Positions 1-64,000 of a stretch of DNA of 64,000 nucleotides are shown piece after piece. Within the stretch, counting starts at the first letter, position 1. Every line of letters starts with the position of its first letter. Below the pieces are notes generated by a model. It worked only from the letters and a program-made list of their open reading frames with translations. It made no database searches and was not told where the DNA came from. Made by a program: the position numbers and the translations under genes. Origin of the DNA: Sinomonas sp. P10A9 (lineage in GTDB: Bacteria; Actinomycetota; Actinomycetes; Actinomycetales; Micrococcaceae); assembly GCF_041022165.1 (NCBI RefSeq), contig NZ_CP163302.1:2728001-2792000 (forward strand). Reading direction: 5' to 3'.

Positions 1-568
1 CATTCGCCTGATCGGTCACCGAGATGAGCGCCGGAAGACCGGCCTCGACGGTCTCGGCCACACCGTCACCATCGCGCTGGATCCGGGCCGTGCTGCCGGA
101 GATCTCGAGGGATGAGGCGAACGTCAGCTGCGGCAGGTCGAGTCGCTCGGCAAGCTGTGCTGGGACCAGAGAGGTCTCGCCGTCGGTCGAGGCCATGCCG
201 GTCAGGACGATGTCGACATCGCCGAGGCTGCGGATGGCTGCGGCAAGCGCGAGGGACGTCGCCGACGCGTCTGAGCCGGCGAGCGCCTCGTCGCTGACGT
301 GGACGCCCGAGCTCGCACCGATCTGGAGCGCCTTCTTGAGGGCGTTGGCAGCGTCCGGGCCGCCCATGGTCAGGGCAACGACCTCGTTGCCGCCCTTGTC
401 GCCGCCCCTGGCATCCGTGAGCTGCAGTGCAGCCTCGAGGGCGTACTCGTCCAGCTCGGAGAGGATGCTCTCGGAACGGTCGAGGGGGCCCTGTGCGCCG
501 AGGTGACGGTCGAATTGAGCATCAGGGACGTGCTTGACCAGCACGACGATCTTGAGGGTGTCTCCCAC
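1..568 (-). CDS. etfB: Electron transfer flavoprotein subunit beta (3' end cut by window edge)
   Basis: EtfB is the small, AMP-binding subunit of the heterodimeric electron carrier that takes electrons from acyl-CoA and related dehydrogenases and passes them to ETF-quinone oxidoreductase. The frame is open to the window edge and encodes about 189 residues of a usual 255-260. The N-terminus LKIVVLVKHVPDAQFDRH, then SELDEYALEAAL and ALTMGGPDAANALKKAL, is the family pattern. The GTG at 568 is chosen because it lies 9 nt after a GGAAGG ribosome-binding site and gives MGDTLKIVVLVKH. The partner etfA would be expected beyond the left edge, which cannot be checked here. Confidence 0.9.
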   Translation of the reverse strand, partial: MGDTLKIVVLVKHVPDAQFDRHLGAQGPLDRSESILSELDEYALEAALQLTDARGGDKGGNEVVALTMGGPDAANALKKALQIGASSGVHVSDEALAGSDASATSLALAAAIRSLGDVDIVLTGMASTDGETSLVPAQLAERLDLPQLTFASSLEISGSTARIQRDGDGVAETVEAGLPALISVTDQAN

Positions 569-883
569 AGTCCATGGCCTTCCATACTCGCGTACGCGCC
601 ACGGGCGGGGGCCGTCCGCGGCAGGTGCCGCCCGGGGCGTTCGGGCGCGCATTCGCGGCCGGCGGCACGCATCCGGGCACGCCCTAGCTAATCACACGGT
701 GCGCCGGGCGCGCTTCCCCTGCCGCCCAGATCTTTCGTTGTCCGACGCATGGCTTCACGTTGGGCGCCGCCAGGGCGCGCACACGCACGACGGCGCGCCC
801 CGGCTGGGTGCCGGAACGCGCCGTCGTACGTGGTTCGGGAAGGAAGGCGAACGTGGGCGCTCTGCTGCGCTGTCTCGGCTGTC
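569..883. other. Intergenic gap between etfB and the HtrA-like protease
   Basis: No convincing gene is seen in this 315-bp gap: the open frames are GC-rich shadows with no recognisable protein. It should hold the etfB promoter on its left side (minus strand). Its right side holds the hairpin terminator of the protease gene at 783-831, listed separately. Confidence 0.5.
783..831 (-). terminator. Hairpin terminator of the shared GCACGACGGC family
   Basis: Arms 783-797 and 817-831 form a 15-bp stem with one mismatch (a G-U in one RNA orientation) around a 19-nt loop. The core is CGCACGACGGCGCG. It lies about 50 bp past the stop of the HtrA-like protease, so it probably ends that minus-strand transcript. 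There is no strong T tract, so intrinsic termination is inferred from position and stem strength. The same core recurs in hairpins at 28469, 31252, 41801 and 44471. Confidence 0.6.
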
Positions 884-2659
884 CTACTGCGCAGTGCCGA
901 CCGTGACGTCGACGTCCTTCGACTGGCCGTTGCGCTGAATGGTGGCCTTGACCGTGCTGCCGGGCGCCTGCTGGTGGACCGCCGCCGTCAGCTCAGAAGC
1001 ATCGGTGATCGTGAGTCCGGCAAACTGGGTGACGACGTCGCCCTGCTTGATTCCGGCCTTGTCAGCAGCTGAACCCGAGGTCACCGAGGCCACCTGTGCG
1101 CCGGTCGAGAAGGACGAGCCCGAACCGTTCGCGCTGTAGTCCTGCACCGACACGCCGAGCTGGCCGTGGGTGGCCTTGCCGGTGGCGATGATCTCGTCCG
1201 CGATGCGGTGGGCATAGGTCGCAGGGATGCTGAAGCCGACGCCGATATTACCCGAAGACGACGAGCTCGAGGAGCTCTGGCCCGTCGAGGCGATCGCCAC
1301 GTTGATGCCGATCAGCTGGCCCTGGCTGTTCACGAGTGCGCCGCCCGAGTTTCCCGGGTTGATCGGGGCGTCAGTCTGGAGGACGTTGAGGCTCACCGTG
1401 CTCTGCGCCGTCTGGCGCTGGGTGTTGCCCTGCCCCGGAGGAGCGAACTGGAAGCCCTGCCCGCCGCCGTTGCCCTGCGAGCTGTCGCCGCCCTGCGGTG
1501 CGGCCGAGGATGCGACCGAGATCGTGCGGTTGAGCGTCGAGACGATGCCGTCCGTGACGGTGTTCTCGAGGCCCAGCGGGGCACCGATCGCGATCGCGGC
1601 GTCCCCGACGTTGATCTTGCCCGAATCGCCGAACGTGATCGGGGTCAGGTTCGCGCCGTCGACCTTCACGACCGCGAGGTCGCTGAGCGGGTCGGTGCCC
1701 ACAACGGTGCCCTTGTAGACCGCGCCGTTGTTCGCGCGGACCTCGATCGTCGGGTTGGCGACCTGGCCGTCGAGCGTGACCACATGGGTGTTGGTGAGGA
1801 TGTGGCCCTGGTCATCGAGCACGACTCCCGAGCCGGTGCCCGCGGAGCTGCCCGACGTGACGCCGATCGTGACGACGCTCGGGGACGCCTTCGCGGCGGC
1901 AGCCGTGACGGCGTTGACGCTGTCCTGGTTGTTGACGATGACCGGTGACGGGTTCTGTGCCTGCGTCGAGGCGCTCGAGACCCGCGGGGCCCACAGGCCC
2001 GAGGTCCCGGCCACGACGCCGCCACCCACGAGGCCAGCCACGAGCATGCCGCCGATGAGCACACCGGTACCCCAGCGGCCCTTCTGGCCGGTGCGCTGAG
2101 CGCCGTTGTTCTGGGTTTCCGGGCGGAAGAACGAGCTTCCCTGCTGCGGAGCCTGCTGGCCGTACTGCGGCGCCCCGTACGGGGGCTGCCCCTGCGATGC
2201 GTGCTGGCCGTACTGCGGCTGGCCATACTGCGGCGACTGCGGCTGGGTCTGATGGCCGTACTGCGGCTGACCATATCCAGGCTGTCCCGGCTGGGGGCCC
2301 GGGCCCTGATGCGGGGCCTGCTGGCCGTACTGTGGCGTCCGCTGGCCATACTGCGGGGCTGCCTGCGGCTCGGCAGGCGCGGACTGGCCGTAGCCCGGGA
2401 TCGGCTGCGTGGGCTGGGAGGCAGGCTGCGGCTTCGGCGAAGCAGCCTGCGGCTGCGACGCAGTCCGTGCCTGCTCGCCGGACTGGGCTCCACCGAGCTG
2501 GGCCGCATCGTGCTGGGCCGCACCGGACGGTGCTGCATCGGACTGGGCTCCACCGGACTGGGCCGGCGAAACGGTCGGAGACTGGACTGTTCGCCCAGGC
2601 TCGTTGGTATCGGGGGCTCCCGCACTGGCGTCTGCCGGACGGGAATCGCTCTCGTTCAT
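884..2659 (-). CDS. Membrane-anchored S1C (HtrA/DegP-like) serine protease with PDZ domain
   Basis: This 591-residue envelope quality-control protease should degrade misfolded extracytoplasmic proteins. Order of parts: a cytoplasmic tail of about 190 residues, rich in Pro, Gln, Gly and Tyr with repeated QYGQ units; one membrane segment around 195-220 (VLIGGMLVAGLVGGGVVAG); a trypsin-like domain with His292 in TNTHVV, Asp327 in SDLAVV and Ser438 in NPGNSGGAL; and a C-terminal PDZ domain from about 495. All three catalytic residues are present, so it should be active. The ATG at 2659 follows a GGGAAAGGAC site. Actinobacterial homologues have the same tail-TM-protease-PDZ plan. The repeat-rich tail is unusually long, and a similar one occurs in the protein at 58625-59539. 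Confidence 0.92.
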   Translation of the reverse strand: MNESDSRPADASAGAPDTNEPGRTVQSPTVSPAQSGGAQSDAAPSGAAQHDAAQLGGAQSGEQARTASQPQAASPKPQPASQPTQPIPGYGQSAPAEPQAAPQYGQRTPQYGQQAPHQGPGPQPGQPGYGQPQYGHQTQPQSPQYGQPQYGQHASQGQPPYGAPQYGQQAPQQGSSFFRPETQNNGAQRTGQKGRWGTGVLIGGMLVAGLVGGGVVAGTSGLWAPRVSSASTQAQNPSPVIVNNQDSVNAVTAAAAKASPSVVTIGVTSGSSAGTGSGVVLDDQGHILTNTHVVTLDGQVANPTIEVRANNGAVYKGTVVGTDPLSDLAVVKVDGANLTPITFGDSGKINVGDAAIAIGAPLGLENTVTDGIVSTLNRTISVASSAAPQGGDSSQGNGGGQGFQFAPPGQGNTQRQTAQSTVSLNVLQTDAPINPGNSGGALVNSQGQLIGINVAIASTGQSSSSSSSSGNIGVGFSIPATYAHRIADEIIATGKATHGQLGVSVQDYSANGSGSSFSTGAQVASVTSGSAADKAGIKQGDVVTQFAGLTITDASELTAAVHQQAPGSTVKATIQRNGQSKDVDVTVGTAQ

Positions 2660-2911
2660 CTCTGGTGTCCTTTCCCTGAACTCCTCCCACTATGGTCCCC
2701 CAAGCTGTGCTGGGCGCATCTGTTCTCTGGAAGCTTGCTGGGAGTCCGCCGAAAGCGTAAGAGTTTCACTCCGGGCGGATCCGCGGTCCGTGCGGACCCG
2801 TGACGCCGCCCCTAGAATCAAGGTACGTGTCACGCTTGCCAGCAGCGGAACGCGCTTGGGGGGTGCACGCGACCCGGGGCCGATGCCCCCGGGCTGAACG
2901 AAGGACAGCGC

Positions 2912-4963
2912 ATGCGTTCGACGGCGAAGACTCTGCTTGCTGCCTTGGCGGCAGCCTTCCTGGTGCTCTTCCCCGCGACGTCGGCCGCGTGGGCGGCCGA
3001 CCCCGTCACCGTACCTTCGGGTACCAACATCGTCGATCCCCAGAGCGCCCTCGGTTCCCGCAAGGCCGAGGTCCAGAAAGCCATCTCGGACCTCCTGTCC
3101 CAGCATCGCGTGAACCTCTACGTCGTGATCGTCGATTCGTTCACCAATCCGAGCGACCGGGCCGCCTGGGCGCACGCGGTGGCTACGAACACCGGCATGG
3201 GCGGCTCTGACGTGCTTCTCGCGGTCGCGACATCCGGGCAGTACCAGCTCGTCGCCAACACGCTCAACACGAAGGTCTACTCGAAGACGACGGCCATCGC
3301 CCAGAACGCCATCACCCCGAACTTGGCCGGCGGCAAGAAGGACTATGCACAGGCAGCCATCGACACGGCCAAGGCGGTAGGGGACGCCGCGGGCGGAGGG
3401 AGCGGAAACGTCTCGTCCGGCGCCGATGCCACGCCGTGGCTCGTGGGCGGAGGCGTCGTGGTTGCTGGCGCTGGCGCGGCGTACCTCATCTCGCGGCGAC
3501 GGAAGATGGCGGGTGGACCGGTTCAGGGGCAGGTCGGCCCGGGTCAGGACCAACTCGACCCTCTCGCGTCACTGAGCACGGACGAGCTCCGCAAACGGGC
3601 CAGCGGGCTCCTCGTCCATGCGGACGACGTCATCCGCTCGAGCGAGCAGGAACTGGGGTTCGCCGAGGCGTCCTACGGCACCGAGGCCGTGGGGAACTTC
3701 ACGAAGGCCCTGACCGACGCCAAGGCCCACTTGAGCGAATCCTTCAAGCTGCAGCAGCAGCTCGACGACCACGTACCGAACACTGAGGCCCAGCAGCGCC
3801 AGTGGCTCGGCGACATCATCCGCCGCTCGGAGGCCGCGATCTCCTCGCTCGCCGAGCAGAAGGCCGACTTCGACGCGCTGCGTGAGCTAGAGCGCAAGGC
3901 GCCCGAGGCCTTGGACGAGGTCACCAAGGGAGCGGCAGACGCCCAAGCCCAGCTCGCCGCCGCGCAGCGTTCCCTCACCCAGCTCCAGACCAAGTACGCC
4001 GACTCGGCAGTCAAGCATGTGACGGACAACATCACCCAGGCCAGGGACCGCCTCGCGTTCGTGGCGAACGCGTCGGAGACGGCGAAGCAGAAGCTCGCCG
4101 AAGGTCAGACGAGCCCCGCCGCGATCGCGGTCCGCGCGAGCGAGGAGGCGCTCCACCAGACGCGCGTCCTGCTCGACGCGATCGACAAGGCCGGTTCGGC
4201 GCTCGACGACGCACAGGGCCGCATCGATCCGGCGCTTGCCGATACGCAGGGGGATCTTGCCCAGGCCAAGGCGCTCGCCGTTGAGGGCCAGCATCCCGAA
4301 CTCGCCGGCCCGGTGGCCGCGGCCGAGGCAGCGCTCGCAGCCGTGAGGCAGGAGCTCGGAGCCGGACGGGTCGATCCGATCGGCCTGCTGCAGCGCGTCG
4401 AGACGGCGCACACCCAGCTCGACGAAGCCCTCACCGGCGTTCGGGACAGGCAGCAGCAGGCGCAGCGTGCTCAGGCGTCGCTCCAACAGGCGATCCAGAG
4501 CGCGCAGGCCCAGATCAGCGCCACGAGCGACTACATCGCGGCCCGGCGCGGCGGCGTGGGCACCGAGGCCCGGACACGGCTCGCCGAGGCGCAGCGCAAT
4601 CTCGATTACGCCCTGTCAATCTCCGGCAGCGACCCGGTGACGGCTCTCGCGTACGCCCAGCAGGCAGCATCCCTCGCGGCGCAGGCCTCGGAGATCGCGC
4701 AGCAGGACGTGGACCAGTTCTCCGGCTGGGGCGGGGGGCCCGGGGCGGGCGGCATGTTCGGCGGCCGCCGGAACGGGGGCGGCATCGGCGGGGCCATCCT
4801 CGGCGGAATCATCATCGACTCGATCCTCCGCGGCGGCCACCACGACGGTGGAGGCTGGGGAGACGGCGGAGGCTTCGGTGGGGGCGGGGGAGGCTGGGGC
4901 GGCGACGGAGGCGGCTTCGGCGGCGATGGCGGAGGATTCGGCGGCGACGGCGGCAGCTTCTAG
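2912..4963 (+). CDS. TPM-domain membrane protein with coiled-coil and Gly-rich tail
   Basis: A secreted-then-anchored protein of 683 residues. It starts with a signal peptide (LLAALAAAFLVLFPATSAAWA, cleaved near 29), followed by a TPM domain (about 30-160, with YVVIVDSF and NLAGGKKDYAQAAI). A membrane segment lies near 175-192 and is followed by basic RRRK. The rest is a long Ala/Gln/Glu-rich helical region, probably coiled coil (about 225-600), and a tail of GGW/GGF-GGDG repeats ending in GGSF. TPM domains are linked to thylakoid/phosphatase-like and membrane-repair proteins, but the biochemical role of this branch is unknown. The ATG at 2912 has a GAAGGAC site. PspA starts 91 bp downstream on the same strand, which suggests a joint role in membrane stress. 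Confidence 0.85.
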   Translation: MRSTAKTLLAALAAAFLVLFPATSAAWAADPVTVPSGTNIVDPQSALGSRKAEVQKAISDLLSQHRVNLYVVIVDSFTNPSDRAAWAHAVATNTGMGGSDVLLAVATSGQYQLVANTLNTKVYSKTTAIAQNAITPNLAGGKKDYAQAAIDTAKAVGDAAGGGSGNVSSGADATPWLVGGGVVVAGAGAAYLISRRRKMAGGPVQGQVGPGQDQLDPLASLSTDELRKRASGLLVHADDVIRSSEQELGFAEASYGTEAVGNFTKALTDAKAHLSESFKLQQQLDDHVPNTEAQQRQWLGDIIRRSEAAISSLAEQKADFDALRELERKAPEALDEVTKGAADAQAQLAAAQRSLTQLQTKYADSAVKHVTDNITQARDRLAFVANASETAKQKLAEGQTSPAAIAVRASEEALHQTRVLLDAIDKAGSALDDAQGRIDPALADTQGDLAQAKALAVEGQHPELAGPVAAAEAALAAVRQELGAGRVDPIGLLQRVETAHTQLDEALTGVRDRQQQAQRAQASLQQAIQSAQAQISATSDYIAARRGGVGTEARTRLAEAQRNLDYALSISGSDPVTALAYAQQAASLAAQASEIAQQDVDQFSGWGGGPGAGGMFGGRRNGGGIGGAILGGIIIDSILRGGHHDGGGWGDGGGFGGGGGGWGGDGGGFGGDGGGFGGDGGSF

Positions 4964-5054
4964 CCGTGCAGGGCGCCATGACGAGCGAGATCGCGATGAA
5001 GGAAGCATTGAACGGCTTGTTTTCGCACGAATGTCCATCACGAGAGGGAGCACC

Positions 5055-5849
5055 ATGGTAAAGCAGTCCATCTTCGGTCGCATCGCACAGCTGGCGAAGG
5101 CGAACATCAATTCCATGCTGGACCAGGCGGAAGACCCGCAGAAGATGCTGGACCAGATGGTCCGCGACTACACGAACAACATCGCCGAGGCGGAGTCCGC
5201 GATCGCGCAGACCATCGGCAATCTCCGTATGCTCGAGGAGGACCACGCCGAAGACGTCAAGGCAGCTCAGGACTGGGGCAATAAAGCCCTCGCCGCCTCG
5301 CGCAAGGCCGATGAGTTCCGCGCGGGCGGCAACGCCTCCGACGCTGAGAAGTTCGACAACCTCGCGAAGGTCGCCATCCAGCGCCAGATGTCCTCGGAGA
5401 ACGAGGCCAAGGTTGCGGAGCCGACGATCGCAACCCAGAGCGACGTCGTCGACCGCCTCAAGACCGGCCTCGACCAGATGAAGGGCAAGCTCAACGAGCT
5501 CACCTCGAAGCGCAACGAGCTCGTGGCGCGCGCCAAGACGGCCGCGGCCCAGACCCAGGTCAACGACGCCCTCAAGAGCATCGACATCATGGATCCGACA
5601 AGCGAGGTCTCGCGGTTCGAGGAGAAGGTCCGGCGCGAAGAGGCAAAAGTCCGCGGGCAGCAGGAGCTCGCCGCGTCGAGCCTCGACTCCCAGTTCAACC
5701 AGCTCGAAGACCTCGGCGAGCAGACTGAGGTCGAGGCGCGCCTGGCTGCCCTCAAGCAGGGCTCCTCCCCCGCAGCACTCAGCTCGGGTGCTGCTGGTGC
5801 GGCGTCGGCCGGGGCAGCCGTCGACGAGGCTGATTTCGACAAGCTCTGA
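5055..5849 (+). CDS. pspA: PspA/IM30 (ESCRT-III-like) membrane-stress protein
   Basis: A 264-residue PspA family protein that should oligomerise on the inner face of the cytoplasmic membrane and protect it during stress. The N-terminus KQSIFGRIAQLAKANINSML is the amphipathic helix, followed by DQAEDPQKMLDQMVRDY, the family signature, and then a continuous helical hairpin (about 25-220). A low-complexity Ala/Gly/Ser tail ends in DEADFDKL. The ATG at 5055 is chosen because a GAGAGGGAG site lies 5 nt upstream and it begins the conserved helix; upstream in-frame starts only read through the Gly-rich 3' end of the TPM gene in another frame. Expression with the upstream TPM gene is inferred from 91-bp spacing. 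Confidence 0.9.
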   Translation: MVKQSIFGRIAQLAKANINSMLDQAEDPQKMLDQMVRDYTNNIAEAESAIAQTIGNLRMLEEDHAEDVKAAQDWGNKALAASRKADEFRAGGNASDAEKFDNLAKVAIQRQMSSENEAKVAEPTIATQSDVVDRLKTGLDQMKGKLNELTSKRNELVARAKTAAAQTQVNDALKSIDIMDPTSEVSRFEEKVRREEAKVRGQQELAASSLDSQFNQLEDLGEQTEVEARLAALKQGSSPAALSSGAAGAASAGAAVDEADFDKL

Positions 5850-5910
5850 TCCGTTCCGCCGGCAGCGATAAACCCCGGGGCCGGCGAGTACGGCGGATAG
5901 CCGGAAACAA

Positions 5911-5943
5911 CGAGAGAGTCCGCCCATCGGGCGGACTCTCTCG
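5911..5943. terminator. Strong hairpin terminator after pspA
   Basis: Arms 5911-5925 and 5929-5943 are perfectly complementary over 15 bp (CGAGAGAGTCCGCCC) with a 3-nt loop, followed by TGTCTTC. It sits between pspA and the oppositely oriented tRNA, so it may end transcripts from both sides. Confidence 0.85.
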
Positions 5944-5955
5944 TGTCTTCGGCTG

Positions 5956-6032
5956 TGGTTGCGGGGACAGGATTTGAACCTGCGACCTCTGGGTTATGAG
6001 CCCAGCGAGCTACCGAACTGCTCCACCCCGCG
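5956..6032 (-). tRNA. Initiator tRNA-fMet (CAT anticodon), CCA encoded
   Basis: On the minus strand the 77-nt cloverleaf starts CGCGGGG and ends CCCCGCAACCA. The first base C faces A72, so the 1:72 pair is absent, and the anticodon stem carries three G-C pairs (GGG CTCATAA CCC). Both are hallmarks of initiator tRNA that allow formylation and P-site entry. The T-arm reads GGTTCAAATCC. The 3' CCA is in the DNA (5956-5958). No other tRNA lies beside it. Confidence 0.97.
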
Positions 6033-6124
6033 GCGCACTGTCTACCTTAGCAACCGGACAACGCGGGGCCAAATCGAGGTGAACGGCCACAGGCCCACAC
6101 AGCGGAGCGTGCGGGAGCGTGGCC

Positions 6125-9109
6125 CTACTTGCTCGGGGTCGGAGTCGGGCTCGCCGAGGCAGTCCCCGCCGCCCCGCCGGCGGCCCCGGCAATCTTCGCC
6201 TCTGCGTCCATAGCACGTTGCACCGCCGCACTGAGCTTCTGCTGCGCATCGCCGTAGGCCGCGAAGTTGCCCGACGCCAGCGCCGCCTGACCGTCCTTGA
6301 TGGCCTGGCTGGCATCCTGGAGTGCTGTCTGCAGGTCGGACTGAGCAGATGAGGTCTGCCCGCCCGACGGGGTCGGGCTCGGCGTCGTGGGCCCGGCTTG
6401 GCCGTTGTTCCCCGAGTCTCCCGCCTGCGCGCCTGAGTTGCCGCCGAACAGTCCGTCAAGGGCCTTGTCCAGCGTGGGGGCGAAGCCGATCTTGTCCCCG
6501 AAGGCCACGAGGACGCGTTGGAGCGTCGGATAGGAGGTGGTGCCTGTCGACTTCACGTATACCGGCTGGACGTACAGCAGGCCCCCGCCAACCGGGAGGG
6601 TCAGCAGGTTGCCATTGAGGACCTCCGATGCGCCCTGGCGGAGGAGGTTGAGCGCCTGTGAGACGCTCGGATCCGAGTTGAACTTGTTCTGGACCTGGCC
6701 AGGGCCGGGAACCAGAGTGTCGGTGGGCAGTTTGAGCAGCCGCAGCTTGCCGTACTCCGCCCCCTTGACCCCTGCCGTGTTGCCCGCATCTGAATCCGCC
6801 GCGAGATATCCGTACATGACCTCCCTGGAGGCCCCGCCCTCGACGGTCTGCGGGATGAAGCTCGAGGTGAGCTGGAAGGCCGGGGCCTTCTGGTCCGGCA
6901 TCTGGAGCGTCATGTAGTACGGGGGCTGCTTCACGCCCGAGGTCTTCACGGTCGGATCATTCGGCACGCTCCAGACATCGTTGTTCTGGTAGAAGCTGTT
7001 CGGATCTGTCACGTGGTAACGGGTGAGGAGCTCCCGCTGGACCTTGAAGAGGTCCTCGGGGTAGCGGACGTGGCTCATGAGCCCTGCGGACATGTCCGAG
7101 ATCGGCTTGATCGTGCTAGGGAAGACCTTCTGCCACGCCTTGAGCATCGGGTCCTGGCCATCCCAGGCGTACAGCGTCACCGAGCCGTCGTAGGCGTCCA
7201 CAGTGGCCTTCACCGAGTTGCGGATGTAGTTGACCGTGGCCTGGGGCAGCTGTGCCGCCCGGCCCGCGGCAGTCTGCGAATCTGCCGTGACCTGCTGGAG
7301 CTGCTGTTGCTGCGAGTACGGGTAGTACTGGGTGGTCGTGTAGCCGTCCACGATCCACTTCACGCGGCCATCGATCACTGCCGGGTAGGAATTGCCGTCG
7401 ATGGTCAGGTATGGAGCCACCTTCTGGACCCGATCACGGGGATTGCGGTCGTACAGGATCTGCGAGCTCGCGTTCACACCGTCCGAGAACAGCAGGTCCG
7501 TGCTCTGGAACTTCATGGCATACATGAGCTTGTTGAAGAAGCCGCCGACGTTGGGGCCGCCGTTGCCCGTGAACGTGTATTGGGTCTCCCCCGTCCCGCC
7601 CTGCGGCTTGTCCTGCTCGCGCGCCGGACCACCGCCCTGGCCACCCACGATCGAGTAGTCCGGCGAGTACTCGCCGAAGTAGATCCGCGGCTGGTAGCTG
7701 TCGTCATTGCCGAGAACTCCAGTGGACGGGATTCCGGACTCCATGAAGACGGGCTTGCCGTCCACCGTGGCCGTATTGCCGTAGGCGGCCACGACGCCGT
7801 ACCCGTGCGTGTACACGATGTGGTTGTTGTACCAGGACTGCTGGGTCGGGGAGAGCCCCTGCGAGTTGAGCTCGCGCACCGCGATCACCGTGTCCTGGGA
7901 CTTCCCGTTGACGTTGTAGCGGTCCACGTTGAGGGACGGTGCGAACTGGTAGTAGGCACGGTACTGCTCGAGCTGCTGGAAGGTCGGCGAGACGAGCGTC
8001 GGGTCGAGGAGTCGGATGCTTGCGGCGGTCTGGGCATCCTGGCGGAGAGCACCCTGGGTTGCGTCCGTGGTGGCCTTGTAGTCCTGGACCGCGACGCTGT
8101 CCAGGCCGTACGCGGCGCGGGTCGAGGCGATGTTCCGCTCGATGTAGGGCGCCTCGGCGGACTGCTCGGACGGGCGCACCTGGACCTGCTGGATCACCCA
8201 CGGGTAGACGCCGCCGGCGAGGATGCCGGTGATCACGAGCATCGCGGTCCCGATGAGCGGCAACCGCCACCGCCCGATCACTGCCGCCACGATGAACAGG
8301 ACCGCGACGATCGCCGCCGCGATCGCGAGGATCGCCTTCGTCGGAATCACCGCGTTGACGTCCGTGAAGAGGGCGCCCGAGACGCGTCCGGACGAGTTGA
8401 ACACGGAGCTGTAGCGGTCCAGCCAGAAATTGACGGCGATAAGGAGCAACAGCGCCGCGCCGGCGATGGCCAGATGGAGCTGGGCAGCGCGGGCAATGTA
8501 GATGCCGCTCTCGCTGATGCGGATCGAACCGTAGAGGTAGTGCGTGAGGAGCCCTGCGATTCCGGCAATCACGACGACGCCGAGGAGGAAGCCGACCACG
8601 GTGCCGAGGAATGGCAGCGTCATCGTGTAGAAGCTGATGTCGAGGTGGAACTGGGGGTCCGTGACCCCGAACGACTCCTGGTTGAAGAAGAGCGCGGCCT
8701 TCTGCCACTGGCTCGCGGCCGCGGCGCCGGCGAAGAGGCCGAACACGATCGGCACGCCCGCCATGACGATGCGGCGCATCGGCTCGAGCTGTTCCTGGTA
8801 CCGGCTCATGGTGTCCGGGTTCGCGGGGTCCGGCGCGTAGACGGGACGCGCGCGGTACGCCGCGCGCATCACCCCATAGATCGCACCGCCCATCACGATC
8901 GCTGCGACGAGGAACACGAGCGTCCGCACGAGGTTCTGCCGCAGGAAGACCTCGACGTATCCCAACTGCTGGTACCAGAGGATGTCGGTGTACAGCTGCG
9001 AGAAGAGCACGAACGCGACCGCAAGCACGGCGACGATCACGAGCGTGGGGATCAGTGCCCCTCGGCGGCGTCGTAGTGCGGTCGGTCTGCCTTCGGGGCG
9101 GGATGTCAC
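6125..9109 (-). CDS. UPF0182 family large membrane protein
   Basis: A 994-residue protein of the widespread UPF0182 family, whose function is unknown. The first third carries about seven membrane segments (residues roughly 20-40, 60-85, 115-135, 165-190, 210-230, 260-285, 285-310). A large domain of about 550 residues, presumably extracytoplasmic, follows, with conserved blocks such as [19 protein letters not shown] and [12 protein letters not shown]. The last 90 residues are Gly/Ser/Thr/Pro-rich with a short helical [16 protein letters not shown] segment. The GTG at 9109 begins MTSRPEGRP. It is followed at 9300 by the YlbL gene on the same strand, and this UPF0182-PDZ-DUF2342 order is conserved in actinobacteria as I recall (Rv3193c-Rv3195). 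Confidence 0.93.
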
Positions 9110-9299
9110 GGCGTACCTCGATGCTCGGGCTTGGCTGCTCGTGCCGCTCAGGCTCTGCGCAGGAGCAGCATTGGTCTAAGTCAAGCACGCGTGGCGCGGT
9201 GCGGCAGTTCCCACGCACGGAGCGGTCCGCGATAACGATTCGGCGACGGTTCCTTCCAAGGCCGCGGCAGGCCACCCGGCCGCATCGAATCGACGAGCG

Positions 9300-10529
9300 T
9301 CAGCCCTTCGTGCACTGCGGCATCGACGCCGGGTCCTTGCCCTGGGCGTAGGCCTCGACCGCGGCCCGCGCGTCCGAGAGGGTCGACACCTTGACCACGT
9401 CGAGGCCCTCGGGCAGATGTCCAACAACCTCATCGCAGTTGGAGGCGGGGGCCAGGAAGAGTGTCGCCCCGGCAGAACGCGCGCCATACAGCTTCTGGGC
9501 TATGCCGCCGATGGCCCCCACGGTCCCGTCAGGGCTGATCGTCCCTGTCCCTGCGATCTGCCTGCCCCCCGTCAGGTCCCCGGGCGTCAGCTTGTCAACG
9601 ATCCCGAGCGCGAACATCATGCCCGCGCTGGGACCCCCCACCCGATCGAGCGAGACGCTCACCGAGAACGGGAAGCTGTACGTGTAGCGGATGTCCACCC
9701 CGAGGACCCATTTGCCCTGGTTCTGCGTCGGGGTCACGGTCACCGTCTCCGGGGATCCGCCGCGCACGACGACGACGTCCACCGGAGTTCCCCCGCCCGC
9801 CGCGAGCGTCTGCTGCACGGTCGCGAGTGAGGTGACCTTGGTGCCGGCGACGCTCACGAGGCGGTCACCGACGAGGAGCTTCCCGGTCGAAGGCGACCCG
9901 TCCGGGATCGAGCCCACGTTGAGCTGCTGGTCGTAGGCGATGCCGAGGTTGCCGAGCGCCGCTGCCACGGCGGTCTGCTCGGAGTCCTGCATGAGTGCAG
10001 CGTTCTCGTCGGACACCTGCTGGCTTGTGGTCCCCGGCGGGTACACCACCCGCTGCGGGAGGATTGCCCGGGTGGGATCGAACCACGAGCGGGCGAGCTC
10101 CAGGAGCCCGACGTCGCTGTTCGGGCCGCCGTTGACGTAGACCGTCGTGAGATCGAGGGCCCCGGCGGCAGGATACGAGTCATGGCCGGTGACGGTGATG
10201 ACGTCCTTCCCGCCGGTCTGCCCGAGCGTGTTGTACGCGGGACCCGGGGACTCGATGATGTACGGCACGGGAACTGACACGACTGTCGCCCCGAGGATGA
10301 GGGCGGCGAGGCCGGAGATCAGGGCCGCGGATCCTCTGCCGCCGGACCGGCCTTGCTGCCGCTTCCGCTGCCCGGCCGACGATCCGGAGGGACGCACGAC
10401 GTCGTGCGGCGGATCAGCGGAAGGCGAGACCGCGCCGTCGTCCGCGCCATCCCGCGCACCGCCTTGCGCACCGGCGTGGGCAGCCGTGGGATCGCTGCCG
10501 GCATCGGGGACCACGGGACCGCTGACCAC
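9300..10529 (-). CDS. YlbL-type membrane PDZ / Lon-like serine protease
   Basis: A 409-residue single-pass protein. An Arg/Lys/Gly-rich cytoplasmic start is followed by a membrane segment near 70-92 (AALISGLAALILGATVVSV), a linker, a PDZ domain (about 190-270, LLVGDRLVSVAGTKV) and a C-terminal Lon-protease fold. The Lon-type dyad is visible as Ser301 in GGPSAGMMF and Lys346 in IAQKLYGA, 45 residues apart as in Lon. There is no AAA+ domain, so it acts without ATP-driven unfolding. The GTG at 10529 is chosen for the AAGGGG site about 10 nt upstream; longer in-frame starts run into the divergent gene. It is divergent from the DUF2342 gene. Confidence 0.88.
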   Translation of the reverse strand: MVSGPVVPDAGSDPTAAHAGAQGGARDGADDGAVSPSADPPHDVVRPSGSSAGQRKRQQGRSGGRGSAALISGLAALILGATVVSVPVPYIIESPGPAYNTLGQTGGKDVITVTGHDSYPAAGALDLTTVYVNGGPNSDVGLLELARSWFDPTRAILPQRVVYPPGTTSQQVSDENAALMQDSEQTAVAAALGNLGIAYDQQLNVGSIPDGSPSTGKLLVGDRLVSVAGTKVTSLATVQQTLAAGGGTPVDVVVVRGGSPETVTVTPTQNQGKWVLGVDIRYTYSFPFSVSVSLDRVGGPSAGMMFALGIVDKLTPGDLTGGRQIAGTGTISPDGTVGAIGGIAQKLYGARSAGATLFLAPASNCDEVVGHLPEGLDVVKVSTLSDARAAVEAYAQGKDPASMPQCTKG

Positions 10530-10713
10530 CCAGATCTCACCCCTTCCTCTTGCCTGGACCAGTGCCCAGCCTACGGTGCGCTGCTGGCGATCCATCCATA
10601 GCGCGCGGGGGCGCGCTGTGCCCACAGCGAAAGCGCCCCACGCACCGAAGACACGTCTACTGTCCCGCGGTACCGTGAGGATGTCCCTAGCAGAAGCGGC
10701 ACTGATCGGCGGC

Positions 10714-12156
10714 ATGATGACCACACCTGAGAAGCCTTCGGGCCACGACGGCGAGCCCGAGGATCCGCTGTCCGAGCTCTTCGCCAAGCTCATGGGCGGT
10801 GCGGGCGCCGAGGGATTCGATCCCACCGAGATCGCCAAGGCCGCTGGCCTCCCGAGCGATCCGAACGTCCTGCGGCAGATGTTCGAACAGGTGCAGGCCA
10901 TGATGTCTGCGGCGCCCGGAGAGGGCCCCGTCAACTGGCAGATGGCCCACGAGCACGCGCGCCGGACCGCCGCCTCAACCTCCGATCCCTCGGTCTCGGC
11001 GACCCAGAACCGCGAAGTGGACGAGGCCCTGCGCCTCGCCGAACTCTGGCTCGACAAGGCCACAGAGTTCCCCAGCACCGGGATCATCGGGCGCGGCTGG
11101 TCCCGCGCCGAATGGATCGAAGCCACGATGGGCACATGGCGGCGCCTGACCGAGCCGGTGGCCAACAGCATCGCGACGGCCCTCTCGACGGCCCTCAGCG
11201 AGCAGATGCCTGAAGAGATGAAGGGCATGCTCGGGGGCGCGTCCTCGATGCTGACCAACATGGGCGGCACGATCTTCGGCATGCAGCTCGGCGCCGCGAT
11301 CGGCGCACTCTCGGGCGACGTTGTGAGCTCCTCCGACATCGGGGTGCCGCTCGTCGACCTCGAGATGGCCCTCCTCCCCGCCAATGTCACGAAGTTCGGC
11401 GAGGGGCTCGGGCTGCCGGAGGGCGACGTGCGCCTCTACCTCGCGGTGCGGGAGGCCGCCCACGCGCGCCTCTTCATGCACGTACCGTGGCTGCGCGGCC
11501 ACCTCCTCGGCGCCATCGAGGACTACGCCCGGGGCATCCACATCGACGTCTCCAAGATCGAGGAGCTCGCCCACGGGATAGACCCGAGCAACCCTGAGTC
11601 CATCCAGGAAGCACTCCAGGGCGGGGTCTTCATGCCGCAGCGGACCCCGCAGCAGGACGCGGCGCTGACGAAGCTCGAGACCGCGCTGGCCCTGGTCGAG
11701 GGCTGGGTCGACGAGCTCACCGCAGCGGCGACCGACGGCGTCCTGCCCTCCGCGGCAGCGCTCCGCGAGGCTGTGCGACGCCGCCGCGCCACCGGCGGTC
11801 CTGCCGAGCACGCTTTCGCCTCCCTCGTAGGGCTCGAACTGCGCCCGCGTCGCCTGCGCGATGCGGCCACGCTCTGGGCATCGCTCACGGAGGAACGCGG
11901 GATTGCCGGCCGGGACGCCATCTGGAAGCACCCCGACCTGCTTCCCACCGCTGAGGACCTCGACGATCCGCGGGGATTCTCCACCCGCCGGTCGATGGCC
12001 GAGGCGCAGGACTCCGAGGTCGATGAAGCGCTCGAGAAGCTCCTCGCAGGCGGATTCGACGAGCCGGCGGCCCCGGACTCTGGCACCGGAGACGGTGGGG
12101 ACGATCCGGACACGACGGACGACGGCGGCACTCCCCCGGGCGCGCCCCGGGCCTGA
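10714..12156 (+). CDS. DUF2342 family (annotated zinc-dependent metalloprotease/hydrolase)
   Basis: A 480-residue protein of the DUF2342 group, named zinc-dependent metalloprotease in databases and once called F420-biosynthesis-associated. Recognisable blocks are DEALRLAELWLDKATEFPS, WRRLTEPVANSIATALS, a hydrophobic GTIFGMQLGAAIGALSG, and REAAHARLFMHVPWLRGHLL around His250. A true HExxH is not present: the motif reads REAAH, so catalytic zinc binding is inferred from the family only. The C-terminus is Asp/Gly/Pro-rich. The start is uncertain: ATG 10714 or 10717 give MMTTPEKP or MTTPEKP, while ATG 10681 lies just 4 nt after a TACCGT box. It is divergent from the YlbL gene and followed by a terminator. 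Confidence 0.82.
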   Translation: MMTTPEKPSGHDGEPEDPLSELFAKLMGGAGAEGFDPTEIAKAAGLPSDPNVLRQMFEQVQAMMSAAPGEGPVNWQMAHEHARRTAASTSDPSVSATQNREVDEALRLAELWLDKATEFPSTGIIGRGWSRAEWIEATMGTWRRLTEPVANSIATALSTALSEQMPEEMKGMLGGASSMLTNMGGTIFGMQLGAAIGALSGDVVSSSDIGVPLVDLEMALLPANVTKFGEGLGLPEGDVRLYLAVREAAHARLFMHVPWLRGHLLGAIEDYARGIHIDVSKIEELAHGIDPSNPESIQEALQGGVFMPQRTPQQDAALTKLETALALVEGWVDELTAAATDGVLPSAAALREAVRRRRATGGPAEHAFASLVGLELRPRRLRDAATLWASLTEERGIAGRDAIWKHPDLLPTAEDLDDPRGFSTRRSMAEAQDSEVDEALEKLLAGGFDEPAAPDSGTGDGGDDPDTTDDGGTPPGAPRA

Positions 12157-12180
12157 TTCCGCCGGGACCCAGAGCTGAGA

Positions 12181-12212
12181 ACGGGCCGTCCCGACGAGTC
12201 GGGGCGGCCCGT
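12181..12212 (+). terminator. Hairpin terminator after the DUF2342 gene
   Basis: ACGGGCCG (12181-12188) pairs with CGGCCCGT (12205-12212), and the stem is extended inward by CCCGAC/GTCGGG. It lies 25 bp after the stop and just before the stop of the convergent small gene at 12227, so it can serve both. No clear T tract follows. Confidence 0.75.
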
Positions 12213-12226
12213 CGGGCTCGGTGGCG

Positions 12227-12424
12227 TCAGTCGATGTCCTCCACGATCTCGCCGTACGGGATCTTCTCGTCGAGATGTGCCTGGAGCACGTGGGGATCGA
12301 TCACGACCCGGACTCCCTGCATCTTGTCGGCGGCCGACTGCAGAAGGATCGGTCGGATGGTGTCCACGAACAGCTCGTCGCGGCCGAGGAGGTACTTCGC
12401 GTAGCTGGCTGGTAGCTCAGTCAT
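12227..12424 (-). CDS. Small conserved-looking protein of unknown function (65 aa)
   Basis: I do not recognise this 65-residue acidic protein (MTELPASYAKYLLGRDELF...). It has no membrane segment or signal peptide and no Cys. A predicted helix (YAKYLLGRDELFVDTIRPIL) is followed by VRVVIDPHVLQAHLDEKIPYGEI. It is treated as real because its base composition is coding-like, it fits between a terminator and the next gene, and a TAGAAT box (minus strand, 12431-12436) lies exactly 6 nt before its ATG, as for leaderless genes elsewhere here. That box overlaps the stop codon of the SprT-like gene. Position next to the SprT-like gene and uvrD2 hints at a housekeeping role, no more. Confidence 0.65.
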   Translation of the reverse strand: MTELPASYAKYLLGRDELFVDTIRPILLQSAADKMQGVRVVIDPHVLQAHLDEKIPYGEIVEDID

Positions 12425-12433
12425 GGCCAGATT

Positions 12434-13072
12434 CTAGGCGCGTTCCTCGTCGTCGGTAAGGCCCCAGTCGTCGCCGTCTTCGTCCGGCTGCCCCGGCCCG
12501 TGATGAGAACCGGCGAACGCAACGCCCGCGAGGAACGCCTTGGCCTCCGCCAGCCGCGGGTATGCCGCGACGAGCCGCCAGAACGCGGGCCCGTGACCCG
12601 AGACGAGCAGGTGGGCGAGCTCGTGGACAATCACGTAGTCGACGACCCACTCCGGCATGCGCCGGAGCTCGTGCGAGATCCGTATGGTGCGCTGGCTCGG
12701 GGTGCACGATCCCCAGCGACGGCGCTGGTTTGTCACCCATCGGATGGACACCGGCGAGGCCCGGCCCCCCAGATACTGCCGGGACAGCTCCCCCGCGCGG
12801 CCCATGAGGGCCTCATCGGTGGCGGGCCTGCCGCGGCGAGCCGTGTCCTGTTGGAGGCGTGCGACCATGCGCTCAACCCAGTGTTCCTCCTCGGCACGGG
12901 AGAATCTGGCGGGGATCGCCACGACGGCGGTGGAGCCTTCCCAGAAGGCGGAGACCGTCTTGCGGCGTCGTGGGGAGCGACGCACCTCAACCGGGGGCCC
13001 CGGATTCCCTCCGGCCGATCCATCGAGTGGCAGCGAGCGCTGACCGCGCGCTTGGCCCTTGTCATGAGTCAC
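12434..13072 (-). CDS. SprT/YgjP-like (DUF45, M48-type) metal-dependent hydrolase
   Basis: A 212-residue probable zinc metalloprotease. The C-terminal half carries HELAH (residues 150-154) with a third ligand at His160 in SGHGPAFW, preceded by RRWGSCTPSQRTIRISHEL, the DUF45/YgjP signature. The first 55 residues are basic and Pro/Ser-rich without a clear fold. The GTG at 13072 overlaps the last 11 nt of uvrD2, giving translational coupling; no better start is seen before the conserved region. YgjP-type proteins are often next to DNA-repair or helicase genes, and SprT relatives cut DNA-protein crosslinks, but that function is an inference here. The C-terminus is acidic (DEDGDDWGLTDDEERA). Confidence 0.85.
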   Translation of the reverse strand: MTHDKGQARGQRSLPLDGSAGGNPGPPVEVRRSPRRRKTVSAFWEGSTAVVAIPARFSRAEEEHWVERMVARLQQDTARRGRPATDEALMGRAGELSRQYLGGRASPVSIRWVTNQRRRWGSCTPSQRTIRISHELRRMPEWVVDYVIVHELAHLLVSGHGPAFWRLVAAYPRLAEAKAFLAGVAFAGSHHGPGQPDEDGDDWGLTDDEERA

Positions 13073-15185
13073 GGAGCAGCTCCAGGACAGCCTCGCCGTA
13101 GCGCTCGAGCTTGGCCCGGCCGACGCCGGCGACTTGGGAGAGCTCCGCCAGGCTGACGGGCTTCGCCTCGGCAATCGCCGTCAGGGTCGCGTCGGTGAAC
13201 ACGACGAACGCGGGGACGTCCGATGCTTTGGCCTGCTCGAGGCGCCAGGCCCGAAGGGCCTCGAACGTGGACTCCTCGTAGCTCGGGGGGCACGTGGAGC
13301 AGCGGCCCACCTTGCGCTCGGCGCCGGTGGAGAGGATCGTCCCGCACACCCGGCACGTCGTGGGCCCCTTGAGCTCACGCCGCTTACGTGCGGCACCGCC
13401 GGTGTGCGACGACGTGGCGCCGCCCGGCCTGAGTCCGTCGAGGAACCGCGACGGCCGCCGGTGGGCGCGGCCGCCTGGCGTCCTGGACAATGACCACGAG
13501 AGGTGGAGGAACTCCCTGGCTCGGGTGATGCCGACGTAGAGGAGCCTGCGCTCCTCGTCGATCGTGACCGGAGTATCCGCGAAGGAGATCGGCACGAGAC
13601 CCTCGCTCAGGCCCACGAGGAACACGGCATCCCACTCGAGGCCCTTCGCTGCATGGAGAGACGCCAGGGTAATTCCCTGGACCGCGGGCGCATGCTGGGA
13701 GGTGGCCCGCTCCTGGAGCTCGGCGACGAACTCCGTGAGGCCAAAGCCCTCTCCGCGCGCGGCCGAGAGCTCGTCGGCGAGCGCCACGAGGGCGGCGAGG
13801 GACTCCCAGCGCTCCCGGGTCGCGCCGCTGCCCGTCGGTGCCTGCTCGGAGTAGCCCAGCGACGAGAGGACGTCGCGCACGCGCTGGCCTACCGGCACGC
13901 CGTCGTCCGCCTCGGCGCGGGCCGCGCCGCGCAGCTGCAGGAGCCCATCGCGGACTTCGCGCCGGTTGAAGAACCGCTCGCCGCCGCGCAGCTGGTACCC
14001 GATCCCGGCGGCAGAGAGAGCCTGTTCGAACGCCTCGGACTGGCCGTTGGTGCGGAAGAGGACCGCGATGTCCTTCGCCTGGGTCCCGGCCGCGATGAGC
14101 GCCGCGATCCGGCGGGCGACTGCGGCCGCCTCCGACTCGTCGTCCGAGCACTCGGCAAACTCGGGCTCAGGGCCGTCGGGCCGCTGGGCGAGGAGCGTCA
14201 GGGGCTGCGCCCACCGCGCATCGGCGGCGGGTCCGCCGCTGCGCCGGGACCCCAGCAGCTGGTTCGCGAGCCGGACCACCTGTGGGCTCGAGCGGTAGTC
14301 CCTCACGAGCCGGATGATCGACGCGCCCGGATGGTGCTTGCCGAACTCGAGCAGGTGGGCGCTCGTCGCGCCGGTGAACGAGTAGATGGTCTGGCTCGCA
14401 TCGCCCACCACGCACAGCTCCTCGCGTCCGCCCAGCCACAGCTCCAGAAGCCGCTGCTGGAGTGGGGACACGTCCTGGTACTCGTCGACGACGAAGTGCC
14501 GGTATTGTTCGCGGACCGTGGCCGCGACCTTGGCGTCCTCCTGGAGGATGCCGACCGTGATGAGCAGGACGTCCTCGAAGTCGATGAGGTTCCGGTCCAC
14601 CTTGACGTCCTCGTACGCCTCGAACAGGCGTGCGACGACGGGCGGCTGCAGTCCGCCCGGCTCTCCTCGGCCGGAAGCGCCCTCGAGGTAGGTGGAAGGG
14701 GTCAGCATCGAGACCTTGGCCCACTCGATCTCGGAGGCCAGGTCGCGGATGGCTGCACGGTCCACGGTGAGCCGCAGCCGCCGGGCGCTCTCGGCAATAG
14801 CCTGCGCCTTGTGCTCAAGGAGTGCCGGCAGCGTCCCCCCCACCGCCTGCGGCCAGAAGTACTGGAGCTGGCGCAGTGCCGCGGCGTGGAAGGTGCGTGC
14901 CTGGACCCCGCCGACGCCCAGGTCCCGCAGTCTGCTGCGCATCTCGGCGGCGGCGCGGGCCGTGAACGTGACCGCGAGCACGCTCTGGGGAGAGTAGACG
15001 CCCGAATGGACGCCGTACGCGATTCGGTGGGTGATCGCTCTGGTCTTGCCCGTTCCCGCGCCGGCGAGAACGCAGACCGGGCCCTGGAGAGTGGTCGCAA
15101 CCTCGCGCTGTTCGTCGTCGAGCCCGCCGAGGAGCCTGTCCTCGAGGGTCCCGTGCTCGGCGTGCGGCGCGCTGGTATCGATCAC
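13062..15185 (-). CDS. uvrD2: ATP-dependent DNA helicase UvrD2 (HRDC and tetracysteine)
   Basis: A superfamily 1A 3'-5' DNA helicase of 707 residues. Motif I GAGTGKTRAIT, motif Ia AVTFTARAAAEM, motif II VVDEYQDVSPLQ, motif III VGDASQTIYSFTGA, motif V TLASLHAAKGLEWD and motif VI YVGITRARE are all intact. The actinobacterial UvrD2 layout is complete: a C-x2-C...C-x2-C zinc-like tetracysteine (CRVCG and CSTCP) precedes a C-terminal HRDC domain (LSQVAGVGRAKLERYG). The GTG at 15185 shares GTGA with the nudC stop, so nudC, uvrD2 and the SprT-like gene form one coupled minus-strand unit. In mycobacteria uvrD2 is essential and its activity relies on the tetracysteine or on Ku. Confidence 0.93.
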   Translation of the reverse strand: MIDTSAPHAEHGTLEDRLLGGLDDEQREVATTLQGPVCVLAGAGTGKTRAITHRIAYGVHSGVYSPQSVLAVTFTARAAAEMRSRLRDLGVGGVQARTFHAAALRQLQYFWPQAVGGTLPALLEHKAQAIAESARRLRLTVDRAAIRDLASEIEWAKVSMLTPSTYLEGASGRGEPGGLQPPVVARLFEAYEDVKVDRNLIDFEDVLLITVGILQEDAKVAATVREQYRHFVVDEYQDVSPLQQRLLELWLGGREELCVVGDASQTIYSFTGATSAHLLEFGKHHPGASIIRLVRDYRSSPQVVRLANQLLGSRRSGGPAADARWAQPLTLLAQRPDGPEPEFAECSDDESEAAAVARRIAALIAAGTQAKDIAVLFRTNGQSEAFEQALSAAGIGYQLRGGERFFNRREVRDGLLQLRGAARAEADDGVPVGQRVRDVLSSLGYSEQAPTGSGATRERWESLAALVALADELSAARGEGFGLTEFVAELQERATSQHAPAVQGITLASLHAAKGLEWDAVFLVGLSEGLVPISFADTPVTIDEERRLLYVGITRAREFLHLSWSLSRTPGGRAHRRPSRFLDGLRPGGATSSHTGGAARKRRELKGPTTCRVCGTILSTGAERKVGRCSTCPPSYEESTFEALRAWRLEQAKASDVPAFVVFTDATLTAIAEAKPVSLAELSQVAGVGRAKLERYGEAVLELLRDS

Positions 15186-16279
15186 TTGGACACCGCGGAC
15201 CCGGGCTCTGCGATCTCGCCGCCGTACCAATGCTCGATGAGGGCCCTCGAGATCGACAGACGGCTGGGGAGTGTGATCTCGCCTGAGCCCGCCGCCGCGG
15301 CAAGCTCCTCGCGGCTGAACCAGCGCGCGCGCAGTACCTCCGCGCCGTCGGGCTGCGCCACGGTGTCCTCCGTGCGGGCCGTGAAGCCGAGCATGAGCGA
15401 GGCAGGGAACGGCCACGGCTGAGACCCCAGGTACTGGCACTCGGTCACCCGCACCCCGACCTCCTCGAGAATCTCGCGCACAACCGCCTGCTCGAGTGAC
15501 TCACCCGGCTCGACGAAACCGGCGAGCGTCGAGAACATCGTGGACCGCATCCTCGCCCCGGTCCCGAGGAGCACCCTGTCCTCCGGCCCGACGACCGTGA
15601 CGATGATCGCGGGATCTGTGCGGGGGAAGTGCTCCGAGCCGTCCTCCGGGCAGCGGCGCACCCAGCCGCTGTGGACCACTTGAGTGAGTGCGCCGCAGCG
15701 CGGGCACCGTGGATGCCCGGCGTGCCAGTTCGCGATGGCTGTCGCCTCGAGAAGGACCCCCGCCTCGACGACGTCGAGCCGGGACCCGGACTCGCGGAAG
15801 CCTGCCCAGTTGGTGTCCTCGGGCAGCAGCGAGGCGCCCTCCTCGGCGGGCTCTGACATGACGGCGGAGACAGGTTCCACGGGTTCGGGGAGGATCACCA
15901 GGACGACGTCGGAACCGGGGTTCGCGTGCGGCGTCGTGCGCTCCTGCGGGAGCTGGCCGAGGTATACGACGAGCCCGTCAAGCCATTCCGCGGGCAGGCT
16001 GTGGGCGGGGAGGAAGGCGAGGTGCTCCCCGGCGTGGGCTGCCCGGTGCTGTGAGTAGAGCACGGCGACGGTCCCGGGTTGGTGCACCACGGAATGGAGG
16101 AAGTCCGGGTCCGCGCGATCTGCGGAGCGCCGGTCGAGGGCCTCCACGCCTACCGGGAGCAGGCGGTCGGTGAGCCATCCGGCCACGGGGCCTTCGCCGT
16201 CGAACGCCGTGAGTGCTGTGCGGTCAGCGGCGGACGGGTGGGCTGGGTCATTAACCCGTGGGAGCGAACCGGAAGTCAT
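15182..16279 (-). CDS. nudC: NAD(+)/NADH diphosphatase (Nudix)
   Basis: A 365-residue Nudix hydrolase that cleaves NADH/NAD to NMN(H) and AMP; NudC enzymes can also remove NAD caps from RNA. An N-terminal NUDIX-like domain is followed by a zinc-ribbon remnant (CPRCGALTQVVHSGW, then RRCPEDGSEHF), then FPRTDPAIIV and the Nudix box GFVEPGESLEQAVVREILEE with RE-x2-EE intact. SQPWPFPASLMLGF after the box is the NADH-specificity SQPWPFPxS motif. The second zinc pair has only one Cys, as is common in actinobacterial members. A TACCGT box (minus strand, 16286-16291) ends 6 nt before the ATG, suggesting a leaderless transcript. It overlaps uvrD2 downstream. Confidence 0.93.
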   Translation of the reverse strand: MTSGSLPRVNDPAHPSAADRTALTAFDGEGPVAGWLTDRLLPVGVEALDRRSADRADPDFLHSVVHQPGTVAVLYSQHRAAHAGEHLAFLPAHSLPAEWLDGLVVYLGQLPQERTTPHANPGSDVVLVILPEPVEPVSAVMSEPAEEGASLLPEDTNWAGFRESGSRLDVVEAGVLLEATAIANWHAGHPRCPRCGALTQVVHSGWVRRCPEDGSEHFPRTDPAIIVTVVGPEDRVLLGTGARMRSTMFSTLAGFVEPGESLEQAVVREILEEVGVRVTECQYLGSQPWPFPASLMLGFTARTEDTVAQPDGAEVLRARWFSREELAAAAGSGEITLPSRLSISRALIEHWYGGEIAEPGSAVSK

Positions 16280-16446
16280 AGCACTACGGTACTGAGGCCC
16301 TCTGACACTCGCACAACCGGGCCAACACCGTATGTGGACGATGAGCGCGAACTGTGGCCGTAGCTGTGCGCACGTGGCCTGCGCCGCTGGGCGGTGTTCG
16401 GCGTGGGACCGTGATCGGGCCGCGGCATCCGGCTAGCGTGGATAAG

Positions 16447-17592
16447 GTGAAACGCACTCCGTTCGAGCTGGCTGCCATCGCCACCGCCGCCGTCCCCGGA
16501 CTGAAGCCGACCGCTGCCGCGGCTTCCCCGGACGACGCGACCGATTTCGACGCCGCACTCCTCGAGACCGCGGACGGGCGGCGGTGGCGCATCCGCTGCC
16601 CGCGTGGAACAGAGGCGAGCGCACGCCTCGAGACGGAGATGACCGTGCTGAGGGCTTTCGATCCGTCGGTGCGCGCGGAGCTGCCGTTCCAGATGCCCGC
16701 AGTCGCGGGGACCGTCCGGATGGACGGCCTGACCACCTGCGTGTACACGAACTTGACGGGGACGGTCCGTGGGCTCGACGAACTCACTGCTGGCACCGCA
16801 CGCCTCGCTCGGGAAGTCGGCGCAACGCTCGCGGCGATCCATGGCCTTCCCCAGTCGCTCGTCGACGGCGCGGATCTGCCCTCCTACACAGCCAACGGCT
16901 TCCGCCAACGACGCCTCAACGAGCTCGATCAGGCCGCCACGACGGGGAAGATCCCACCTGTGCTCCTGCGCCGATGGGAGCAGGCCATGGAGGACGTGAC
17001 ACTGTGGCGGTTCAACCCGACGGTTGTCCACGGCGACCTGCACGAGGACAACCTCCTCGTCGACGAGGAGCGCGTCACCGCCGTGACAGGGTGGACGGAC
17101 CTGCGGATCGGTGACCCGGCCGACGACTTCGCTTGGCTCGTGGCATCCAATGAACCGAAGTTCATCGAGTCCGTCCTCGCCGCCTACCATTCCTCCCGCA
17201 AGGAGCCGGTCGACCCGCAGCTGGCCCGCCGCGCGGCCCTCGCAGCCGAGTTCGCGCTCGCCCAGTACCTCGTGAAGGCCCTCGCCCTCGGCGACGACGG
17301 TGCCGTGGCGGACGCACGGCACATGCTCGCCGAGCTCGCCGCCGACATCGAGGCGAGCGAAGCGGCTGAAGCCGAGGCCGCGGCGGCGGGCCCGATCCTC
17401 GAGGATGAGGACCCCGACGGCGCACCCGCCGAGGCCGTACCCGTCGACGCGGTGTCGGTGAGCAGCCCAGCCGGCCGCACCCCGGCACTGACGGGCGCCG
17501 CAGCCGAGGATGACGACGCGGACGGCCAGACGGAGACCGACACCACCGCCCTGCCGGTGGTGTCGGTCTCCAACCGCCTGCCCGAGGCGTAG
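16447..17592 (+). CDS. APH-fold phosphotransferase (aminoglycoside/macrolide phosphotransferase-like)
   Basis: A 381-residue kinase-like protein. The catalytic loop HGDLHEDN (195-202) and the metal-binding region GWTDLRIGDPADDFAWL place it in the APH/choline-kinase fold, nearest to proteins labelled macrolide 2'-phosphotransferase. The natural substrate cannot be told; in environmental actinobacteria such chromosomal genes are usually not proven resistance genes. The last 75 residues are acidic Ala/Glu/Asp-rich and probably disordered. The GTG at 16447 (MKRTPFELAAI) lies 7 nt after a TAGCGT box (16434-16439) and lacks a Shine-Dalgarno site, so it looks leaderless. It sits between divergent nudC and convergent adnB, inside an otherwise DNA-repair neighbourhood. 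Confidence 0.8.
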   Translation: MKRTPFELAAIATAAVPGLKPTAAAASPDDATDFDAALLETADGRRWRIRCPRGTEASARLETEMTVLRAFDPSVRAELPFQMPAVAGTVRMDGLTTCVYTNLTGTVRGLDELTAGTARLAREVGATLAAIHGLPQSLVDGADLPSYTANGFRQRRLNELDQAATTGKIPPVLLRRWEQAMEDVTLWRFNPTVVHGDLHEDNLLVDEERVTAVTGWTDLRIGDPADDFAWLVASNEPKFIESVLAAYHSSRKEPVDPQLARRAALAAEFALAQYLVKALALGDDGAVADARHMLAELAADIEASEAAEAEAAAAGPILEDEDPDGAPAEAVPVDAVSVSSPAGRTPALTGAAAEDDDADGQTETDTTALPVVSVSNRLPEA

Positions 17593-17617
17593 CGCCGGCA
17601 CCAGGAGCCCCGTCCGG

Positions 17618-20600
17618 CTAACGCAGCGCCTTCGCGACAAGTGCCTCGAGCTCTGCCTCCCCCGCGAGCCCGGTGGGACGCACCACGGTTCCGTCCGCGA
17701 GGTAACAGAACGCGGCGCGGATCGTCTCGAGCGGTGCGCCGGTGAGACGGGACCAGGCCAGACGGTAGACCGCCAGCTGGACCGAGCGGGACTTCGCCTC
17801 GGAACCCTTCGGCGCCCTCCCGGTCTTCCAGTCGACGAGGTCCCATCCGCCGTCGGCATCCCGGAACACGGCATCAATCCGGCCGCGTACGACGACGGGC
17901 CCCACCCGGGTCTCGATGGGGACCTCGACGTGTGCGGGCCGACGATCGGCCCATTCCGTGCGCTTGAACGCCCGCACGAGCGTGCCCAGCTCGTAGGCCT
18001 CGTCCACGTGCTCGTCCGAGCTGTCGAAGCCCTCAAGGTCGAGCATGGCGCTCGTGCCGTAGTGCTCCTCGACCCAGGCGTGGAAAGCGGTGCCCCTTCG
18101 GGCCGCCATCCCGGGCCTTCGCGGGACCGGCCGCCGGAGTTGGCGCACCACCGCGTCCCGGTCCTCGCCGAGGGCTACGAGTGTGGAGGCCGAGACGTGC
18201 TCGGGAAGCCGGACTCCTGCGGCGCCCTCGGACCGGGTCTGCTCTGCTAGCAGCAGCTCGGCCTCACGGGCCCAGTCCGCAGCGCGTCCGACGGCGGCGC
18301 GATGTCCTTCTGCGGCAGCGTGTCGGGGGGCAGCGGGGTGTCCGGTGTCGCGGGTTTCCCCCGGACCGGGCCCGTGGATCTTGGCCAAGACCTTCCCGGC
18401 AGCGGCTTCGACGGCGGCACGTCGGCCCGGGGCGAGGCTGCGGCGGAGCCCCGTCACCGCGTCGAGCGGCCCTTCGAGCGGGTCGTAGGGCCAACGGGCG
18501 CGTTCGGATTCCGCCTGCAGAGGGTTCTCGTCCGGCAGGTCGGCGTCGTCGGCCCACGCGATGACCTCGAAGCCATGCGCACCGGCGGCCTCGTGCAGTT
18601 CGTCCAGGAACGGGGAGGCCTCCATGGGCTTGGTCCGCGTGCTGCTCCACGCGAAGCCTGTGGCCACGAGCAGCGAACGAGCACGGGTGAACGCGACGTA
18701 GGCGAGGCGCCGGTCCTCACGTTCCGCATGCTCGGAAGCGTCCTCGGAGAAGAGCTTCTCTGCGTCGACCCAGCCCTTCTGGTCGGGCTGGTCGGTGTCC
18801 CAGGCCGGAAGGTCCTCGCGGTCCCCACGCAGCGGCCAGGGAAGGGCCGATGTCCCGCTCGTCCACCTGTCGTTCCCGCCGGACGGGAACATCCCGCGGT
18901 TGAGGCCGGCAACCACGACAGCGTCCCACTCGAGGCCCTTCGACGCATGAATGGTCAGGAGCTGGATGGCCCCCGGCGTCGGATCACTCGGGGCCATGTC
19001 GAGCCCGGACTCCTCCTGTGCCGCAGCCTCGAGCCAGGTCAGGAATGCGAGCAGCCCAGGCTCGTGCGACTGGGCGAGGAAGGAGGCTGCCGCCTCGGCA
19101 AACGCGTCCAGGTTGCGCCGCGCCTCGTGCACCGAGACGCCGGGCCGGGCCGCGAGCTCGATGTCGAGGAGCAATGCTCGCTCGACGTGCGAGATGACGG
19201 TGGAGAGGTCGTCCCCGGCCATCGACCGCAGCGTGCGCAGTTCGTCGCGCACGCGGCCCAGACGGGAGAGGCCTTCGACGCTCAGGCTGCGCCCGGCGCC
19301 CGACGCCCATGCATCCCGCGGCAGTCGGTCGATCGCCTCGATAAGGCTTGAGGCCTCGGCAAGATCACCCTCGATGAAGGCGTCCTCCTCCGTGCCGGGT
19401 GCATCAAGATCCTGTTCATCGGGCCGGGCGGCGTGGGCCCGGAGCGCCGCTAGGTGGCGCGACCAGTCGGCGAGCGCCATGAGGTCCGCCGAACCGATCC
19501 TCCAGCGCGCGCCGGCCAGGAGGCGCATGAGGGCATCGGAGCGGCCTGGGTCTGCGATGACCCTCAGGGTCGAGACGATGTCAATGACTTCAGGCGTGTC
19601 GAGCAGGCCGCCCAATCCGACGACCTCGAAGGCCATCCCCCTGCGCTCGAACTCGCCCCGGATTGCGGCGAACTGGGACCGCTTGCGGCACAGGACCGCA
19701 AGGGTCGGACCGTGTTGGGACTCGCTGCCCTCCCGTGACGGCCAAGTCCGGATGAAGGCCTCGAGTTCGTCGGCGACCGCGGTCGCCTCTTCACGTTCAT
19801 CGGGAAACCGCCCGATCCGTACGCGGCCTGCGTCCGCGTACGGGCGAGGCTCAAGCCCCCGCACGTCGACACGCGCGCCTCCCACGAGGTAGGCGGGCGG
19901 ACGTGCCAGCGGGGCGGCAACGGTGTTGGCAGTCTCGAGCACGGTCGTCGAGTTCCGCCAGGCGGTGGTGAGGTGAGAGGTCCACGCGGGTGCGAGCGCG
20001 CCGTCGTGCGTCACACGCGGGAAGACGCGGGGGAAGCTCTCGAGCTGCCCCGCGGAGGCTCCGCGGAAGCCGTAGATCGACTGGTTCGGATCACCCACTG
20101 CCGTCACGGCCTGCCCGCCCCCGAACAGGGCGGAGAACAGCACCAGCTGGGCGTAGGACGTGTCCTGGAATTCGTCCAGGAGCACCGTGCGGTACTGCGA
20201 CGCCAGCAGTCGGCCGGCCTCCGGGACGGTCGTCGCGACACGCGCGGCCAGCGCCACGAGATCGCCGTAGTCCAGGACTCCGCGGTCCCGCTTGGCGGCA
20301 GCGTAGCGCGCGGCAAGTCGTGCCACGAGCGCTCTGTTGCGCAGCTTCTTGAGCAGCTCCAGCGCCGCGGCAGTCTGCTTCCCTCCGCGTCCCCCCGGCG
20401 GAAGCTTCTCAAGCCGGGCTACCTCGTGCTCGAGCCATTCGCGCACGCTCTCGGGTTCCTGCAGGTGTTCGGCGCACTCGCCAGCCATCTGGGTGACGGC
20501 GGCGATGAGAGTGCTCTTGGCCGGGAAGCCGTCCCACGTACCGCCGTCGTAGGCCTCCACGACGCGGGCGGCAAGCTGGAACGACTGCGCCGGGCCGAGG

Positions 20601-21097
20601 ATCACCGCGTCACGCTCGACTCCCAGCCGCAGTCCGTGGTCTTGGACCACGGTGTTCGCGAACGAATGGTAGGTGGAGACGGTCGGGTCGAGCGACTCGG
20701 GATCGGCGGCGGAAGGGGCGATGCCCTCGATGCCGCGGCGGGCGAGACGGGTGAGACGGCCCAGCTGGGTGCGGATGCGCGCTGAGAGCTCGCCAGCAGC
20801 CTTACGTGTGAACGTCACCCCGAGCACCTCGTCGGGCCGCACCCAGCCGTTGGCCACGAGCCACACGACCCGGTCCGCCATCGTCGCAGTCTTGCCGGAG
20901 CCTGCTCCCGCGACGACGAGGCGAGGTTCGAGCGGCGACGAGATGATCTCGGACTGCTGCGGAGTGGGCCGGTGCTGTCCGAGGAGTTCGGCGAGCTCCT
21001 CGGGGGTAAATCGCGGTTCGGGAACCTCGCCGAGAGACCCGTTGGAGGGCTCGCCGGGCCCCTCCCTGACACCGAAATCGACGGCATCTGCGCTCAT
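17618..21097 (-). CDS. adnB: AdnB: helicase-nuclease subunit of the AdnAB end-resection motor
   Basis: A 1159-residue protein with an N-terminal UvrD-like motor and a C-terminal PD-(D/E)xK nuclease. Motor motifs: GAGSGKTATM, VLGVTFTRKAAGE, VLLDEFQDTS (intact DE), VGDPNQSIYGFRGA, LLTIHASKGLEWD, YVAFTRAR. The nuclease shows GTAFHAWVE, VRGRIDAVF and DLVDWKTGRAP followed by QLAVYRLAW, so catalytic Asp and DxK are present. With AdnA it would unwind and resect double-strand DNA ends, the actinobacterial counterpart of RecBCD/AddAB. The ATG at 21097 overlaps the adnA stop (ATGA), which implies stoichiometric translation. It is convergent with the phosphotransferase gene, only 25 bp away. Confidence 0.93.
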   Translation of the reverse strand: MSADAVDFGVREGPGEPSNGSLGEVPEPRFTPEELAELLGQHRPTPQQSEIISSPLEPRLVVAGAGSGKTATMADRVVWLVANGWVRPDEVLGVTFTRKAAGELSARIRTQLGRLTRLARRGIEGIAPSAADPESLDPTVSTYHSFANTVVQDHGLRLGVERDAVILGPAQSFQLAARVVEAYDGGTWDGFPAKSTLIAAVTQMAGECAEHLQEPESVREWLEHEVARLEKLPPGGRGGKQTAAALELLKKLRNRALVARLAARYAAAKRDRGVLDYGDLVALAARVATTVPEAGRLLASQYRTVLLDEFQDTSYAQLVLFSALFGGGQAVTAVGDPNQSIYGFRGASAGQLESFPRVFPRVTHDGALAPAWTSHLTTAWRNSTTVLETANTVAAPLARPPAYLVGGARVDVRGLEPRPYADAGRVRIGRFPDEREEATAVADELEAFIRTWPSREGSESQHGPTLAVLCRKRSQFAAIRGEFERRGMAFEVVGLGGLLDTPEVIDIVSTLRVIADPGRSDALMRLLAGARWRIGSADLMALADWSRHLAALRAHAARPDEQDLDAPGTEEDAFIEGDLAEASSLIEAIDRLPRDAWASGAGRSLSVEGLSRLGRVRDELRTLRSMAGDDLSTVISHVERALLLDIELAARPGVSVHEARRNLDAFAEAAASFLAQSHEPGLLAFLTWLEAAAQEESGLDMAPSDPTPGAIQLLTIHASKGLEWDAVVVAGLNRGMFPSGGNDRWTSGTSALPWPLRGDREDLPAWDTDQPDQKGWVDAEKLFSEDASEHAEREDRRLAYVAFTRARSLLVATGFAWSSTRTKPMEASPFLDELHEAAGAHGFEVIAWADDADLPDENPLQAESERARWPYDPLEGPLDAVTGLRRSLAPGRRAAVEAAAGKVLAKIHGPGPGETRDTGHPAAPRHAAAEGHRAAVGRAADWAREAELLLAEQTRSEGAAGVRLPEHVSASTLVALGEDRDAVVRQLRRPVPRRPGMAARRGTAFHAWVEEHYGTSAMLDLEGFDSSDEHVDEAYELGTLVRAFKRTEWADRRPAHVEVPIETRVGPVVVRGRIDAVFRDADGGWDLVDWKTGRAPKGSEAKSRSVQLAVYRLAWSRLTGAPLETIRAAFCYLADGTVVRPTGLAGEAELEALVAKALR

Positions 21098-24000
21098 TCA
21101 GTCACCTGCCGTCCGCGCGAGCACAGCGGGCAGACGTCGGGCAGCCTGCACCCGCCCGAAAACCCGGCCCCGGGCTCATGGCGAGCCTCGAAGGTCGCAC
21201 CGGCCATGATCTCCGCTGCGCGCTCGACGAGCTGGATGGCCCACGCCGCGTCGTCGAGGGCTGTCTGCTGCTGGACCGTGAGCTTGACCGTCCCGTCGCC
21301 GAGCTGGACGAGTTCGGCTCCTCCGGCGGATCCACTGCCCGGCTGAGCCTCGCCTTCATCCGCGAAGGCGCCGGCCAGTACGGCCACCTGGTAGGAGGCC
21401 AGCTGGGCGTGCTCCTCGAGCTCGACCGCCTTCGGTTTGCGCTTGCCTGTCTTGAGGTCGACAACGACGAGCCGGCCCGCGTCGTCGACCTCGAGCCGGT
21501 CGACCTGGCCGCGCAGCACTGTGCGCGCGGCGATCTCCGCTGTTCCGATGCCTTCCAAGGACGTGGCGAAGTCGACCTCGACGCCGAGGAGTTCACGACC
21601 ATTCGTGCGGACATACTCCGCGAGCTTCCGGACCATCGACGTGGCCCGTTCGAAGTCGAGCTCTCCCTCCCACGAATCGCCGAGGCCAAGGCTAGGCCAG
21701 CGGCGCCGTAGTTCGGCCAGATACTCGGGCGACGTGCCCGCCGGAATGTCCTGTGCGATGGCGTGGACCAGGGTCCCAAGACTCCGGGCGAAATCCGTGG
21801 TTGCCTCTCCCCCGGCGGCCGAGACGAACCAGTCGAGGGGATTCTTCGAAGCTGTCTCAACCTTGGAGGGCGAGACATAGACGGTTCCCTCCGGCGGCAC
21901 CACCGGGCCCGCGCTGCTCAGCGGCGCGAGGCCATACCACTCGCCGGGGTGGGCACCGGGTGCGCCCGCGGCGACAAGGTCCGCAAGGAGGCTCGCCGCG
22001 AACGGGGCATCGTCGTCGTCCTGTTCCACCGACTGCCTCAACTCAGCCACGAGGGGCCGAAGCCCCAGACTGCGCGGTACGAGGGTGAAGGGCCGCACGG
22101 TCACGTCGTCGGGAAGCGGGGCGATGTAGTCGAGGAACGGCGAGGGCACCTCGTCTTCGGTGGAGGCGCCAGTGCACACGAGGCGCTCGGAGGCCCGCGA
22201 GACAGCTGCCGAGAATGAGCGCAGTTCGTCGTAGCGGATGTCCTGGACCCGCGCCCGCGCAGTGACGAGAAGTGCCGACACGACTCCGAGGTCAAGGCAG
22301 TCGGTGAAGAGGGTGCTTCCGAGGAGCTCCCCACGCAGGCGCGTGTTGGGCCAAGCGCCGTCCTGCAGGCCCGCGACGAACACGAGCCTCCACTCGCGTC
22401 CAGCCGCGCTCGCGGGCGTCAGGAGCTCGACGGCGTCCTCGGCCTGTGCGCGCGGCGCAAGGGTGTCCATGGGCAGCTCCTGCTCGGTGAGGTAATCGAG
22501 GAACTGGCCCGGCGATGCGCCGGGAAGCCTGTCCACGTACCGCTCTGCCGTGTGGAACAGGGCCATGAGTGCATCGAGATCGCGGTCCGCGCGCAGCCCC
22601 AGGACCCCGCCCGACAATGCGAGGCCGTACCAGCGCTTGGCGAGCCCGGCGGCGTCCCACAGGGCCCAGAGAACGGTCTCTGCGGTGGCGCCGGCCTCCT
22701 CGGAGGCGGCCCGGCCGCGGGCGATCATACGGGAGATCCTCCGCGCGGCGCTGGCCTCGAGGCCGAGCGCGTCGAGGGCCCCTGGGATCTCGAGGGCCTC
22801 GACGAGGAGCGCATCGCTGGCCCTGCCGCCTCCCGCGGACAGCTCAAGCTGGCGGAGCGACTGCCGCAGCCTGCGCAGCTCGAGTGCCGAGGCGCCACCG
22901 ATGCGCGAGGTGAGGAGCTCCACCGCGGTCTCCGCCGTGAGCTCCTCAGGGCGGAGCGCGAGCCTGAAGGCCGTGAGCAGCGGCCGGACGGCGGCCTCGT
23001 CGCGAACCGCAGTCTCCGCGATGGGCACCTTGACGGGGATGCCCTGGCCCGCGAGGAACCGTTGGATCTGCTCGAGCTTGGACCCTGAGCGGACGATCAC
23101 AGCCATCTGCCCGTACCCGATGCCGCCGAGCAGGCGGGAATCCTGGATCCGGTGGGCGAGATAGCGCAGCTCGTGGAGCGATGAGTGCAGCACGTGGGCC
23201 TCGACGGCGGGGGCGCTGTCGCCTGCCGCGTCGGGGCGCTCCCGGTGGCCCGGCACCACGAGTCGTCGCGCGGACTGCCCGCCCGGGATGGCGGAGATCC
23301 GCTGCGCGACGCCCTCCCACGCCGCCGCGATCCCGGCCGGGAGCCGCTGTGAGGTGGTCAGGGAGAACTCCGCAAGGGACCCGAGGAGTACGCGCAGGCT
23401 CGGCACGAGCTCAGGCCGTGCGCCGCGGAAGCCCTGCACAACGACATCGGGGGCCGCAGTGGCGATGACGTCGCGTCCGTCGCACAGGACAGCGAGGAGC
23501 TCGAGGACCGACGGGCTCGATTCCTGGACGTCGTCGACGCAGACCAGCTCGAGCCTCGCGCGCTCTTGGGCGAGCAGGTCCGCGTCCTCCGTGAGGATCA
23601 TGCGGGCGGTGGTGATGATCCCGGCCGGGTCGAAGGCCTCCGGCATGCGGAGCTCAATGATGTCGCGGTACTCCGCATAGAGCTGGGAGGCGGCAACCCA
23701 TTCGGGGCGCCCTGCCCGGGCCCCGAGCTGGGCGAGCTCGTCCGCCGTCGTGCCGTATTCGGTGATCCGGTCGAAGAGCTCGCGGACCTCCTGCCTGAAG
23801 CCGCGCGTGCCCAGAGCCGCCTCGAACCCCTTCGGCCATGCGGGCCCAACCCCGGAGGCCCGATGGCCCTCGAGGATCTGTTTGACGATCAGGTCCTGCT
23901 CGGAGCCCGAGAGGAGCCGCGGTGGGCGGGCGAGCCAGTCGAGGCGCCCCTCGGCACGGGCACGGCGGATGAGGTCGAAGGCATAGGACTGCCACGTTCG

Positions 24001-24318
24001 TGCCGGGGGCGCGCTCAGGCTGCGGTCAAGCCGCGCGGTAAAGGCGTCGCGGAGCCGAGCCGAAGCAGCTCTCGTGGGGGCAAGCAGCAGGACCCCTGCG
24101 GGGTCAACGCCGTCCCGCCTCACTCTCATGACTGCAGACTCGACAAGCACGCGGCTCTTCCCTGTTCCGGGCGCACCCCAGACGAGGATCGGACCGCTTC
24201 CCCGCTCGAGTGCGAGCACCTGCTCTTGGTCCGGAGAGGGCACCCAGCTGCGCTCAAGGCGCTGCGCGGACGGACCAAGGAGCTCCAGCGTGGTTGCGGA
24301 GGCAGGATGCGCGGTCAT
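21094..24318 (-). CDS. adnA: AdnA: partner helicase-nuclease subunit of AdnAB
   Basis: A 1074-residue partner of AdnB. The motor has GAPGTGKSRVLVE as motif I, but motif II reads LVCVDDVQESSP, with Asp in place of the usual catalytic Glu, in keeping with AdnA being the weak or silent motor. The C-terminal nuclease shows VLRGQVDRLEV and LVVVDLKTGKRKP followed by QLASYQVA. The extreme C-terminus has three clustered cysteines (GCRLPDVCPLC), reminiscent of the AddB-type iron-sulfur nuclease, but the usual first Cys before the nuclease is absent. The ATG at 24318 (MTAHPASATTLELLG) shares ATGA with the stop of the upstream ATL gene, so ATL, adnA and adnB are one coupled operon. Confidence 0.92.
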   Translation of the reverse strand: MTAHPASATTLELLGPSAQRLERSWVPSPDQEQVLALERGSGPILVWGAPGTGKSRVLVESAVMRVRRDGVDPAGVLLLAPTRAASARLRDAFTARLDRSLSAPPARTWQSYAFDLIRRARAEGRLDWLARPPRLLSGSEQDLIVKQILEGHRASGVGPAWPKGFEAALGTRGFRQEVRELFDRITEYGTTADELAQLGARAGRPEWVAASQLYAEYRDIIELRMPEAFDPAGIITTARMILTEDADLLAQERARLELVCVDDVQESSPSVLELLAVLCDGRDVIATAAPDVVVQGFRGARPELVPSLRVLLGSLAEFSLTTSQRLPAGIAAAWEGVAQRISAIPGGQSARRLVVPGHRERPDAAGDSAPAVEAHVLHSSLHELRYLAHRIQDSRLLGGIGYGQMAVIVRSGSKLEQIQRFLAGQGIPVKVPIAETAVRDEAAVRPLLTAFRLALRPEELTAETAVELLTSRIGGASALELRRLRQSLRQLELSAGGGRASDALLVEALEIPGALDALGLEASAARRISRMIARGRAASEEAGATAETVLWALWDAAGLAKRWYGLALSGGVLGLRADRDLDALMALFHTAERYVDRLPGASPGQFLDYLTEQELPMDTLAPRAQAEDAVELLTPASAAGREWRLVFVAGLQDGAWPNTRLRGELLGSTLFTDCLDLGVVSALLVTARARVQDIRYDELRSFSAAVSRASERLVCTGASTEDEVPSPFLDYIAPLPDDVTVRPFTLVPRSLGLRPLVAELRQSVEQDDDDAPFAASLLADLVAAGAPGAHPGEWYGLAPLSSAGPVVPPEGTVYVSPSKVETASKNPLDWFVSAAGGEATTDFARSLGTLVHAIAQDIPAGTSPEYLAELRRRWPSLGLGDSWEGELDFERATSMVRKLAEYVRTNGRELLGVEVDFATSLEGIGTAEIAARTVLRGQVDRLEVDDAGRLVVVDLKTGKRKPKAVELEEHAQLASYQVAVLAGAFADEGEAQPGSGSAGGAELVQLGDGTVKLTVQQQTALDDAAWAIQLVERAAEIMAGATFEARHEPGAGFSGGCRLPDVCPLCSRGRQVTE

Positions 24319-24734
24319 GGATCGATTCCATCGTCGGGGTCCGACATTTCTCGATGCAGTCGGCCGGCGCCGTGAAGCCGGGTCTCGAGGAGGTCCGCGA
24401 TCTCCTCGACGGCGTCGAGCTCTTCGTCCGTGGGGGCCCATCTGGCCCGGGCAAGGTCAACGCGCCACGCCCCCCGGCCGGGCTCGCCCCGTAGCGGGGT
24501 GCCCTCCGCGAGGTAGTTGTCGAGCGCGCGGGCCTCAAGCGATTCTGGAGCCGCGCCGCTTGCCTTGAGGACGCGCCACCACGCCACCTGACCGCCGTAG
24601 TGGGACATGACGGCCCCCACCTGGCGTGGTCCGCCCGCACCAAGCAGCTCGGCCACGTCGCCATAGGCAACGACACGCCCTTCCGGGATGAGCTCGATGA
24701 CGGCCAGCACCGCATCGACGTACTCCTCCCGCAT
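24315..24734 (-). CDS. Alkyltransferase-like (ATL) protein, MGMT family without the active cysteine
   Basis: A 139-residue protein of the O6-alkylguanine transferase fold. The helix-turn-helix region GRVVAYGDVAELLG and PRQVGAVMSHYG is typical, and the region where MGMT has the PCHRV alkyl-acceptor reads VAWWRVLKASG, with Trp in place of Cys. ATL proteins bind O6-alkylguanine and hand it to nucleotide-excision repair rather than repairing it themselves. The C-terminal 30 residues are acidic. A TAGGCT box (minus strand, 24741-24746) ends 6 nt before the ATG. It is the first gene of the operon with adnA-adnB, and the ATL-adnA order matches mycobacteria (Rv3204 region). Confidence 0.9.
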   Translation of the reverse strand: MREEYVDAVLAVIELIPEGRVVAYGDVAELLGAGGPRQVGAVMSHYGGQVAWWRVLKASGAAPESLEARALDNYLAEGTPLRGEPGRGAWRVDLARARWAPTDEELDAVEEIADLLETRLHGAGRLHREMSDPDDGIDP

Positions 24735-24827
24735 CGCTCCAGCCTAGTCGGGGGCGCCCACACGATTGTCCAAGCGCGCTGGCGTGCCTCGACGAGAAAT
24801 GTCGGAGGCCGCGAATAGCGTTGCAGC

Positions 24828-25589
24828 ATGAAGAGCGAAGCCCAGAACCCCCAGCTCCAGACCCCCGCAATCCATAATGCCCAGCCGTGGAACGCTGGGG
24901 CCAGGGCGGCCTTCGATCTCGAGACGACAGGACGCAACTCCCGTGCGGCTCGAATCGTCACCGCCAGCATCGTGGTGCTCGCTGCGGACGGCAGCGTCGA
25001 GGTCGAACACGAATGGCTCGCCGATCCCGGCGTCGAGATCCCCGCCGAAGCCGCTGAGGTCCATGGAATCACCACCGAGAAGGCCCGTTCGGAGGGTCGG
25101 CCTGCCGGGGAGGTGGTGGGCGAGGTCGCCTCCACGCTCCAGGATCTCTTCGATCGCGGGGTGCCTGTCGTGGCCTTCAATGCCTCGTACGACTTCACGG
25201 TCATGGCGGCAGAGTGCGCGCGGCACGGCATCTCCCAGCTCACGCGATTCCCCGTCCTGGATCCGTACGTCATCAACAAGCAGGTCGAGAGGTTCCGCAA
25301 AGGCAAGCGCACCCTCGGAGCCCTGTGCGAGCAGTACGGCGTGATCCTCACGGACGCACACAGCTCGGGTGCGGACGCGCTCGCCGCAGCGCAGCTGTTG
25401 GACGCCATGGTCACGCGCTTCCCCGAGCTCGACAGGCCTGCGGCCCATCTCCACCACAACCAGATCGATTGGTCGGCCGCCCAGGCCGCCGACTTCCAGT
25501 CGTACCTCCGCCGGACCAAGCCCACCGCCGTCGTGGAGGGTGACTGGCCGGTGCTCCTCCCGCACGACGCCGGTCAGGCTGGCTTCTAG
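24828..25589 (+). CDS. DEDDh 3'-5' exonuclease (DNA polymerase III epsilon-like)
   Basis: A 253-residue exonuclease of the DnaQ-like superfamily. Exo I is AAFDLETTG (D and E ligands), Exo II is VVAFNASYDF, and Exo III is HSSGADALAA (H then D, five residues apart), so the DEDDh set is complete. VHGITTEKARSEG is the usual intervening block. It lacks the polymerase-binding tail of a true epsilon subunit and more likely acts in RNA/DNA trimming or repair. The ATG at 24828 is 6 nt after a TAGCGT box (24816-24821) with no Shine-Dalgarno site. It is divergent from the ATL gene, with only 93 bp between the starts. Confidence 0.9.
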   Translation: MKSEAQNPQLQTPAIHNAQPWNAGARAAFDLETTGRNSRAARIVTASIVVLAADGSVEVEHEWLADPGVEIPAEAAEVHGITTEKARSEGRPAGEVVGEVASTLQDLFDRGVPVVAFNASYDFTVMAAECARHGISQLTRFPVLDPYVINKQVERFRKGKRTLGALCEQYGVILTDAHSSGADALAAAQLLDAMVTRFPELDRPAAHLHHNQIDWSAAQAADFQSYLRRTKPTAVVEGDWPVLLPHDAGQAGF

Positions 25590-25940
25590 CCTTCGTCCTC
25601 CGGGCTGCTCGGGACCGGTCACCATCCGCGCTGCATTGCAGTCTGCTGCAGCGACGGAGGATCACCTGAGAGTGAGATCACACAGCGGCGTGGGAACTTC
25701 CGCATTCTGCAGGCGTGTTCATGGATTCCGTTCCGACGCCTAGCCTGATTCAGATGAGGGAGTGGTCGAGATGGGCCGCCGAAGAATCTTCGATGATCGT
25801 TGCAATATTTCGGAATGTGTTCTCCGTCTATGCCCAAAGTGCCAGTAGCTCATAATGGTATGCAGCCCAGACGTCCCACCGTGCCGATCGCACGGTACAC
25901 GCGCGCGTCCTGCATTCACATCAGAAAGCGATGGCTCTCC
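25590..25940. other. Promoter-bearing intergenic region before the amino-acid importer
   Basis: This 351-bp region is noticeably more AT-rich than its surroundings, mainly 25750-25870. A CATAAT -10-like box occurs in GCTCATAATGG near 25850-25860, and TTGCAATATTTCGG near 25800 is another candidate element. No gene is supported. It should carry the promoter and any operator of the importer operon. Confidence 0.45.
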
Positions 25941-26894
25941 ATGAAGCTCAAAGCACCCAAGTGGCTCACGGTCGCACCCGTCGCGGCCGTACTCGCCCTC
26001 ACGCTGGCCGCCTGCGGCGGCGCAACGACGTCGTCGTCCGGCACTCCGACCAATGCTCTCCAGGGCAGCGACCAGCAGGCCCTCGACAAGTACACGACCG
26101 CGTCGGTGACCCCAGTCGACAAGATCGACACCTCGAAGCTCGGCCTCATCACGCCCGGCACCATCAAGGTCGGCACGCTCTCCGACGCGCCGCCGAACAT
26201 CTTCATCGACAAGGACGGCAACTTCACGGGGTACGACAACGAGCTCCTGAAGGCCATGGCCGCCAAGCTCGGCCTCAAGGTCGAGTTCGTCTCCACGAAG
26301 TTCCAGAGCCTCCTCGCCCAGGTCAAGACGAAGCAGTTCGACATGGGCTCGTCGTCGATCTCCACCACGGACGCACGCCGCGAGACGGTTTCCTTCACCA
26401 ACGGATATGACTTCGGCTACATGGCCATCGTCACGAAGGACGGCGCGAAGGTGAAGACTTTCGATGACCTCAAGGAGGGCGTCCGCATCGGCGTTGTCCA
26501 GGGCACCGTTCAGGACGACTTCGTCACGAACACGCTCAAGCTCGAGCCCGTGCGGTTCCCCGACTACAACACCGTCTACGCCAATGTGAAGAGCGGACAG
26601 ATCGACGCGTGGGTCGCCCCGTCGCAGCAGGCCGAGGGCCAGGTCAAGTCCGGTGACGGCACGGTCATCGCACAGAAGAAGGTCAACACCCAGAACTTCA
26701 CTGCTTACGCTGTGGCCAAGGAGAACCAGCCCCTCATCGACGCGCTCAACTCGGCGCTCGATGCGGTGATCGCCGATGGCACGTGGTCCAAACTGACCGC
26801 ACAGTGGTACTCGGACCGCCCCACCCTGAAGGAGCAGACTCCCGAGGGCTGGAAGCCGGGCAGCAAGGCCGTCCAGGTCAGTACTGCCAAGTAG
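25941..26894 (+). CDS. Amino-acid ABC transporter substrate-binding lipoprotein
   Basis: A 317-residue SBP_bac_3 family lipoprotein. The signal peptide ends in the lipobox LAAC with Cys25 as lipidation site, followed by a Gly/Thr/Ser linker. The fold opens with GTIKVGTLSDAPPNIFIDKD and FTGYDNELLKAMAAKLG, then SSSISTTDARRETVSFTNGY, the signature region of polar amino-acid binding proteins. The ATG at 25941 gives a standard lipoprotein start; an upstream in-frame extension has no signal features. Permease and ATPase follow at once. The ligand cannot be read from sequence; the LysE exporter and Lrp gene next door make an amino acid likely. Confidence 0.93.
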   Translation: MKLKAPKWLTVAPVAAVLALTLAACGGATTSSSGTPTNALQGSDQQALDKYTTASVTPVDKIDTSKLGLITPGTIKVGTLSDAPPNIFIDKDGNFTGYDNELLKAMAAKLGLKVEFVSTKFQSLLAQVKTKQFDMGSSSISTTDARRETVSFTNGYDFGYMAIVTKDGAKVKTFDDLKEGVRIGVVQGTVQDDFVTNTLKLEPVRFPDYNTVYANVKSGQIDAWVAPSQQAEGQVKSGDGTVIAQKKVNTQNFTAYAVAKENQPLIDALNSALDAVIADGTWSKLTAQWYSDRPTLKEQTPEGWKPGSKAVQVSTAK

Positions 26895-26930
26895 TCGGTT
26901 GCACCCACCTAGTCGACAGACAGGCACCAC

Positions 26931-27707
26931 ATGGATTACCTGACCAAACTCGGCGAGACCTTCTTTGACTGGAAGGTCATCGGCGAGGTCCTGCCGGCCA
27001 TGTTCGCGGTCGGCCTGCCGAACACGCTCGTGCTCGCGATCTCCTCCGGGATCATCGGGACCCTGCTCGGCATGCTCCTCGCGCTCATGGGTATCTCGCG
27101 TAATCCTGTGGTGCGGTGGATCGCCCGGGGGTACACGGACATCTTCCGTGGACTCCCGGCGATCCTCACGATCCTCGCGATCAGCCTAGGGTTCGGCCCC
27201 ATCCTCCGCGTGTTCACCGGCATCACGAGCCCCTATCCGATGGGCGTCGCTGCGCTCTCTCTCATCTCCGCTGCGTACATCGGCGAGATCTTCCGCTCGG
27301 GCATTCAAAGCGTCGAGAAGGGCCAGCTCGAGGCTGCGCGCGCCCTCGGCTTCGGCTACGGGCCGTCTATGCGGATGATCGTCGTGCCGCAGGGCGTCCG
27401 CCGCGTGCTTCCTGCGCTCATGAACCAGTTCATCTCGCTGATCAAAGACTCGTCCCTCGTCTTCACGATCGGCGTCACCTCGCGGGAGCGGGAACTGTTC
27501 CAAATCGGCCAAGACACCGCAGCGAACACCGGCAATCTCTCGCCCTACGTCGCGGCGGCGATTTTCTATCTGGCCATGACCATCCCGTTGACGCATCTCG
27601 TGAACTGGATCGACGCCCGCCTGCGGACCGGCCGGTCCAAGAACCGCGCCGAGAGGCCAGAGCCGGACGAGGCCGCAGCCATCGTCGGGAAGGGAGCCAA
27701 GTCATGA
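26931..27707 (+). CDS. Amino-acid ABC transporter permease (HisMQ type)
   Basis: A 258-residue integral membrane protein with about five to six segments. It contains the His/Glu/Gln-type permease domain ([40 protein letters not shown]) and the EAA loop [20 protein letters not shown] that contacts the ATPase. An alternative reading as two dissimilar permeases is not needed: one permease can form a homodimer. The C-terminus is charged and soluble. It follows the lipoprotein gene after 36 bp, and its TGA overlaps the ATG of the ATPase gene (ATGA). Confidence 0.93.
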
Positions 27708-28441
27708 GCCAGTTCTCCTCTGGATCCCTCGAGGCCAAAGGCATCCACCTCGCGTTCGGAAGCAACAAGGTTCTGCGTGGCATCGACCTCACCGTCCCTG
27801 CTGGCACAACGGCCTCCGTCATCGGCCCCTCGGGCTCGGGGAAGTCAACGCTCCTGCGCGTGATGAACCGGCTCATCGAGCCCGATGCCGGGGACATCCT
27901 TCTTGACGGCAAGTCCGTCCTGAAGGACAGCCCCGACGAGCTGCGCCGGCGTATCGGCATGGTCTTCCAGCAGTTCAACCTTTTCCCCCACAAGAGCGTG
28001 GGAGAGAACGTTGCCTTCGCCCTGCGCAAGCTCCGCAGAGTGCCCAAGGAGCAGGCTCGCGACGAGGCGCTCGCCCAGCTTGACCTCGTGGGGCTCAAGC
28101 ACAAGGCGGACGTGCGGCCGGCCACCCTCTCGGGTGGCCAGCAGCAGCGGGTCGCCATCGCACGGGCGCTGGCGATGAAGCCGGAGGTCATGTTCTTCGA
28201 CGAGGCCACGTCCGCTCTGGACCCCGAGCTCGTCAAGGGCATCCTCGCGCTCATGGCCGACCTCGCCAAGGGCGGTATGACCATGGTGGTTGTGACTCAC
28301 GAGATGGGCTTCTCGCGGAACGTCTCGGACACGGTGTCCTTCATGGACGGCGGCGTCGTCGTCGAGTCCGGGGCGCCAGAGAAGCTCTTCGACAGCCCGC
28401 AGACCGACCGGCTCAAGCGCTTCCTGTCCGACGTGCTCTAG
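27704..28441 (+). CDS. Amino-acid ABC transporter ATP-binding protein (GlnQ type)
   Basis: A 245-residue ATPase. Walker A is GPSGSGKST, the Q loop FQQFNLFPH, the signature [15 protein letters not shown], Walker [15 protein letters not shown] and the switch histidine [10 protein letters not shown]. All are intact and match the polar amino-acid importer class. The ATG at 27704 sits in the ATGA overlap with the permease stop, so a long upstream in-frame extension is rejected. It is the last gene of the three-gene operon, followed by a strong hairpin at 28469. Confidence 0.94.
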
Positions 28442-28468
28442 AAGCGCAGCGTCGGAGCTTCCGCTCCA

Positions 28469-28516
28469 CGCACGACGGCGGGGTCCCCACTTGCGGGGGA
28501 CCCCGCCGTCGTCCGT
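28469..28516 (+). terminator. Long hairpin terminator of the GCACGACGGC family
   Basis: CACGACGGCGGGGTCCCC (28471-28488) pairs with the segment ending near 28511 (GGGGACCCCGCCGTCGT). The stem of about 17 bp encloses a short loop. It follows the ABC-transporter ATPase and precedes the convergent Lrp gene stop at 28540, so it probably ends both. It shares the ACGACGGCG core with four other intergenic hairpins in this window. Confidence 0.8.
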
Positions 28517-28539
28517 GCCGGCTCCAGCGGGACCGTGCC

Positions 28540-28995
28540 CTACAACGGGAGGCCCCCGGCGCCCTTGAGGTCGCGCATGACAATCGTCGAGGTGAGCTTC
28601 GCGACGCCCGGCAGAGCGGCGAGGTGCTCGTCGTAGAGGCGCTGGTACGCGGGCAGATCGGCGGCGACGCAGCGCAGGAGGTAGTCGGGGTCGCCGAAGA
28701 GCCGGTACCCCTCGACGATCTGCGGCTCGGCCACGACGGCGTCCTCGAAGGCGCGGATGCGCTCCTGGGAGGTCTCGCGCAGGGTCACGAAGACCATCGC
28801 CCCGAACCCTAGCCCGACCTTCGCGGGATCGACCTCCGCCCGATAGCTGCGGATCACCCCAGACGACTCGAGGTCCTTGAGCCTGCGGTGGCACGGTGCC
28901 ACGGTCAGGCCGACCTCGGATGCCAACGCCGTCGCCGTCATCCGCCCGTCACGCTGGAGGGTACGCAAAATACTCTTGTCGATTGCGTCGATCAC
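28540..28995 (-). CDS. Lrp/AsnC family transcriptional regulator
   Basis: A 151-residue feast/famine regulator. The N-terminal helix-turn-helix (DKSILRTLQRDGRMTATALASEVGLTVAPCHRRLKDLESSG in parts) is followed by a RAM/ligand-binding domain (VIRSYRAEVDPAKVGLGFGAMVFV, IVEGYRLFGDPDYLLRCVAADL). The GTG at 28995 starts MIDAIDKSILR. A TAGATT box (minus strand, 29002-29007) ends 6 nt before it, implying a leaderless transcript. It is divergent from a LysE exporter with 80 bp between, the classical arrangement in which an Lrp protein activates amino-acid export when its ligand is abundant. Confidence 0.93.
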   Translation of the reverse strand: MIDAIDKSILRTLQRDGRMTATALASEVGLTVAPCHRRLKDLESSGVIRSYRAEVDPAKVGLGFGAMVFVTLRETSQERIRAFEDAVVAEPQIVEGYRLFGDPDYLLRCVAADLPAYQRLYDEHLAALPGVAKLTSTIVMRDLKGAGGLPL

Positions 28996-28999
28996 GATA

Positions 29000-29072
29000 G
29001 GAATCTATCCCAAGATCGATTCCGAGGCGAGAAATTGGTGAGCACTTCTCGGGGCAAGATTCGTACTCTTGC
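29000..29072. promoter_or_regulatory. Divergent lrp/lysE control region with two inverted repeats
   Basis: Repeat 1 is GGAATC (29000-29005) with GATTCC (29018-29023), overlapping the TAGATT -10 of the Lrp gene. Repeat 2 is GCAAGA (29054-29059) with TCTTGC (29067-29072), a perfect 6-bp inverted repeat that overlaps the TACTCT -10 (29064-29069) of lysE and ends 3 nt before its ATG. Both fit operator sites for the adjacent Lrp protein; binding is inferred. Confidence 0.55.
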
Positions 29073-29075
29073 AGC

Positions 29076-29750
29076 ATGGATCTGACCCCGCTGCTCGGCT
29101 TCGCCGCCATCTCCCTCACGCTCGCGCTCACCCCGGGCGCGGACTGGGCATACACCATTGCCGCGGGTCTCCGCCCCGGCTCCCCGGCGCCGTCGATCGC
29201 GGGGCTGTGCGCGGGATACGTGGTGCACACGGCCCTGGTCGCGATGGGGCTCGGAATGCTGCTCGCTGCACGGCCCGATCTGGTCTCCATGCTTTCCATC
29301 GCCGGGGCGGTGTACCTGGTCTGGCTAGGAGTTACGACGACGCGTGGCTGGCGTCGGGCAGGATTCACCGGGGGCGGGGCGACGCTGCCCTCGGGGGAGG
29401 CGCTCGACGCCGCCGTGCGCACCCCGGGTCCCATGGTCGACTTCCTCAAGGGCCTCGGCACGAGCGGGATCAATCCCAAGGCACTGCTGCTGTTCGCGGC
29501 AGTCATGCCGCAGTTCGTGCGCACCGGCTCGCCGATGCCAGTCGTCGCCCAGACCACGGCGATGGGGCTCACCCATCTCGCGTTCACCATCGTGGTCTAC
29601 ACCCTCGTGGCGGTGGCAGCGCGCCGACTCCTGGCCGCCAAGCCGAAGCGGGCGCAGATCGTGACGCTCGTGAGTGGGGTGCTCATGCTCGGCATCGGCG
29701 GCGGGCTGCTCGCCGAGCAGGGCGCGGCCCTGATCGGGACGCTCGCATAG
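29076..29750 (+). CDS. LysE/RhtB family amino-acid exporter
   Basis: A 224-residue membrane protein with about six segments. The N-terminal LLGFAAISLTLALTPGADWAYTIAAGL carries the LysE/RhtB TPG-x-D signature, and GISPKA-like GINPKALLLFAAVMPQF in the middle is the second conserved block. It should export one or more amino acids or threonine-like compounds. The middle loop is longer than usual (about residues 90-125, Gly/Ala/Thr-rich). The ATG at 29076 is 6 nt after TACTCT, so the mRNA is probably leaderless. Regulation by the divergent Lrp protein is likely, and the amino-acid importer lies just beyond it. Confidence 0.9.
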   Translation: MDLTPLLGFAAISLTLALTPGADWAYTIAAGLRPGSPAPSIAGLCAGYVVHTALVAMGLGMLLAARPDLVSMLSIAGAVYLVWLGVTTTRGWRRAGFTGGGATLPSGEALDAAVRTPGPMVDFLKGLGTSGINPKALLLFAAVMPQFVRTGSPMPVVAQTTAMGLTHLAFTIVVYTLVAVAARRLLAAKPKRAQIVTLVSGVLMLGIGGGLLAEQGAALIGTLA

Positions 29751-29752
29751 GC

Positions 29753-29881
29753 GCCAGAGACCCCACAACCGGCTGCCAGAGACCCCACAACGCCGAAAGG
29801 TGACCCCGCGTCGGGCAGGCACGATGCGGGGTCACGTATCAGCGACTGGGGGTCATGTTTCAGCGACGCGGGGTCATGTCC
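29753..29881. repeat. Composite intergenic repeats between lysE and hemL (22-bp and 21-bp units)
   Basis: Two tandem copies of GCCAGAGACCCCACAAC start at 29753 and 29775 (22-bp period). GTGACCCCGC (29800-29809) and GCGGGGTCAC (29826-29835) form a perfect 10-bp inverted repeat able to act as a bidirectional terminator. The second arm starts an array of GGGGTCA units at 29828, 29849 and 29870, exactly 21 bp apart, with intervening TATCAGCGACT and TTTCAGCGACG. The array ends next to the hemL stop codon. The 21-bp unit is the same element that forms the 5' coding end of hemD at 34293-34481. Confidence 0.85.
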
Positions 29882-31195
29882 CTACGCGCCCGGAAGGGCC
29901 GCCGCGGCGGCCCGAGCCGCGGCCGGGAGCGCATCGAAAATGCGGGTCATCGCGGCGTCGTCGTGGGCGGCGGAGAGGAACCAGGCCTCGAAGACGCTCG
30001 GCGGCAGGTACACACCGGAGTCGAGCATCGAATGGAAGAAGGGACCGTAGCGGAACGCCTCCTGGGCCTGCGCGTCAGCGTAGTTGTGCACGCCGCGCTC
30101 GGACGTGCCGAACGCGACGGAGAACAGGTTGCCGGCCCGCTGGATCGAGTGGTCGACCCCCTCGGCAGACAGTGCCGCCGAGACGGCCGCCGAAAGGTCT
30201 GCCGCCCGCGCATCGATGTGCGCGTACACGGCATCGGTGGCCAGACGCAGGGTCGCGACACCCGCAGCCATCGCCACCGGGTTTCCGGACAGCGTGCCGG
30301 CCTGGTACACCGGCCCCAGCGGCGCCAGATAATCCATGATCGATGCGCGGCCGCCGAGGGCCGCGACGGGCATGCCGCCGCCGATCACCTTGCCGAAAGT
30401 GAACAGGTCCGGGGCCCACCCCTCATGCTGGCCCGTGAGGCCCCAGTAGCCCGCGGATCCCACCCGGAAGCCGGTGAGGACCTCGTCCATGATGAAGAGC
30501 GCGCCGTGCTCGGCGGTGATCCGGCGCAGGCCCTCGTTGAAGCCCTCCCTGGGAGCGACGACGCCCATGTTTGCCGGTGCGGCCTCGGTGATGACGGCCG
30601 CGACGCGCGACCCGTGCTCGGCGAAGGCTGCCTCGACGGCGGCGAGGTCGTTGTACGGCAGGACGAGGGTCTCGGCGGCGGTGGCAGCGGTGACGCCCGC
30701 GGACCCCGGCAGCGCGAGCGTCGCGACTCCCGAGCCCGCCGCAGCGAGCAGCGAGTCGACGTGCCCGTGGTAGCAACCCGCGAACTTCACGACGAGATCG
30801 CGACCGGTATACCCGCGTGCGAGGCGGATCGCGGTCATTGTCGCCTCGGTACCGGTGGAGACCATACGCACCCGTTCGACGGCCCCGACGCGCCCGATCA
30901 GGAGCTCGGCCAGCGCAGCCTCGTCCGGCGTGGAGGCGCCGAAGGACAGCCCGCGGTCCACGGCCGCGTGGACGGCCTCGAGGACCTCCGGCACGGCATG
31001 GCCCAGGAGTGCGGGACCCCACGAGCACACGAGGTCCGCGTACTCCCGTCCGTCCGCGTCGGTCACGTACGGACCCTTCGCGGAAACGAGGAAGCGGGGC
31101 GTCCCTCCCACGGAACCGAACGCGCGAACGGGCGAGTTCACCCCTCCCGGCATGAGCGAGCGGGCACGGGCAAAGAGGTCCTCGGACGTGGTCAT
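29882..31195 (-). CDS. hemL: Glutamate-1-semialdehyde 2,1-aminomutase
   Basis: A 437-residue PLP enzyme that converts glutamate-1-semialdehyde to 5-aminolevulinate, the second step of the C5 heme route after HemA. Visible signatures are [15 protein letters not shown] at the start, [41 protein letters not shown], and the PLP lysine in [15 protein letters not shown]. It has the full expected length. The ATG at 31195 has a purine-rich site just upstream. It is the last gene of the minus-strand heme block, separated from the LLM gene by 117 bp that includes a GCACGACG inverted repeat, so it may have its own promoter. Confidence 0.96.
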
Positions 31196-31251
31196 GCCCC
31201 CATTCTTCCATCCAGCGGAGGGCGCGACGGCAGCGCGCGGCGAGTGACCGC

Positions 31252-31282
31252 CGTCGTGCGTGCCGCCCCAACGCGCACGACG
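31252..31282. repeat. Inverted repeat of the GCACGACGGC family upstream of hemL
   Basis: CGTCGTGCG (31252-31260) and CGCACGACG (31274-31282) are perfect 9-bp arms around a 13-nt loop. It lies between the LLM oxidoreductase gene (ending 31313) and hemL (starting 31195), where it may end or attenuate minus-strand readthrough. Compared with the other hairpins, the two half-sites are in opposite order. Confidence 0.6.
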
Positions 31283-31312
31283 CCGGCCCTCGCCTTCGCG
31301 GCCGACGTTGCC

Positions 31313-32368
31313 CTACGCGAGCAGGTCCGCCACGAGCGGTGCGACCTTGGTGCCGAAGAGCTCGATGCTCTTCATCATGGCGCCGTGCGAGAGCGTCCCG
31401 TTGGAGTACTTGAGGTCGAATCGCTCGGTGCCGAGGGCCTTGTGCGTGTCCGCGATCTTGCGTGCCACCGTCTCGGGCGAGCCCACATACAGGGCCCCCG
31501 GACGCGATGCCTGGGAGTTGAACTCGGTACGGCTGCCGGGGCCCCACCCGCGTTCCTCGCCGAGGCGGTTGCGCATCGCGAGCCAGTGCGGGAAGAGCTC
31601 CTCGCGGGCCTGCTCGTCGGTGTCCGCTATGTGCCCGGGCGAGTGCGTCGCGAGCATCGTGTACGGCTGCTTGAACTTCTCGAGCGAGCGCTTGTACAGC
31701 TCGACGTAGGGCGCGAAGCGCGCGGGCTCGCCGCCGATGATCGCGAAGCTCACGGGGTAGCCGTACTGCGCGGCCCGGACCACCGACTGCGGCGTGCCGC
31801 CCACGCCGATCCATGTCCTCAGGAGCCCGTCCTCGAGGTGCGGATAGGCCGTGAGTCCGTTGATGGGTCCGCGGTGGCGGCCCTCCCAGCGGACCGGGTT
31901 CTGGGAGCGGACGCGGTCGAACAGCTCGAGCTTCTCCTCGAACAGCGTCTCGTAGTCTTCGAGGTCGAAGCCGAAGAGCGGGAACGACTCGATGAACGAG
32001 CCCCTGCCGAGGATGACCTCGGCGCGGCCGTTCGAGACAGCGTCAAGCGTCGAGAAGCGCTGGAAGACACGGACCGGATCGTCCGAGGAGAGGACCGTGA
32101 CCGCCGAGCCGAGCCGGATGTTCTCCGTCTTCGACGCAATCGCCGAGAGGACCACCTCCGGCGCGGAGACGGCGAAGTCCTTGCGGTGATGCTCGCCGAC
32201 GTCGAACGAGTAGAGGCCCACCTGATCGGCGAGGACGCCTTCCTCGACGACGTCGCGGATCACCTGGGCGTGCGGCTTCGGCTCACCGTCGGGGCCGAGC
32301 CCGACATCGCCGAACGTGTTGAGGCCGAGGAGGACCGGGGTGTGCCCGTCATCTGCATGCATATGCAT
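31313..32368 (-). CDS. LLM-class (luciferase-like) flavin-dependent oxidoreductase
   Basis: A 351-residue TIM-barrel flavoprotein of the bacterial luciferase-like superfamily. It has GLNTFGDVG at the first strand, GLYSFDVGEHHRKDFAVSAP, the flavin-binding region ILGRGSFIESFPLFG, and YVGSPETVARKIADTH near the C-terminus. Substrate is unknown. The ATG at 32368 is preceded directly by an in-frame TGA, so the start must be here or at the third codon. The start codon lies in a perfect 12-bp palindrome ATGCATATGCAT (32357-32368), and no close Shine-Dalgarno site is seen. It sits between hemB and hemL, with no known role in heme synthesis. Confidence 0.9.
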   Translation of the reverse strand: MHMHADDGHTPVLLGLNTFGDVGLGPDGEPKPHAQVIRDVVEEGVLADQVGLYSFDVGEHHRKDFAVSAPEVVLSAIASKTENIRLGSAVTVLSSDDPVRVFQRFSTLDAVSNGRAEVILGRGSFIESFPLFGFDLEDYETLFEEKLELFDRVRSQNPVRWEGRHRGPINGLTAYPHLEDGLLRTWIGVGGTPQSVVRAAQYGYPVSFAIIGGEPARFAPYVELYKRSLEKFKQPYTMLATHSPGHIADTDEQAREELFPHWLAMRNRLGEERGWGPGSRTEFNSQASRPGALYVGSPETVARKIADTHKALGTERFDLKYSNGTLSHGAMMKSIELFGTKVAPLVADLLA

Positions 32369-32421
32369 TCAAACCGCGAGGCTCGCTGCTTCATTCCCTC
32401 CCGGTTGCACCGGTGCCCCGC

Positions 32422-33402
32422 TCAGGCCTCCTTGAGCCAGCCTGCGATCTCCGGCGCCCAGTACGTGAGGACCATGTTCGCGCCCGCCCGGCGGATCCCC
32501 AGGACGGACTCCAGGATGGATGCCTTCCGGTCGATCCACCCGCGTGCGGCCGCCGCCTCGATCATCGAGTACTCCCCCGAGATCTGGTATGCGGCAACGG
32601 GGACCGGGCTCATGGCGGCGACGTCGGCGAGGATGTCGAGGTAGCTCATGGCCGGCTTGACCATGACCATGTCCGCGCCCTCCTCAAGGTCCAGCTCAAC
32701 CTCGAGGAGCGCCTCGCGGCGGTTCGCGGCGTCCATCTGGTACGTGCGGCGGTCGCCCTGCAGCTGCGAATCGACGGCCTCGCGGAACGGCCCATAGAAC
32801 GCCGAGGCGTACTTGGCGGCGTAGGCGAGAATCGAGACATCATGGCGGCCGGCGGCGTCGAGCGCCTGGCGGATCACGGCAACCTGGCCGTCCATCATGC
32901 CGCTCGGCCCGAGCACGTGGGCGCCCGCCTCAGCCTGCGCCACCGCCATCTGCCCGTAGATCTCGAGCGTCGCATCGTTGTCCACGCGGCCCTCGGCATC
33001 CAGAACGCCGCAGTGACCGTGATCGGTGAACTCGTCGAGGCACACGTCGCTCATGATCACGAGCGAGTCCCCGACCTCTTCACGCACGGCGCGGATGCCC
33101 GCGTTGAGCACGCCGTCGGGGTCGAGCGACGCGGTGCCCTCGGCATCGCGCTCCTCGGGCACGCCGAACAGCATGATCCCGCCCAGCCCCAGCTCAGCGG
33201 CCTCGGCCGCCGCGCGCCGAAGCGTGTCCGAGGTGTGCTGGACGACGCCGGGCATCGACTGGATCGGCTGCGGCTCGGTGAGTCCCTCCCGCACGAATGC
33301 AGGCAGGATGAGCTCGGCGGGGTGGAGACGCGTCTCGGCGACAAGTCGGCGCAGGGCAGGGGTCTGGCGCAGGCGACGGGGGCGGTGGGTCGGGAAGCTC
33401 AT
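32422..33402 (-). CDS. hemB: Delta-aminolevulinic acid dehydratase (porphobilinogen synthase)
   Basis: A 326-residue enzyme that condenses two 5-aminolevulinates to porphobilinogen. The two active-site lysines are visible in [15 protein letters not shown] and [11 protein letters not shown]. The metal-site segment [15 protein letters not shown] retains Cys and is of the zinc-type pattern with CxDxxTxxGHCG. FVREG and MPGVVQHT near the start are also family features. It follows hemD with a 26-bp gap and precedes the LLM gene. Full length and an ATG at 33402 leave little doubt. Confidence 0.97.
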
Positions 33403-33428
33403 GGCGTGACTTTCAGGATCGAGGTGGG

Positions 33429-34490
33429 TCAGGGATTGAGCGAACGGGCGATCGCGTCCACGATGCCTGCAGGGGACGGAGCCGAGGCGGTCGTCGCAGC
33501 CGGAATGCCGAGCCGCTCCAGCTCGGCGGCGGTCGGCTCGCCGATCGCGATGAGTCGGGTCTTCTCGAGTGGATGGAGCACGTCGTGGATCCGCCGGGCT
33601 GCGCTCGGCGACGCGGCGAGGATCGCGTCGAGACTCCCCGCCGCCAGCTCGTCGTTGGCCTCGTCGGGGGAAAGCACGACGGCGCGCGCTTCCTGCCCGG
33701 CCTGCTCACCAGCAGCGAGACTCGTCACGAGACGCCGTTCGGGGTTCGCGGGATAGTCCACCGTACTGTATGCCGTGACCGTCTCGACCGACCAGCCGCG
33801 GGCGTCCAGTCCCTCGGCCAGAGTCGGGGCCGCGAGGTTGCTCTGCGGAATGAGCACCCGGGTGATGCCCGCACCGTCGCCGCCCGCGGCCCCCGCGTCG
33901 TCCGCGTACGCCCAGAGCTCGACGAGTCCCTCGGCGGACTGCCTGCCTGCCGGAGCGAGGTCCACGCGGAGGCCCTCGGCCTCCAGCACGCGGCGCGAAC
34001 TGGGGCCGATCGTGGCGATCCGCACCCCTGGCGGTACGAGCGCCGGAAGCCCGACGCCTCGCGTGGCCGCGACCTCCTTGAGGGCGCGCACAGTCGTGAT
34101 ACTCGAGATGACGAGCCACCCGTACTCCCCCGCCGCGAGCCGGTCGAGGGCCGCGGACAGCAGGGCCTGATCCGGGGCACGCTCGAAGTCGATCATGGGC
34201 AGCAGCAGCGGCTCCGCGCCCGCCTCAGCCAGCGCCGCTGCCATGGCCCCGGCACGGTCTGGGCTGCGGGTCAGCAGTACCCTTCGGCCCGCGAGAGGTG
34301 ACCCCGCATCGCCGGGACGTGACCCCGGGCCACTGAGACGTGACCCCGCATCGCTGAGGGGTGACCCCCCATCACTGGGATCTGACCCCGCATCGCTGGG
34401 AGGTGACCCCGCATCGCTGGGAGGTGACCCCGCATCGCTGGGAGGTGACCCCGCATCGCTGGGAGGTGACCCCGCATCGCTGGCGGCCAT
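33429..34490 (-). CDS. hemD: Uroporphyrinogen-III synthase with a repeat-encoded N-terminal extension
   Basis: A 353-residue HemD, which inverts ring D while closing hydroxymethylbilane. The catalytic core begins near residue 67 ([15 protein letters not shown]) and shows the bilobal family pattern ([68 protein letters not shown]). The first 66 residues are not family sequence: after MAA come nine heptads, four identical SDAGSPP then progressively altered copies, encoded by nine 21-bp DNA repeats. The ATG at 34490 overlaps the hemC stop (TGATG), so translation is coupled and the repeats are translated unless a start inside the core is used. The core of about 287 residues is normal length. Confidence 0.9.
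34293..34481 (-). repeat. Nine-copy 21-bp in-frame tandem repeat at the 5' end of hemD
   Basis: Nine units of exactly 21 bp occupy 189 bp. TGACCCC recurs at 34299, 34320, 34341, 34362, 34383, 34404, 34425, 34446 and 34467. The four units nearest the hemD start are identical at DNA level (AGCGATGCGGGGTCACCTCCC on minus, given in two parts: AGCGATGCGGGG, TCACCTCCC), and the others diverge with distance. Because 21 is a multiple of 3, copies can be gained or lost without a frameshift. The same unit occurs between lysE and hemL (29826-29880). There are no spacers, so it is not a CRISPR array. Confidence 0.95.
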
Positions 34491-35488
34491 CAGGCGCGCA
34501 GGTCTGCGAGGTCCGCGGCGCCCTGTGCCAGCAGCTCCTCGGCCAGCTCGATGCCCAGAAGGGTCGCGCCGACCTCGGTCAGGCCGTCGGTGGCCCGCGC
34601 GAGGCGCAGCGACTTCGTGCCGTCCACCGCGCACACCACGGCCTCGAGTCGGAGCATGCTCCCCTTGCGCCGGGCGAAGGCACCGACGGGTGCCGCACAG
34701 CCGGCTTCGAGGCGGGCCAGGAGCGCGCGTTCGGCCGTTACGGCGAGACGGGTATCGGCGTCCTCGATCGCAGCGAGCGCGTGCGCGAGTACGCCCTGAG
34801 CGGCAGAGGCGCCGCTCGCGGCACCGCCGTGCGCAGGCCGTTCGGGGGCGTCCTCGATGCGGCACTCGACTGCCAGAGCGCCCTGCCCGGGCGCCGGCAG
34901 CATGACTTCGGGCTCGAAGTGCTCGGTGACCACGTCCGTGCGGCCCAGACGGGCCAGCCCGGCGCCGGCGAGGACGACGGCGTCGAGGTCGCCTGGCGCC
35001 TCAGATGCGTTGCCCGGGAGTCCGGGAACCCGGCCCAGTCGCGTGTCGACATTGCCGCGGATGTCGAGGACCTCGAGGTCGGGCCGGAGGGCCCGCAGCT
35101 GGGCGGCGCGCCGTGGCGACCCGGTGCCGATCCTGGCGCCGGAGGGCAGCTCGGCGAGGGTGAGCCCGTCGCGGGCGCACAGCACGTCGCGGTGGTCGGC
35201 ACGGACCGGGACAGCCGCGATGGACAGCCCGGGCGCGCCGGCGGTGGGAAGGTCCTTGAGCGAGTGGATCGCCACATCACACCGGTCCGCGAGGAGCGCT
35301 TCGCGCAGCGCCGCGACGAACACCCCGGTCCCGCCGAGGGACGCGAGGGATCCGGTCTTGACGTCACCCTCCGTGCGGATGCGCACGAGCTCGGTCGTGA
35401 AGCCTCCCACGGCTGAGAGCAGGTCGGCTGTCTGCTGCGACTGGGTCAGGGCGAGCGCGCTCCCGCGCGTTCCGATGCGAACGGACAT
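34490..35488 (-). CDS. hemC: Hydroxymethylbilane synthase (porphobilinogen deaminase)
   Basis: A 332-residue enzyme that polymerises four porphobilinogens on a dipyrromethane cofactor. Signatures: RIGTRGSALALTQSQ at the start, HSLKDLPTAGAPGLSIAAVP, and ARIGTGSPRRAAQLRALRPD. The cofactor-binding Cys264 is in EAGCAAPVGAFA. The ATG at 35488 is chosen because it begins the conserved strand; a longer in-frame reading into hemH is rejected. Only 2 bp separate it from the hemH stop, and its own stop overlaps hemD, so hemH-hemC-hemD are translationally linked. Confidence 0.96.
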   Translation of the reverse strand: MSVRIGTRGSALALTQSQQTADLLSAVGGFTTELVRIRTEGDVKTGSLASLGGTGVFVAALREALLADRCDVAIHSLKDLPTAGAPGLSIAAVPVRADHRDVLCARDGLTLAELPSGARIGTGSPRRAAQLRALRPDLEVLDIRGNVDTRLGRVPGLPGNASEAPGDLDAVVLAGAGLARLGRTDVVTEHFEPEVMLPAPGQGALAVECRIEDAPERPAHGGAASGASAAQGVLAHALAAIEDADTRLAVTAERALLARLEAGCAAPVGAFARRKGSMLRLEAVVCAVDGTKSLRLARATDGLTEVGATLLGIELAEELLAQGAADLADLRA

Positions 35489-35490
35489 GC

Positions 35491-36819
35491 TCAGGCCTCG
35501 GTACCCGGTGCGCTTGTGCCCTGCCGCTCGGCCGTGGCGTCCGGATACGCATCGTGGGTCGCGCCGAGCACGATGCTCTCCCCTGTGCCCGCTTCCGCGA
35601 TCACCGGCTTGGCTCCGCGGAAGTTCTCGCAGCAGCCCGGGCGGCACACGTCGTACCAGGGGCCGAGGTCGGTCGCGTGCGGCCGCTGGGCCAGGTTTCG
35701 GTCCACGGTCCGCTCACTGATGAGCTTCACGAGGCCAGCCACGAACTCGCGGTGGACGCCCGGCGTCGGAACGCGGACGGCCTCGATCCCGAGCTCTCGG
35801 CACTTGTCGAGCGCCTCAGTGTCAAGGTCCCAAACGACCTCCATGTGGTCGCTCACGAAGCCGAGCGGAACGATGACTGTCCCCTTGACAGCCTGCCTCC
35901 CCTCGCCGCCTGCAGCGATGGCGTCGAGATGGTCGTTGATGTCCGGCTCGAGCCAGGGGATGTGCGGGGCACCCGAGCGGGACTGGTAGACGAGGTCCCA
36001 GGCCACGTGGGGAGCCACGGCGGCCATGATGGCCCGAGCATTCGCGAGGTGCTGCGCCACGTAGGCGGAGCCTCCCTCGAATTCGCGGGGTTCGCCCTCC
36101 GAGCGGCCGGCGGCCTCGGCATCACGGGTCGGGATCGAGTGGGTCGAGAAGAGCACGCGGATCTCGGAGTCGCGCGAGCCGTCGGCGGCGCCGAGCGCCT
36201 CCCTCACGGTCTTCAGGCCCGCCGAGGTCCCCTCGACGAAGGGCGCCACGAAACCGGGGTGGTCGAAGTACTGCCGGACCTTGTCCACGCGCAGGCGGCC
36301 GGCCAGACCGGTCTCCGTCAGCGCGACGCCGATGTCTTCGCGGTACTGGCGGCAGCTCGAGTAGCACGAGTACACACTCGTGGTGAGCATGAGGACCTTG
36401 CGGTGCCCGGCGTCGTAGATGTCCTGGAGTGTCTGGGGGATGTAGGGGTCCCAGTTGCGGTTGCCCCAGTACACGGGCAGGTCGATGCTCTGCGCCGCGA
36501 GTTCGGCCTCGAGCGCGGCCTTGAGGGCGCGGTTCTGGGCGTTGATGGGGCTGATCCCGCCGAACGCGCGGTAGTGGTGGCTCACCGCTTCGAGGCGCTC
36601 GTCAGGGATGCCGCGGCCTCGGGTCACGTTGCGCAGGAACGGCAGGACGTCGTCCTGGCCCTCGGGTCCGCCGAAGGACGCGAGCAGGATCGCGTCGTAC
36701 TCGGCGGCCTCTGCACGGCCGGCCTCGGTGACCGGATTCGGCGCAACGCTGACGGCGATAGGTGCGACGGCGCCGTCGACCGTGATCTGGACGGTATCCC
36801 CAGAGGTCGAGGCACTCAC
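35491..36819 (-). CDS. hemH: Coproporphyrin ferrochelatase (CpfC/HemH)
   Basis: A 442-residue ferrochelatase that, in the actinobacterial route, inserts iron into coproporphyrin III. Family features are ILLASFGGPEGQDDVLPFL, YWGNRNWDPYIPQTL, VLFSTHSIPTRDAE with the metal-binding His, and VVPLGFVSDHMEVVWDLD. Cysteines in YSCYSSCRQY and the C-terminal DVCRPGCCENFRG resemble the [2Fe-2S] ligands described for actinobacterial ferrochelatases. The N-terminus has a 35-40 residue extension before the core. The GTG at 36819 shares GTGA with the hemQ stop. Cluster presence is inferred. Confidence 0.94.
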   Translation of the reverse strand: MSASTSGDTVQITVDGAVAPIAVSVAPNPVTEAGRAEAAEYDAILLASFGGPEGQDDVLPFLRNVTRGRGIPDERLEAVSHHYRAFGGISPINAQNRALKAALEAELAAQSIDLPVYWGNRNWDPYIPQTLQDIYDAGHRKVLMLTTSVYSCYSSCRQYREDIGVALTETGLAGRLRVDKVRQYFDHPGFVAPFVEGTSAGLKTVREALGAADGSRDSEIRVLFSTHSIPTRDAEAAGRSEGEPREFEGGSAYVAQHLANARAIMAAVAPHVAWDLVYQSRSGAPHIPWLEPDINDHLDAIAAGGEGRQAVKGTVIVPLGFVSDHMEVVWDLDTEALDKCRELGIEAVRVPTPGVHREFVAGLVKLISERTVDRNLAQRPHATDLGPWYDVCRPGCCENFRGAKPVIAEAGTGESIVLGATHDAYPDATAERQGTSAPGTEA

Positions 36820-37535
36820 GCGAGGACCTCGGCGACCTCGGCGGGCGAGATGCGGCGCCCGGTGTAGAAGGGGACCTCCTCGCGGACGTGGTTGCGGGCG
36901 TCTGTGTAGCGCAGGTGGCGCATCATGTCGACGAGGTCGACGAGTTCGGGCGCCTCGAGGGCGAGGAGCCACTCCCAGTCGCCGAGGGCGAATGCCGAGA
37001 CCGTGTTGGAGAGGACCTGCGGGAAGTCACGGCCGAGCATGCCGTGGTCGCGCAGCATGCGGGAGCGCTCCTCGGCAGGCAGGAGGTACCACTCGTACGA
37101 GCGCACGAACGGGTAGACGGTGAGCCATGTGCTCGGCTCGACGCCGCGGGAGAACGCCGGGGTGTGGCTCTTGGAGAACTCGGCCTCGCGGTGCACGCCC
37201 ATCGCGGACCAGACGATCTCGGTCTCCGCGAAGAGGTCGCTGCGGCGGATGTCACGCACGGCCTGCTGGAGGGCCTCGGGCACCGGGCCGTGCAGCCAGA
37301 CCATGATGTCCGCATCGGCGCGCATCGCGGAGACGTCGTAGGCGCCGCGCAGGGTGACGCCGCCGTCGGCGAGGCGGGCAACGAGCGCCTCGAAGTCGGT
37401 CACCGCGCTGCCGCTCGGCGCGGCGGCGTCCGGGATGCGGCAGAACACGGTCCAGAGGGTAAAGAACTGCGTCTCTTCGGCGCCCTCGTCCTGGCCCGCA
37501 GCTTTAGTGACAGATTCGACAGAAGTGTGGCTCAT
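36816..37535 (-). CDS. hemQ: Coproheme decarboxylase (ChdC/HemQ)
   Basis: A 239-residue chlorite-dismutase-fold enzyme that decarboxylates two propionates of coproheme to give protoheme, the last step of the coproporphyrin-dependent route. Visible family blocks: FTLWTVFCRIPD at the start, DVSAMRADADIMVWLHG, FVRSYEWYLLPAEERSRMLRDHG, and NTVSAFALGDWEWLLALEAPEL. The ATG at 37535 begins MSHTSVES. It overlaps hemH and follows hemY after 73 bp that contain two perfect palindromes, so an internal promoter or operator before hemQ is likely. Confidence 0.95.
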   Translation of the reverse strand: MSHTSVESVTKAAGQDEGAEETQFFTLWTVFCRIPDAAAPSGSAVTDFEALVARLADGGVTLRGAYDVSAMRADADIMVWLHGPVPEALQQAVRDIRRSDLFAETEIVWSAMGVHREAEFSKSHTPAFSRGVEPSTWLTVYPFVRSYEWYLLPAEERSRMLRDHGMLGRDFPQVLSNTVSAFALGDWEWLLALEAPELVDLVDMMRHLRYTDARNHVREEVPFYTGRRISPAEVAEVLA

Positions 37536-37564
37536 GGTGACCAGTGTGCTCCTTCGGCAACAGC

Positions 37565-37598
37565 ATTTCGAAATTCAGATGTTCTACAGGATGTAGAA
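37565..37598 (-). promoter_or_regulatory. Two palindromes in the hemY-hemQ gap (candidate operator)
   Basis: ATTTCGAAAT (37565-37574) is a perfect 10-bp palindrome. TTCTACA (37582-37588) and TGTAGAA (37592-37598) form a perfect 7-bp inverted repeat with a 3-bp centre. Both lie 30-63 bp upstream of the hemQ start in a gap otherwise too small for a terminator plus promoter. The region is more AT-rich than its flanks. TACA-n-TGTA centres are used by BlaI/MarR-like repressors, but the binding protein here is unknown. Confidence 0.6.
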
Positions 37599-37608
37599 GT
37601 GACGAACA

Positions 37609-39123
37609 TCATGCGGGCATTCCTCGATCGAGGCTTCCCGCGAGCCCGATCGCCTGAGCGCGGGCGTCTGGGACAACGGCGGCGAGGCCGTTCCCCGCGG
37701 CCCATCCGCCCACCACGGCAAGGCCCTGCTGCGCGCCGATGAGGTCCCGGATCTGGGTGACCCGTTCCCTGTGTCCCACGGTCGCGAAGGGAAGGGCCCC
37801 CTGCCAGCGCACCACGTCCCAGCCGAGGACATCCTCGGCCGAGAGCGCCACGCTCAAGAGCGTCGAGGCGTCGCGGAGTGCCGCCGCGAACAGCTCGTTG
37901 TCGGTCTCAGGCCCGGGGCCGATGCCGGCCACGCCCTGGACCGGATCCCCCGCGCGCCCGTAGGAAAGCCGGACGACGTGCGTGCCGGGGCCCGCCGCCT
38001 CGGCGAGCCACTCCCATTTCGCGGTCGCGTGCGTGAGCGCCTTGGCCTCGATGCCGGCCACCTGCGGGGCTACGAGGACCCCCGTGCCGCGGGGACGTGC
38101 ATCGAGCGCGGGACAGTCGAGCACGAACGTGACGAGCTTGACCTCGGGCCCGGGCACCGGCTCGTGGCCCGCAAGAGCGGGAACGGCGTCGGAGAGGAGT
38201 TCGACCGCCGCGGGCCCGTCGAGGGCCACGACCACGAGATCGGCCTCGTACACCGTCTCCGGCAGCGGCGCCGCCTCCTCGGTGTCGATCTGGGGACGGA
38301 CGACGGCGCCCACCCGCCAGAGCGGCCGGCCGTCGGCTCCCGTGGTGCGGTCCAGCCGCTCCACCCGTTCGTCAGGGACGAGCCGCACGCCGTCGTCCGT
38401 GAGTCGTCCGACGAGAGCCGTGATGATCCGGTTCAGTCCGCCCCGGATGCCCGCAACGGCGGAGCCGGCCTTGCGCCCTCGGGCGGCCCCGCGCTGGGCG
38501 GAGACGGCGGCGGCGAGGGAGCCCTTCTCTGCCATGAGCCGGCGGAGTCCGGGGGCCACCATGTCGGCGTCGAGCGCCGCAGGGTCCGCGGAATGGACGC
38601 CTCCCACCACCGGGGCCACGAGCCGTTCGAGCACGCGCCGGCCCATGCGGACCCGCACGAGGTCGGCGACGCTCGCCTGCCGCCGCGGCTCGCGCACGGG
38701 AAGCACGCGGTCGAGGGACGCCCGGGCGGAGCCCCAGAAGCCGAGGGCAGCGCGGACCTCGGGGTCCCAGGGGTTGGCGGGAATGCCGAGGACGCCGGTC
38801 TTGGGAAGCTCCTGCGGGCCATTGGGGAGCAGAACCCACGCGCCGGACGGGTGGGGCGGAACCACGTCGCCGTCGAGCCCAATCTCGTCCACGAGCGTCC
38901 GGACCGCGTCCGTACGCGTCGCGAAGGACTCTGCGCCGCTGTCGAGGACCAGTCCGGCCACCTCGTGCTCGCCGATGCACCCACCCCAGCGCCCGCTTGC
39001 CTCGAGCACGGTCACCCCGAGGCCTGCGCGTCTGAGCTCGAGCGCAGCGACGAGCCCCGAGATTCCTCCGCCCACGACGATCGCGCTGTAGGGCCGCGCG
39101 GGGACGGCTCCGTTGCCCTCCAT
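37609..39123 (-). CDS. hemY: Coproporphyrinogen III oxidase, oxygen-dependent FAD enzyme (CgoX/HemY)
   Basis: A 504-residue FAD enzyme that oxidises coproporphyrinogen III to coproporphyrin III in the coproporphyrin route. The Rossmann FAD motif IVVGGGISGLVAALELRRAG lies at about residues 13-32, followed by VLEASGRWGGCI. VLDSGAESFATR and the C-terminal WQGALPFATVGH...GWAAGNGLAA blocks are typical of the protoporphyrinogen oxidase superfamily. The ATG at 39123 has a GAAAGG site 8 nt upstream; it follows hemE after 17 bp. Naming as CgoX rather than protoporphyrinogen oxidase rests on the presence of hemQ and absence of hemF/hemN in this cluster. Confidence 0.93.
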   Translation of the reverse strand: MEGNGAVPARPYSAIVVGGGISGLVAALELRRAGLGVTVLEASGRWGGCIGEHEVAGLVLDSGAESFATRTDAVRTLVDEIGLDGDVVPPHPSGAWVLLPNGPQELPKTGVLGIPANPWDPEVRAALGFWGSARASLDRVLPVREPRRQASVADLVRVRMGRRVLERLVAPVVGGVHSADPAALDADMVAPGLRRLMAEKGSLAAAVSAQRGAARGRKAGSAVAGIRGGLNRIITALVGRLTDDGVRLVPDERVERLDRTTGADGRPLWRVGAVVRPQIDTEEAAPLPETVYEADLVVVALDGPAAVELLSDAVPALAGHEPVPGPEVKLVTFVLDCPALDARPRGTGVLVAPQVAGIEAKALTHATAKWEWLAEAAGPGTHVVRLSYGRAGDPVQGVAGIGPGPETDNELFAAALRDASTLLSVALSAEDVLGWDVVRWQGALPFATVGHRERVTQIRDLIGAQQGLAVVGGWAAGNGLAAVVPDARAQAIGLAGSLDRGMPA

Positions 39124-39140
39124 CAGGACGTGCCCTTTCG

Positions 39141-40202
39141 TCAGTAGGTGATCGAGTGGACGAGCTCGACCACGCGCGTCAGCACCTCGGGATCGGTCTC
39201 CGGAGGGACGCCGTGCCCGAGGTTGACCACGTGGCCCGGCGCCGAGGCACCCGCGCGGACGACGTCGCGCACGTGCGCCTCGAGCACGTTCCACGGGGCC
39301 GCGAGGAAGGCAGGGTCAATGTTCCCCTGCAGCACCACGCGCCCGCCAAGCCGGCGGTTCGCCTCGTGCAGCGGCAGGCGGTAGTCCACGCCGACCGCGT
39401 CGACGCCGACCTCGTACATCGCCCCGAGGAGCTCGGACGTGCCCGTGCCGAAGTGGACGAGCGGTGCCCCGAGGTCGCGCACGTGGTCGAGGGCCTGCGA
39501 CGAGTACGGCGCGGCATGGCGGCGGTAGTCTTCGACGCCGAGCGATCCCGCCCAGGAATCGAAGAGCTGGCCAGCCGAGGCGCCCGCCTCGATCTGGGCC
39601 CGCAGGAACCGTCCCGACGCGTCGGCGGTCCAGGCCATGAGCGCGGCCCACGTCCCGGGGTCGCCGTGCATCATCGTGCGGGGCCCGAGGTGGTCCCTCG
39701 ATGGGCGGCCCTCGACCATGTAGGCAGCAACGGTGAAGGGCGCGCCCGCGAAGCCGATGAGCGGCGTGGTGCCCAGCTCGGCGATGGTGAGGCCGACGGC
39801 CTCGCGGATCGGCTCGAGCGCCGCGTCCGTGAGGCGCGGGAGCGCGGCCACGTCCGCCTCGGAGCGGATCGGGCTGGCGAGCACGGGGCCGACGCCCGGG
39901 ACGATGTCGACGTCGACGCCGGCGAGCTTGAGGGGGATGACGATGTCCGAGAAGAAGATGGCCGCATCGACGTCGTGGCGGCGCACGGGCTGGAGTGTGA
40001 TCTCTGCCGCGAGGTCGGGGCGGAGGCACGACTCGAGCATGCCGACCCCCTCACGGGCCTTGCGGTACTCGGGGAGCGAGCGGCCTGCCTGGCGCATGAA
40101 CCACACCGGCTTCCGGCTCGGCCTGCCCCCGCGGTATGCGGTGATGAGCGGCGACTGCGCCGTCCGTCCGTCCTTGAGCGGGTGGTCCTGGCTGAGTGTC
40201 AT
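39141..40202 (-). CDS. hemE: Uroporphyrinogen decarboxylase
   Basis: A 353-residue enzyme that removes the four acetate carboxyls of uroporphyrinogen III to give coproporphyrinogen III. The signature [19 protein letters not shown] is complete, and [16 protein letters not shown] is the second family motif; [13 protein letters not shown] carries an active-site Asp. The ATG at 40202 is 98 bp from the divergent hemA start. hemE is the first gene of the minus-strand unit hemE-hemY-hemQ-hemH-hemC-hemD-hemB. Confidence 0.97.
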
Positions 40203-40231
40203 GGCCCGATTGTCTCAAACGGCCCCCACGC

Positions 40232-40291
40232 CGTTGGCGACAACGTGTCACAGCGAGCCGCGTTTTCTACACAGGAACGAAAAGCTATGAT
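40232..40291 (+). promoter_or_regulatory. hemE-hemA divergent region: inverted repeat and hemA -10 box
   Basis: TATGAT (40286-40291) is a near-consensus -10 located 9 nt before the hemA GTG, which would leave an mRNA leader of only a few nucleotides. CGTTG (40232-40236) and CAACG (40241-40245) form an inverted repeat with a 4-bp centre between the two divergent starts, a candidate operator. No -35 of good quality is seen. Confidence 0.55.
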
Positions 40292-40300
40292 GACAGGGCT

Positions 40301-41695
40301 GTGGTTGTTTTCTCCCTCTCGGCGACGCACGCCGATATTGACCTTGAGACCGTTGCCCAATTGAGCACCGGTGCTGCCACCGTGGCCGCAGACGCCACCG
40401 CATCCCCCGCCCTCAACGGCGCCGTGGTGCTGGCCACCTGCAACCGCTACGAGATCTACGCCGAGGCCCGGGGCCCCGAAGAGCTCGAGGCAGCGCGCTC
40501 GGCGCTCCTGACCGAGATCAGCGCCCGAAGCGGCCTGCCGCACGAGACTGTCTCGGGGGCCTTCGCTCTCGCGCACGGCCGCGACGTGACGCGGCATCTC
40601 TTCGCCGTGAGCTCGGGGCTCGACTCGGCGGTCGTGGGCGAACGCGAGATCGCCGGGCAGGTGCGCCGCGCCCTCATTTCCGCCCAGGAGCACGGCACCG
40701 CAAGCCCGTCCCTCGTCAGGCTCTTCCAGACGGCGTCGAAGACGGCCAAGGAGGTCGGAACGCAGACTGCCCTCGGAAGCCGGGGCCTCTCGATCGTCTC
40801 GGTCGCCCTCGATCTCGCGGCGGACATCGCCGAGGTGCCAGCCTGGTCCGGCAAGAAGGCCGTCCTGTTCGGCACCGGCGCCTATGCCGGGGCAACCATG
40901 GCGCTCCTCAAGGAGCGCGGCGTCGAGCAGGTCTCCGTCTACTCCGCCTCGGGCCGTGCACAGGAGTTCGCGGCCGCCCGGGGCGCCTCCGCCGTGACAT
41001 CCCGCGACCTGCCTCAGGCCATCGCCGAGGCGGACGTGCTCATCGGGTGCAGCGGCTCCGACAATGCCATGGAAGCCGTCGAGCTCGCAGCGATCCGCGA
41101 AGACTCGGCGCAGCAGCTCATCGTCATCGACCTCGCCCTCACCCACGACTTCGACCCTGCCGTCGGTTCCCTCGACGGCGTCGAGCTCATCACCCTCGAG
41201 TCCGTGCGGCTCGCAGCCCCCGAAGAGCAGACCGAATCCCTTGCCCAGGCCAGCGCGATCGTCTCCGCGGCAGCGGCCGACTTCGACGCCGAGCGTCAGG
41301 CCCGCCAGGCGGACGCCGCCATCGTGGCCCTGCGCCGGCACACCATGGCCGTCCTGGACTCCGAGATCGAGAAGGTGCGCGCCCGCCATGGCTGCACCGC
41401 CGCAGCCGAAGAGGTCGAGTTCGCCATGCGGCGCATGGTCAAGCAGCTGCTCCACACTCCGACCGTCCGTGCGAGGCAGCTCGCCGCCGAAGGACGGGAG
41501 GGCGAGTACCTCGCGGCCCTCGAGGCGCTCTACGGCATCAGCGTGGCGATCCCCGGGATGATCTCGGCTCCTGACGAGTCCGCACAGTCTTCCGTCGCCG
41601 CAGGCCCCGCGGGAGCGACCGCCGGGGAAGGCCGGGGTGCCACAGACGGTGCCGACGCCGAGGACTGCCCGGTCGACCATACCCGCACCGGCTGA
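40301..41695 (+). CDS. hemA: Glutamyl-tRNA reductase
   Basis: A 464-residue enzyme that reduces glutamyl-tRNA to glutamate-1-semialdehyde, committing carbon to heme. The catalytic Cys47 is in [30 protein letters not shown] is the family block that follows, and the NADPH domain shows [12 protein letters not shown]. The C-terminal dimerisation helix ([20 protein letters not shown]) is followed by a 45-residue Ala/Gly/Asp tail of no known fold. The GTG at 40301 is chosen since it starts [13 protein letters not shown] at the conserved strand and follows the -10 box; longer in-frame starts overlap the divergent hemE. HemA is usually feedback-controlled at protein level by heme. Confidence 0.94.
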
Positions 41696-41800
41696 CCCTC
41701 TCCCAATGTCAACGGGAGCGTCTGCGGTCGTGTCCCGGGGTAGCCGCGTGCACATCCGCTTTGGCCCCAGGACCCTCGTTCGGCACTAGGCGAACGTCCG

Positions 41801-41830
41801 CGCACGACGGCGAGTGCTCGCCGTCGTGCG
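41801..41830. terminator. Perfect hairpin between convergent hemA and moeZ
   Basis: CGCACGACGGCGAG (41801-41814) and CTCGCCGTCGTGCG (41817-41830) are perfect 14-bp arms with almost no loop, so the innermost pairs must open. It lies about 105 bp after hemA and 31 bp after moeZ (minus strand), and should work for both. It belongs to the GCACGACGGC hairpin family. Confidence 0.8.
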
Positions 41831-41861
41831 CCCGGAACCCGGCACGGGTGGTGACCCCAGA

Positions 41862-43046
41862 TCAGTAGACGGGCTGCTCAGGATCCACGTCGCGGACCCA
41901 GGCGAGGACACCGCCGTCGAGGTGCTTGACGTTCGAGAAGCCGGCGTCGAGGGCCGCGGCGAGGACGTTCGCCGATCGCACGCCGCCCTTGCAGTGGAAC
42001 ACGACCTCGCGGTCGCGCGGCACTTCACCCCAGGCCTCTCCGGAGAGCAGTCGCCCCTGCGGGATGAGACGCGCACCGGGAATCGAGACGATCGAGGCCT
42101 CCCCCGCCTCACGCACGTCGATGAGCTCGAAGTCTCGCAGGCCAGCGTTGCGGGCCGCGAGCATCGTGGCCAGCTGCGGGGCCGTCACGGTGCGGTCGGT
42201 CCCGGGGGACGCCGCGGGCGCGACGCCGCAGAAGGCCTCGTAGTCGGTGAGCGCGGTGATCGGTGCGGCCTCCGGGTCCTTGGAGACCTTGATTTCGCGC
42301 CACGTCGCGGTCAGGGCGTCGTAGAGCTGGACACGGCCGAGCAGAGTCGTGCCGACGCCCGTGATGAGCTTGACCGCCTCGGTGACCATGGACGCGCCGA
42401 TGGCCGCACAGAGCATGCCGAACACGCCGCCCTCCCCGCACGAGGGAACCGATCCGGCCGGCGGAGGCTCCGGGAAGACGTCACGGTATGTCGGGCCGTA
42501 CTTCTCCCAGAACACACTGACCTGGCCGTCGAACCGGAAAATGGAGCCCCACACATAGGGCTTGCCCAGGATCGCGGCCGCGTCGTTGACGAGGTATCTC
42601 GTGGCGAAGTTGTCGGTGCCGTCGAGGATCAGGTCGTAGCCTTCGAAGATCTCGAGCGCGTTGGAGGAGTCCAGGTGGACCTCGTGGAGCCGCACGTCCA
42701 CGTGCGGGTTGAGCTCGAGGATCGCGTCCCGTGCGGATTGGGCCTTGGGCCGTCCCACGCCGGAAACTCCGTGGATGACCTGCCGCTGGAGGTTGGACAG
42801 CTCGACCGTGTCGTCGTCGACGATCCCCAGTGTGCCGACGCCGGCCGCCGCAAGGTACAGGAGCGCCGGTGACCCGAGGCCGCCGGCCCCCATCACGAGG
42901 ACCTTGGCATTCTTGAGCCGCCGCTGCCCGATGTCGCCGATCTCGGGGATGATCACGTGCCGCGAGTAGCGCTGAACTTCCTCGGGAGTCAGCTCCGCGG
43001 CCGGCTCCACGAGGGGCGGGAGGGACGGTGAGTGAGACGTGGCCAT
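41862..43046 (-). CDS. moeZ: MoeZ/MoeB-type adenylyltransferase-sulfurtransferase
   Basis: A 394-residue fusion of an E1-like adenylyltransferase (about 20-280) and a C-terminal rhodanese domain (about 300-394). YSRHVIIPEIGDIGQRRL, GAGGLGSPALLYLAAAG and DDDTVELSNLQRQ are the ThiF/MoeB signatures; VPSCGEGGVFGMLC holds the conserved acceptor Cys. The rhodanese catalytic Cys352 is in FHCKGGVRS. Such proteins adenylate and thiocarboxylate the C-terminal GG of MoaD-, ThiS- or CysO-like carriers. Since thiS lies 3.6 kb away and no separate thiF is seen, ThiS is a likely substrate. A TAGATT box (minus strand, 43053-43058) ends 6 nt before the ATG. Confidence 0.93.
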   Translation of the reverse strand: MATSHSPSLPPLVEPAAELTPEEVQRYSRHVIIPEIGDIGQRRLKNAKVLVMGAGGLGSPALLYLAAAGVGTLGIVDDDTVELSNLQRQVIHGVSGVGRPKAQSARDAILELNPHVDVRLHEVHLDSSNALEIFEGYDLILDGTDNFATRYLVNDAAAILGKPYVWGSIFRFDGQVSVFWEKYGPTYRDVFPEPPPAGSVPSCGEGGVFGMLCAAIGASMVTEAVKLITGVGTTLLGRVQLYDALTATWREIKVSKDPEAAPITALTDYEAFCGVAPAASPGTDRTVTAPQLATMLAARNAGLRDFELIDVREAGEASIVSIPGARLIPQGRLLSGEAWGEVPRDREVVFHCKGGVRSANVLAAALDAGFSNVKHLDGGVLAWVRDVDPEQPVY

Positions 43047-43135
43047 GCCTCCAATCTAGGCCCGATGCGGCCGATGCACCCAGCCGCGCCCACCACGCGG
43101 AACATCGCAGATAGACGCCGCGCACGTGACCCGCG

Positions 43136-43152
43136 GGTAGAGTAGAACTACC
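43136..43152. promoter_or_regulatory. Inverted repeat between moeZ and the TetR gene
   Basis: GGTAG (43136-43140) and CTACC (43148-43152) are perfect 5-bp arms around AGTAGAA. It sits 48 bp before the TetR gene start, in the 153-bp divergent gap, where an autoregulatory operator would be expected. The arms are short, so this is a candidate only. Confidence 0.4.
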
Positions 43153-43199
43153 GTTTGGGTCACGCTCGATAGGCCCGGACCCCCTGAAAGGCACCGCCA

Positions 43200-43823
43200 G
43201 TGAGCATCGAACCGCGAGCCGCCACGACGCGCTCCCCCAGACTCCCCCGCGACGAGAGGCGGGCACAGCTCCTTGCGGCGGCGCTCGAGGTCTTCGCCGC
43301 CCACGGCTATCACGGGGCCGCCATGGACGAGATCGCCGAGACGGCGCAGGTCAGCAAGCCTGTCCTCTACCAGCACTTCCCGTCCAAGCGGGAGCTGTAC
43401 ATCGCGCTCCTCGACAGCCACCTCGCGTCGCTGACCGACATCATGAAGTCGGCCCTCGGCTCGACCACGGACAACCGAGAGCGCGTGAATGCCGTCATCC
43501 GCGCGTACTTCGACTTCATCGCCGCCGACGATCAGGCCCACCGGATCGTCTTCCAGTCCGATCTGGTCAACGATCCAGACGTCGCCTCGCGCCTTGAGAA
43601 GTTCAACCGCGGCTTCTCCGAGGCTATCGCGGAGGTCATAGCCTCCGACACGAGGCTCCCCCTCGTCGAGGCCCAGATCCTCGGCCGCGGGCTTGCCGGC
43701 CTCGCGCAGGTCAGTGCCCGCTACTGGCTTGAGACATCGAACTCGCTCGACATCGGCGTTGCGGCAGATCTCGTCTCGCGGCTCGCATGGAAGGGAATCT
43801 CACGGTTCCCCAAAGAGGCCTAA
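43200..43823 (+). CDS. TetR/AcrR family transcriptional regulator
   Basis: A 207-residue repressor. The DNA-binding domain is RRAQLLAAALEVFAAHGYHG, then AAMDEIAETAQVSKPVLYQHF and PSKRELYIALLD, complete and canonical. The ligand domain (about 75-200) is helical without a recognisable effector signature. The GTG at 43200 has a GAAAGGC site upstream. The gene is followed by a DUF3107 gene after 85 bp; moeZ-TetR-DUF3107 is a conserved order in actinobacteria as I recall (Rv3206c-Rv3208A), which suggests a housekeeping rather than drug-export role. Confidence 0.93.
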   Translation: MSIEPRAATTRSPRLPRDERRAQLLAAALEVFAAHGYHGAAMDEIAETAQVSKPVLYQHFPSKRELYIALLDSHLASLTDIMKSALGSTTDNRERVNAVIRAYFDFIAADDQAHRIVFQSDLVNDPDVASRLEKFNRGFSEAIAEVIASDTRLPLVEAQILGRGLAGLAQVSARYWLETSNSLDIGVAADLVSRLAWKGISRFPKEA

Positions 43824-43908
43824 GGTACTACTAGGCTCGGCCGGCGGGGATTCATAGCCCCGGCGGGCGTTTCGTTTCAGACGCCACAACGCAAGGAGTG
43901 CTCTTCAC

Positions 43909-44133
43909 GTGGAAGTAAAGATCGGCATCCAGAACATCGGCCGTGAGCTCGTCCTCGAGTCCACGAAGGACGCGGACGAGGTCGCAAAGCTCGTCTCCGA
44001 GGCGATCTCGGGCGGCAAGGAGCTCCGCCTCGAGGACGAGAAGGGCCGTCAGGTGATCGTGCCGGCGTCCGTCATCGGCTACGTGGAGCTCGGCGCACAG
44101 GAGACGCGCCGCGTGGGCTTCGGCGCCCTCTGA
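43909..44133 (+). CDS. DUF3107 small protein
   Basis: A 74-residue protein (MEVKIGIQNIGRELVLESTK...) that matches the actinobacterial DUF3107 family, called TB9.4 in mycobacteria. It is acidic, has no membrane segment, and alternates strand and helix (VKIGIQNIGRELVLE, DADEVAKLVSEAISGG, VIVPASVIGYVELG). Its function is unknown. The GTG at 43909 has an AAGGAG site 11 nt upstream. The membrane protein gene begins 4 bp after its stop, so they are probably co-translated. Confidence 0.9.
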   Translation: MEVKIGIQNIGRELVLESTKDADEVAKLVSEAISGGKELRLEDEKGRQVIVPASVIGYVELGAQETRRVGFGAL

Positions 44134-44137
44134 GCCG

Positions 44138-44452
44138 GTGGAGACCGTCTGGTCCCTCGTGATCGTGGTCCTCGTGGTTGCGGCGGCCGGCTTCATTGTC
44201 TGGTCCCTCGACCACCACCACGACGTGTACGGCATCGTGCTCCCGGTGGGGGCGGCCGTGGCCCTCGCGTGCCTCGTGTGGGCGGTGCTCATCTTCGCCG
44301 GGACCGGCTACATGGCCGGCCTGACGTGGATGCCGTGGGCGCTGCCCATGGCGGTCGGGATCGTGGCCGCCGTGGCGGTGCCGATCGTCGTGGGCCGCCC
44401 CCGCACGAAGCACGACGTCGCGCTGCTCACCGAGCTCTTGAAGCGCGGCTAG
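44138..44452 (+). CDS. Small three-TM membrane protein of unknown function
   Basis: A 104-residue protein with three membrane segments: about 5-23 (SLVIVVLVVAAAGFIVW), 32-55 (IVLPVGAAVALACLVWAVLIFAG) and 66-87 (WALPMAVGIVAAVAVPIVVG). HHH lies in the first loop (LDHHHDVYG) and a short basic cytosolic end follows (RPRTKHDVALLTELLKRG). I do not recognise a named family. The GTG at 44138 lies 4 bp after the DUF3107 stop. A strong hairpin follows at 44471. Confidence 0.75.
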   Translation: METVWSLVIVVLVVAAAGFIVWSLDHHHDVYGIVLPVGAAVALACLVWAVLIFAGTGYMAGLTWMPWALPMAVGIVAAVAVPIVVGRPRTKHDVALLTELLKRG

Positions 44453-44470
44453 TCCGTCTCGGACGCCGGA

Positions 44471-44514
44471 GGCGCGCACGACGGCGCGGAGCAGACCGCG
44501 CCGTCGTGCGCGCC
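44471..44514. terminator. Perfect 19-bp hairpin of the GCACGACGGC family
   Basis: Arms 44471-44489 (GGCGCGCACGACGGCGCGG) and 44496-44514 pair perfectly over 19 bp with a 6-nt loop AGCAGA. It is the best member of the family. It lies between the convergent small membrane protein gene (ends 44452) and the pterin dehydratase gene (ends 44534). Confidence 0.85.
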
Positions 44515-44533
44515 TTCCGCATACCCGGGACCT

Positions 44534-44857
44534 CTAGCGACCCCAGGGCTGAGCAACCGCGTCGAGGGCCGCGGCCCGCAGCGTGCAGCGATCCGCGGCT
44601 TCAACGTCCCTGGCCGTGACGACGGACCCGGCATCGTGCGAGGAGAAGCGCAGGATGACCCGGTTGTACCGCCAGTCGAGGTCGGGGTGATGGTTGAGTT
44701 CCTCGGCCACCTCCCCGACCGCGGCGATGAACTCGAGCGCCTTGGCCGAAGTGCGCAGCTTGTAGACGATAGCAAGGCCTCCGTCCACATGACTCCAGCC
44801 GACAAGCCTCGCGAGCTCCGCCTCGATCTGTTCCTGGGTCAACGGCTCGTGTGCCAT
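44534..44857 (-). CDS. 4a-hydroxytetrahydrobiopterin (pterin-4a-carbinolamine) dehydratase
   Basis: A 107-residue PCD/DCoH-fold protein. The active-site motif E-x-x-x-H-H-P-x-x-x-W/Y is seen as EVAEELNHHPDLDWRYN, and VILRFSSHDAGSVVTARDVE follows as in the family. It dehydrates 4a-hydroxy-tetrahydropterin, either for recycling after aromatic hydroxylases or in molybdopterin-related pterin metabolism. The ATG at 44857 is chosen since a TACCCT box (minus strand, 44865-44870) ends 7 nt upstream, while the longer in-frame start adds 13 unlike residues. No aromatic amino-acid hydroxylase is in the window. Confidence 0.9.
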   Translation of the reverse strand: MAHEPLTQEQIEAELARLVGWSHVDGGLAIVYKLRTSAKALEFIAAVGEVAEELNHHPDLDWRYNRVILRFSSHDAGSVVTARDVEAADRCTLRAAALDAVAQPWGR

Positions 44858-44900
44858 AGACCTCAGGGTAGGCCGCCCGGCCGCCTGCGGGGACACCTGA

Positions 44901-45437
44901 CTACGTCAGCGCTGCGCAGATGTCCGAGCTCTTGCCAGACACGCTCAGAAGGGTCCCGCTGCCTTTGGCATCGATGAAGGCGACAACACGGCCCTCGTAC
45001 TGGGTCGTCGACGGCCCTGCTGGCGTGTCGGTGGGAAACATGATCAACCCATTGAAGCCCGTGAGCGTGAGCGTCGCGGTCCCGTCCGGATGGGGGACGA
45101 AGGTCTGGACAGAGCCTGTCGACGCAACCGTCAACGACTTGCCGTTGTCCACATTCGTGTAGGTGATGGTGTAGCCGTCGCCAGCAGTGACCGTGCGGAC
45201 CGGGTGCCCTGTCCCTTCATAGAACGTCTGGGTATGGGTCTTCGGATCGGTTCCCGAGATCTGCAGGTGGAACGCGCAACCCGTTCCGGCCGGCAGATCG
45301 AAGTACTCCGTTGAAGCCACGGGCGTTGGCGGGGCGGCGTCGGAGGCCGGCGCCGCGAGCAGGGCACCTGCCGCGAGGAAAATGCTCGCGACGATAGGAG
45401 CCAAGGAAACGTGCCGGTGGGCTGGTAGGCGGTTCAT
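44901..45437 (-). CDS. Secreted protein of unknown function
   Basis: A 178-residue protein with a clear Sec signal peptide (NRLPAHRHVSLAPIVASIFLAAGALLAAPASDA, cleaved near residue 34, quoted here only by its ends NRLPAHRH and APASDA). The mature part is a beta-rich domain (EYFDLPAGTGCAFHLQIS, DGYTITYTNVDNGKSLTVAS, GTATLTLTGFNGLIMFP, GRVVAFIDAKGSG) with two Cys that may pair (GCAF and DICAAL). Similar small secreted proteins are common in soil actinobacteria; I cannot assign a function. The ATG at 45437 has a GGGAGG site. It is separated from thiG by 161 bp. Confidence 0.75.
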   Translation of the reverse strand: MNRLPAHRHVSLAPIVASIFLAAGALLAAPASDAAPPTPVASTEYFDLPAGTGCAFHLQISGTDPKTHTQTFYEGTGHPVRTVTAGDGYTITYTNVDNGKSLTVASTGSVQTFVPHPDGTATLTLTGFNGLIMFPTDTPAGPSTTQYEGRVVAFIDAKGSGTLLSVSGKSSDICAALT

Positions 45438-45598
45438 GGGGGCCTCCCTGAGGCATAGCGCAATGGAGTGAACTCCCCCAGCCTGGGCCGGAATCAGAGC
45501 AGAGCTCTGCGGCAGCATTTAGGGTACGCGCAGCCCTCGGCCTATTACAGATCTCGAGTTGACTCGTGTGGGCGGCACCGACCCCAGAGCTTCGCCGC

Positions 45599-46673
<1,075 letters not shown>

Positions 46674-46674
<1 letters not shown>

Positions 46675-47900
46675 CACTTGCCTCCTGTCGCGGCCGCAGC
46701 GGCCGGGAGCCCGGCGGCGGTCGGAACGAAACGGTCCGGCAGGAACGCGTCCCACCGGGGGTCGGTGCGGCCTTCGAGCAGGCCTCGGCACACCTGGGCG
46801 GCGGCCGGCGTGAGGAGTACGCCGTGCCTGAAGAATCCGGTGGCGATGATCAGGCCCGGTACGGTGCCGGCGCCACCCGGCACCGCGCCGTCGTGCGCAC
46901 CGCCGCCCCTGCTGTCAGCGTGAGCAGCACGGACGCGTCCGAGCAGCGGGGCGTTGTCCGGCGTTCCTGGCCGGGCGCGCGCGGTGATCTCGTAGAGCTC
47001 GAGCTCCGCGACCGCCGGGACGAGGATCTGGGCGTCGCGCAGGAGTTCGTAGACTCCCCCGGCGGAGACGGCGTCGGAGCCGTCCTCGCGCTGCGTGGCC
47101 CCGATGACGACGGTGCCGTCCGCACGCGGCACGATGTAGACCGGTTTTCCCCGCACGAGTCCGCGGACGGTTGCCGTCACGAGCGGACGGAGTCTGGCCG
47201 GCACGCGCAGGCGGAGAATGTCCCCGTAGACGGGCCGGAGAGGCAGCACGATGGGCAGCGCGCCGAGGTCCCGGGCGCCGAGGCCGTTGGCGACGATCGT
47301 CTCTGCGGCGCGCAGCTCGCGCCCGTCCTCGAGCACGACTCCGACCACGCGGCCTCCGTCCCATGCGAGCGACGTCGCGCGCGCCCGGACGAGGAAGCCG
47401 TCGCCGAGGCGCTCGGTCAGCCGCGCGAGCAGTGCGGCGACGAGCCGGCGCGGGTCGACCTGGTGGTCCGCCTCGATCTGGAAGGCCCCGGCGATGCCCG
47501 GTGCGAGGAACGGCTCCTCGGCTCGCGCCTGGCGGACCGTGAGCGGACGGACTCCCAGGCCGTGAGCCTCCTGGACCGCCTTGAGGTCGGCGAACGCCTG
47601 GCGGTCCGCGGCATCGCCCGCGAGGCACAGCGTCGGGCTGCTCACGTAGCCGCAGTCCGGCCCGGCTCCCGCGGCGAACTCGGGCCACGCCGCGGCGGAT
47701 TCGAGCGTGAGGCCGAGGAGGTCCTCCTCCTGGTAGTGGTACTCGCTCACGGCGGCCAGCATGCCCGCGGCGGCGAAGCTCGCGCCGGAGCCCGGTTCCG
47801 GATCAACGACGAGGACTCGCCGCCCAGTGCGCGCCGCCTCCCAGGCGATCCCGAGCCCGATCACGCCGGCGCCCACAACGATGACGTCGCTGTGCTCCAT
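46674..47900 (-). CDS. thiO: Glycine oxidase for thiazole synthesis
   Basis: A 408-residue FAD-dependent amine oxidase that makes dehydroglycine from glycine and oxygen. The N-terminal Rossmann motif is VVGAGVIGLGIAWEAARTG, with VVDPEPGSGASFAAAGML after it, and the C-terminal ATGFFRHGVLLTPAAAQ is the conserved flavin-contact segment. Near residue 330 an unusual Gly/Ala/His insertion (RAAHADSRGGGAHDGAVPG) breaks the usual P-x-x-x-G-x-x-P region; its DNA (46883-46898) contains the GCACGACGGCG core used in the intergenic hairpins. The TPP riboswitch lies directly upstream, so expression should fall when thiamine is plentiful. Confidence 0.93.
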
Positions 47901-47904
47901 GGTT

Positions 47905-48005
47905 CCTTCCCTCCGCCGGCATGACCCGGATCAGGTGAAGCGGTCGGCTCTGGCCCTCTCAGCCCGGCTGCGTTCTCGTCGCACGCGCGGGCTCCCGCAG
48001 TACTG
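47905..48005 (-). promoter_or_regulatory. TPP riboswitch (THI element) controlling thiO-thiS-thiG
   Basis: On the minus strand the conserved pieces are in order: GCGGGAGCCCG near the 5' end, GGCTGAGAGGG (plus strand 47954-47964), then CACCTGATCCGGGTCATGCC and GGCGGAGGGA (plus strand about 47909-47936). These match the TPP-sensing CTGAGA and the ACCTGATC-GG-ATGCC-GCG-AGGGA consensus. The 3' strand runs into AGGGAAGGAACC just before the thiO ATG at 47900, so ligand binding likely hides the ribosome-binding site. The predicted transcription start near 48005 leaves almost no RNA before the aptamer. Confidence 0.95.
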
Positions 48006-48010
48006 CGGAC

Positions 48011-48017
48011 TAGTCTA
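48011..48017. promoter_or_regulatory. Shared near-symmetric -10 region of divergent thiE and thiO
   Basis: TAGTCT (48011-48016, plus) ends 6 nt before the thiE ATG. On the other strand TAGACT (48012-48017) would start the riboswitch RNA about 7 nt further on, near 48005. The two -10 boxes overlap in 7 bp (TAGTCTA), inside ACTAGTCTAGT. One melting site could thus serve both directions. Start sites are inferred. Confidence 0.6.
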
Positions 48018-48022
48018 GTTCC

Positions 48023-48733
48023 ATGCTCCTGACCGACGCCCAGCTCTACGTGTGCACCGACGCCCGGAAGGACCGCGGCGACTTCGAGGACTTCGTCGAT
48101 GCGGCGTTCTCGGGCGGTGTGGACATCATCCAGCTGCGCGACAAGCGGATCGAGGCCGCCGAGGAACTCGAACATCTCGAGGTGCTGCGCGCCGTCGCCG
48201 AGCGTCACGGGAAGCTGTGGGCCGTGAATGACCGGGCGGACCTCGCGATGCTCTCGGGCGCGCCAGTCTTCCACGTGGGCCAGAAGGACCTCCCCCTCCC
48301 CGCAATCCGTCGTCTCGTGGACCCGTCCGTCATCGTCGGCCTGTCCACGAGCTCGCCTGCGATGGTCGACGCCGCGATGGGGCGGGCCGAAGCCGTCTCT
48401 CCCGCCGGGAACGCACGCCTCGATTACTTCTGCACCGGCCCCCTGTGGGCCACCCCGACCAAGCCGGGGCGCTCCGCCGTTGGGCTCGGGCTCGTCCAGT
48501 ACGCGGCCCGGCGCACGCGGGAGGCGCTCGACGCCGGCGAGTCGTCTCGGCGGGAGCCGCTGCCGTGGTTCGCGATCGGAGGAATCGACCACTCCAACGT
48601 CGCCGAGGTCGTCGAGGCGGGGGCGAGCCGCGTCGTCGTCGTGCGCGCGATCACCGACGCCGACGATCCGGCCGACGCCGCCGCGCGCCTCCGCGCCGAG
48701 CTTCCCGCGCTCGCACGGGAGCCCCTCGCATGA
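48023..48733 (+). CDS. thiE: Thiamine-phosphate synthase
   Basis: A 236-residue TIM-barrel enzyme that joins the thiazole and pyrimidine phosphates. Signatures: GGVDIIQLRDKRIEA, LWAVNDRADLAM, FHVGQKDLPLPAIRRLV, VIVGLSTSSPA, DYFCTGPLWATPTKPGR and WFAIGGIDHSNVAEVVEAGA, with phosphate-binding residues in place. The ATG at 48023 lacks a Shine-Dalgarno site and lies 6 nt after TAGTCT, so it should be leaderless and outside TPP-riboswitch control, unlike thiO-thiS-thiG. Its stop overlaps the pheA start (ATGA). Confidence 0.95.
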   Translation: MLLTDAQLYVCTDARKDRGDFEDFVDAAFSGGVDIIQLRDKRIEAAEELEHLEVLRAVAERHGKLWAVNDRADLAMLSGAPVFHVGQKDLPLPAIRRLVDPSVIVGLSTSSPAMVDAAMGRAEAVSPAGNARLDYFCTGPLWATPTKPGRSAVGLGLVQYAARRTREALDAGESSRREPLPWFAIGGIDHSNVAEVVEAGASRVVVVRAITDADDPADAAARLRAELPALAREPLA

Positions 48734-49575
48734 CGACCGTCGCCTACCAGGGCGAACCCGGCGCCAATTCGCACATGGCGTCCCTCGAGGCCTACCCGGA
48801 CGCCGAGACGCTCGCCTGCGCGACGTTCGAGGACGCCTTCTCCGCTGTCACGACGGGAGCCGCGGATCTCGCGATGATCCCGATCGACAACACTGTCGCC
48901 GGACGCGTCGCGGACATCCATGTGCTCCTGCCGGACACGAGCCTGCAGATCATCGGCGAGCACTTCCTGCGCATCCGTTTCAGCCTCATGGGTCTGCCCG
49001 GCTCCACGATCGAGGGCGCCCGCGAAGTCCACAGCCATGTCCATGCGCTCGCGCAGTGCCGTGAATTCATCCGCGCCCATGGCCTCACTCCCGTCGTCGC
49101 CGGCGACACCGCCGGATCTGCGCGCGAGGTGGCCGAGTGGGGCGACCCGACGAAGCTCTCGATCGCGCCGCCGCTCGCCGCCGAAAGGTACGGGCTCAGC
49201 GTGCTTGCGAGCGACATCGAGGACCAGAAGCACAACACGACGAGGTTTGTGATTCTGGCCCCGCCGCGCGACTATCCTCAGGCGGGCGCCGACGCGCACG
49301 TGACGAGCTTCGTCTTCCGGGTCCGCAACATCCCCGCCGCGCTGTACAAGGCGCTGGGCGGGTTCGCGACCAACGGCGTGAACATGACCCGGCTCGAGAG
49401 CTACATGGTGGACGGCAAGTTCGCGGCGACGATGTTCATGGTCGATGTCGAGGGGCACCCCGACGAGCCGCCGCTCGCCCGTGCGCTGGAAGAGCTCGAG
49501 TTCTTCTCGACCGAGCTCAGGATCCTGGGCGTCTTCCCCGCCCACCCGCGCCGCTTCGGCCTCCGCGCCGGGTAG
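48730..49575 (+). CDS. pheA: Prephenate dehydratase
   Basis: A 281-residue monofunctional enzyme that converts prephenate to phenylpyruvate in phenylalanine synthesis. The catalytic domain (about 1-180) begins VAYQGEPGANSHMA and contains NTVAGRVADIHVLL and the TRF motif in DQKHNTTRFVIL. A C-terminal ACT domain (about 195-275) shows ALYKALGGFATNGVNMTRLES, the phenylalanine-sensing ESR-like site. The ATG at 48730 shares ATGA with the thiE stop, so a thiamine gene and an aromatic amino-acid gene are co-translated, with no obvious metabolic reason. Confidence 0.95.
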   Translation: MTTVAYQGEPGANSHMASLEAYPDAETLACATFEDAFSAVTTGAADLAMIPIDNTVAGRVADIHVLLPDTSLQIIGEHFLRIRFSLMGLPGSTIEGAREVHSHVHALAQCREFIRAHGLTPVVAGDTAGSAREVAEWGDPTKLSIAPPLAAERYGLSVLASDIEDQKHNTTRFVILAPPRDYPQAGADAHVTSFVFRVRNIPAALYKALGGFATNGVNMTRLESYMVDGKFAATMFMVDVEGHPDEPPLARALEELEFFSTELRILGVFPAHPRRFGLRAG

Positions 49576-49605
49576 CCGCACCGTCCCGGGGTTAGGCTGG
49601 CCGTC

Positions 49606-51192
49606 ATGGGTCATCCCCTCTTCTCGCCTAAGTCTGCCGGACCGCAGGCCGGCCCGCGGGCGGAGGCCAGCGGTGCCGCACTCGCCGGCGCGTTCGCCGC
49701 CCTGCGGGACGAGTTCGAGCTCGCCTCCGAGTACCCCGCGGCCGCTCTCGCGGATGCCGCGGCGGCGATCGCCGCGCATACCTTGCCCGATGAGGACGCG
49801 ACCGACGTCGAGTTCGTCACGATCGACCCGCCTGCGTCCACCGACCTGGACCAGGCCCTCCACATCGAGCGTGACGGCGACGGGTACCGCGTGCGCTACG
49901 CGATCGCAGACGTGCCCGCCTTCGTCCGCCCACAGGGCGAGCTCGACGCGGAAACACGGCGTCGCGGCCAGACGATCTACGCAGCGGATGCCAAGGTCCC
50001 GCTGCATCCACGGGACATCACTGACGACGCCGGCAGCCTTCTCGCCGACGCGGTCCGCGGCGCGTTCGTGTGGGACTTCCGGCTCGATGCAGAAGGCGAG
50101 GTGGCCGCCGTCGAACTGGTCCACGCACGGGTGCGCAGCCGCGCGAAGCTCAACTACGCGGCCGTGCAGGAGCAGATCGACGCCGGCACCGCGGCGGAGC
50201 CGCTCATGCTCCTCAGGGAGGTGGGGCTCAAGCGCGTCGAGCTCGAGCGGCGGCGCGGCGGCGCAAGCCTGAACCTCCCCGAACAGGAGATCGTCCCGAC
50301 CGATGACGGCGGCTACCCGATCGAAATCGCGCCCCAGCGTCCCGTCGAGGACTGGAACGCGCAGATCTCCCTGATGACCGGCATGGCTGCCGCGAAGCTC
50401 ATGGTGAATGCCCGGATCGGGATCCTGCGCACCATGCCGGCGCCGGATGAGAGGTCGCTCCGGCACTTCCGCCGCCAGACCCAGGCCCTCGGGAAGCCCT
50501 GGGACGGGACCGTCCCGTACGGGGAGTACCTCCGTTCCCTGGACCCGACCCAGCCTCGCCAGCTGTCGATCCTCCACGCCGCCGCCGCGCTGTTCCGCGG
50601 CGCGACGTACACGCCCTTCGACGGTACCGTTCCACCGGACCCGGTCCAAGCGGCCATCGCAGCCCCCTACACGCACACGACCGCTCCCCTGCGCCGCCTT
50701 GTGGACCGTTTCGTGCTCGTCTTGTGCGAGGCCGTGGCCACCGACGCCGAGGTGCCGGCATGGGTGCGGATGGCCCTGCCGGAACTCCCGGCCCTCATGG
50801 CGTCCTCCGACCAGCTCGCGGCCAAGGTGGAGCGGGCCTCCATCGATCTCGTCGAGGCTGCCCTGCTCGTCAACGCGGTAGGGCAAGAGTTCGACGCGGT
50901 CGTGGTCTCGGGGTCCAAGCCCGCTTCGGGGAGTGATGCGGGTCCGGGCGGAGGGAACGGCAGGCCTGCGCAACCGCTCGACCGCATCGCGAGCTCCCAG
51001 AACGGGACCCAAGGTGCAGTGTCGGCAGGTGGACAGCACCCGCAGCAGTCGATGCCCTTCGGCACCGTCCAGCTGTCCGAGCCACCGGTCACGGCGCGCT
51101 GCGAGGGCGAGATGGAATCCGGGACCATGATCCGCGTCCGGCTCGTTGAGGCTGATATCCAGAAGCGCCGCATCCGGTTCGAACGGGCTTGA
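49606..51192 (+). CDS. RNB-domain (RNase II/R-type) ribonuclease
   Basis: A 528-residue 3'-5' exoribonuclease. The RNB domain has metal ligands Asp74, Asp80 and Asp82 in TIDPPASTDLDQAL; YAIADVPAFVRPQGELD and ISLMTGMAAAKLM follow as in the family, and YTHTTAPLRRLVDRFV is the late conserved block. It lacks the N-terminal cold-shock domains and has only a short C-terminal barrel, split by a Gly/Ser/Gln-rich insertion (about 440-490). The short form is typical of actinobacteria. A TAGGCT box (49593-49598) ends 7 nt before the ATG, so the mRNA is probably leaderless. Confidence 0.92.
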   Translation: MGHPLFSPKSAGPQAGPRAEASGAALAGAFAALRDEFELASEYPAAALADAAAAIAAHTLPDEDATDVEFVTIDPPASTDLDQALHIERDGDGYRVRYAIADVPAFVRPQGELDAETRRRGQTIYAADAKVPLHPRDITDDAGSLLADAVRGAFVWDFRLDAEGEVAAVELVHARVRSRAKLNYAAVQEQIDAGTAAEPLMLLREVGLKRVELERRRGGASLNLPEQEIVPTDDGGYPIEIAPQRPVEDWNAQISLMTGMAAAKLMVNARIGILRTMPAPDERSLRHFRRQTQALGKPWDGTVPYGEYLRSLDPTQPRQLSILHAAAALFRGATYTPFDGTVPPDPVQAAIAAPYTHTTAPLRRLVDRFVLVLCEAVATDAEVPAWVRMALPELPALMASSDQLAAKVERASIDLVEAALLVNAVGQEFDAVVVSGSKPASGSDAGPGGGNGRPAQPLDRIASSQNGTQGAVSAGGQHPQQSMPFGTVQLSEPPVTARCEGEMESGTMIRVRLVEADIQKRRIRFERA

Positions 51193-51664
51193 ACGCCCGG
51201 CCCCAATGGCCTGCCCCAAGCCGTGGGTCGCCGCCTCCCGCCGGTTCGCTGCCCTTCCGCCGGTGCGGCCGCCCACCCGCCGGTTCCTGCCCCCGGATCA
51301 GCGGCAAACCCCCGTGCGAACCAAGAACCCGCCACGGCTGCGCCCGCCCGGCGGCCGGTTCCTTGCTCTCCCGCCGATGCGGCGCCCACCCACCGGCATG
51401 CTGCCCTCCCGCCGGTTCCTGCCCCCGGATCAGCGGCAAACCCCCGCACGAACCCAGGATCCGCCACGGCGGCGCCCGCCCTCCGGTCGGTCGCCTCCCG
51501 CCGAGGCGCACGGCACCGCAGGGGAACGAAACCCGCCGCGATCCGCGGCCGACCAGCTCTGGCAGACGCCCCCACTGCTCCTCCACATCGCCCATTTTGG
51601 GCGTGTTGTCCACATGCGCGGCCGGAGTGCCGTCAGGCGGGCGGCGACGCGGGAGAGTGGCGCC
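51193..51664. other. Repeat-rich intergenic region before the DUF559-like gene
   Basis: No gene is supported in this 472-bp gap, although high GC keeps several frames open, including one of Pro/Arg-rich composition that runs into the next gene. It contains two copies of a long direct repeat (see 51276-51481) and ends with a purine-rich GGGAGAG site for the gene at 51665. CCCATTTTGGGCG near 51590 is a short hairpin-like element. Confidence 0.5.
51276..51481 (+). repeat. Imperfect direct repeat, two copies 132 bp apart
   Basis: Copy 1 starts at 51276 and copy 2 at 51408, each about 74 bp. The first 35 or so bases (CCCGCCGGTTCCTG, then CCCCCGGATCAGCGGCAAAC) are identical; the rest (GCGAACC..., CGCCACGGC.G) has scattered changes. 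Related shorter pieces occur just before copy 1 (CCGCCGGTTC near 51237). The 132-bp period is a multiple of three. Function unknown. Confidence 0.85.
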
Positions 51665-52651
51665 ATGAAGCTGACATCGCCTGATCTATCACGGCTCGGT
51701 CCTCGTCCCGGCTTTGCCCGCGGGCTCTGCACGCCCTTCGAACTACGCCTGATGGGCGTCGACGAACGGACAACGGCCAAACTCGTCGCGGCGGGCGAAC
51801 TGGTTCGGCTGCGCCGCGGGTGCCTCGCGACGCGAGAAGCCGCCGCGCCACCCCAAGCGGTCCATGCCCGCGACGTCGCAGCGCGGCTTCTCGCGCTGAG
51901 GGCTCACGCATGGAGGCACTATTGCGCGAACCGCTCATGGAACTTCGCCTACTCGGCGGTCAGCGGTGCGGCTCTGCACGGACTCGCACTGTGGACACCT
52001 GAAAGGCGCCTTCACATCATCCAGGAGTTCACCTCATCCCGAGGGGACCACGCAACCGATGTCATGAAGACCGAGCGGAGCCTCGCAGGATCAATCGTCA
52101 TAGACGGCCTTCCGGCGACGTCGGTCACCGACACCGTGGTCGACTGCCTTCGGATTCTGGACTTTGAGCCGGCAATGATCGTGTGCGAGTCGGCGCTCTC
52201 GCGCGGAGTGCCCAGAAATGAGCTTGAAGGCGCCGTTGACCAGGCGGCGCGCCGTCGCGGGATTGGAAGGGCTCGATCCGTCCTCTCGTCTGCGAGCGCG
52301 CTGTCCGAGTCTGCGGCCGAAACGCGTGTCCGGCTTCTTCTCTTGGCGCTGGCGCTTTCAGCAGGACAACCGGTGCAGCAGTTCAAGGTGGTCGTCGGCG
52401 GACGCAACTATCGCCTCGACTACGCCTGGCCAGACATCCTGGTTGCGCTCGAAATCGACGGCCGCCTCAAGTACTTCGGCGGTCCGCCGACGGCCGAAGT
52501 ATTGCTGGCCGAGCGTGAACGCGAGAAAGCGCTCACTAACATGGGCTGGGTCGTTGTGCGGATCACATGGTCCGACCTCGCTCACCCCGCCCGCGTCGAG
52601 GCGATGCTCGCCCGCGCCTTCGCACGGGCTCGGCGGATGCGCGCCGCGTAA
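51665..52651 (+). CDS. DUF559/AbiEi-like protein with Vsr-type endonuclease-fold C-terminus
   Basis: A 328-residue protein common in actinobacteria. The N-terminal part (LVAAGELVRLRRGCLATRE, AVSGAALHGLALW) resembles the winged-helix AbiEi antitoxin-like domain. The middle shows GLPATSVTDTVVDCLR, and the C-terminus VVVGGRNYRLDYAWPDILVALEIDGRLKYFG...REREKALTNMGWVVVRITWSDL has the D-x(n)-E-x-D pattern of the DUF559/Vsr-like restriction-endonuclease fold. No toxin-like partner is adjacent. The ATG at 51665 follows GGGAGAGTGG. Such genes are often strain-variable; the repeat-rich flank supports a variable spot, yet function is unknown. Confidence 0.82.
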   Translation: MKLTSPDLSRLGPRPGFARGLCTPFELRLMGVDERTTAKLVAAGELVRLRRGCLATREAAAPPQAVHARDVAARLLALRAHAWRHYCANRSWNFAYSAVSGAALHGLALWTPERRLHIIQEFTSSRGDHATDVMKTERSLAGSIVIDGLPATSVTDTVVDCLRILDFEPAMIVCESALSRGVPRNELEGAVDQAARRRGIGRARSVLSSASALSESAAETRVRLLLLALALSAGQPVQQFKVVVGGRNYRLDYAWPDILVALEIDGRLKYFGGPPTAEVLLAEREREKALTNMGWVVVRITWSDLAHPARVEAMLARAFARARRMRAA

Positions 52652-53165
52652 GCATGACGCATGCTCTGGGGGCACACCGCTGCCACCGGAGGGACGAGCA
52701 CCGATTCCGCCAGCAACGCCGTTGCCAGGAGACCAGCCGGTTCGCGGCAGACCCGCCGTTTCCCGACTATCCACGCCGGAAGGAGCCCACTCGGATGCTG
52801 CTAACCCCCGCCAGAACAGCCAACCCCCGGTGCTACGGACACCAGAGAGTGGCCGCCAGCGATCGAGCTTCACCTCGGTATGATGGCGCCGCGGCACCCG
52901 AAGCGGTCCACACCCGACGTGTCGCGCCTCACGATTCAAAGGATTTCGTGCGGCCGCGGTATCCTTGGACTGTTAATGGATGCCCGATCGTATTCATGCG
53001 ATCCCTTTTCACCCGTCGGCAGGTGCCGACACCCTGATAGCCCGCGATCGGCTTCCGCTGGATGGCCGGCGCGCGCTCCTGCTCCAGACGTCTGTGACTC
53101 ACATTGTCAGGCGGTCTGTCGAGCGAGACCCGCTCAGGCCCCTATGGAGAGGGACCTTCCCCCCT
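52652..53165 (+). promoter_or_regulatory. Long leader region of the DEAD-box helicase gene
   Basis: This 514-bp gap has no supported gene. Candidate -10 boxes are TATGAT (52879-52884) and TATCCT (52960-52965, with TTCAAA at 52935-52940 as a poor -35), which would give leaders of about 275 or 195 nt. The part from 52930 on is more AT-rich (TTCAAAGGATTTCG, GACTGTTAATGG). Long leaders are usual for cold-induced RNA helicases; RNA-level control is an inference. Confidence 0.45.
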
Positions 53166-55106
53166 GTGAATGAAGTCCATACGCACGAACTCCTGACCGA
53201 CGACACCGGAACCGTGACCGTCGAGACCGAGGAGACCATCACCAACGACGCGCCAGTGCGTCAGGAGAGCCAGAAGACCTTCTCCGACTACGGCGTGGCT
53301 CCCGCGATCGCACAGTCGCTGGCCGATGCCGGAATCCTGAACCCGTTCCCCATCCAATCGATGACGCTCGGCGTCGCGCTCGGTGGCCACGACATCATCG
53401 GGCAGGCCAAGACCGGTACCGGCAAGACCCTCGGCTTCGGCATCCCTGCACTCCAGCGGGCCATCCCCGCCGACCATCCGGACTACGCCAAGCTCCCCGC
53501 CCCCGGGGCGCCGCAGGCACTCGTCGTCGTGCCGACGCGCGAGCTCGCCGTCCAGGTCAGCAAGGATCTCCAGACCGCGAGCAAGCGCACCACACTCCGG
53601 GTCGAGGTCATCTACGGCGGTCGGGCCTACGAGCCCCAGATCGAGGCCCTCAAGCGGGGCGTCGAGGTGGTCGTCGGCACTCCGGGCCGTCTCATCGACC
53701 TACACCGCCAGCGCCACCTGAATCTCAAGAACGTCCGCATGATCGTCCTCGACGAGGCAGACGAGATGCTCGACCTGGGGTTCCTCCCGGACGTCGAGAC
53801 TCTCATGGCCGCGGTACCCGCGGTCCGTCAGACGCTGCTCTTCTCGGCCACCATGCCGGGCCCCGTTGTCGCGATGGCCCGCCGGTACATGACCCAGCCG
53901 ACCCACATCCGCGCCTCGGACCCCAACGACGATTCGATCACCAAGAAGGACATCCGTCAGGTGATCTACCGCGCGCACCAGCTGGACAAGGACGAGGTCG
54001 TGGCGCGCATCCTCCAGGCCGAGGGGCGAGGCCGGACCATCATCTTCACGAAGACCAAGCGGACCGCCGCCAAGCTCTCCGAGGAGCTCATCGACCGCGG
54101 GTTCGCCGCCGCGGCACTCCACGGCGATCTCGGCCAGGGCGCCCGCGAGCAGGCGCTGCGCGCATTCCGCCATGGCAAGGTGGATGTCCTCGTCGCGACC
54201 GACGTCGCCGCGCGCGGCATCGACGTCGAAGACGTCACCCACGTCATCAACTTCCAGTGCCCCGAGGACGAGAAGGCCTACCTCCACCGCGTCGGCCGTA
54301 CCGGACGCGCGGGGAACAAGGGCACGGCCGTGACGTTCGTGGACTGGGAGGACGTCCCGCGCTGGACGCTCATCAACAAGGCCCTCGGCCTCGACGTCCC
54401 CGAACCCGTCGAGACGTACTCATCCTCCCCGCACCTCTACGCAGACCTGGACATTCCGGCTGGCACCAAGGGCCGCCTCCCACGCAACAAGCGCGTGCTC
54501 GAAGGCCTCGCCGGCGAGGTCGTAGAGGATCTCGGCGAGCCCGGCAAGAAACCACGCCGCAGCAGCGAAGGCCGCGGCAGGGGCGAGCGGCGTGGCGAAT
54601 CCGCGGGTCAGCACGGCTCCCGCCGGAGCCCGGAAGGCCGGGGCGATGCGGGCCACAGCACGGCGCGGCGTGCACAGGAGTCGACCGCGGACGACGGCGC
54701 CGCCATCGCAGACGCCGAAGTGACCGAGGGCGCGGGCAAGTCCGGCCACGGTCACGGTCGGGCCGACCGCCAGGCGCACGCCGAACCGAGCGGCGAGGGC
54801 CGCCGTCGTCGTCGCCGCCCCGCAACCGAAGAGGCCTCCGAGGCCGCGTCAACGGCAGATTCCACCGAGGAGCCGAGCCGTCCGGCGCGCACGCGCAGGA
54901 AGCCCGCGGACACCTCTGCCGAGCGCTCCGCCGAGAGCACTGAGCAGCAGGGCCGCCGGCGGCCGACCTCCGCCGCCATGGCGGTGAACCTCGCCGATGG
55001 CGGGGACGGGGCGCCCCTCGATCGTGGGGTTGCGGCAGCCCGCCGTCGTCGGTCGCGCACTCGCCGTCGTGACGGCGAGGTCGTCTCGCGCACCGAGGCC
55101 GAGTAG
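53166..55106 (+). CDS. DEAD-box ATP-dependent RNA helicase with basic C-terminal tail
   Basis: A 646-residue RNA helicase. Q motif DYGVAPAIAQSLADAGILNPFPIQ, motif I AKTGTGKT (about 81-88), Ia VVPTRELAVQV, II VLDEADEMLDLGF, III FSATMPG, V ATDVAARGID and VI HRVGRTGRAG are intact. The tail (about 470-646) is Arg/Glu/Gly/Ala-rich with RRSRTRRR near the end and should bind RNA. It matches the actinobacterial RhlE/DeaD group for rRNA maturation and cold adaptation. The GTG at 53166 is a best guess (GGAGAGGG lies 12 nt upstream); in-frame upstream codons have no conserved sequence. Confidence 0.93.
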   Translation: MNEVHTHELLTDDTGTVTVETEETITNDAPVRQESQKTFSDYGVAPAIAQSLADAGILNPFPIQSMTLGVALGGHDIIGQAKTGTGKTLGFGIPALQRAIPADHPDYAKLPAPGAPQALVVVPTRELAVQVSKDLQTASKRTTLRVEVIYGGRAYEPQIEALKRGVEVVVGTPGRLIDLHRQRHLNLKNVRMIVLDEADEMLDLGFLPDVETLMAAVPAVRQTLLFSATMPGPVVAMARRYMTQPTHIRASDPNDDSITKKDIRQVIYRAHQLDKDEVVARILQAEGRGRTIIFTKTKRTAAKLSEELIDRGFAAAALHGDLGQGAREQALRAFRHGKVDVLVATDVAARGIDVEDVTHVINFQCPEDEKAYLHRVGRTGRAGNKGTAVTFVDWEDVPRWTLINKALGLDVPEPVETYSSSPHLYADLDIPAGTKGRLPRNKRVLEGLAGEVVEDLGEPGKKPRRSSEGRGRGERRGESAGQHGSRRSPEGRGDAGHSTARRAQESTADDGAAIADAEVTEGAGKSGHGHGRADRQAHAEPSGEGRRRRRRPATEEASEAASTADSTEEPSRPARTRRKPADTSAERSAESTEQQGRRRPTSAAMAVNLADGGDGAPLDRGVAAARRRRSRTRRRDGEVVSRTEAE

Positions 55107-55111
55107 CCGCG

Positions 55112-56038
55112 GTGCGCACGGCCCGCGCCGCGGACGCCGGCGGGGCCGCCGCCCAGACTGCCAGACCTGCCGAAGTTCCCAGCCCGCTATGGTCCCCCGT
55201 GGGGCCGGACCTCGTCGTCCAAGGTGACAACGCCGTAGTGCTTCCGCGCCTCCCGGATGCGGCGTTCACCATGGTCTACATCGATCCGCCTTTCAACACG
55301 GGCCGGCCGCAGCGCCGGCAGGAGCTGAGCATGTTGCGCAGCGCGGACGGCGATCGGGTCGGCTTCTCGGGCCAGCGCTACGAGACGATCAAGGGCGCGC
55401 TGCACACGTACGACGACGCGTTCAGCGACTACTGGGCATTCCTCGAGCCGAGGCTGATCGAGGCCTGGCGTCTCCTCACGCCGGACGGCACCCTGTACCT
55501 GCACCTCGACTACCGCGAAGTGCACTACGCCAAGGTGATGCTGGACGCGATCTTCGGTCGCTCATCGTTCCTGAATGAGATTATCTGGGCCTACGACTAC
55601 GGTGCCCGGACCAAGCGGCGCTGGCCCACGAAGCATGACAACGTGCTCGTGTACGTGAAGGACCCGGCCGCGTACCACTTCGACACGGCCGAGGTCGACC
55701 GTGAGCCCTACATGGCCCCCGGCCTCGTGACGCCGGAGAAGCGCGAGCTCGGCAAGCTGCCCACGGATGTGTGGTGGCACACGATCGTCTCCCCCACCGG
55801 ACGGGAGAAGACCGGCTACCCCACGCAGAAGCCGGAGGGGCTCGTGCGGCGCATGGTCGCGGCATCGAGCCGCCCGGGCGACTGGGTCCTCGACTTCTTC
55901 GCCGGGTCCGGCACCCTCGGCGCGGTGGCCCAGCGCCTCGGGCGGCGGTTCGTATGCGTGGACGAGAACCCGCAGGCGATCGAGGTCATGGCCCGCCGCC
56001 TCCCCACCGCCAAGTTCCTCGGGACCTCGGAGATCTAG
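55112..56038 (+). CDS. Orphan site-specific DNA methyltransferase (N6-A/N4-C, beta class)
   Basis: A 308-residue amino-methyltransferase. The catalytic motif IV DPPF is at 58-61 (YIDPPFNTG) and the AdoMet motif I FAGSGT at 263-268, so motif order IV before I marks the beta class. DYWAFLEPRLIEAWRLLTPDGTLYLHLDYREVHYAK and TGYPTQKPEGLVRRMV are also family blocks. No restriction endonuclease is adjacent, so it is an orphan methylase, possibly epigenetic or involved in replication or repair. The GTG at 55112 is 5 bp after the helicase stop, so it is co-expressed with the helicase. Its TAG stop overlaps the stop of the PHP gene in the palindrome CTAG. Confidence 0.9.
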   Translation: MRTARAADAGGAAAQTARPAEVPSPLWSPVGPDLVVQGDNAVVLPRLPDAAFTMVYIDPPFNTGRPQRRQELSMLRSADGDRVGFSGQRYETIKGALHTYDDAFSDYWAFLEPRLIEAWRLLTPDGTLYLHLDYREVHYAKVMLDAIFGRSSFLNEIIWAYDYGARTKRRWPTKHDNVLVYVKDPAAYHFDTAEVDREPYMAPGLVTPEKRELGKLPTDVWWHTIVSPTGREKTGYPTQKPEGLVRRMVAASSRPGDWVLDFFAGSGTLGAVAQRLGRRFVCVDENPQAIEVMARRLPTAKFLGTSEI

Positions 56039-56883
56039 GAACGCACGACGGCGGCCCCGTGCCCTTGGCGTTCGATCTCACCGAGGACCTCGGCGGACGT
56101 CGTGTTCTCGCCGAGCCGATTGAGCTTGCCCGCGCCGTGGTAGTCGGACGAGCCGGTGACGAACAGTCCGGTCTCGGCCGCGAGGTCCAGGAGGAACGGC
56201 CGGCGCTCCTCTGGATTGTCCCGGTGGTACACCTCGAGTCCGGCCAGGCCTGCGTCGATCATGTCGCGGTACACGGGTTCTCCCACAGTGCGCCCCCGCG
56301 CGGACGCTACCGGGTGCGCGAACACCGGCACGCCGCCGGCCTCGCGGATGAGCGAGACCGCGAACGCCGGTTCGGGCGCATAGTGCTGCACGAAGTACCG
56401 AGACCGCGAGGACAGGATCGTGGCGAAGGCCTCGGTGCGGTCACCCACGAGGCCCGCGGCAACGAGGGCGTCTGCGATATGCGGTCGGCCCACTGTCGCT
56501 CCGGGCGCGACGTGCCGCGTGACGTCGTCCCACGAGAGCGGGTAGTCCTCGGCCAGGAGGGAGACCATGTGCTCGGCCCGGGACAGTCTCGCGTCCTTGG
56601 CCTTCGTGATCTCTTCGAGCAGTCCTGGATGGGTGGGGTCCTGGAGGTAGCAGAGGAGGTGCACGCTGATGCCTTCCGGCGTGCGGCACGAGACCTCCAT
56701 GCCCGGGACGAGCGTGAGCCCGAGCCGCCGCGCGGCGTCGGTGGCCTCGGCCCAGCCGGACGTTGAATCGTGGTCCGTGATCGCGAGGACGTCCAGCCCC
56801 GCCTCGAGCCCTGCCGCGACGAGTTCCGCGGGCGTCTCGGTCCCGTCGGAGACCGTCGAATGGGCGTGCAGATCGATCCTCAC
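56035..56883 (-). CDS. PHP-domain phosphoesterase (YciV/RNase AM-like)
   Basis: A 282-residue metal-dependent phosphoesterase. Histidines are in RIDLHAHSTVSDG and ITDHDST, with further metal ligands in GMEVSC, FAHP and GSSDYHG, the standard PHP set. Relatives hydrolyse 3',5'-nucleoside bisphosphate or act as 5'-3' exoribonucleases. The GTG at 56883 lies 6 nt after a TATCGT box (minus strand, 56890-56895), implying a leaderless mRNA. The gene is convergent with the methyltransferase: both stop codons lie in the palindrome CTAG (56035-56038). The last codons include the GCCGTCGTGCG core of the window-wide hairpin family. Confidence 0.92.
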   Translation of the reverse strand: MRIDLHAHSTVSDGTETPAELVAAGLEAGLDVLAITDHDSTSGWAEATDAARRLGLTLVPGMEVSCRTPEGISVHLLCYLQDPTHPGLLEEITKAKDARLSRAEHMVSLLAEDYPLSWDDVTRHVAPGATVGRPHIADALVAAGLVGDRTEAFATILSSRSRYFVQHYAPEPAFAVSLIREAGGVPVFAHPVASARGRTVGEPVYRDMIDAGLAGLEVYHRDNPEERRPFLLDLAAETGLFVTGSSDYHGAGKLNRLGENTTSAEVLGEIERQGHGAAVVRS

Positions 56884-56935
56884 ACCCTCACGATAGCGCG
56901 CTGGACATCACAGACCGCGGTGGAACAATGGCGTA

Positions 56936-58513
56936 ATGAGTGTTTCAGATTCCGCAGCCGGCGATCCCGGCCAGCCCGCAGCCGCACAGCAGCCCATGGA
57001 AGAGCGTGTCAACAACCGCTCGCAGCGCCCGACCTCGGACGCGTTCAAGGCATTCATGGCCTCGAAGTGGGCGCCTGCAGATGCCTCGCTCCCGGCGCGC
57101 GACGACGTGGCAGACCACGCCGAGCGGCGCCGTCGTGCGATCTCCGACCGCTTCCCGGGCGAGCGGCTCATCATCCCGGCCGGGCCGCCGAAGGTCCGTT
57201 CCAATGACACCGACTACCGATTCCGTCCCCATTCGGCGTTCGCGCACCTCACCGGCCTCGGCCTCGACCATGAGCCCGACGCCGTGCTCATCCTCGAGCC
57301 TGTTGACGAGGGCACGGGCGACGGCGGCGGCCACCACAGCGCGACCCTCTACTTCCGTCCGCTCGCCGGCCGCGACAGCGAACAGTTCTATGCCGACGCG
57401 CGCTCGGGCGAGTTCTGGGTTGGCGCGCGGCCCACCCTCGCCGAGATCGAGGCTCGTCTGGGAATCGCGACCGCGCATCTCGACGGGCTCGAGGTCGCCG
57501 TCACGAAGGGCGTCGGCGCGGTGCAGATCGGCGGAATCTCGATCCGCCTCGTGCGCAAGGTGGACGAGAACATCGACGCGCTCGTGGACACGGCGCGCTA
57601 CAACACGGCACAGGACCCGGACGCCCTGGACCTCAGCACGCTCGATGCCCTCGACGACCAGCTCGCCGAGGCGCTTTCCGAGCTCCGCCTCCTCAAGGAC
57701 GAGTGGGAGGTCGAGCAGATGCGAGAGTCAGTCGCAGCGACCGCGGCGGGCTTCGAGGAGATCGTCCGGGCGCTCCCGCGGGCCGTCACGCACCGCCGCG
57801 GCGAGCGCGTCGTGGAGAGCGCGTTCTTCGCCAAAGCCCGCGAGGAGGGCAACGACCTCGGCTACGAGACGATCGCGGCCGCGGGCAACAACGCGACAGT
57901 GCTCCACTGGATCCGCAACAACGGCGCGGTACGCGAGGGCGAACTGCTCCTCGTGGACGCAGGCGTCGAGGGCGAGTCCCTCTACACCGCGGACATCACC
58001 CGAACCGTTCCCGTGAACGGCACCTACTCGGAGATCCAGCGCCGCATCTATCAGGCGGTCCTCGACGCCGCCGACGCAGCCTTCGCCGCCGCGAAGCCCG
58101 GCGTCAAGTTCCGCCACGTGCACACGGCGGCGATGGAGGTGCTCGCCGCCCGGCTCGAGGAATGGGGCATCCTGCCCGTGTCCGCGGCCGAGGCGCTCTC
58201 GGAGACCGGCCAGCAGCACCGCCGCTGGATGCCGCACGGAACGAGCCACCACCTGGGCCTCGACGTGCACGACTGCGCTCAGGCGCGCCGTGAGCTCTAC
58301 CTCGACGGCGAACTCGCACCGGGCATGGTCTTCACGATCGAGCCGGGCCTTTACTTCAAGGCGGAAGACCTTGCCATCCCTGAGGAATACCGCGGGATCG
58401 GCGTGCGCATCGAGGACGATGTCCTCATGACGGCCGAGGGCCCCGTGAACCTCAGCGCCGCGCTCCCCCGCACCCCGAGCGATGTCGAGGCCTGGATGGC
58501 GTCCCTGCGCTGA
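56936..58513 (+). CDS. pepP: Xaa-Pro aminopeptidase (aminopeptidase P family)
   Basis: A 525-residue M24 metallopeptidase that removes N-terminal residues before proline. An N-terminal creatinase-like domain (about 60-250) precedes the pita-bread domain. Metal ligands are seen in LLVDAGVEGESLYTADITRT (two Asp), MPHGTSHHLGLDVHD (His), FTIEPGLYF (Glu) and GIGVRIEDDVLM (Glu). The first 35 residues are Gln/Ala/Pro-rich. The ATG at 56936 has no Shine-Dalgarno site; AACAAT 6 nt upstream is a weak -10. It is divergent from the PHP gene (52 bp between starts). Confidence 0.94.
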   Translation: MSVSDSAAGDPGQPAAAQQPMEERVNNRSQRPTSDAFKAFMASKWAPADASLPARDDVADHAERRRRAISDRFPGERLIIPAGPPKVRSNDTDYRFRPHSAFAHLTGLGLDHEPDAVLILEPVDEGTGDGGGHHSATLYFRPLAGRDSEQFYADARSGEFWVGARPTLAEIEARLGIATAHLDGLEVAVTKGVGAVQIGGISIRLVRKVDENIDALVDTARYNTAQDPDALDLSTLDALDDQLAEALSELRLLKDEWEVEQMRESVAATAAGFEEIVRALPRAVTHRRGERVVESAFFAKAREEGNDLGYETIAAAGNNATVLHWIRNNGAVREGELLLVDAGVEGESLYTADITRTVPVNGTYSEIQRRIYQAVLDAADAAFAAAKPGVKFRHVHTAAMEVLAARLEEWGILPVSAAEALSETGQQHRRWMPHGTSHHLGLDVHDCAQARRELYLDGELAPGMVFTIEPGLYFKAEDLAIPEEYRGIGVRIEDDVLMTAEGPVNLSAALPRTPSDVEAWMASLR

Positions 58514-58535
58514 CCCGCACGCAGCGCCACCAAGC

Positions 58536-58599
58536 GAACGCTGCATCAGGGCAGGCCGCGACAGCGCTGGCTGAAGCGGGATGTCCTGATGCAGCGTTC
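58536..58599. terminator. Hairpin with 15-bp perfect arms between pepP and the YflT-like gene
   Basis: GAACGCTGCATCAGG (58536-58550) and CCTGATGCAGCGTTC (58585-58599) are perfect inverted copies around a 34-nt loop that itself can fold (GCCGCGACAGCGCTGGC). It lies between two convergent genes and likely terminates both. It does not belong to the GCACGACGGC family. Confidence 0.75.
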
Positions 58600-58624
58600 T
58601 GTGGGTGGGAGACCCGCGGTGGAG

Positions 58625-59539
58625 CTACGCGCTCGGGTTGGCCTCGTCGTCGCCCTTCCCGGCGGGCCGGGGCTCCCCCTCCGGCTTTGGCTCTGGTTCC
58701 ACGCGCACGCCGTACTGCGGGCGGCCGTCAGGGAGATCGTGGTAGCCGGCGCGCGGCTCGTGGGCCGGCTGAGCGGGCACGGCCTTCGGCTCCGCGGCTT
58801 CCGGCTGCGGCTCGCCACCAGCGTTCACGCCGTACGGATCGGTCCATCCGGACGGCCGCTTTGGCTCGTCATGCTGCGGAGGCTGCCACGGCTGGCCGTA
58901 GCCCGGCTGCTGCTGACCATAACCACCCTGCTGACCATAGCCGCCCGGCTGGCCATAACCACCCTGCTGGTGCTGGCCACCCTGCTGGCCGTAGCCGCCC
59001 GGCTGGCCATAGCCGCTCTGCTGGTGCTGGCCACTCTGGACCGCCCCCTGGCCCATGGGGAGCTGGGCGAGGAGCCTGCGCGCCTCGTGGGCCACGTCCT
59101 GGCCGACAATGACGTCATAGTTGCTCGCGATCACCTGGCTCGTCGACGTGAAGTCCCTCTTGCCGCGCTGCATCGCATACGTCACGATGCCGAACAGCAT
59201 GAAGAAGGCCGCGCCCATGAGCACGGACGTGATGATCGAGAAATAGCTGCCGTTTGGCGTGAAGAACGAGAGCAGCACGCCCACGAACAAGCCGAACCAC
59301 ATGCCGCTCAGGGCCCCGTTGAGGGCCACCCGGGGGTAGCTCAGGCGGCCGGTGACCCGCTCAACGAGCTTGAGGTCATTGCCGACGATCGCGACCAGCT
59401 CGACCGGGAACTGCTGGTCGGCGAGGTAGTCCACGGCCTTCTGCGCATCGAGGTAGGAAGTGTAGGAGCCGACGGTTTCGCCGTGCGGGAGCGCGCGGGC
59501 CTCGTCGGTGGGCTTCGCGGAACCGAACAAGTTGGACAT
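58625..59539 (-). CDS. YflT-type general-stress membrane protein with Gly/Gln/Tyr repeat tail
   Basis: A 304-residue protein. Its N-terminal part (about 25-70, GSYTSYLDAQKAVDYLADQQ) fits the heat-induced stress protein YflT (general stress protein 17M-like) domain. Two membrane segments follow (about 82-105 and 110-130, ALSGMWFGLFVGVLLSFF and ITSVLMGAAFFMLFGIVTY). The C-terminal half is a low-complexity tail with about ten GYGQ or GQHQQ units, then a Pro/Glu-rich end. The ATG at 59539 has an ATGGAGGC site. The tail resembles the cytoplasmic tail of the HtrA-like protease at the left end of the window. Biochemical function is unknown. Confidence 0.85.
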   Translation of the reverse strand: MSNLFGSAKPTDEARALPHGETVGSYTSYLDAQKAVDYLADQQFPVELVAIVGNDLKLVERVTGRLSYPRVALNGALSGMWFGLFVGVLLSFFTPNGSYFSIITSVLMGAAFFMLFGIVTYAMQRGKRDFTSTSQVIASNYDVIVGQDVAHEARRLLAQLPMGQGAVQSGQHQQSGYGQPGGYGQQGGQHQQGGYGQPGGYGQQGGYGQQQPGYGQPWQPPQHDEPKRPSGWTDPYGVNAGGEPQPEAAEPKAVPAQPAHEPRAGYHDLPDGRPQYGVRVEPEPKPEGEPRPAGKGDDEANPSA

Positions 59540-59625
59540 GCCTCCATTCTTACGCGAGTCGCCGCGCAATATGTGTGTTTCCGCTCAGAGTGAGCGCTGA
59601 GTTTGAGCTGGAGTAGCCTAAGTGC

Positions 59626-60903
59626 GTGAGTTGGACCCCCACCCGTGTCTTCGTCGCCAGGCTCCTGGGCCTCGACGTCTTCGACCCTGCCGGCGACCGC
59701 GTAGGGCGGCTTCGCGACGTCGTCGTAATCCCCCGCGGCGTGCGCCCTCCCCAGTCTGTCGGCATCGTGGTGGAGGTCCCTGGGAAGAGGCGGGTGTTCG
59801 TGCCCATGACCCGCGTGACGAGCATGGACCAGTCGCAGATCATCACGACCGGCCTCATCAACCTGCGCCGGTTCGAGCAGCGCGGCGCGGAGCAGCTCAT
59901 CCTCGGGGACGTCTTCGACAGCCACGTGACCCTCGTAGAGGACGGCACCGAGGCCACCATCGAGGACCTCGCCATCGACCAGCAGCGCAACGGCGACTGG
60001 CTCGTGAGCAAGCTGTTCGTGCGGCGTCTCCTCGGCGGCCGGGGCCTCCGTGGCCTTCGGCGTGGCGAGACGCTTCTCGTCGACTGGGAGGACACGCGGC
60101 GTGGCGCGGGTCAGGGCCGCGGCGCCGCCCAGTTCCTTGCGACGCATGAGGACCTCAAGCCCGCAGACTTCGCCGACGCCATGCAGGAGATGAGCGACCA
60201 GCGGCGGCTCGAGGTCGTCTCGGAGCTGCAGGACGAGCGCCTTGCAGACGTCCTCCAAGAGCTCCCCGAGGACGACCAGGTCGAGATCCTCTCCGCGCTG
60301 GACCTCGAGCGCGCGGCCGATGTCCTCGAGGAAATGGACCCCGACGACGCCGCAGACCTTCTCGCCGACCTCCCCGCGGACAAGGCGGAGGAGCTCCTGC
60401 AGCTCATGGAACCCGAGGAAGCCGAGGACGTGCGCCGGCTCCTCCAGTACGACGAGGGAACCGCCGGTTCCGTCATGACGCCGGTTCCCGTGGTGCTCCC
60501 TCCGGAAGCCACGGTCGCTGAGGCGTTGGCCCACGTGCGCCGCGAGGAGCTCAGTCCCGCGCTGGCCTCGTCGATCTACATCTGCCGGCCCCCGCTCGAG
60601 ACCCCCACGGGGCGCTACCTCGGGACAGTGCACATCCAGCAGCTCCTTCGCAGCGCACCGCCCGAGCAGCTCGGCACCCTCGTGGACAAGAACCTCGAGC
60701 CCATCCACGACCTGGCACCCATCGGCGACGTGGCAAGGGCCATGGCGCAGTACAACCTCAATTCCATTGCCGTTGTCAACGAGGACGGCCGTCTCGTCGG
60801 GGCGGTGACCGTTGATGACCTCCTCGACCACCTCCTGCCCGACGACTGGCGCGTCCACGAGGATGGCGAGCCCGTGAAGAAGTTCGGAGGACGCTTTGGC
60901 TGA
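59626..60903 (+). CDS. PRC-barrel / MgtE-N / CBS protein without membrane domain
   Basis: A 425-residue soluble protein. The N-terminus (about 5-90) looks like a PRC-barrel (ARLLGLDVFDPAGDRVGRLRDVVV), the middle (about 170-290) is the MgtE N-terminal superhelix (FADAMQEMSDQRRLEVVSEL; AADVLEEMDPDDAADLLADL), and two CBS domains (about 285-410) follow (VMTPVPVVLPPEATVAEALAHV; LNSIAVVNEDGRLVGAVTVDD). The MgtE transport domain is missing, so it is probably a Mg/nucleotide sensor, not a transporter. The GTG at 59626 is 6 nt after TAGCCT. Its end overlaps the DUF1003 gene by 8 nt. Confidence 0.9.
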   Translation: MSWTPTRVFVARLLGLDVFDPAGDRVGRLRDVVVIPRGVRPPQSVGIVVEVPGKRRVFVPMTRVTSMDQSQIITTGLINLRRFEQRGAEQLILGDVFDSHVTLVEDGTEATIEDLAIDQQRNGDWLVSKLFVRRLLGGRGLRGLRRGETLLVDWEDTRRGAGQGRGAAQFLATHEDLKPADFADAMQEMSDQRRLEVVSELQDERLADVLQELPEDDQVEILSALDLERAADVLEEMDPDDAADLLADLPADKAEELLQLMEPEEAEDVRRLLQYDEGTAGSVMTPVPVVLPPEATVAEALAHVRREELSPALASSIYICRPPLETPTGRYLGTVHIQQLLRSAPPEQLGTLVDKNLEPIHDLAPIGDVARAMAQYNLNSIAVVNEDGRLVGAVTVDDLLDHLLPDDWRVHEDGEPVKKFGGRFG

Positions 60904-61507
60904 GCCCCGCAAGCTGCCCGGTCTGGATACCCCCCTCGAGCAGCGCACGCGGCTCATCCCCCGCCCCGATCCCGATGCATTCGGCCGCTTCGCGGAGAAC
61001 TTCGCGCGCTACATGGGAACGCCGCGCTTCCTGCTGTACATGACGCTGTTCTGCGTGGTTTGGCTGGGCTGGAACACGTTGGGCCCTGAGGACCTGCAGT
61101 TCGACCCGAAGTCGCTCAACTACACGCTCCTGACCCTCCTGCTGTCCCTCCAGGCCTCCTACGCCGCCCCCCTCATCCTCCTTGCCCAGAACCGGCAGGA
61201 TGACCGCGACAGGGTGCAGATCGAGCAGGACCGGTCCCGCAACGAGCGCAGCCTCGCCGACACCGAGTACCTCACCCGCGAGCTCGCATCCCTGCGCCTC
61301 GCGCTGCGCGAGGTCGCGACGCGCGACTTCGTCAGGGCCGAGCTGCGCTCGCTCGTCGAGGACCTCGCGAACGATCCGGACGAGCCGGAGTCGGAGGGCC
61401 GTTCTGACCGGGTCCGCTCGGACGGGAGGCCCCGCAAGGAGCGAAAGCAGCGCGCCCCGAAGACCCAGCAGATCCCCCGGGTCCGCGACGCAGGGAGCAC
61501 AGAATGA
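60896..61507 (+). CDS. DUF1003 membrane protein (TTG start)
   Basis: A 203-residue protein with two membrane segments (about 44-62, FLLYMTLFCVVWLGWNT; 76-97, TLLTLLLSLQASYAAPLILL) and the DUF1003 signature QASYAAPLILLAQNRQDDRDR. A charged coiled-coil and a basic Arg/Lys-rich tail follow. The start is TTG at 60896 with GGAGG 6 nt upstream; it overlaps the preceding gene by 8 nt and no ATG or GTG fits. It is translationally coupled on both sides (ATGA with mrp). The pairing with the MgtE-N/CBS protein suggests an ion-related complex; this is inference. Confidence 0.9.
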   Translation: MAEPRKLPGLDTPLEQRTRLIPRPDPDAFGRFAENFARYMGTPRFLLYMTLFCVVWLGWNTLGPEDLQFDPKSLNYTLLTLLLSLQASYAAPLILLAQNRQDDRDRVQIEQDRSRNERSLADTEYLTRELASLRLALREVATRDFVRAELRSLVEDLANDPDEPESEGRSDRVRSDGRPRKERKQRAPKTQQIPRVRDAGSTE

Positions 61508-62637
61508 GCGGAGTTCACTCCGTGCCCGTTTCGGAGGACGCCGTGCGGGCTGCCCTGCACGGCGTGATCGACCCGGAGCTCCGCCGTCCCATCGACGAGC
61601 TCGGCATGCTCCAGTCAGTGACGGTCGACGGCGCCCGGGTCACCGTCGGCGTCCTGCTCACCATCGCCGGGTGTCCCCTGCGGGGCACCATCGAGGGCGA
61701 CGTGCACACGGCGCTCGGTGCCGTCCCCGGGGTGGAGGAGACCGACGTCGTGCTCGACGTCATGACCCCGCAGCAGCGGCAGGAGCTCAGGGAGCGGCTG
61801 CGGCCGGAGCGCGGCATCCCCTTCAGCCGCCCGGACTCGCTCACCAAGGTGTACGCGGTGGCCAGCGGCAAGGGCGGCGTCGGCAAGTCCTCGGTGACGG
61901 TGAACCTCGCGACCGAGCTGGCGTCCCGCGGGCTCCGCGTCGGCATCGTCGACGCGGATGTGCACGGCTTCTCGGTCCCGGGACTGCTCGGTGCGACCGG
62001 CACGCCGACAAGCGTGGACGACATGATCCTGCCGCCCATTGCACATGGCGTGAAGGTCATCTCGATCGGCATGTTCGTGGACGGCAATCAGGCGGTAGCC
62101 TGGCGCGGGCCGATGCTCCACCGCGCGCTTGAGCAGTTCCTCGGTGACGTCTTCTTCGGGGACCTCGATGTCCTCTTCCTCGACTTGCCGCCCGGCACGG
62201 GAGACGTGGCGATCTCGGTCTCGCAGCTCCTGCCGAATGCCGAGCTGCTCATCGTGACGACGCCGCAGGCCGCCGCCGCGGAGGTTGCCGAGCGGGCGGG
62301 CTCGGTCTCCGCGCAGACGGGACAGAAGGTGGCCGGGGTCATCGAGAACATGGCGGGCCTGACGCTCCCGGACGGAACAGTCATGGACGTGTTCGGCTCC
62401 GGTGGAGGCCAGCGTGTGGCCGAGAGGCTCAGCGCTGCACTCGGGACTCCCGTGGAGCTCCTCGGGCAGGTGCCGCTCGACGTCGCGCTACGCGAGGGCG
62501 GCGATGCGGGCGTGCCGATCGTGCTCGGACAGCCCGGCTCGTCGGCGGCTGTTGCCCTGCGCGCCATCGCGGATCGGCTCGCCACCAGGCCCCGCGGACT
62601 CGCAGGCCGGAGCCTCGGAGTGACTCCCGCGCCCTGA
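61504..62637 (+). CDS. mrp: Mrp/NBP35-type P-loop ATPase (iron-sulfur cluster carrier-like)
   Basis: A 377-residue protein with an N-terminal MIP18 (DUF59) domain (about 8-95, ALHGVIDPELRRPIDELGM) and a C-terminal Mrp ATPase. The deviant Walker A is ASGKGGVGKSSVTVNLA, followed by VGIVDADVHGFSVP and LFLDLPPGTGDVAISVSQ. The CxxC that binds the cluster in E. coli-type Mrp is not present: IENMAGLTLPDGTVMDVFG has no Cys, as in other actinobacterial Mrp proteins I recall. It may therefore bind a cluster differently or have another role. It overlaps the DUF1003 gene (ATGA) and is convergent with tatB. Confidence 0.92.
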   Translation: MSGVHSVPVSEDAVRAALHGVIDPELRRPIDELGMLQSVTVDGARVTVGVLLTIAGCPLRGTIEGDVHTALGAVPGVEETDVVLDVMTPQQRQELRERLRPERGIPFSRPDSLTKVYAVASGKGGVGKSSVTVNLATELASRGLRVGIVDADVHGFSVPGLLGATGTPTSVDDMILPPIAHGVKVISIGMFVDGNQAVAWRGPMLHRALEQFLGDVFFGDLDVLFLDLPPGTGDVAISVSQLLPNAELLIVTTPQAAAAEVAERAGSVSAQTGQKVAGVIENMAGLTLPDGTVMDVFGSGGGQRVAERLSAALGTPVELLGQVPLDVALREGGDAGVPIVLGQPGSSAAVALRAIADRLATRPRGLAGRSLGVTPAP

Positions 62638-62669
62638 CTGCCTGGGCAGCGGCGCGGCCGGCCTCGGGC

Positions 62670-63074
62670 TCAGGTCGCCTCGGAGTCGAACGGTGCCTTC
62701 TCACCGGCAGAGAGCCGCTCCACAGTACGCTCCGGGGCGGCTGCGGCAACAGCGAAGGCGGGGGCACCTGCCGCTGCGGCCGCAACAGCGTTCGGAGCAG
62801 CAGCGGCGTCAGCGCCGCCCTCGTCGTCGAGGAGGGCATTACGGATGATCTTGCGGGGGTCATACTGCCGCGGGTCGTACTTGCGCCAGTCCACCTCGTT
62901 GAGGTCGACGCCCGTTTCCTCCTTGAGCTGCTCCTTGGCCCCGGAGGCCATGCGGCGCAGCTCCTTCACGATATTCGTGAGCTTCTGGGTGTATTCGGGC
63001 AGCCGCTTGGGGCCGATCACGAGGATGCCGATGACCAGCAGGATCAGGAATTCAGGGCCGTTGATTCCGAACAC
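62670..63074 (-). CDS. tatB: Sec-independent protein translocase TatB
   Basis: A 134-residue TatA/B protein. Its N-terminal membrane helix FGINGPEFLILLVIGILVIGP is followed by KRLPEYTQKLTNIVKELRRMASGAKEQL, the hinge and amphipathic helix. The Glu in the membrane segment and the length with an Ala-rich tail favour TatB over TatA. It acts in the twin-arginine export of folded proteins with TatC, which is not in the window. It lies 57 bp after rseA in the sigE-rseA-tatB order; the htrA gene that separates rseA and tatB in mycobacteria is absent here. Confidence 0.93.
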   Translation of the reverse strand: MFGINGPEFLILLVIGILVIGPKRLPEYTQKLTNIVKELRRMASGAKEQLKEETGVDLNEVDWRKYDPRQYDPRKIIRNALLDDEGGADAAAAPNAVAAAAAGAPAFAVAAAAPERTVERLSAGEKAPFDSEAT

Positions 63075-63131
63075 GCGTGCAACATTACCTTCTGCCCGCG
63101 GGAGCGGGCGATTCCGTTGGAAAGCGTCGCA

Positions 63132-63641
63132 TCAGGGGCGGCCCGATGCGCCGAAGACCACGCGCAGTCCGCGCCCGATCCGATCGAGCGGCTCTTCACT
63201 GCTTGAGGCCGTCTGCACAGAGAACCCGGGCACATCCCGCACCCACCGATCGGCTCCGCTGGAGGTGCGGACGAGCGCTGGCGCCCCGCTTCCGGCCACC
63301 GACCGGTGCTGCGGTTCCCCTGCAAGTGCGTAGGCCGTCACTGCCAGCGCCGCCGCACAGGCCGCCACCCCGGCCAGCGCCGACAGTCCTGCGCGGGCCG
63401 CACTGCGGCCGCGCCCTTCGCTGCTCTCGGCGAGCTCGGCCCTGGCCGCGAGGTATTGGGTGTGCTCGAGGAGCCGCTCGTGGAGGGAGTGGCTCACGTC
63501 CGGCACCTGGGCCGTACGGAGGGACGCGAGGTACCTGCGCTCGGTCTCAAGCCGACCGCGGCACTCGGGGCAGCACCTCACGTGCGCGGCGGACTCCGGA
63601 TGTTCGTCGGGGAGGATGTCCCTCCATCGTGGAAGAGCCAT
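63132..63641 (-). CDS. rseA: Zinc-type anti-sigma factor (RseA-like) for SigE
   Basis: A 169-residue anti-sigma factor. The zinc-finger motif H-x3-C-x2-C is at His20-Cys24-Cys27 (AAHVRCCPEC), with a helical sigma-binding region up to about 80, a single membrane segment near 88-108 (ALAGVAACAAALAVTAYALA) and an extracytoplasmic end of about 60 residues. It should hold SigE at the membrane until envelope stress. The ATG at 63641 lies 9 bp after the sigE stop, so the two are co-translated, the standard arrangement for a sigma factor and its inhibitor. Confidence 0.9.
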   Translation of the reverse strand: MALPRWRDILPDEHPESAAHVRCCPECRGRLETERRYLASLRTAQVPDVSHSLHERLLEHTQYLAARAELAESSEGRGRSAARAGLSALAGVAACAAALAVTAYALAGEPQHRSVAGSGAPALVRTSSGADRWVRDVPGFSVQTASSSEEPLDRIGRGLRVVFGASGRP

Positions 63642-63650
63642 AGGGGCTTC

Positions 63651-64000
63651 CTAGCGGGTGCCGCGGGCGACGCGCGGGAGCGCCAGGCGCTTCTTCGCAG
63701 CGCCACGGCGGGGATCACGGTGGGCGAGCTTCTCACGCAGGAGCGTCCGGCCGCGGTGGATGCGGCTGCGGACGGTCCCGAGCTTGACCCCGAGCGCATC
63801 GGCGACCTCATCGTAGGAGAGCCCCTCGAGGTCGCACAGCACGACGGCGGCGCGGAAGTCCGGAGGCAGCTCCTCCAGGGCGGCCTGGACGTCCAGATCG
63901 AGGTTGTTCATCTCGTAGGAGCGCTCGGGGCCGGGGTCGCGGCCGGGAAGGCGTGACTCGGCGTCTTCGGCGAGCGCGTCGAACCGGATGCGGCCCTTGC
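63651..64000 (-). CDS. sigE: ECF sigma factor SigE (C-terminal part, cut by window edge)
   Basis: The visible 116 residues are the linker and region 4 of an extracytoplasmic-function sigma factor: [31 protein letters not shown] then [20 protein letters not shown], the -35-recognition helix-turn-helix, after a linker with RSYEMNNLD. The C-terminus is basic ([18 protein letters not shown]). Region 2 lies beyond the right edge. It is followed by rseA and tatB. In related bacteria SigE governs envelope-stress genes, which could include the HtrA-like and PspA genes at the left end, though no SigE promoter was identified. Confidence 0.9.

Follow-up and report, generated by a model that had tools for sequence, protein, structure and literature searches.

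The N-terminus of uroporphyrinogen-III synthase (HemD) in Sinomonas sp. P10A9 is probably a coding outpost of a dispersed Sinomonas family of 21-bp DNA repeats, GGGGTCA-N14, which the protein seems to carry as a tolerated, nearly neutral and probably disordered hitchhiker. Two members of this family lie in the window, by which we mean the whole 64-kb stretch of P10A9 DNA analysed here, one inside hemD and one between two other genes:

33429..34490, minus strand: hemD, uroporphyrinogen-III synthase, 353 codons, with a Pfam HEM4 match from residue 82
34293..34481, minus strand: array of nine 21-bp units in frame, spanning hemD codons 4-66
34490..35488, minus strand: hemC, porphobilinogen deaminase, whose TGA shares one base with the hemD ATG
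29790..29890: non-coding family member, three units on the plus strand opposed by one on the minus strand, lying where the 3' ends of the LysE-type gene and hemL face each other
29076..29750, plus strand: gene for a LysE-type exporter, flanking the non-coding array on one side
29882..31195, minus strand: hemL, the other flank, a class-III aminotransferase by Pfam, its name inferred from gene place and sequence

The identity of hemD rests on its HEM4 match (E 1.9e-45). The gene starts on the minus strand with an ATG at 34490-34488, which forms a one-base TGATG overlap (34488-34492) with the end of hemC at 34490, and the units fill exactly 34481-34293. TRF places the array at 34295-34483 with a period of 21, 9.0 copies and an 86% match. 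As predicted, nine units stand in frame between the hemD start codon and the enzyme core. They encode SDAGSPP four times, then [35 protein letters not shown], a Ser/Asp/Gly/Pro-rich tail that, judged from its composition, is probably disordered. Because the next in-frame ATG, GTG or TTG past the hemD ATG is codon 83, which falls within the core, the array should be translated if HemD is. The original prediction described four identical units nearest the start and a decay of the remainder with distance; the identity of the first four stands, whereas the later five depart from that sequence at 2, 4, 2, 5 and 2 positions, so that the array consists of an identical block and diverged units, with no smooth gradient.

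As had also been predicted, the same unit occurs as non-coding DNA beside hemL, where three units lie on the plus strand from 29828 and an opposed unit occupies 29792-29812. Allowing up to three mismatches, the 21-mer consensus has 10 matches in the window, against 0.02 expected in shuffles; eight are in the hemD array (one of them at its far end) and two beside hemL. A search of Rfam over positions 29000-36000 of the window gave a single weak match (E 0.72), elsewhere than the repeats. TRF reports further tandem repeats in the window at 2155-2565, 4843-4960 and 58910-59038, possibly reflecting low-complexity protein repeats.

The proposal that a non-coding repeat had been captured in frame is borne out by the rest of the genome, in which the unit belongs to a dispersed and mostly non-coding family. 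Across the 4.29 Mb of P10A9, two exact cores in the arrangement GGGGTCA-N14-GGGGTCA occur 27 and 47 times on the two strands, versus once on each for a reversed control, and our catalogue lists 38 clusters, a minimum for the genome. In a 149-genome sample of the taxonomic family, all seven genomes of the same genus carry 12-232 matches, while 12 of the 142 others carry 1-3, a level at which the reversed control also matches in non-genus genomes (up to 5). A stricter pattern for this first repeat family is positive in nine of 15 Sinomonas genomes (control 0), with no match in the remaining six (G149, G151, G152, G154, G155 and G156), and in a 296-genome sample of the phylum it is found in one genome, P10A9 itself. 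Species differ in their majority unit: A occupies position 21 in 38 of 40 units of genome G121, and C does so in 40 of 42 units of G006 (42 of 214 read) and in 67 of 87 non-coding units of P10A9. No paper title surveyed deals with this 21-bp repeat, a search outside which most subscription papers fell and which does not imply that the repeat is unpublished.

HemD is one of at least five predicted P10A9 proteins that contain such an array in frame, the others being an RskA-like anti-sigma factor, TilS, TreY and HrpB. The RskA-like array shares the frame of HemD and yields DAGSRPS, the TilS and TreY arrays are read in the frame REVTP, and the HrpB array in the frame GGDPAS; the five proteins thus use three reading frames with unrelated peptides, and in all of them the array lies outside Pfam matches, TreY being only partly covered by Pfam. 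Since a single unit is read in three frames to unrelated peptides, it seems to be the DNA that spreads rather than a selected peptide, the peptide being a by-product. At TreY (P10A9 2926832-2929300, locus L165), an array is present at one site in six of 13 readable genus genomes, with a unit number that varies by species.

The arrays also vary in length within a species, as had been anticipated. Strain G153, a second strain of the same species, has seven hemD units to the nine of P10A9, with flanks that are 99.3 and 100% identical; the two-unit difference falls within the identical block, and one substitution in another unit accompanies it. Across the genome, counterparts in G153 could be assigned to 33 of the catalogue's 38 clusters, with flanks 98.5% identical on average; sites 234842, 286279, 756618 and 1101540 remained unpaired, and of these 286279 is probably no family member. 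With 60-150 bp of flanking DNA on either side included, nine paired sites are equal in length; the difference is a non-zero, exact multiple of 21 at 14 sites, within 2 bp of such a multiple at three, 2 bp at two, and 16, 10, 102, 37 and 477 bp at the other five. Copy number thus differs between the strains by whole units at 14 of 33 paired sites, the behaviour of a variable-number tandem repeat. Outside these pairs, the array at 3934215 is also present in G153, about one unit shorter. Among the coding arrays, those of RskA and TreY differ by 21 bp and that of HrpB by 63 bp between the strains, and that of TilS does not differ. No clean empty site emerged among the 34 P10A9 sites compared, G153 carrying units at all of them; sites 3307762 and 1094806, considered as empty or nearly empty in G153, were rejected when units were found there. 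Because no clean empty site separates the strains at the sites compared, movement to new sites can be read only from differences between species. The 477-bp difference (P10A9 3623074-3623122 versus G153 C3:100513-101112) reflects extra degenerate units together with unrelated sequence in G153.

The strongest competing explanation, which we nonetheless regard as improbable, is that the heptads were selected as a linker or regulatory tail of HemD and that their likeness in DNA to intergenic repeats is secondary. The array is in frame and N-terminal to the HEM4 domain, and by eye two to three heptads recur in six of 14 database HemD proteins from related lineages (P0001-P0004, P0006 and P0024). 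Within the genus, G104 has two hemD units and G135 two decayed ones, and the G135 protein keeps a similar peptide, EGAHPGVEGAP, despite the decay of its DNA cores. The share of deviations at third codon positions is also higher in the hemD units (4 of 14) than in non-coding units read in the same phase (57 of 399), a non-significant shift towards silent change (p 0.14). Against a selected linker, no array is recognised in hemD of 11 of the 15 Sinomonas genomes, copy number varies within one species, and the same DNA unit is read elsewhere in two other frames as unrelated peptides. In addition, 10 of 14 deviations in the hemD units fall at codon positions 1 and 2, and variability per position follows that of 87 non-coding units (Spearman 0.58). 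These hemD statistics draw on eight units, too few to exclude weak selection on the peptide.

Elsewhere the family resides mostly at the ends of genes. Gene orientation was taken from a codon-usage gene caller. Among 34 array-bearing gene pairs, 20 are convergent, as opposed to 24 of 183 without an array (Fisher p 4.6e-8), and removal of hemC-hemD, wrongly counted as intergenic, leaves 20 of 33 (p 2.4e-8). Close to arrays, 11 of 38 gene ends use the TGA of TGACCCC as their stop codon, compared with three of 182 elsewhere. At 17 of the 32 intergenic clusters, exact cores lie nearby in each of the two orientations. Folding was assessed on the plus strand for 37 of the 38 clusters (all but 286279): the 32 intergenic clusters have a mean z of -3.2, and direct arrays mostly show little folding. 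For the hemD array, z is +1.44 when the plus strand is folded and +0.06 for the mRNA strand, the latter no better than shuffles.

This last value bears on a suggestion of the original prediction, that copy number acts as a switch tuning HemD translation through the TGATG coupling of hemC to hemD. Such a switch would draw on the variable copy number and on the overlap, both of which are real, but the overlap is situated upstream of the units and does not differ between the nine- and seven-unit strains, steps of 21 bp preserve the frame, and the mRNA of the array has no distinctive fold; we consider this mechanism very unlikely. Equally little credence attaches to the units having descended from multiple terminal repeats that belonged to an IS21- or IS481-type element, as was also suggested: short repeated sites with a conserved core do resemble multiple transposase-binding sites, and the rve match at 993338 has an array about 1.2 kb away, but the genome holds five rve matches to 38 catalogued clusters, each of the remaining four is separated by more than 10 kb from every listed cluster, and the repeats, judged by rve positions relative to those 38 clusters, do not flank a transposase gene.

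For the dispersed repeat as the probable source of the HemD N-terminus, we propose how it may have come about. Arrays would land and grow in tolerant linkers and termini, leaving the gene intact, and their copy number would change by slippage or unequal recombination inside them. Because the 21-bp unit spans seven codons and is open in five of its six frames, arrays can grow without breaking genes. In HemD the outcome would be a near-neutral tail rich in Ser, Asp, Gly and Pro, though such arrays could instead have been co-opted. Between genes, arrays with opposed units may act as hairpins, serving as 3'-end or terminator-like elements, and this role may keep the family in place.

In its behaviour the Sinomonas repeat is closest to the Rickettsia palindromic elements (RPEs) and to the mycobacterial interspersed repetitive units (MIRUs), matching neither in its unit. 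RPEs are described as a dispersed family of elements of about 150 bp, found in frame inside unrelated protein genes and each coding a conserved peptide (PMC10969869). The Sinomonas family likewise places one dispersed repeat in frame in unrelated protein genes, five by prediction here, but its unit is 21 bp long, arranged in direct tandem in variable number and read in three frames, with a peptide that depends on the frame. MIRUs vary in number between strains, as the Sinomonas arrays do. As dispersed actinobacterial repeats, they are reported to meet the start and stop codons of adjoining genes and to insert at start codons, where they bring an ORF that is coupled to the gene (PMC12548453). 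The present family resembles them as a dispersed actinobacterial repeat that meets the stop codons of genes, at the 11 nearby gene ends counted above, and departs from them in that most of its array-bearing gene pairs are convergent and its coding arrays are fused in frame. REP elements are intergenic, often stand in pairs of opposite orientation and have hairpin potential. The intergenic Sinomonas clusters, some with opposed cores, recall such REP/BIME arrangements, but they include long direct tandem arrays of strict 21-bp period in genomes that lack a RAYT. A RAYT-driven REP system was rejected accordingly, the RAYT transposase domain (PF01797) being absent from all 15 Sinomonas genomes and present in five of 14 control genomes. 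The STRR repeats of cyanobacteria are also a single tandem-repeat family spread over a genome, and they differ from the Sinomonas family in their heptanucleotide unit and their phylum.

If the repeat is the source of the HemD tail, it provides, beyond Rickettsia, a case in which non-coding repeat DNA has turned into protein sequence and still varies within a species. With a strain pair, three reading frames and many sites, the rates at which in-frame repeats are gained, lost and tolerated become directly measurable, and the arrays may be used as strain-typing loci.

A more ambitious hypothesis, unlikely as we judge it to be, is that GGGGTCA-N14 and a second family, GGGGTGA-N14, together represent a novel type of short repeat in Sinomonas that is mobile or amplifies itself. 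The two families have in common the strict period of 21 bp, or two helical turns, and a near-palindromic core of 11 bp, GRGGTSACCYC, and would be spread by a putative trans-acting factor. This factor would place arrays where convergent genes have their stop codons and, incidentally, add new in-frame peptides to proteins, HemD among them. The six Sinomonas genomes that lack strict matches to the first family would serve as a contrast set for the trans-acting factor.

The second family, GGGGTGA-N14, also has a 21-bp period and occurs in eight of the 15 genus genomes, with 97 matches in P10A9 and 138 in G135 (control 0). Its loci include L245, L247 and L250-L254, for example P10A9 645973-646084, 1044560-1044671 and 1316945-1317056. 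In 12 stretches read, eight arrays have at least three units, of which three are intergenic between convergent genes, three lie inside predicted genes and two stand between co-directional genes. When taken from the opposite strand, the 11-bp core of this family matches that of the first by eye at nine of 11 positions.
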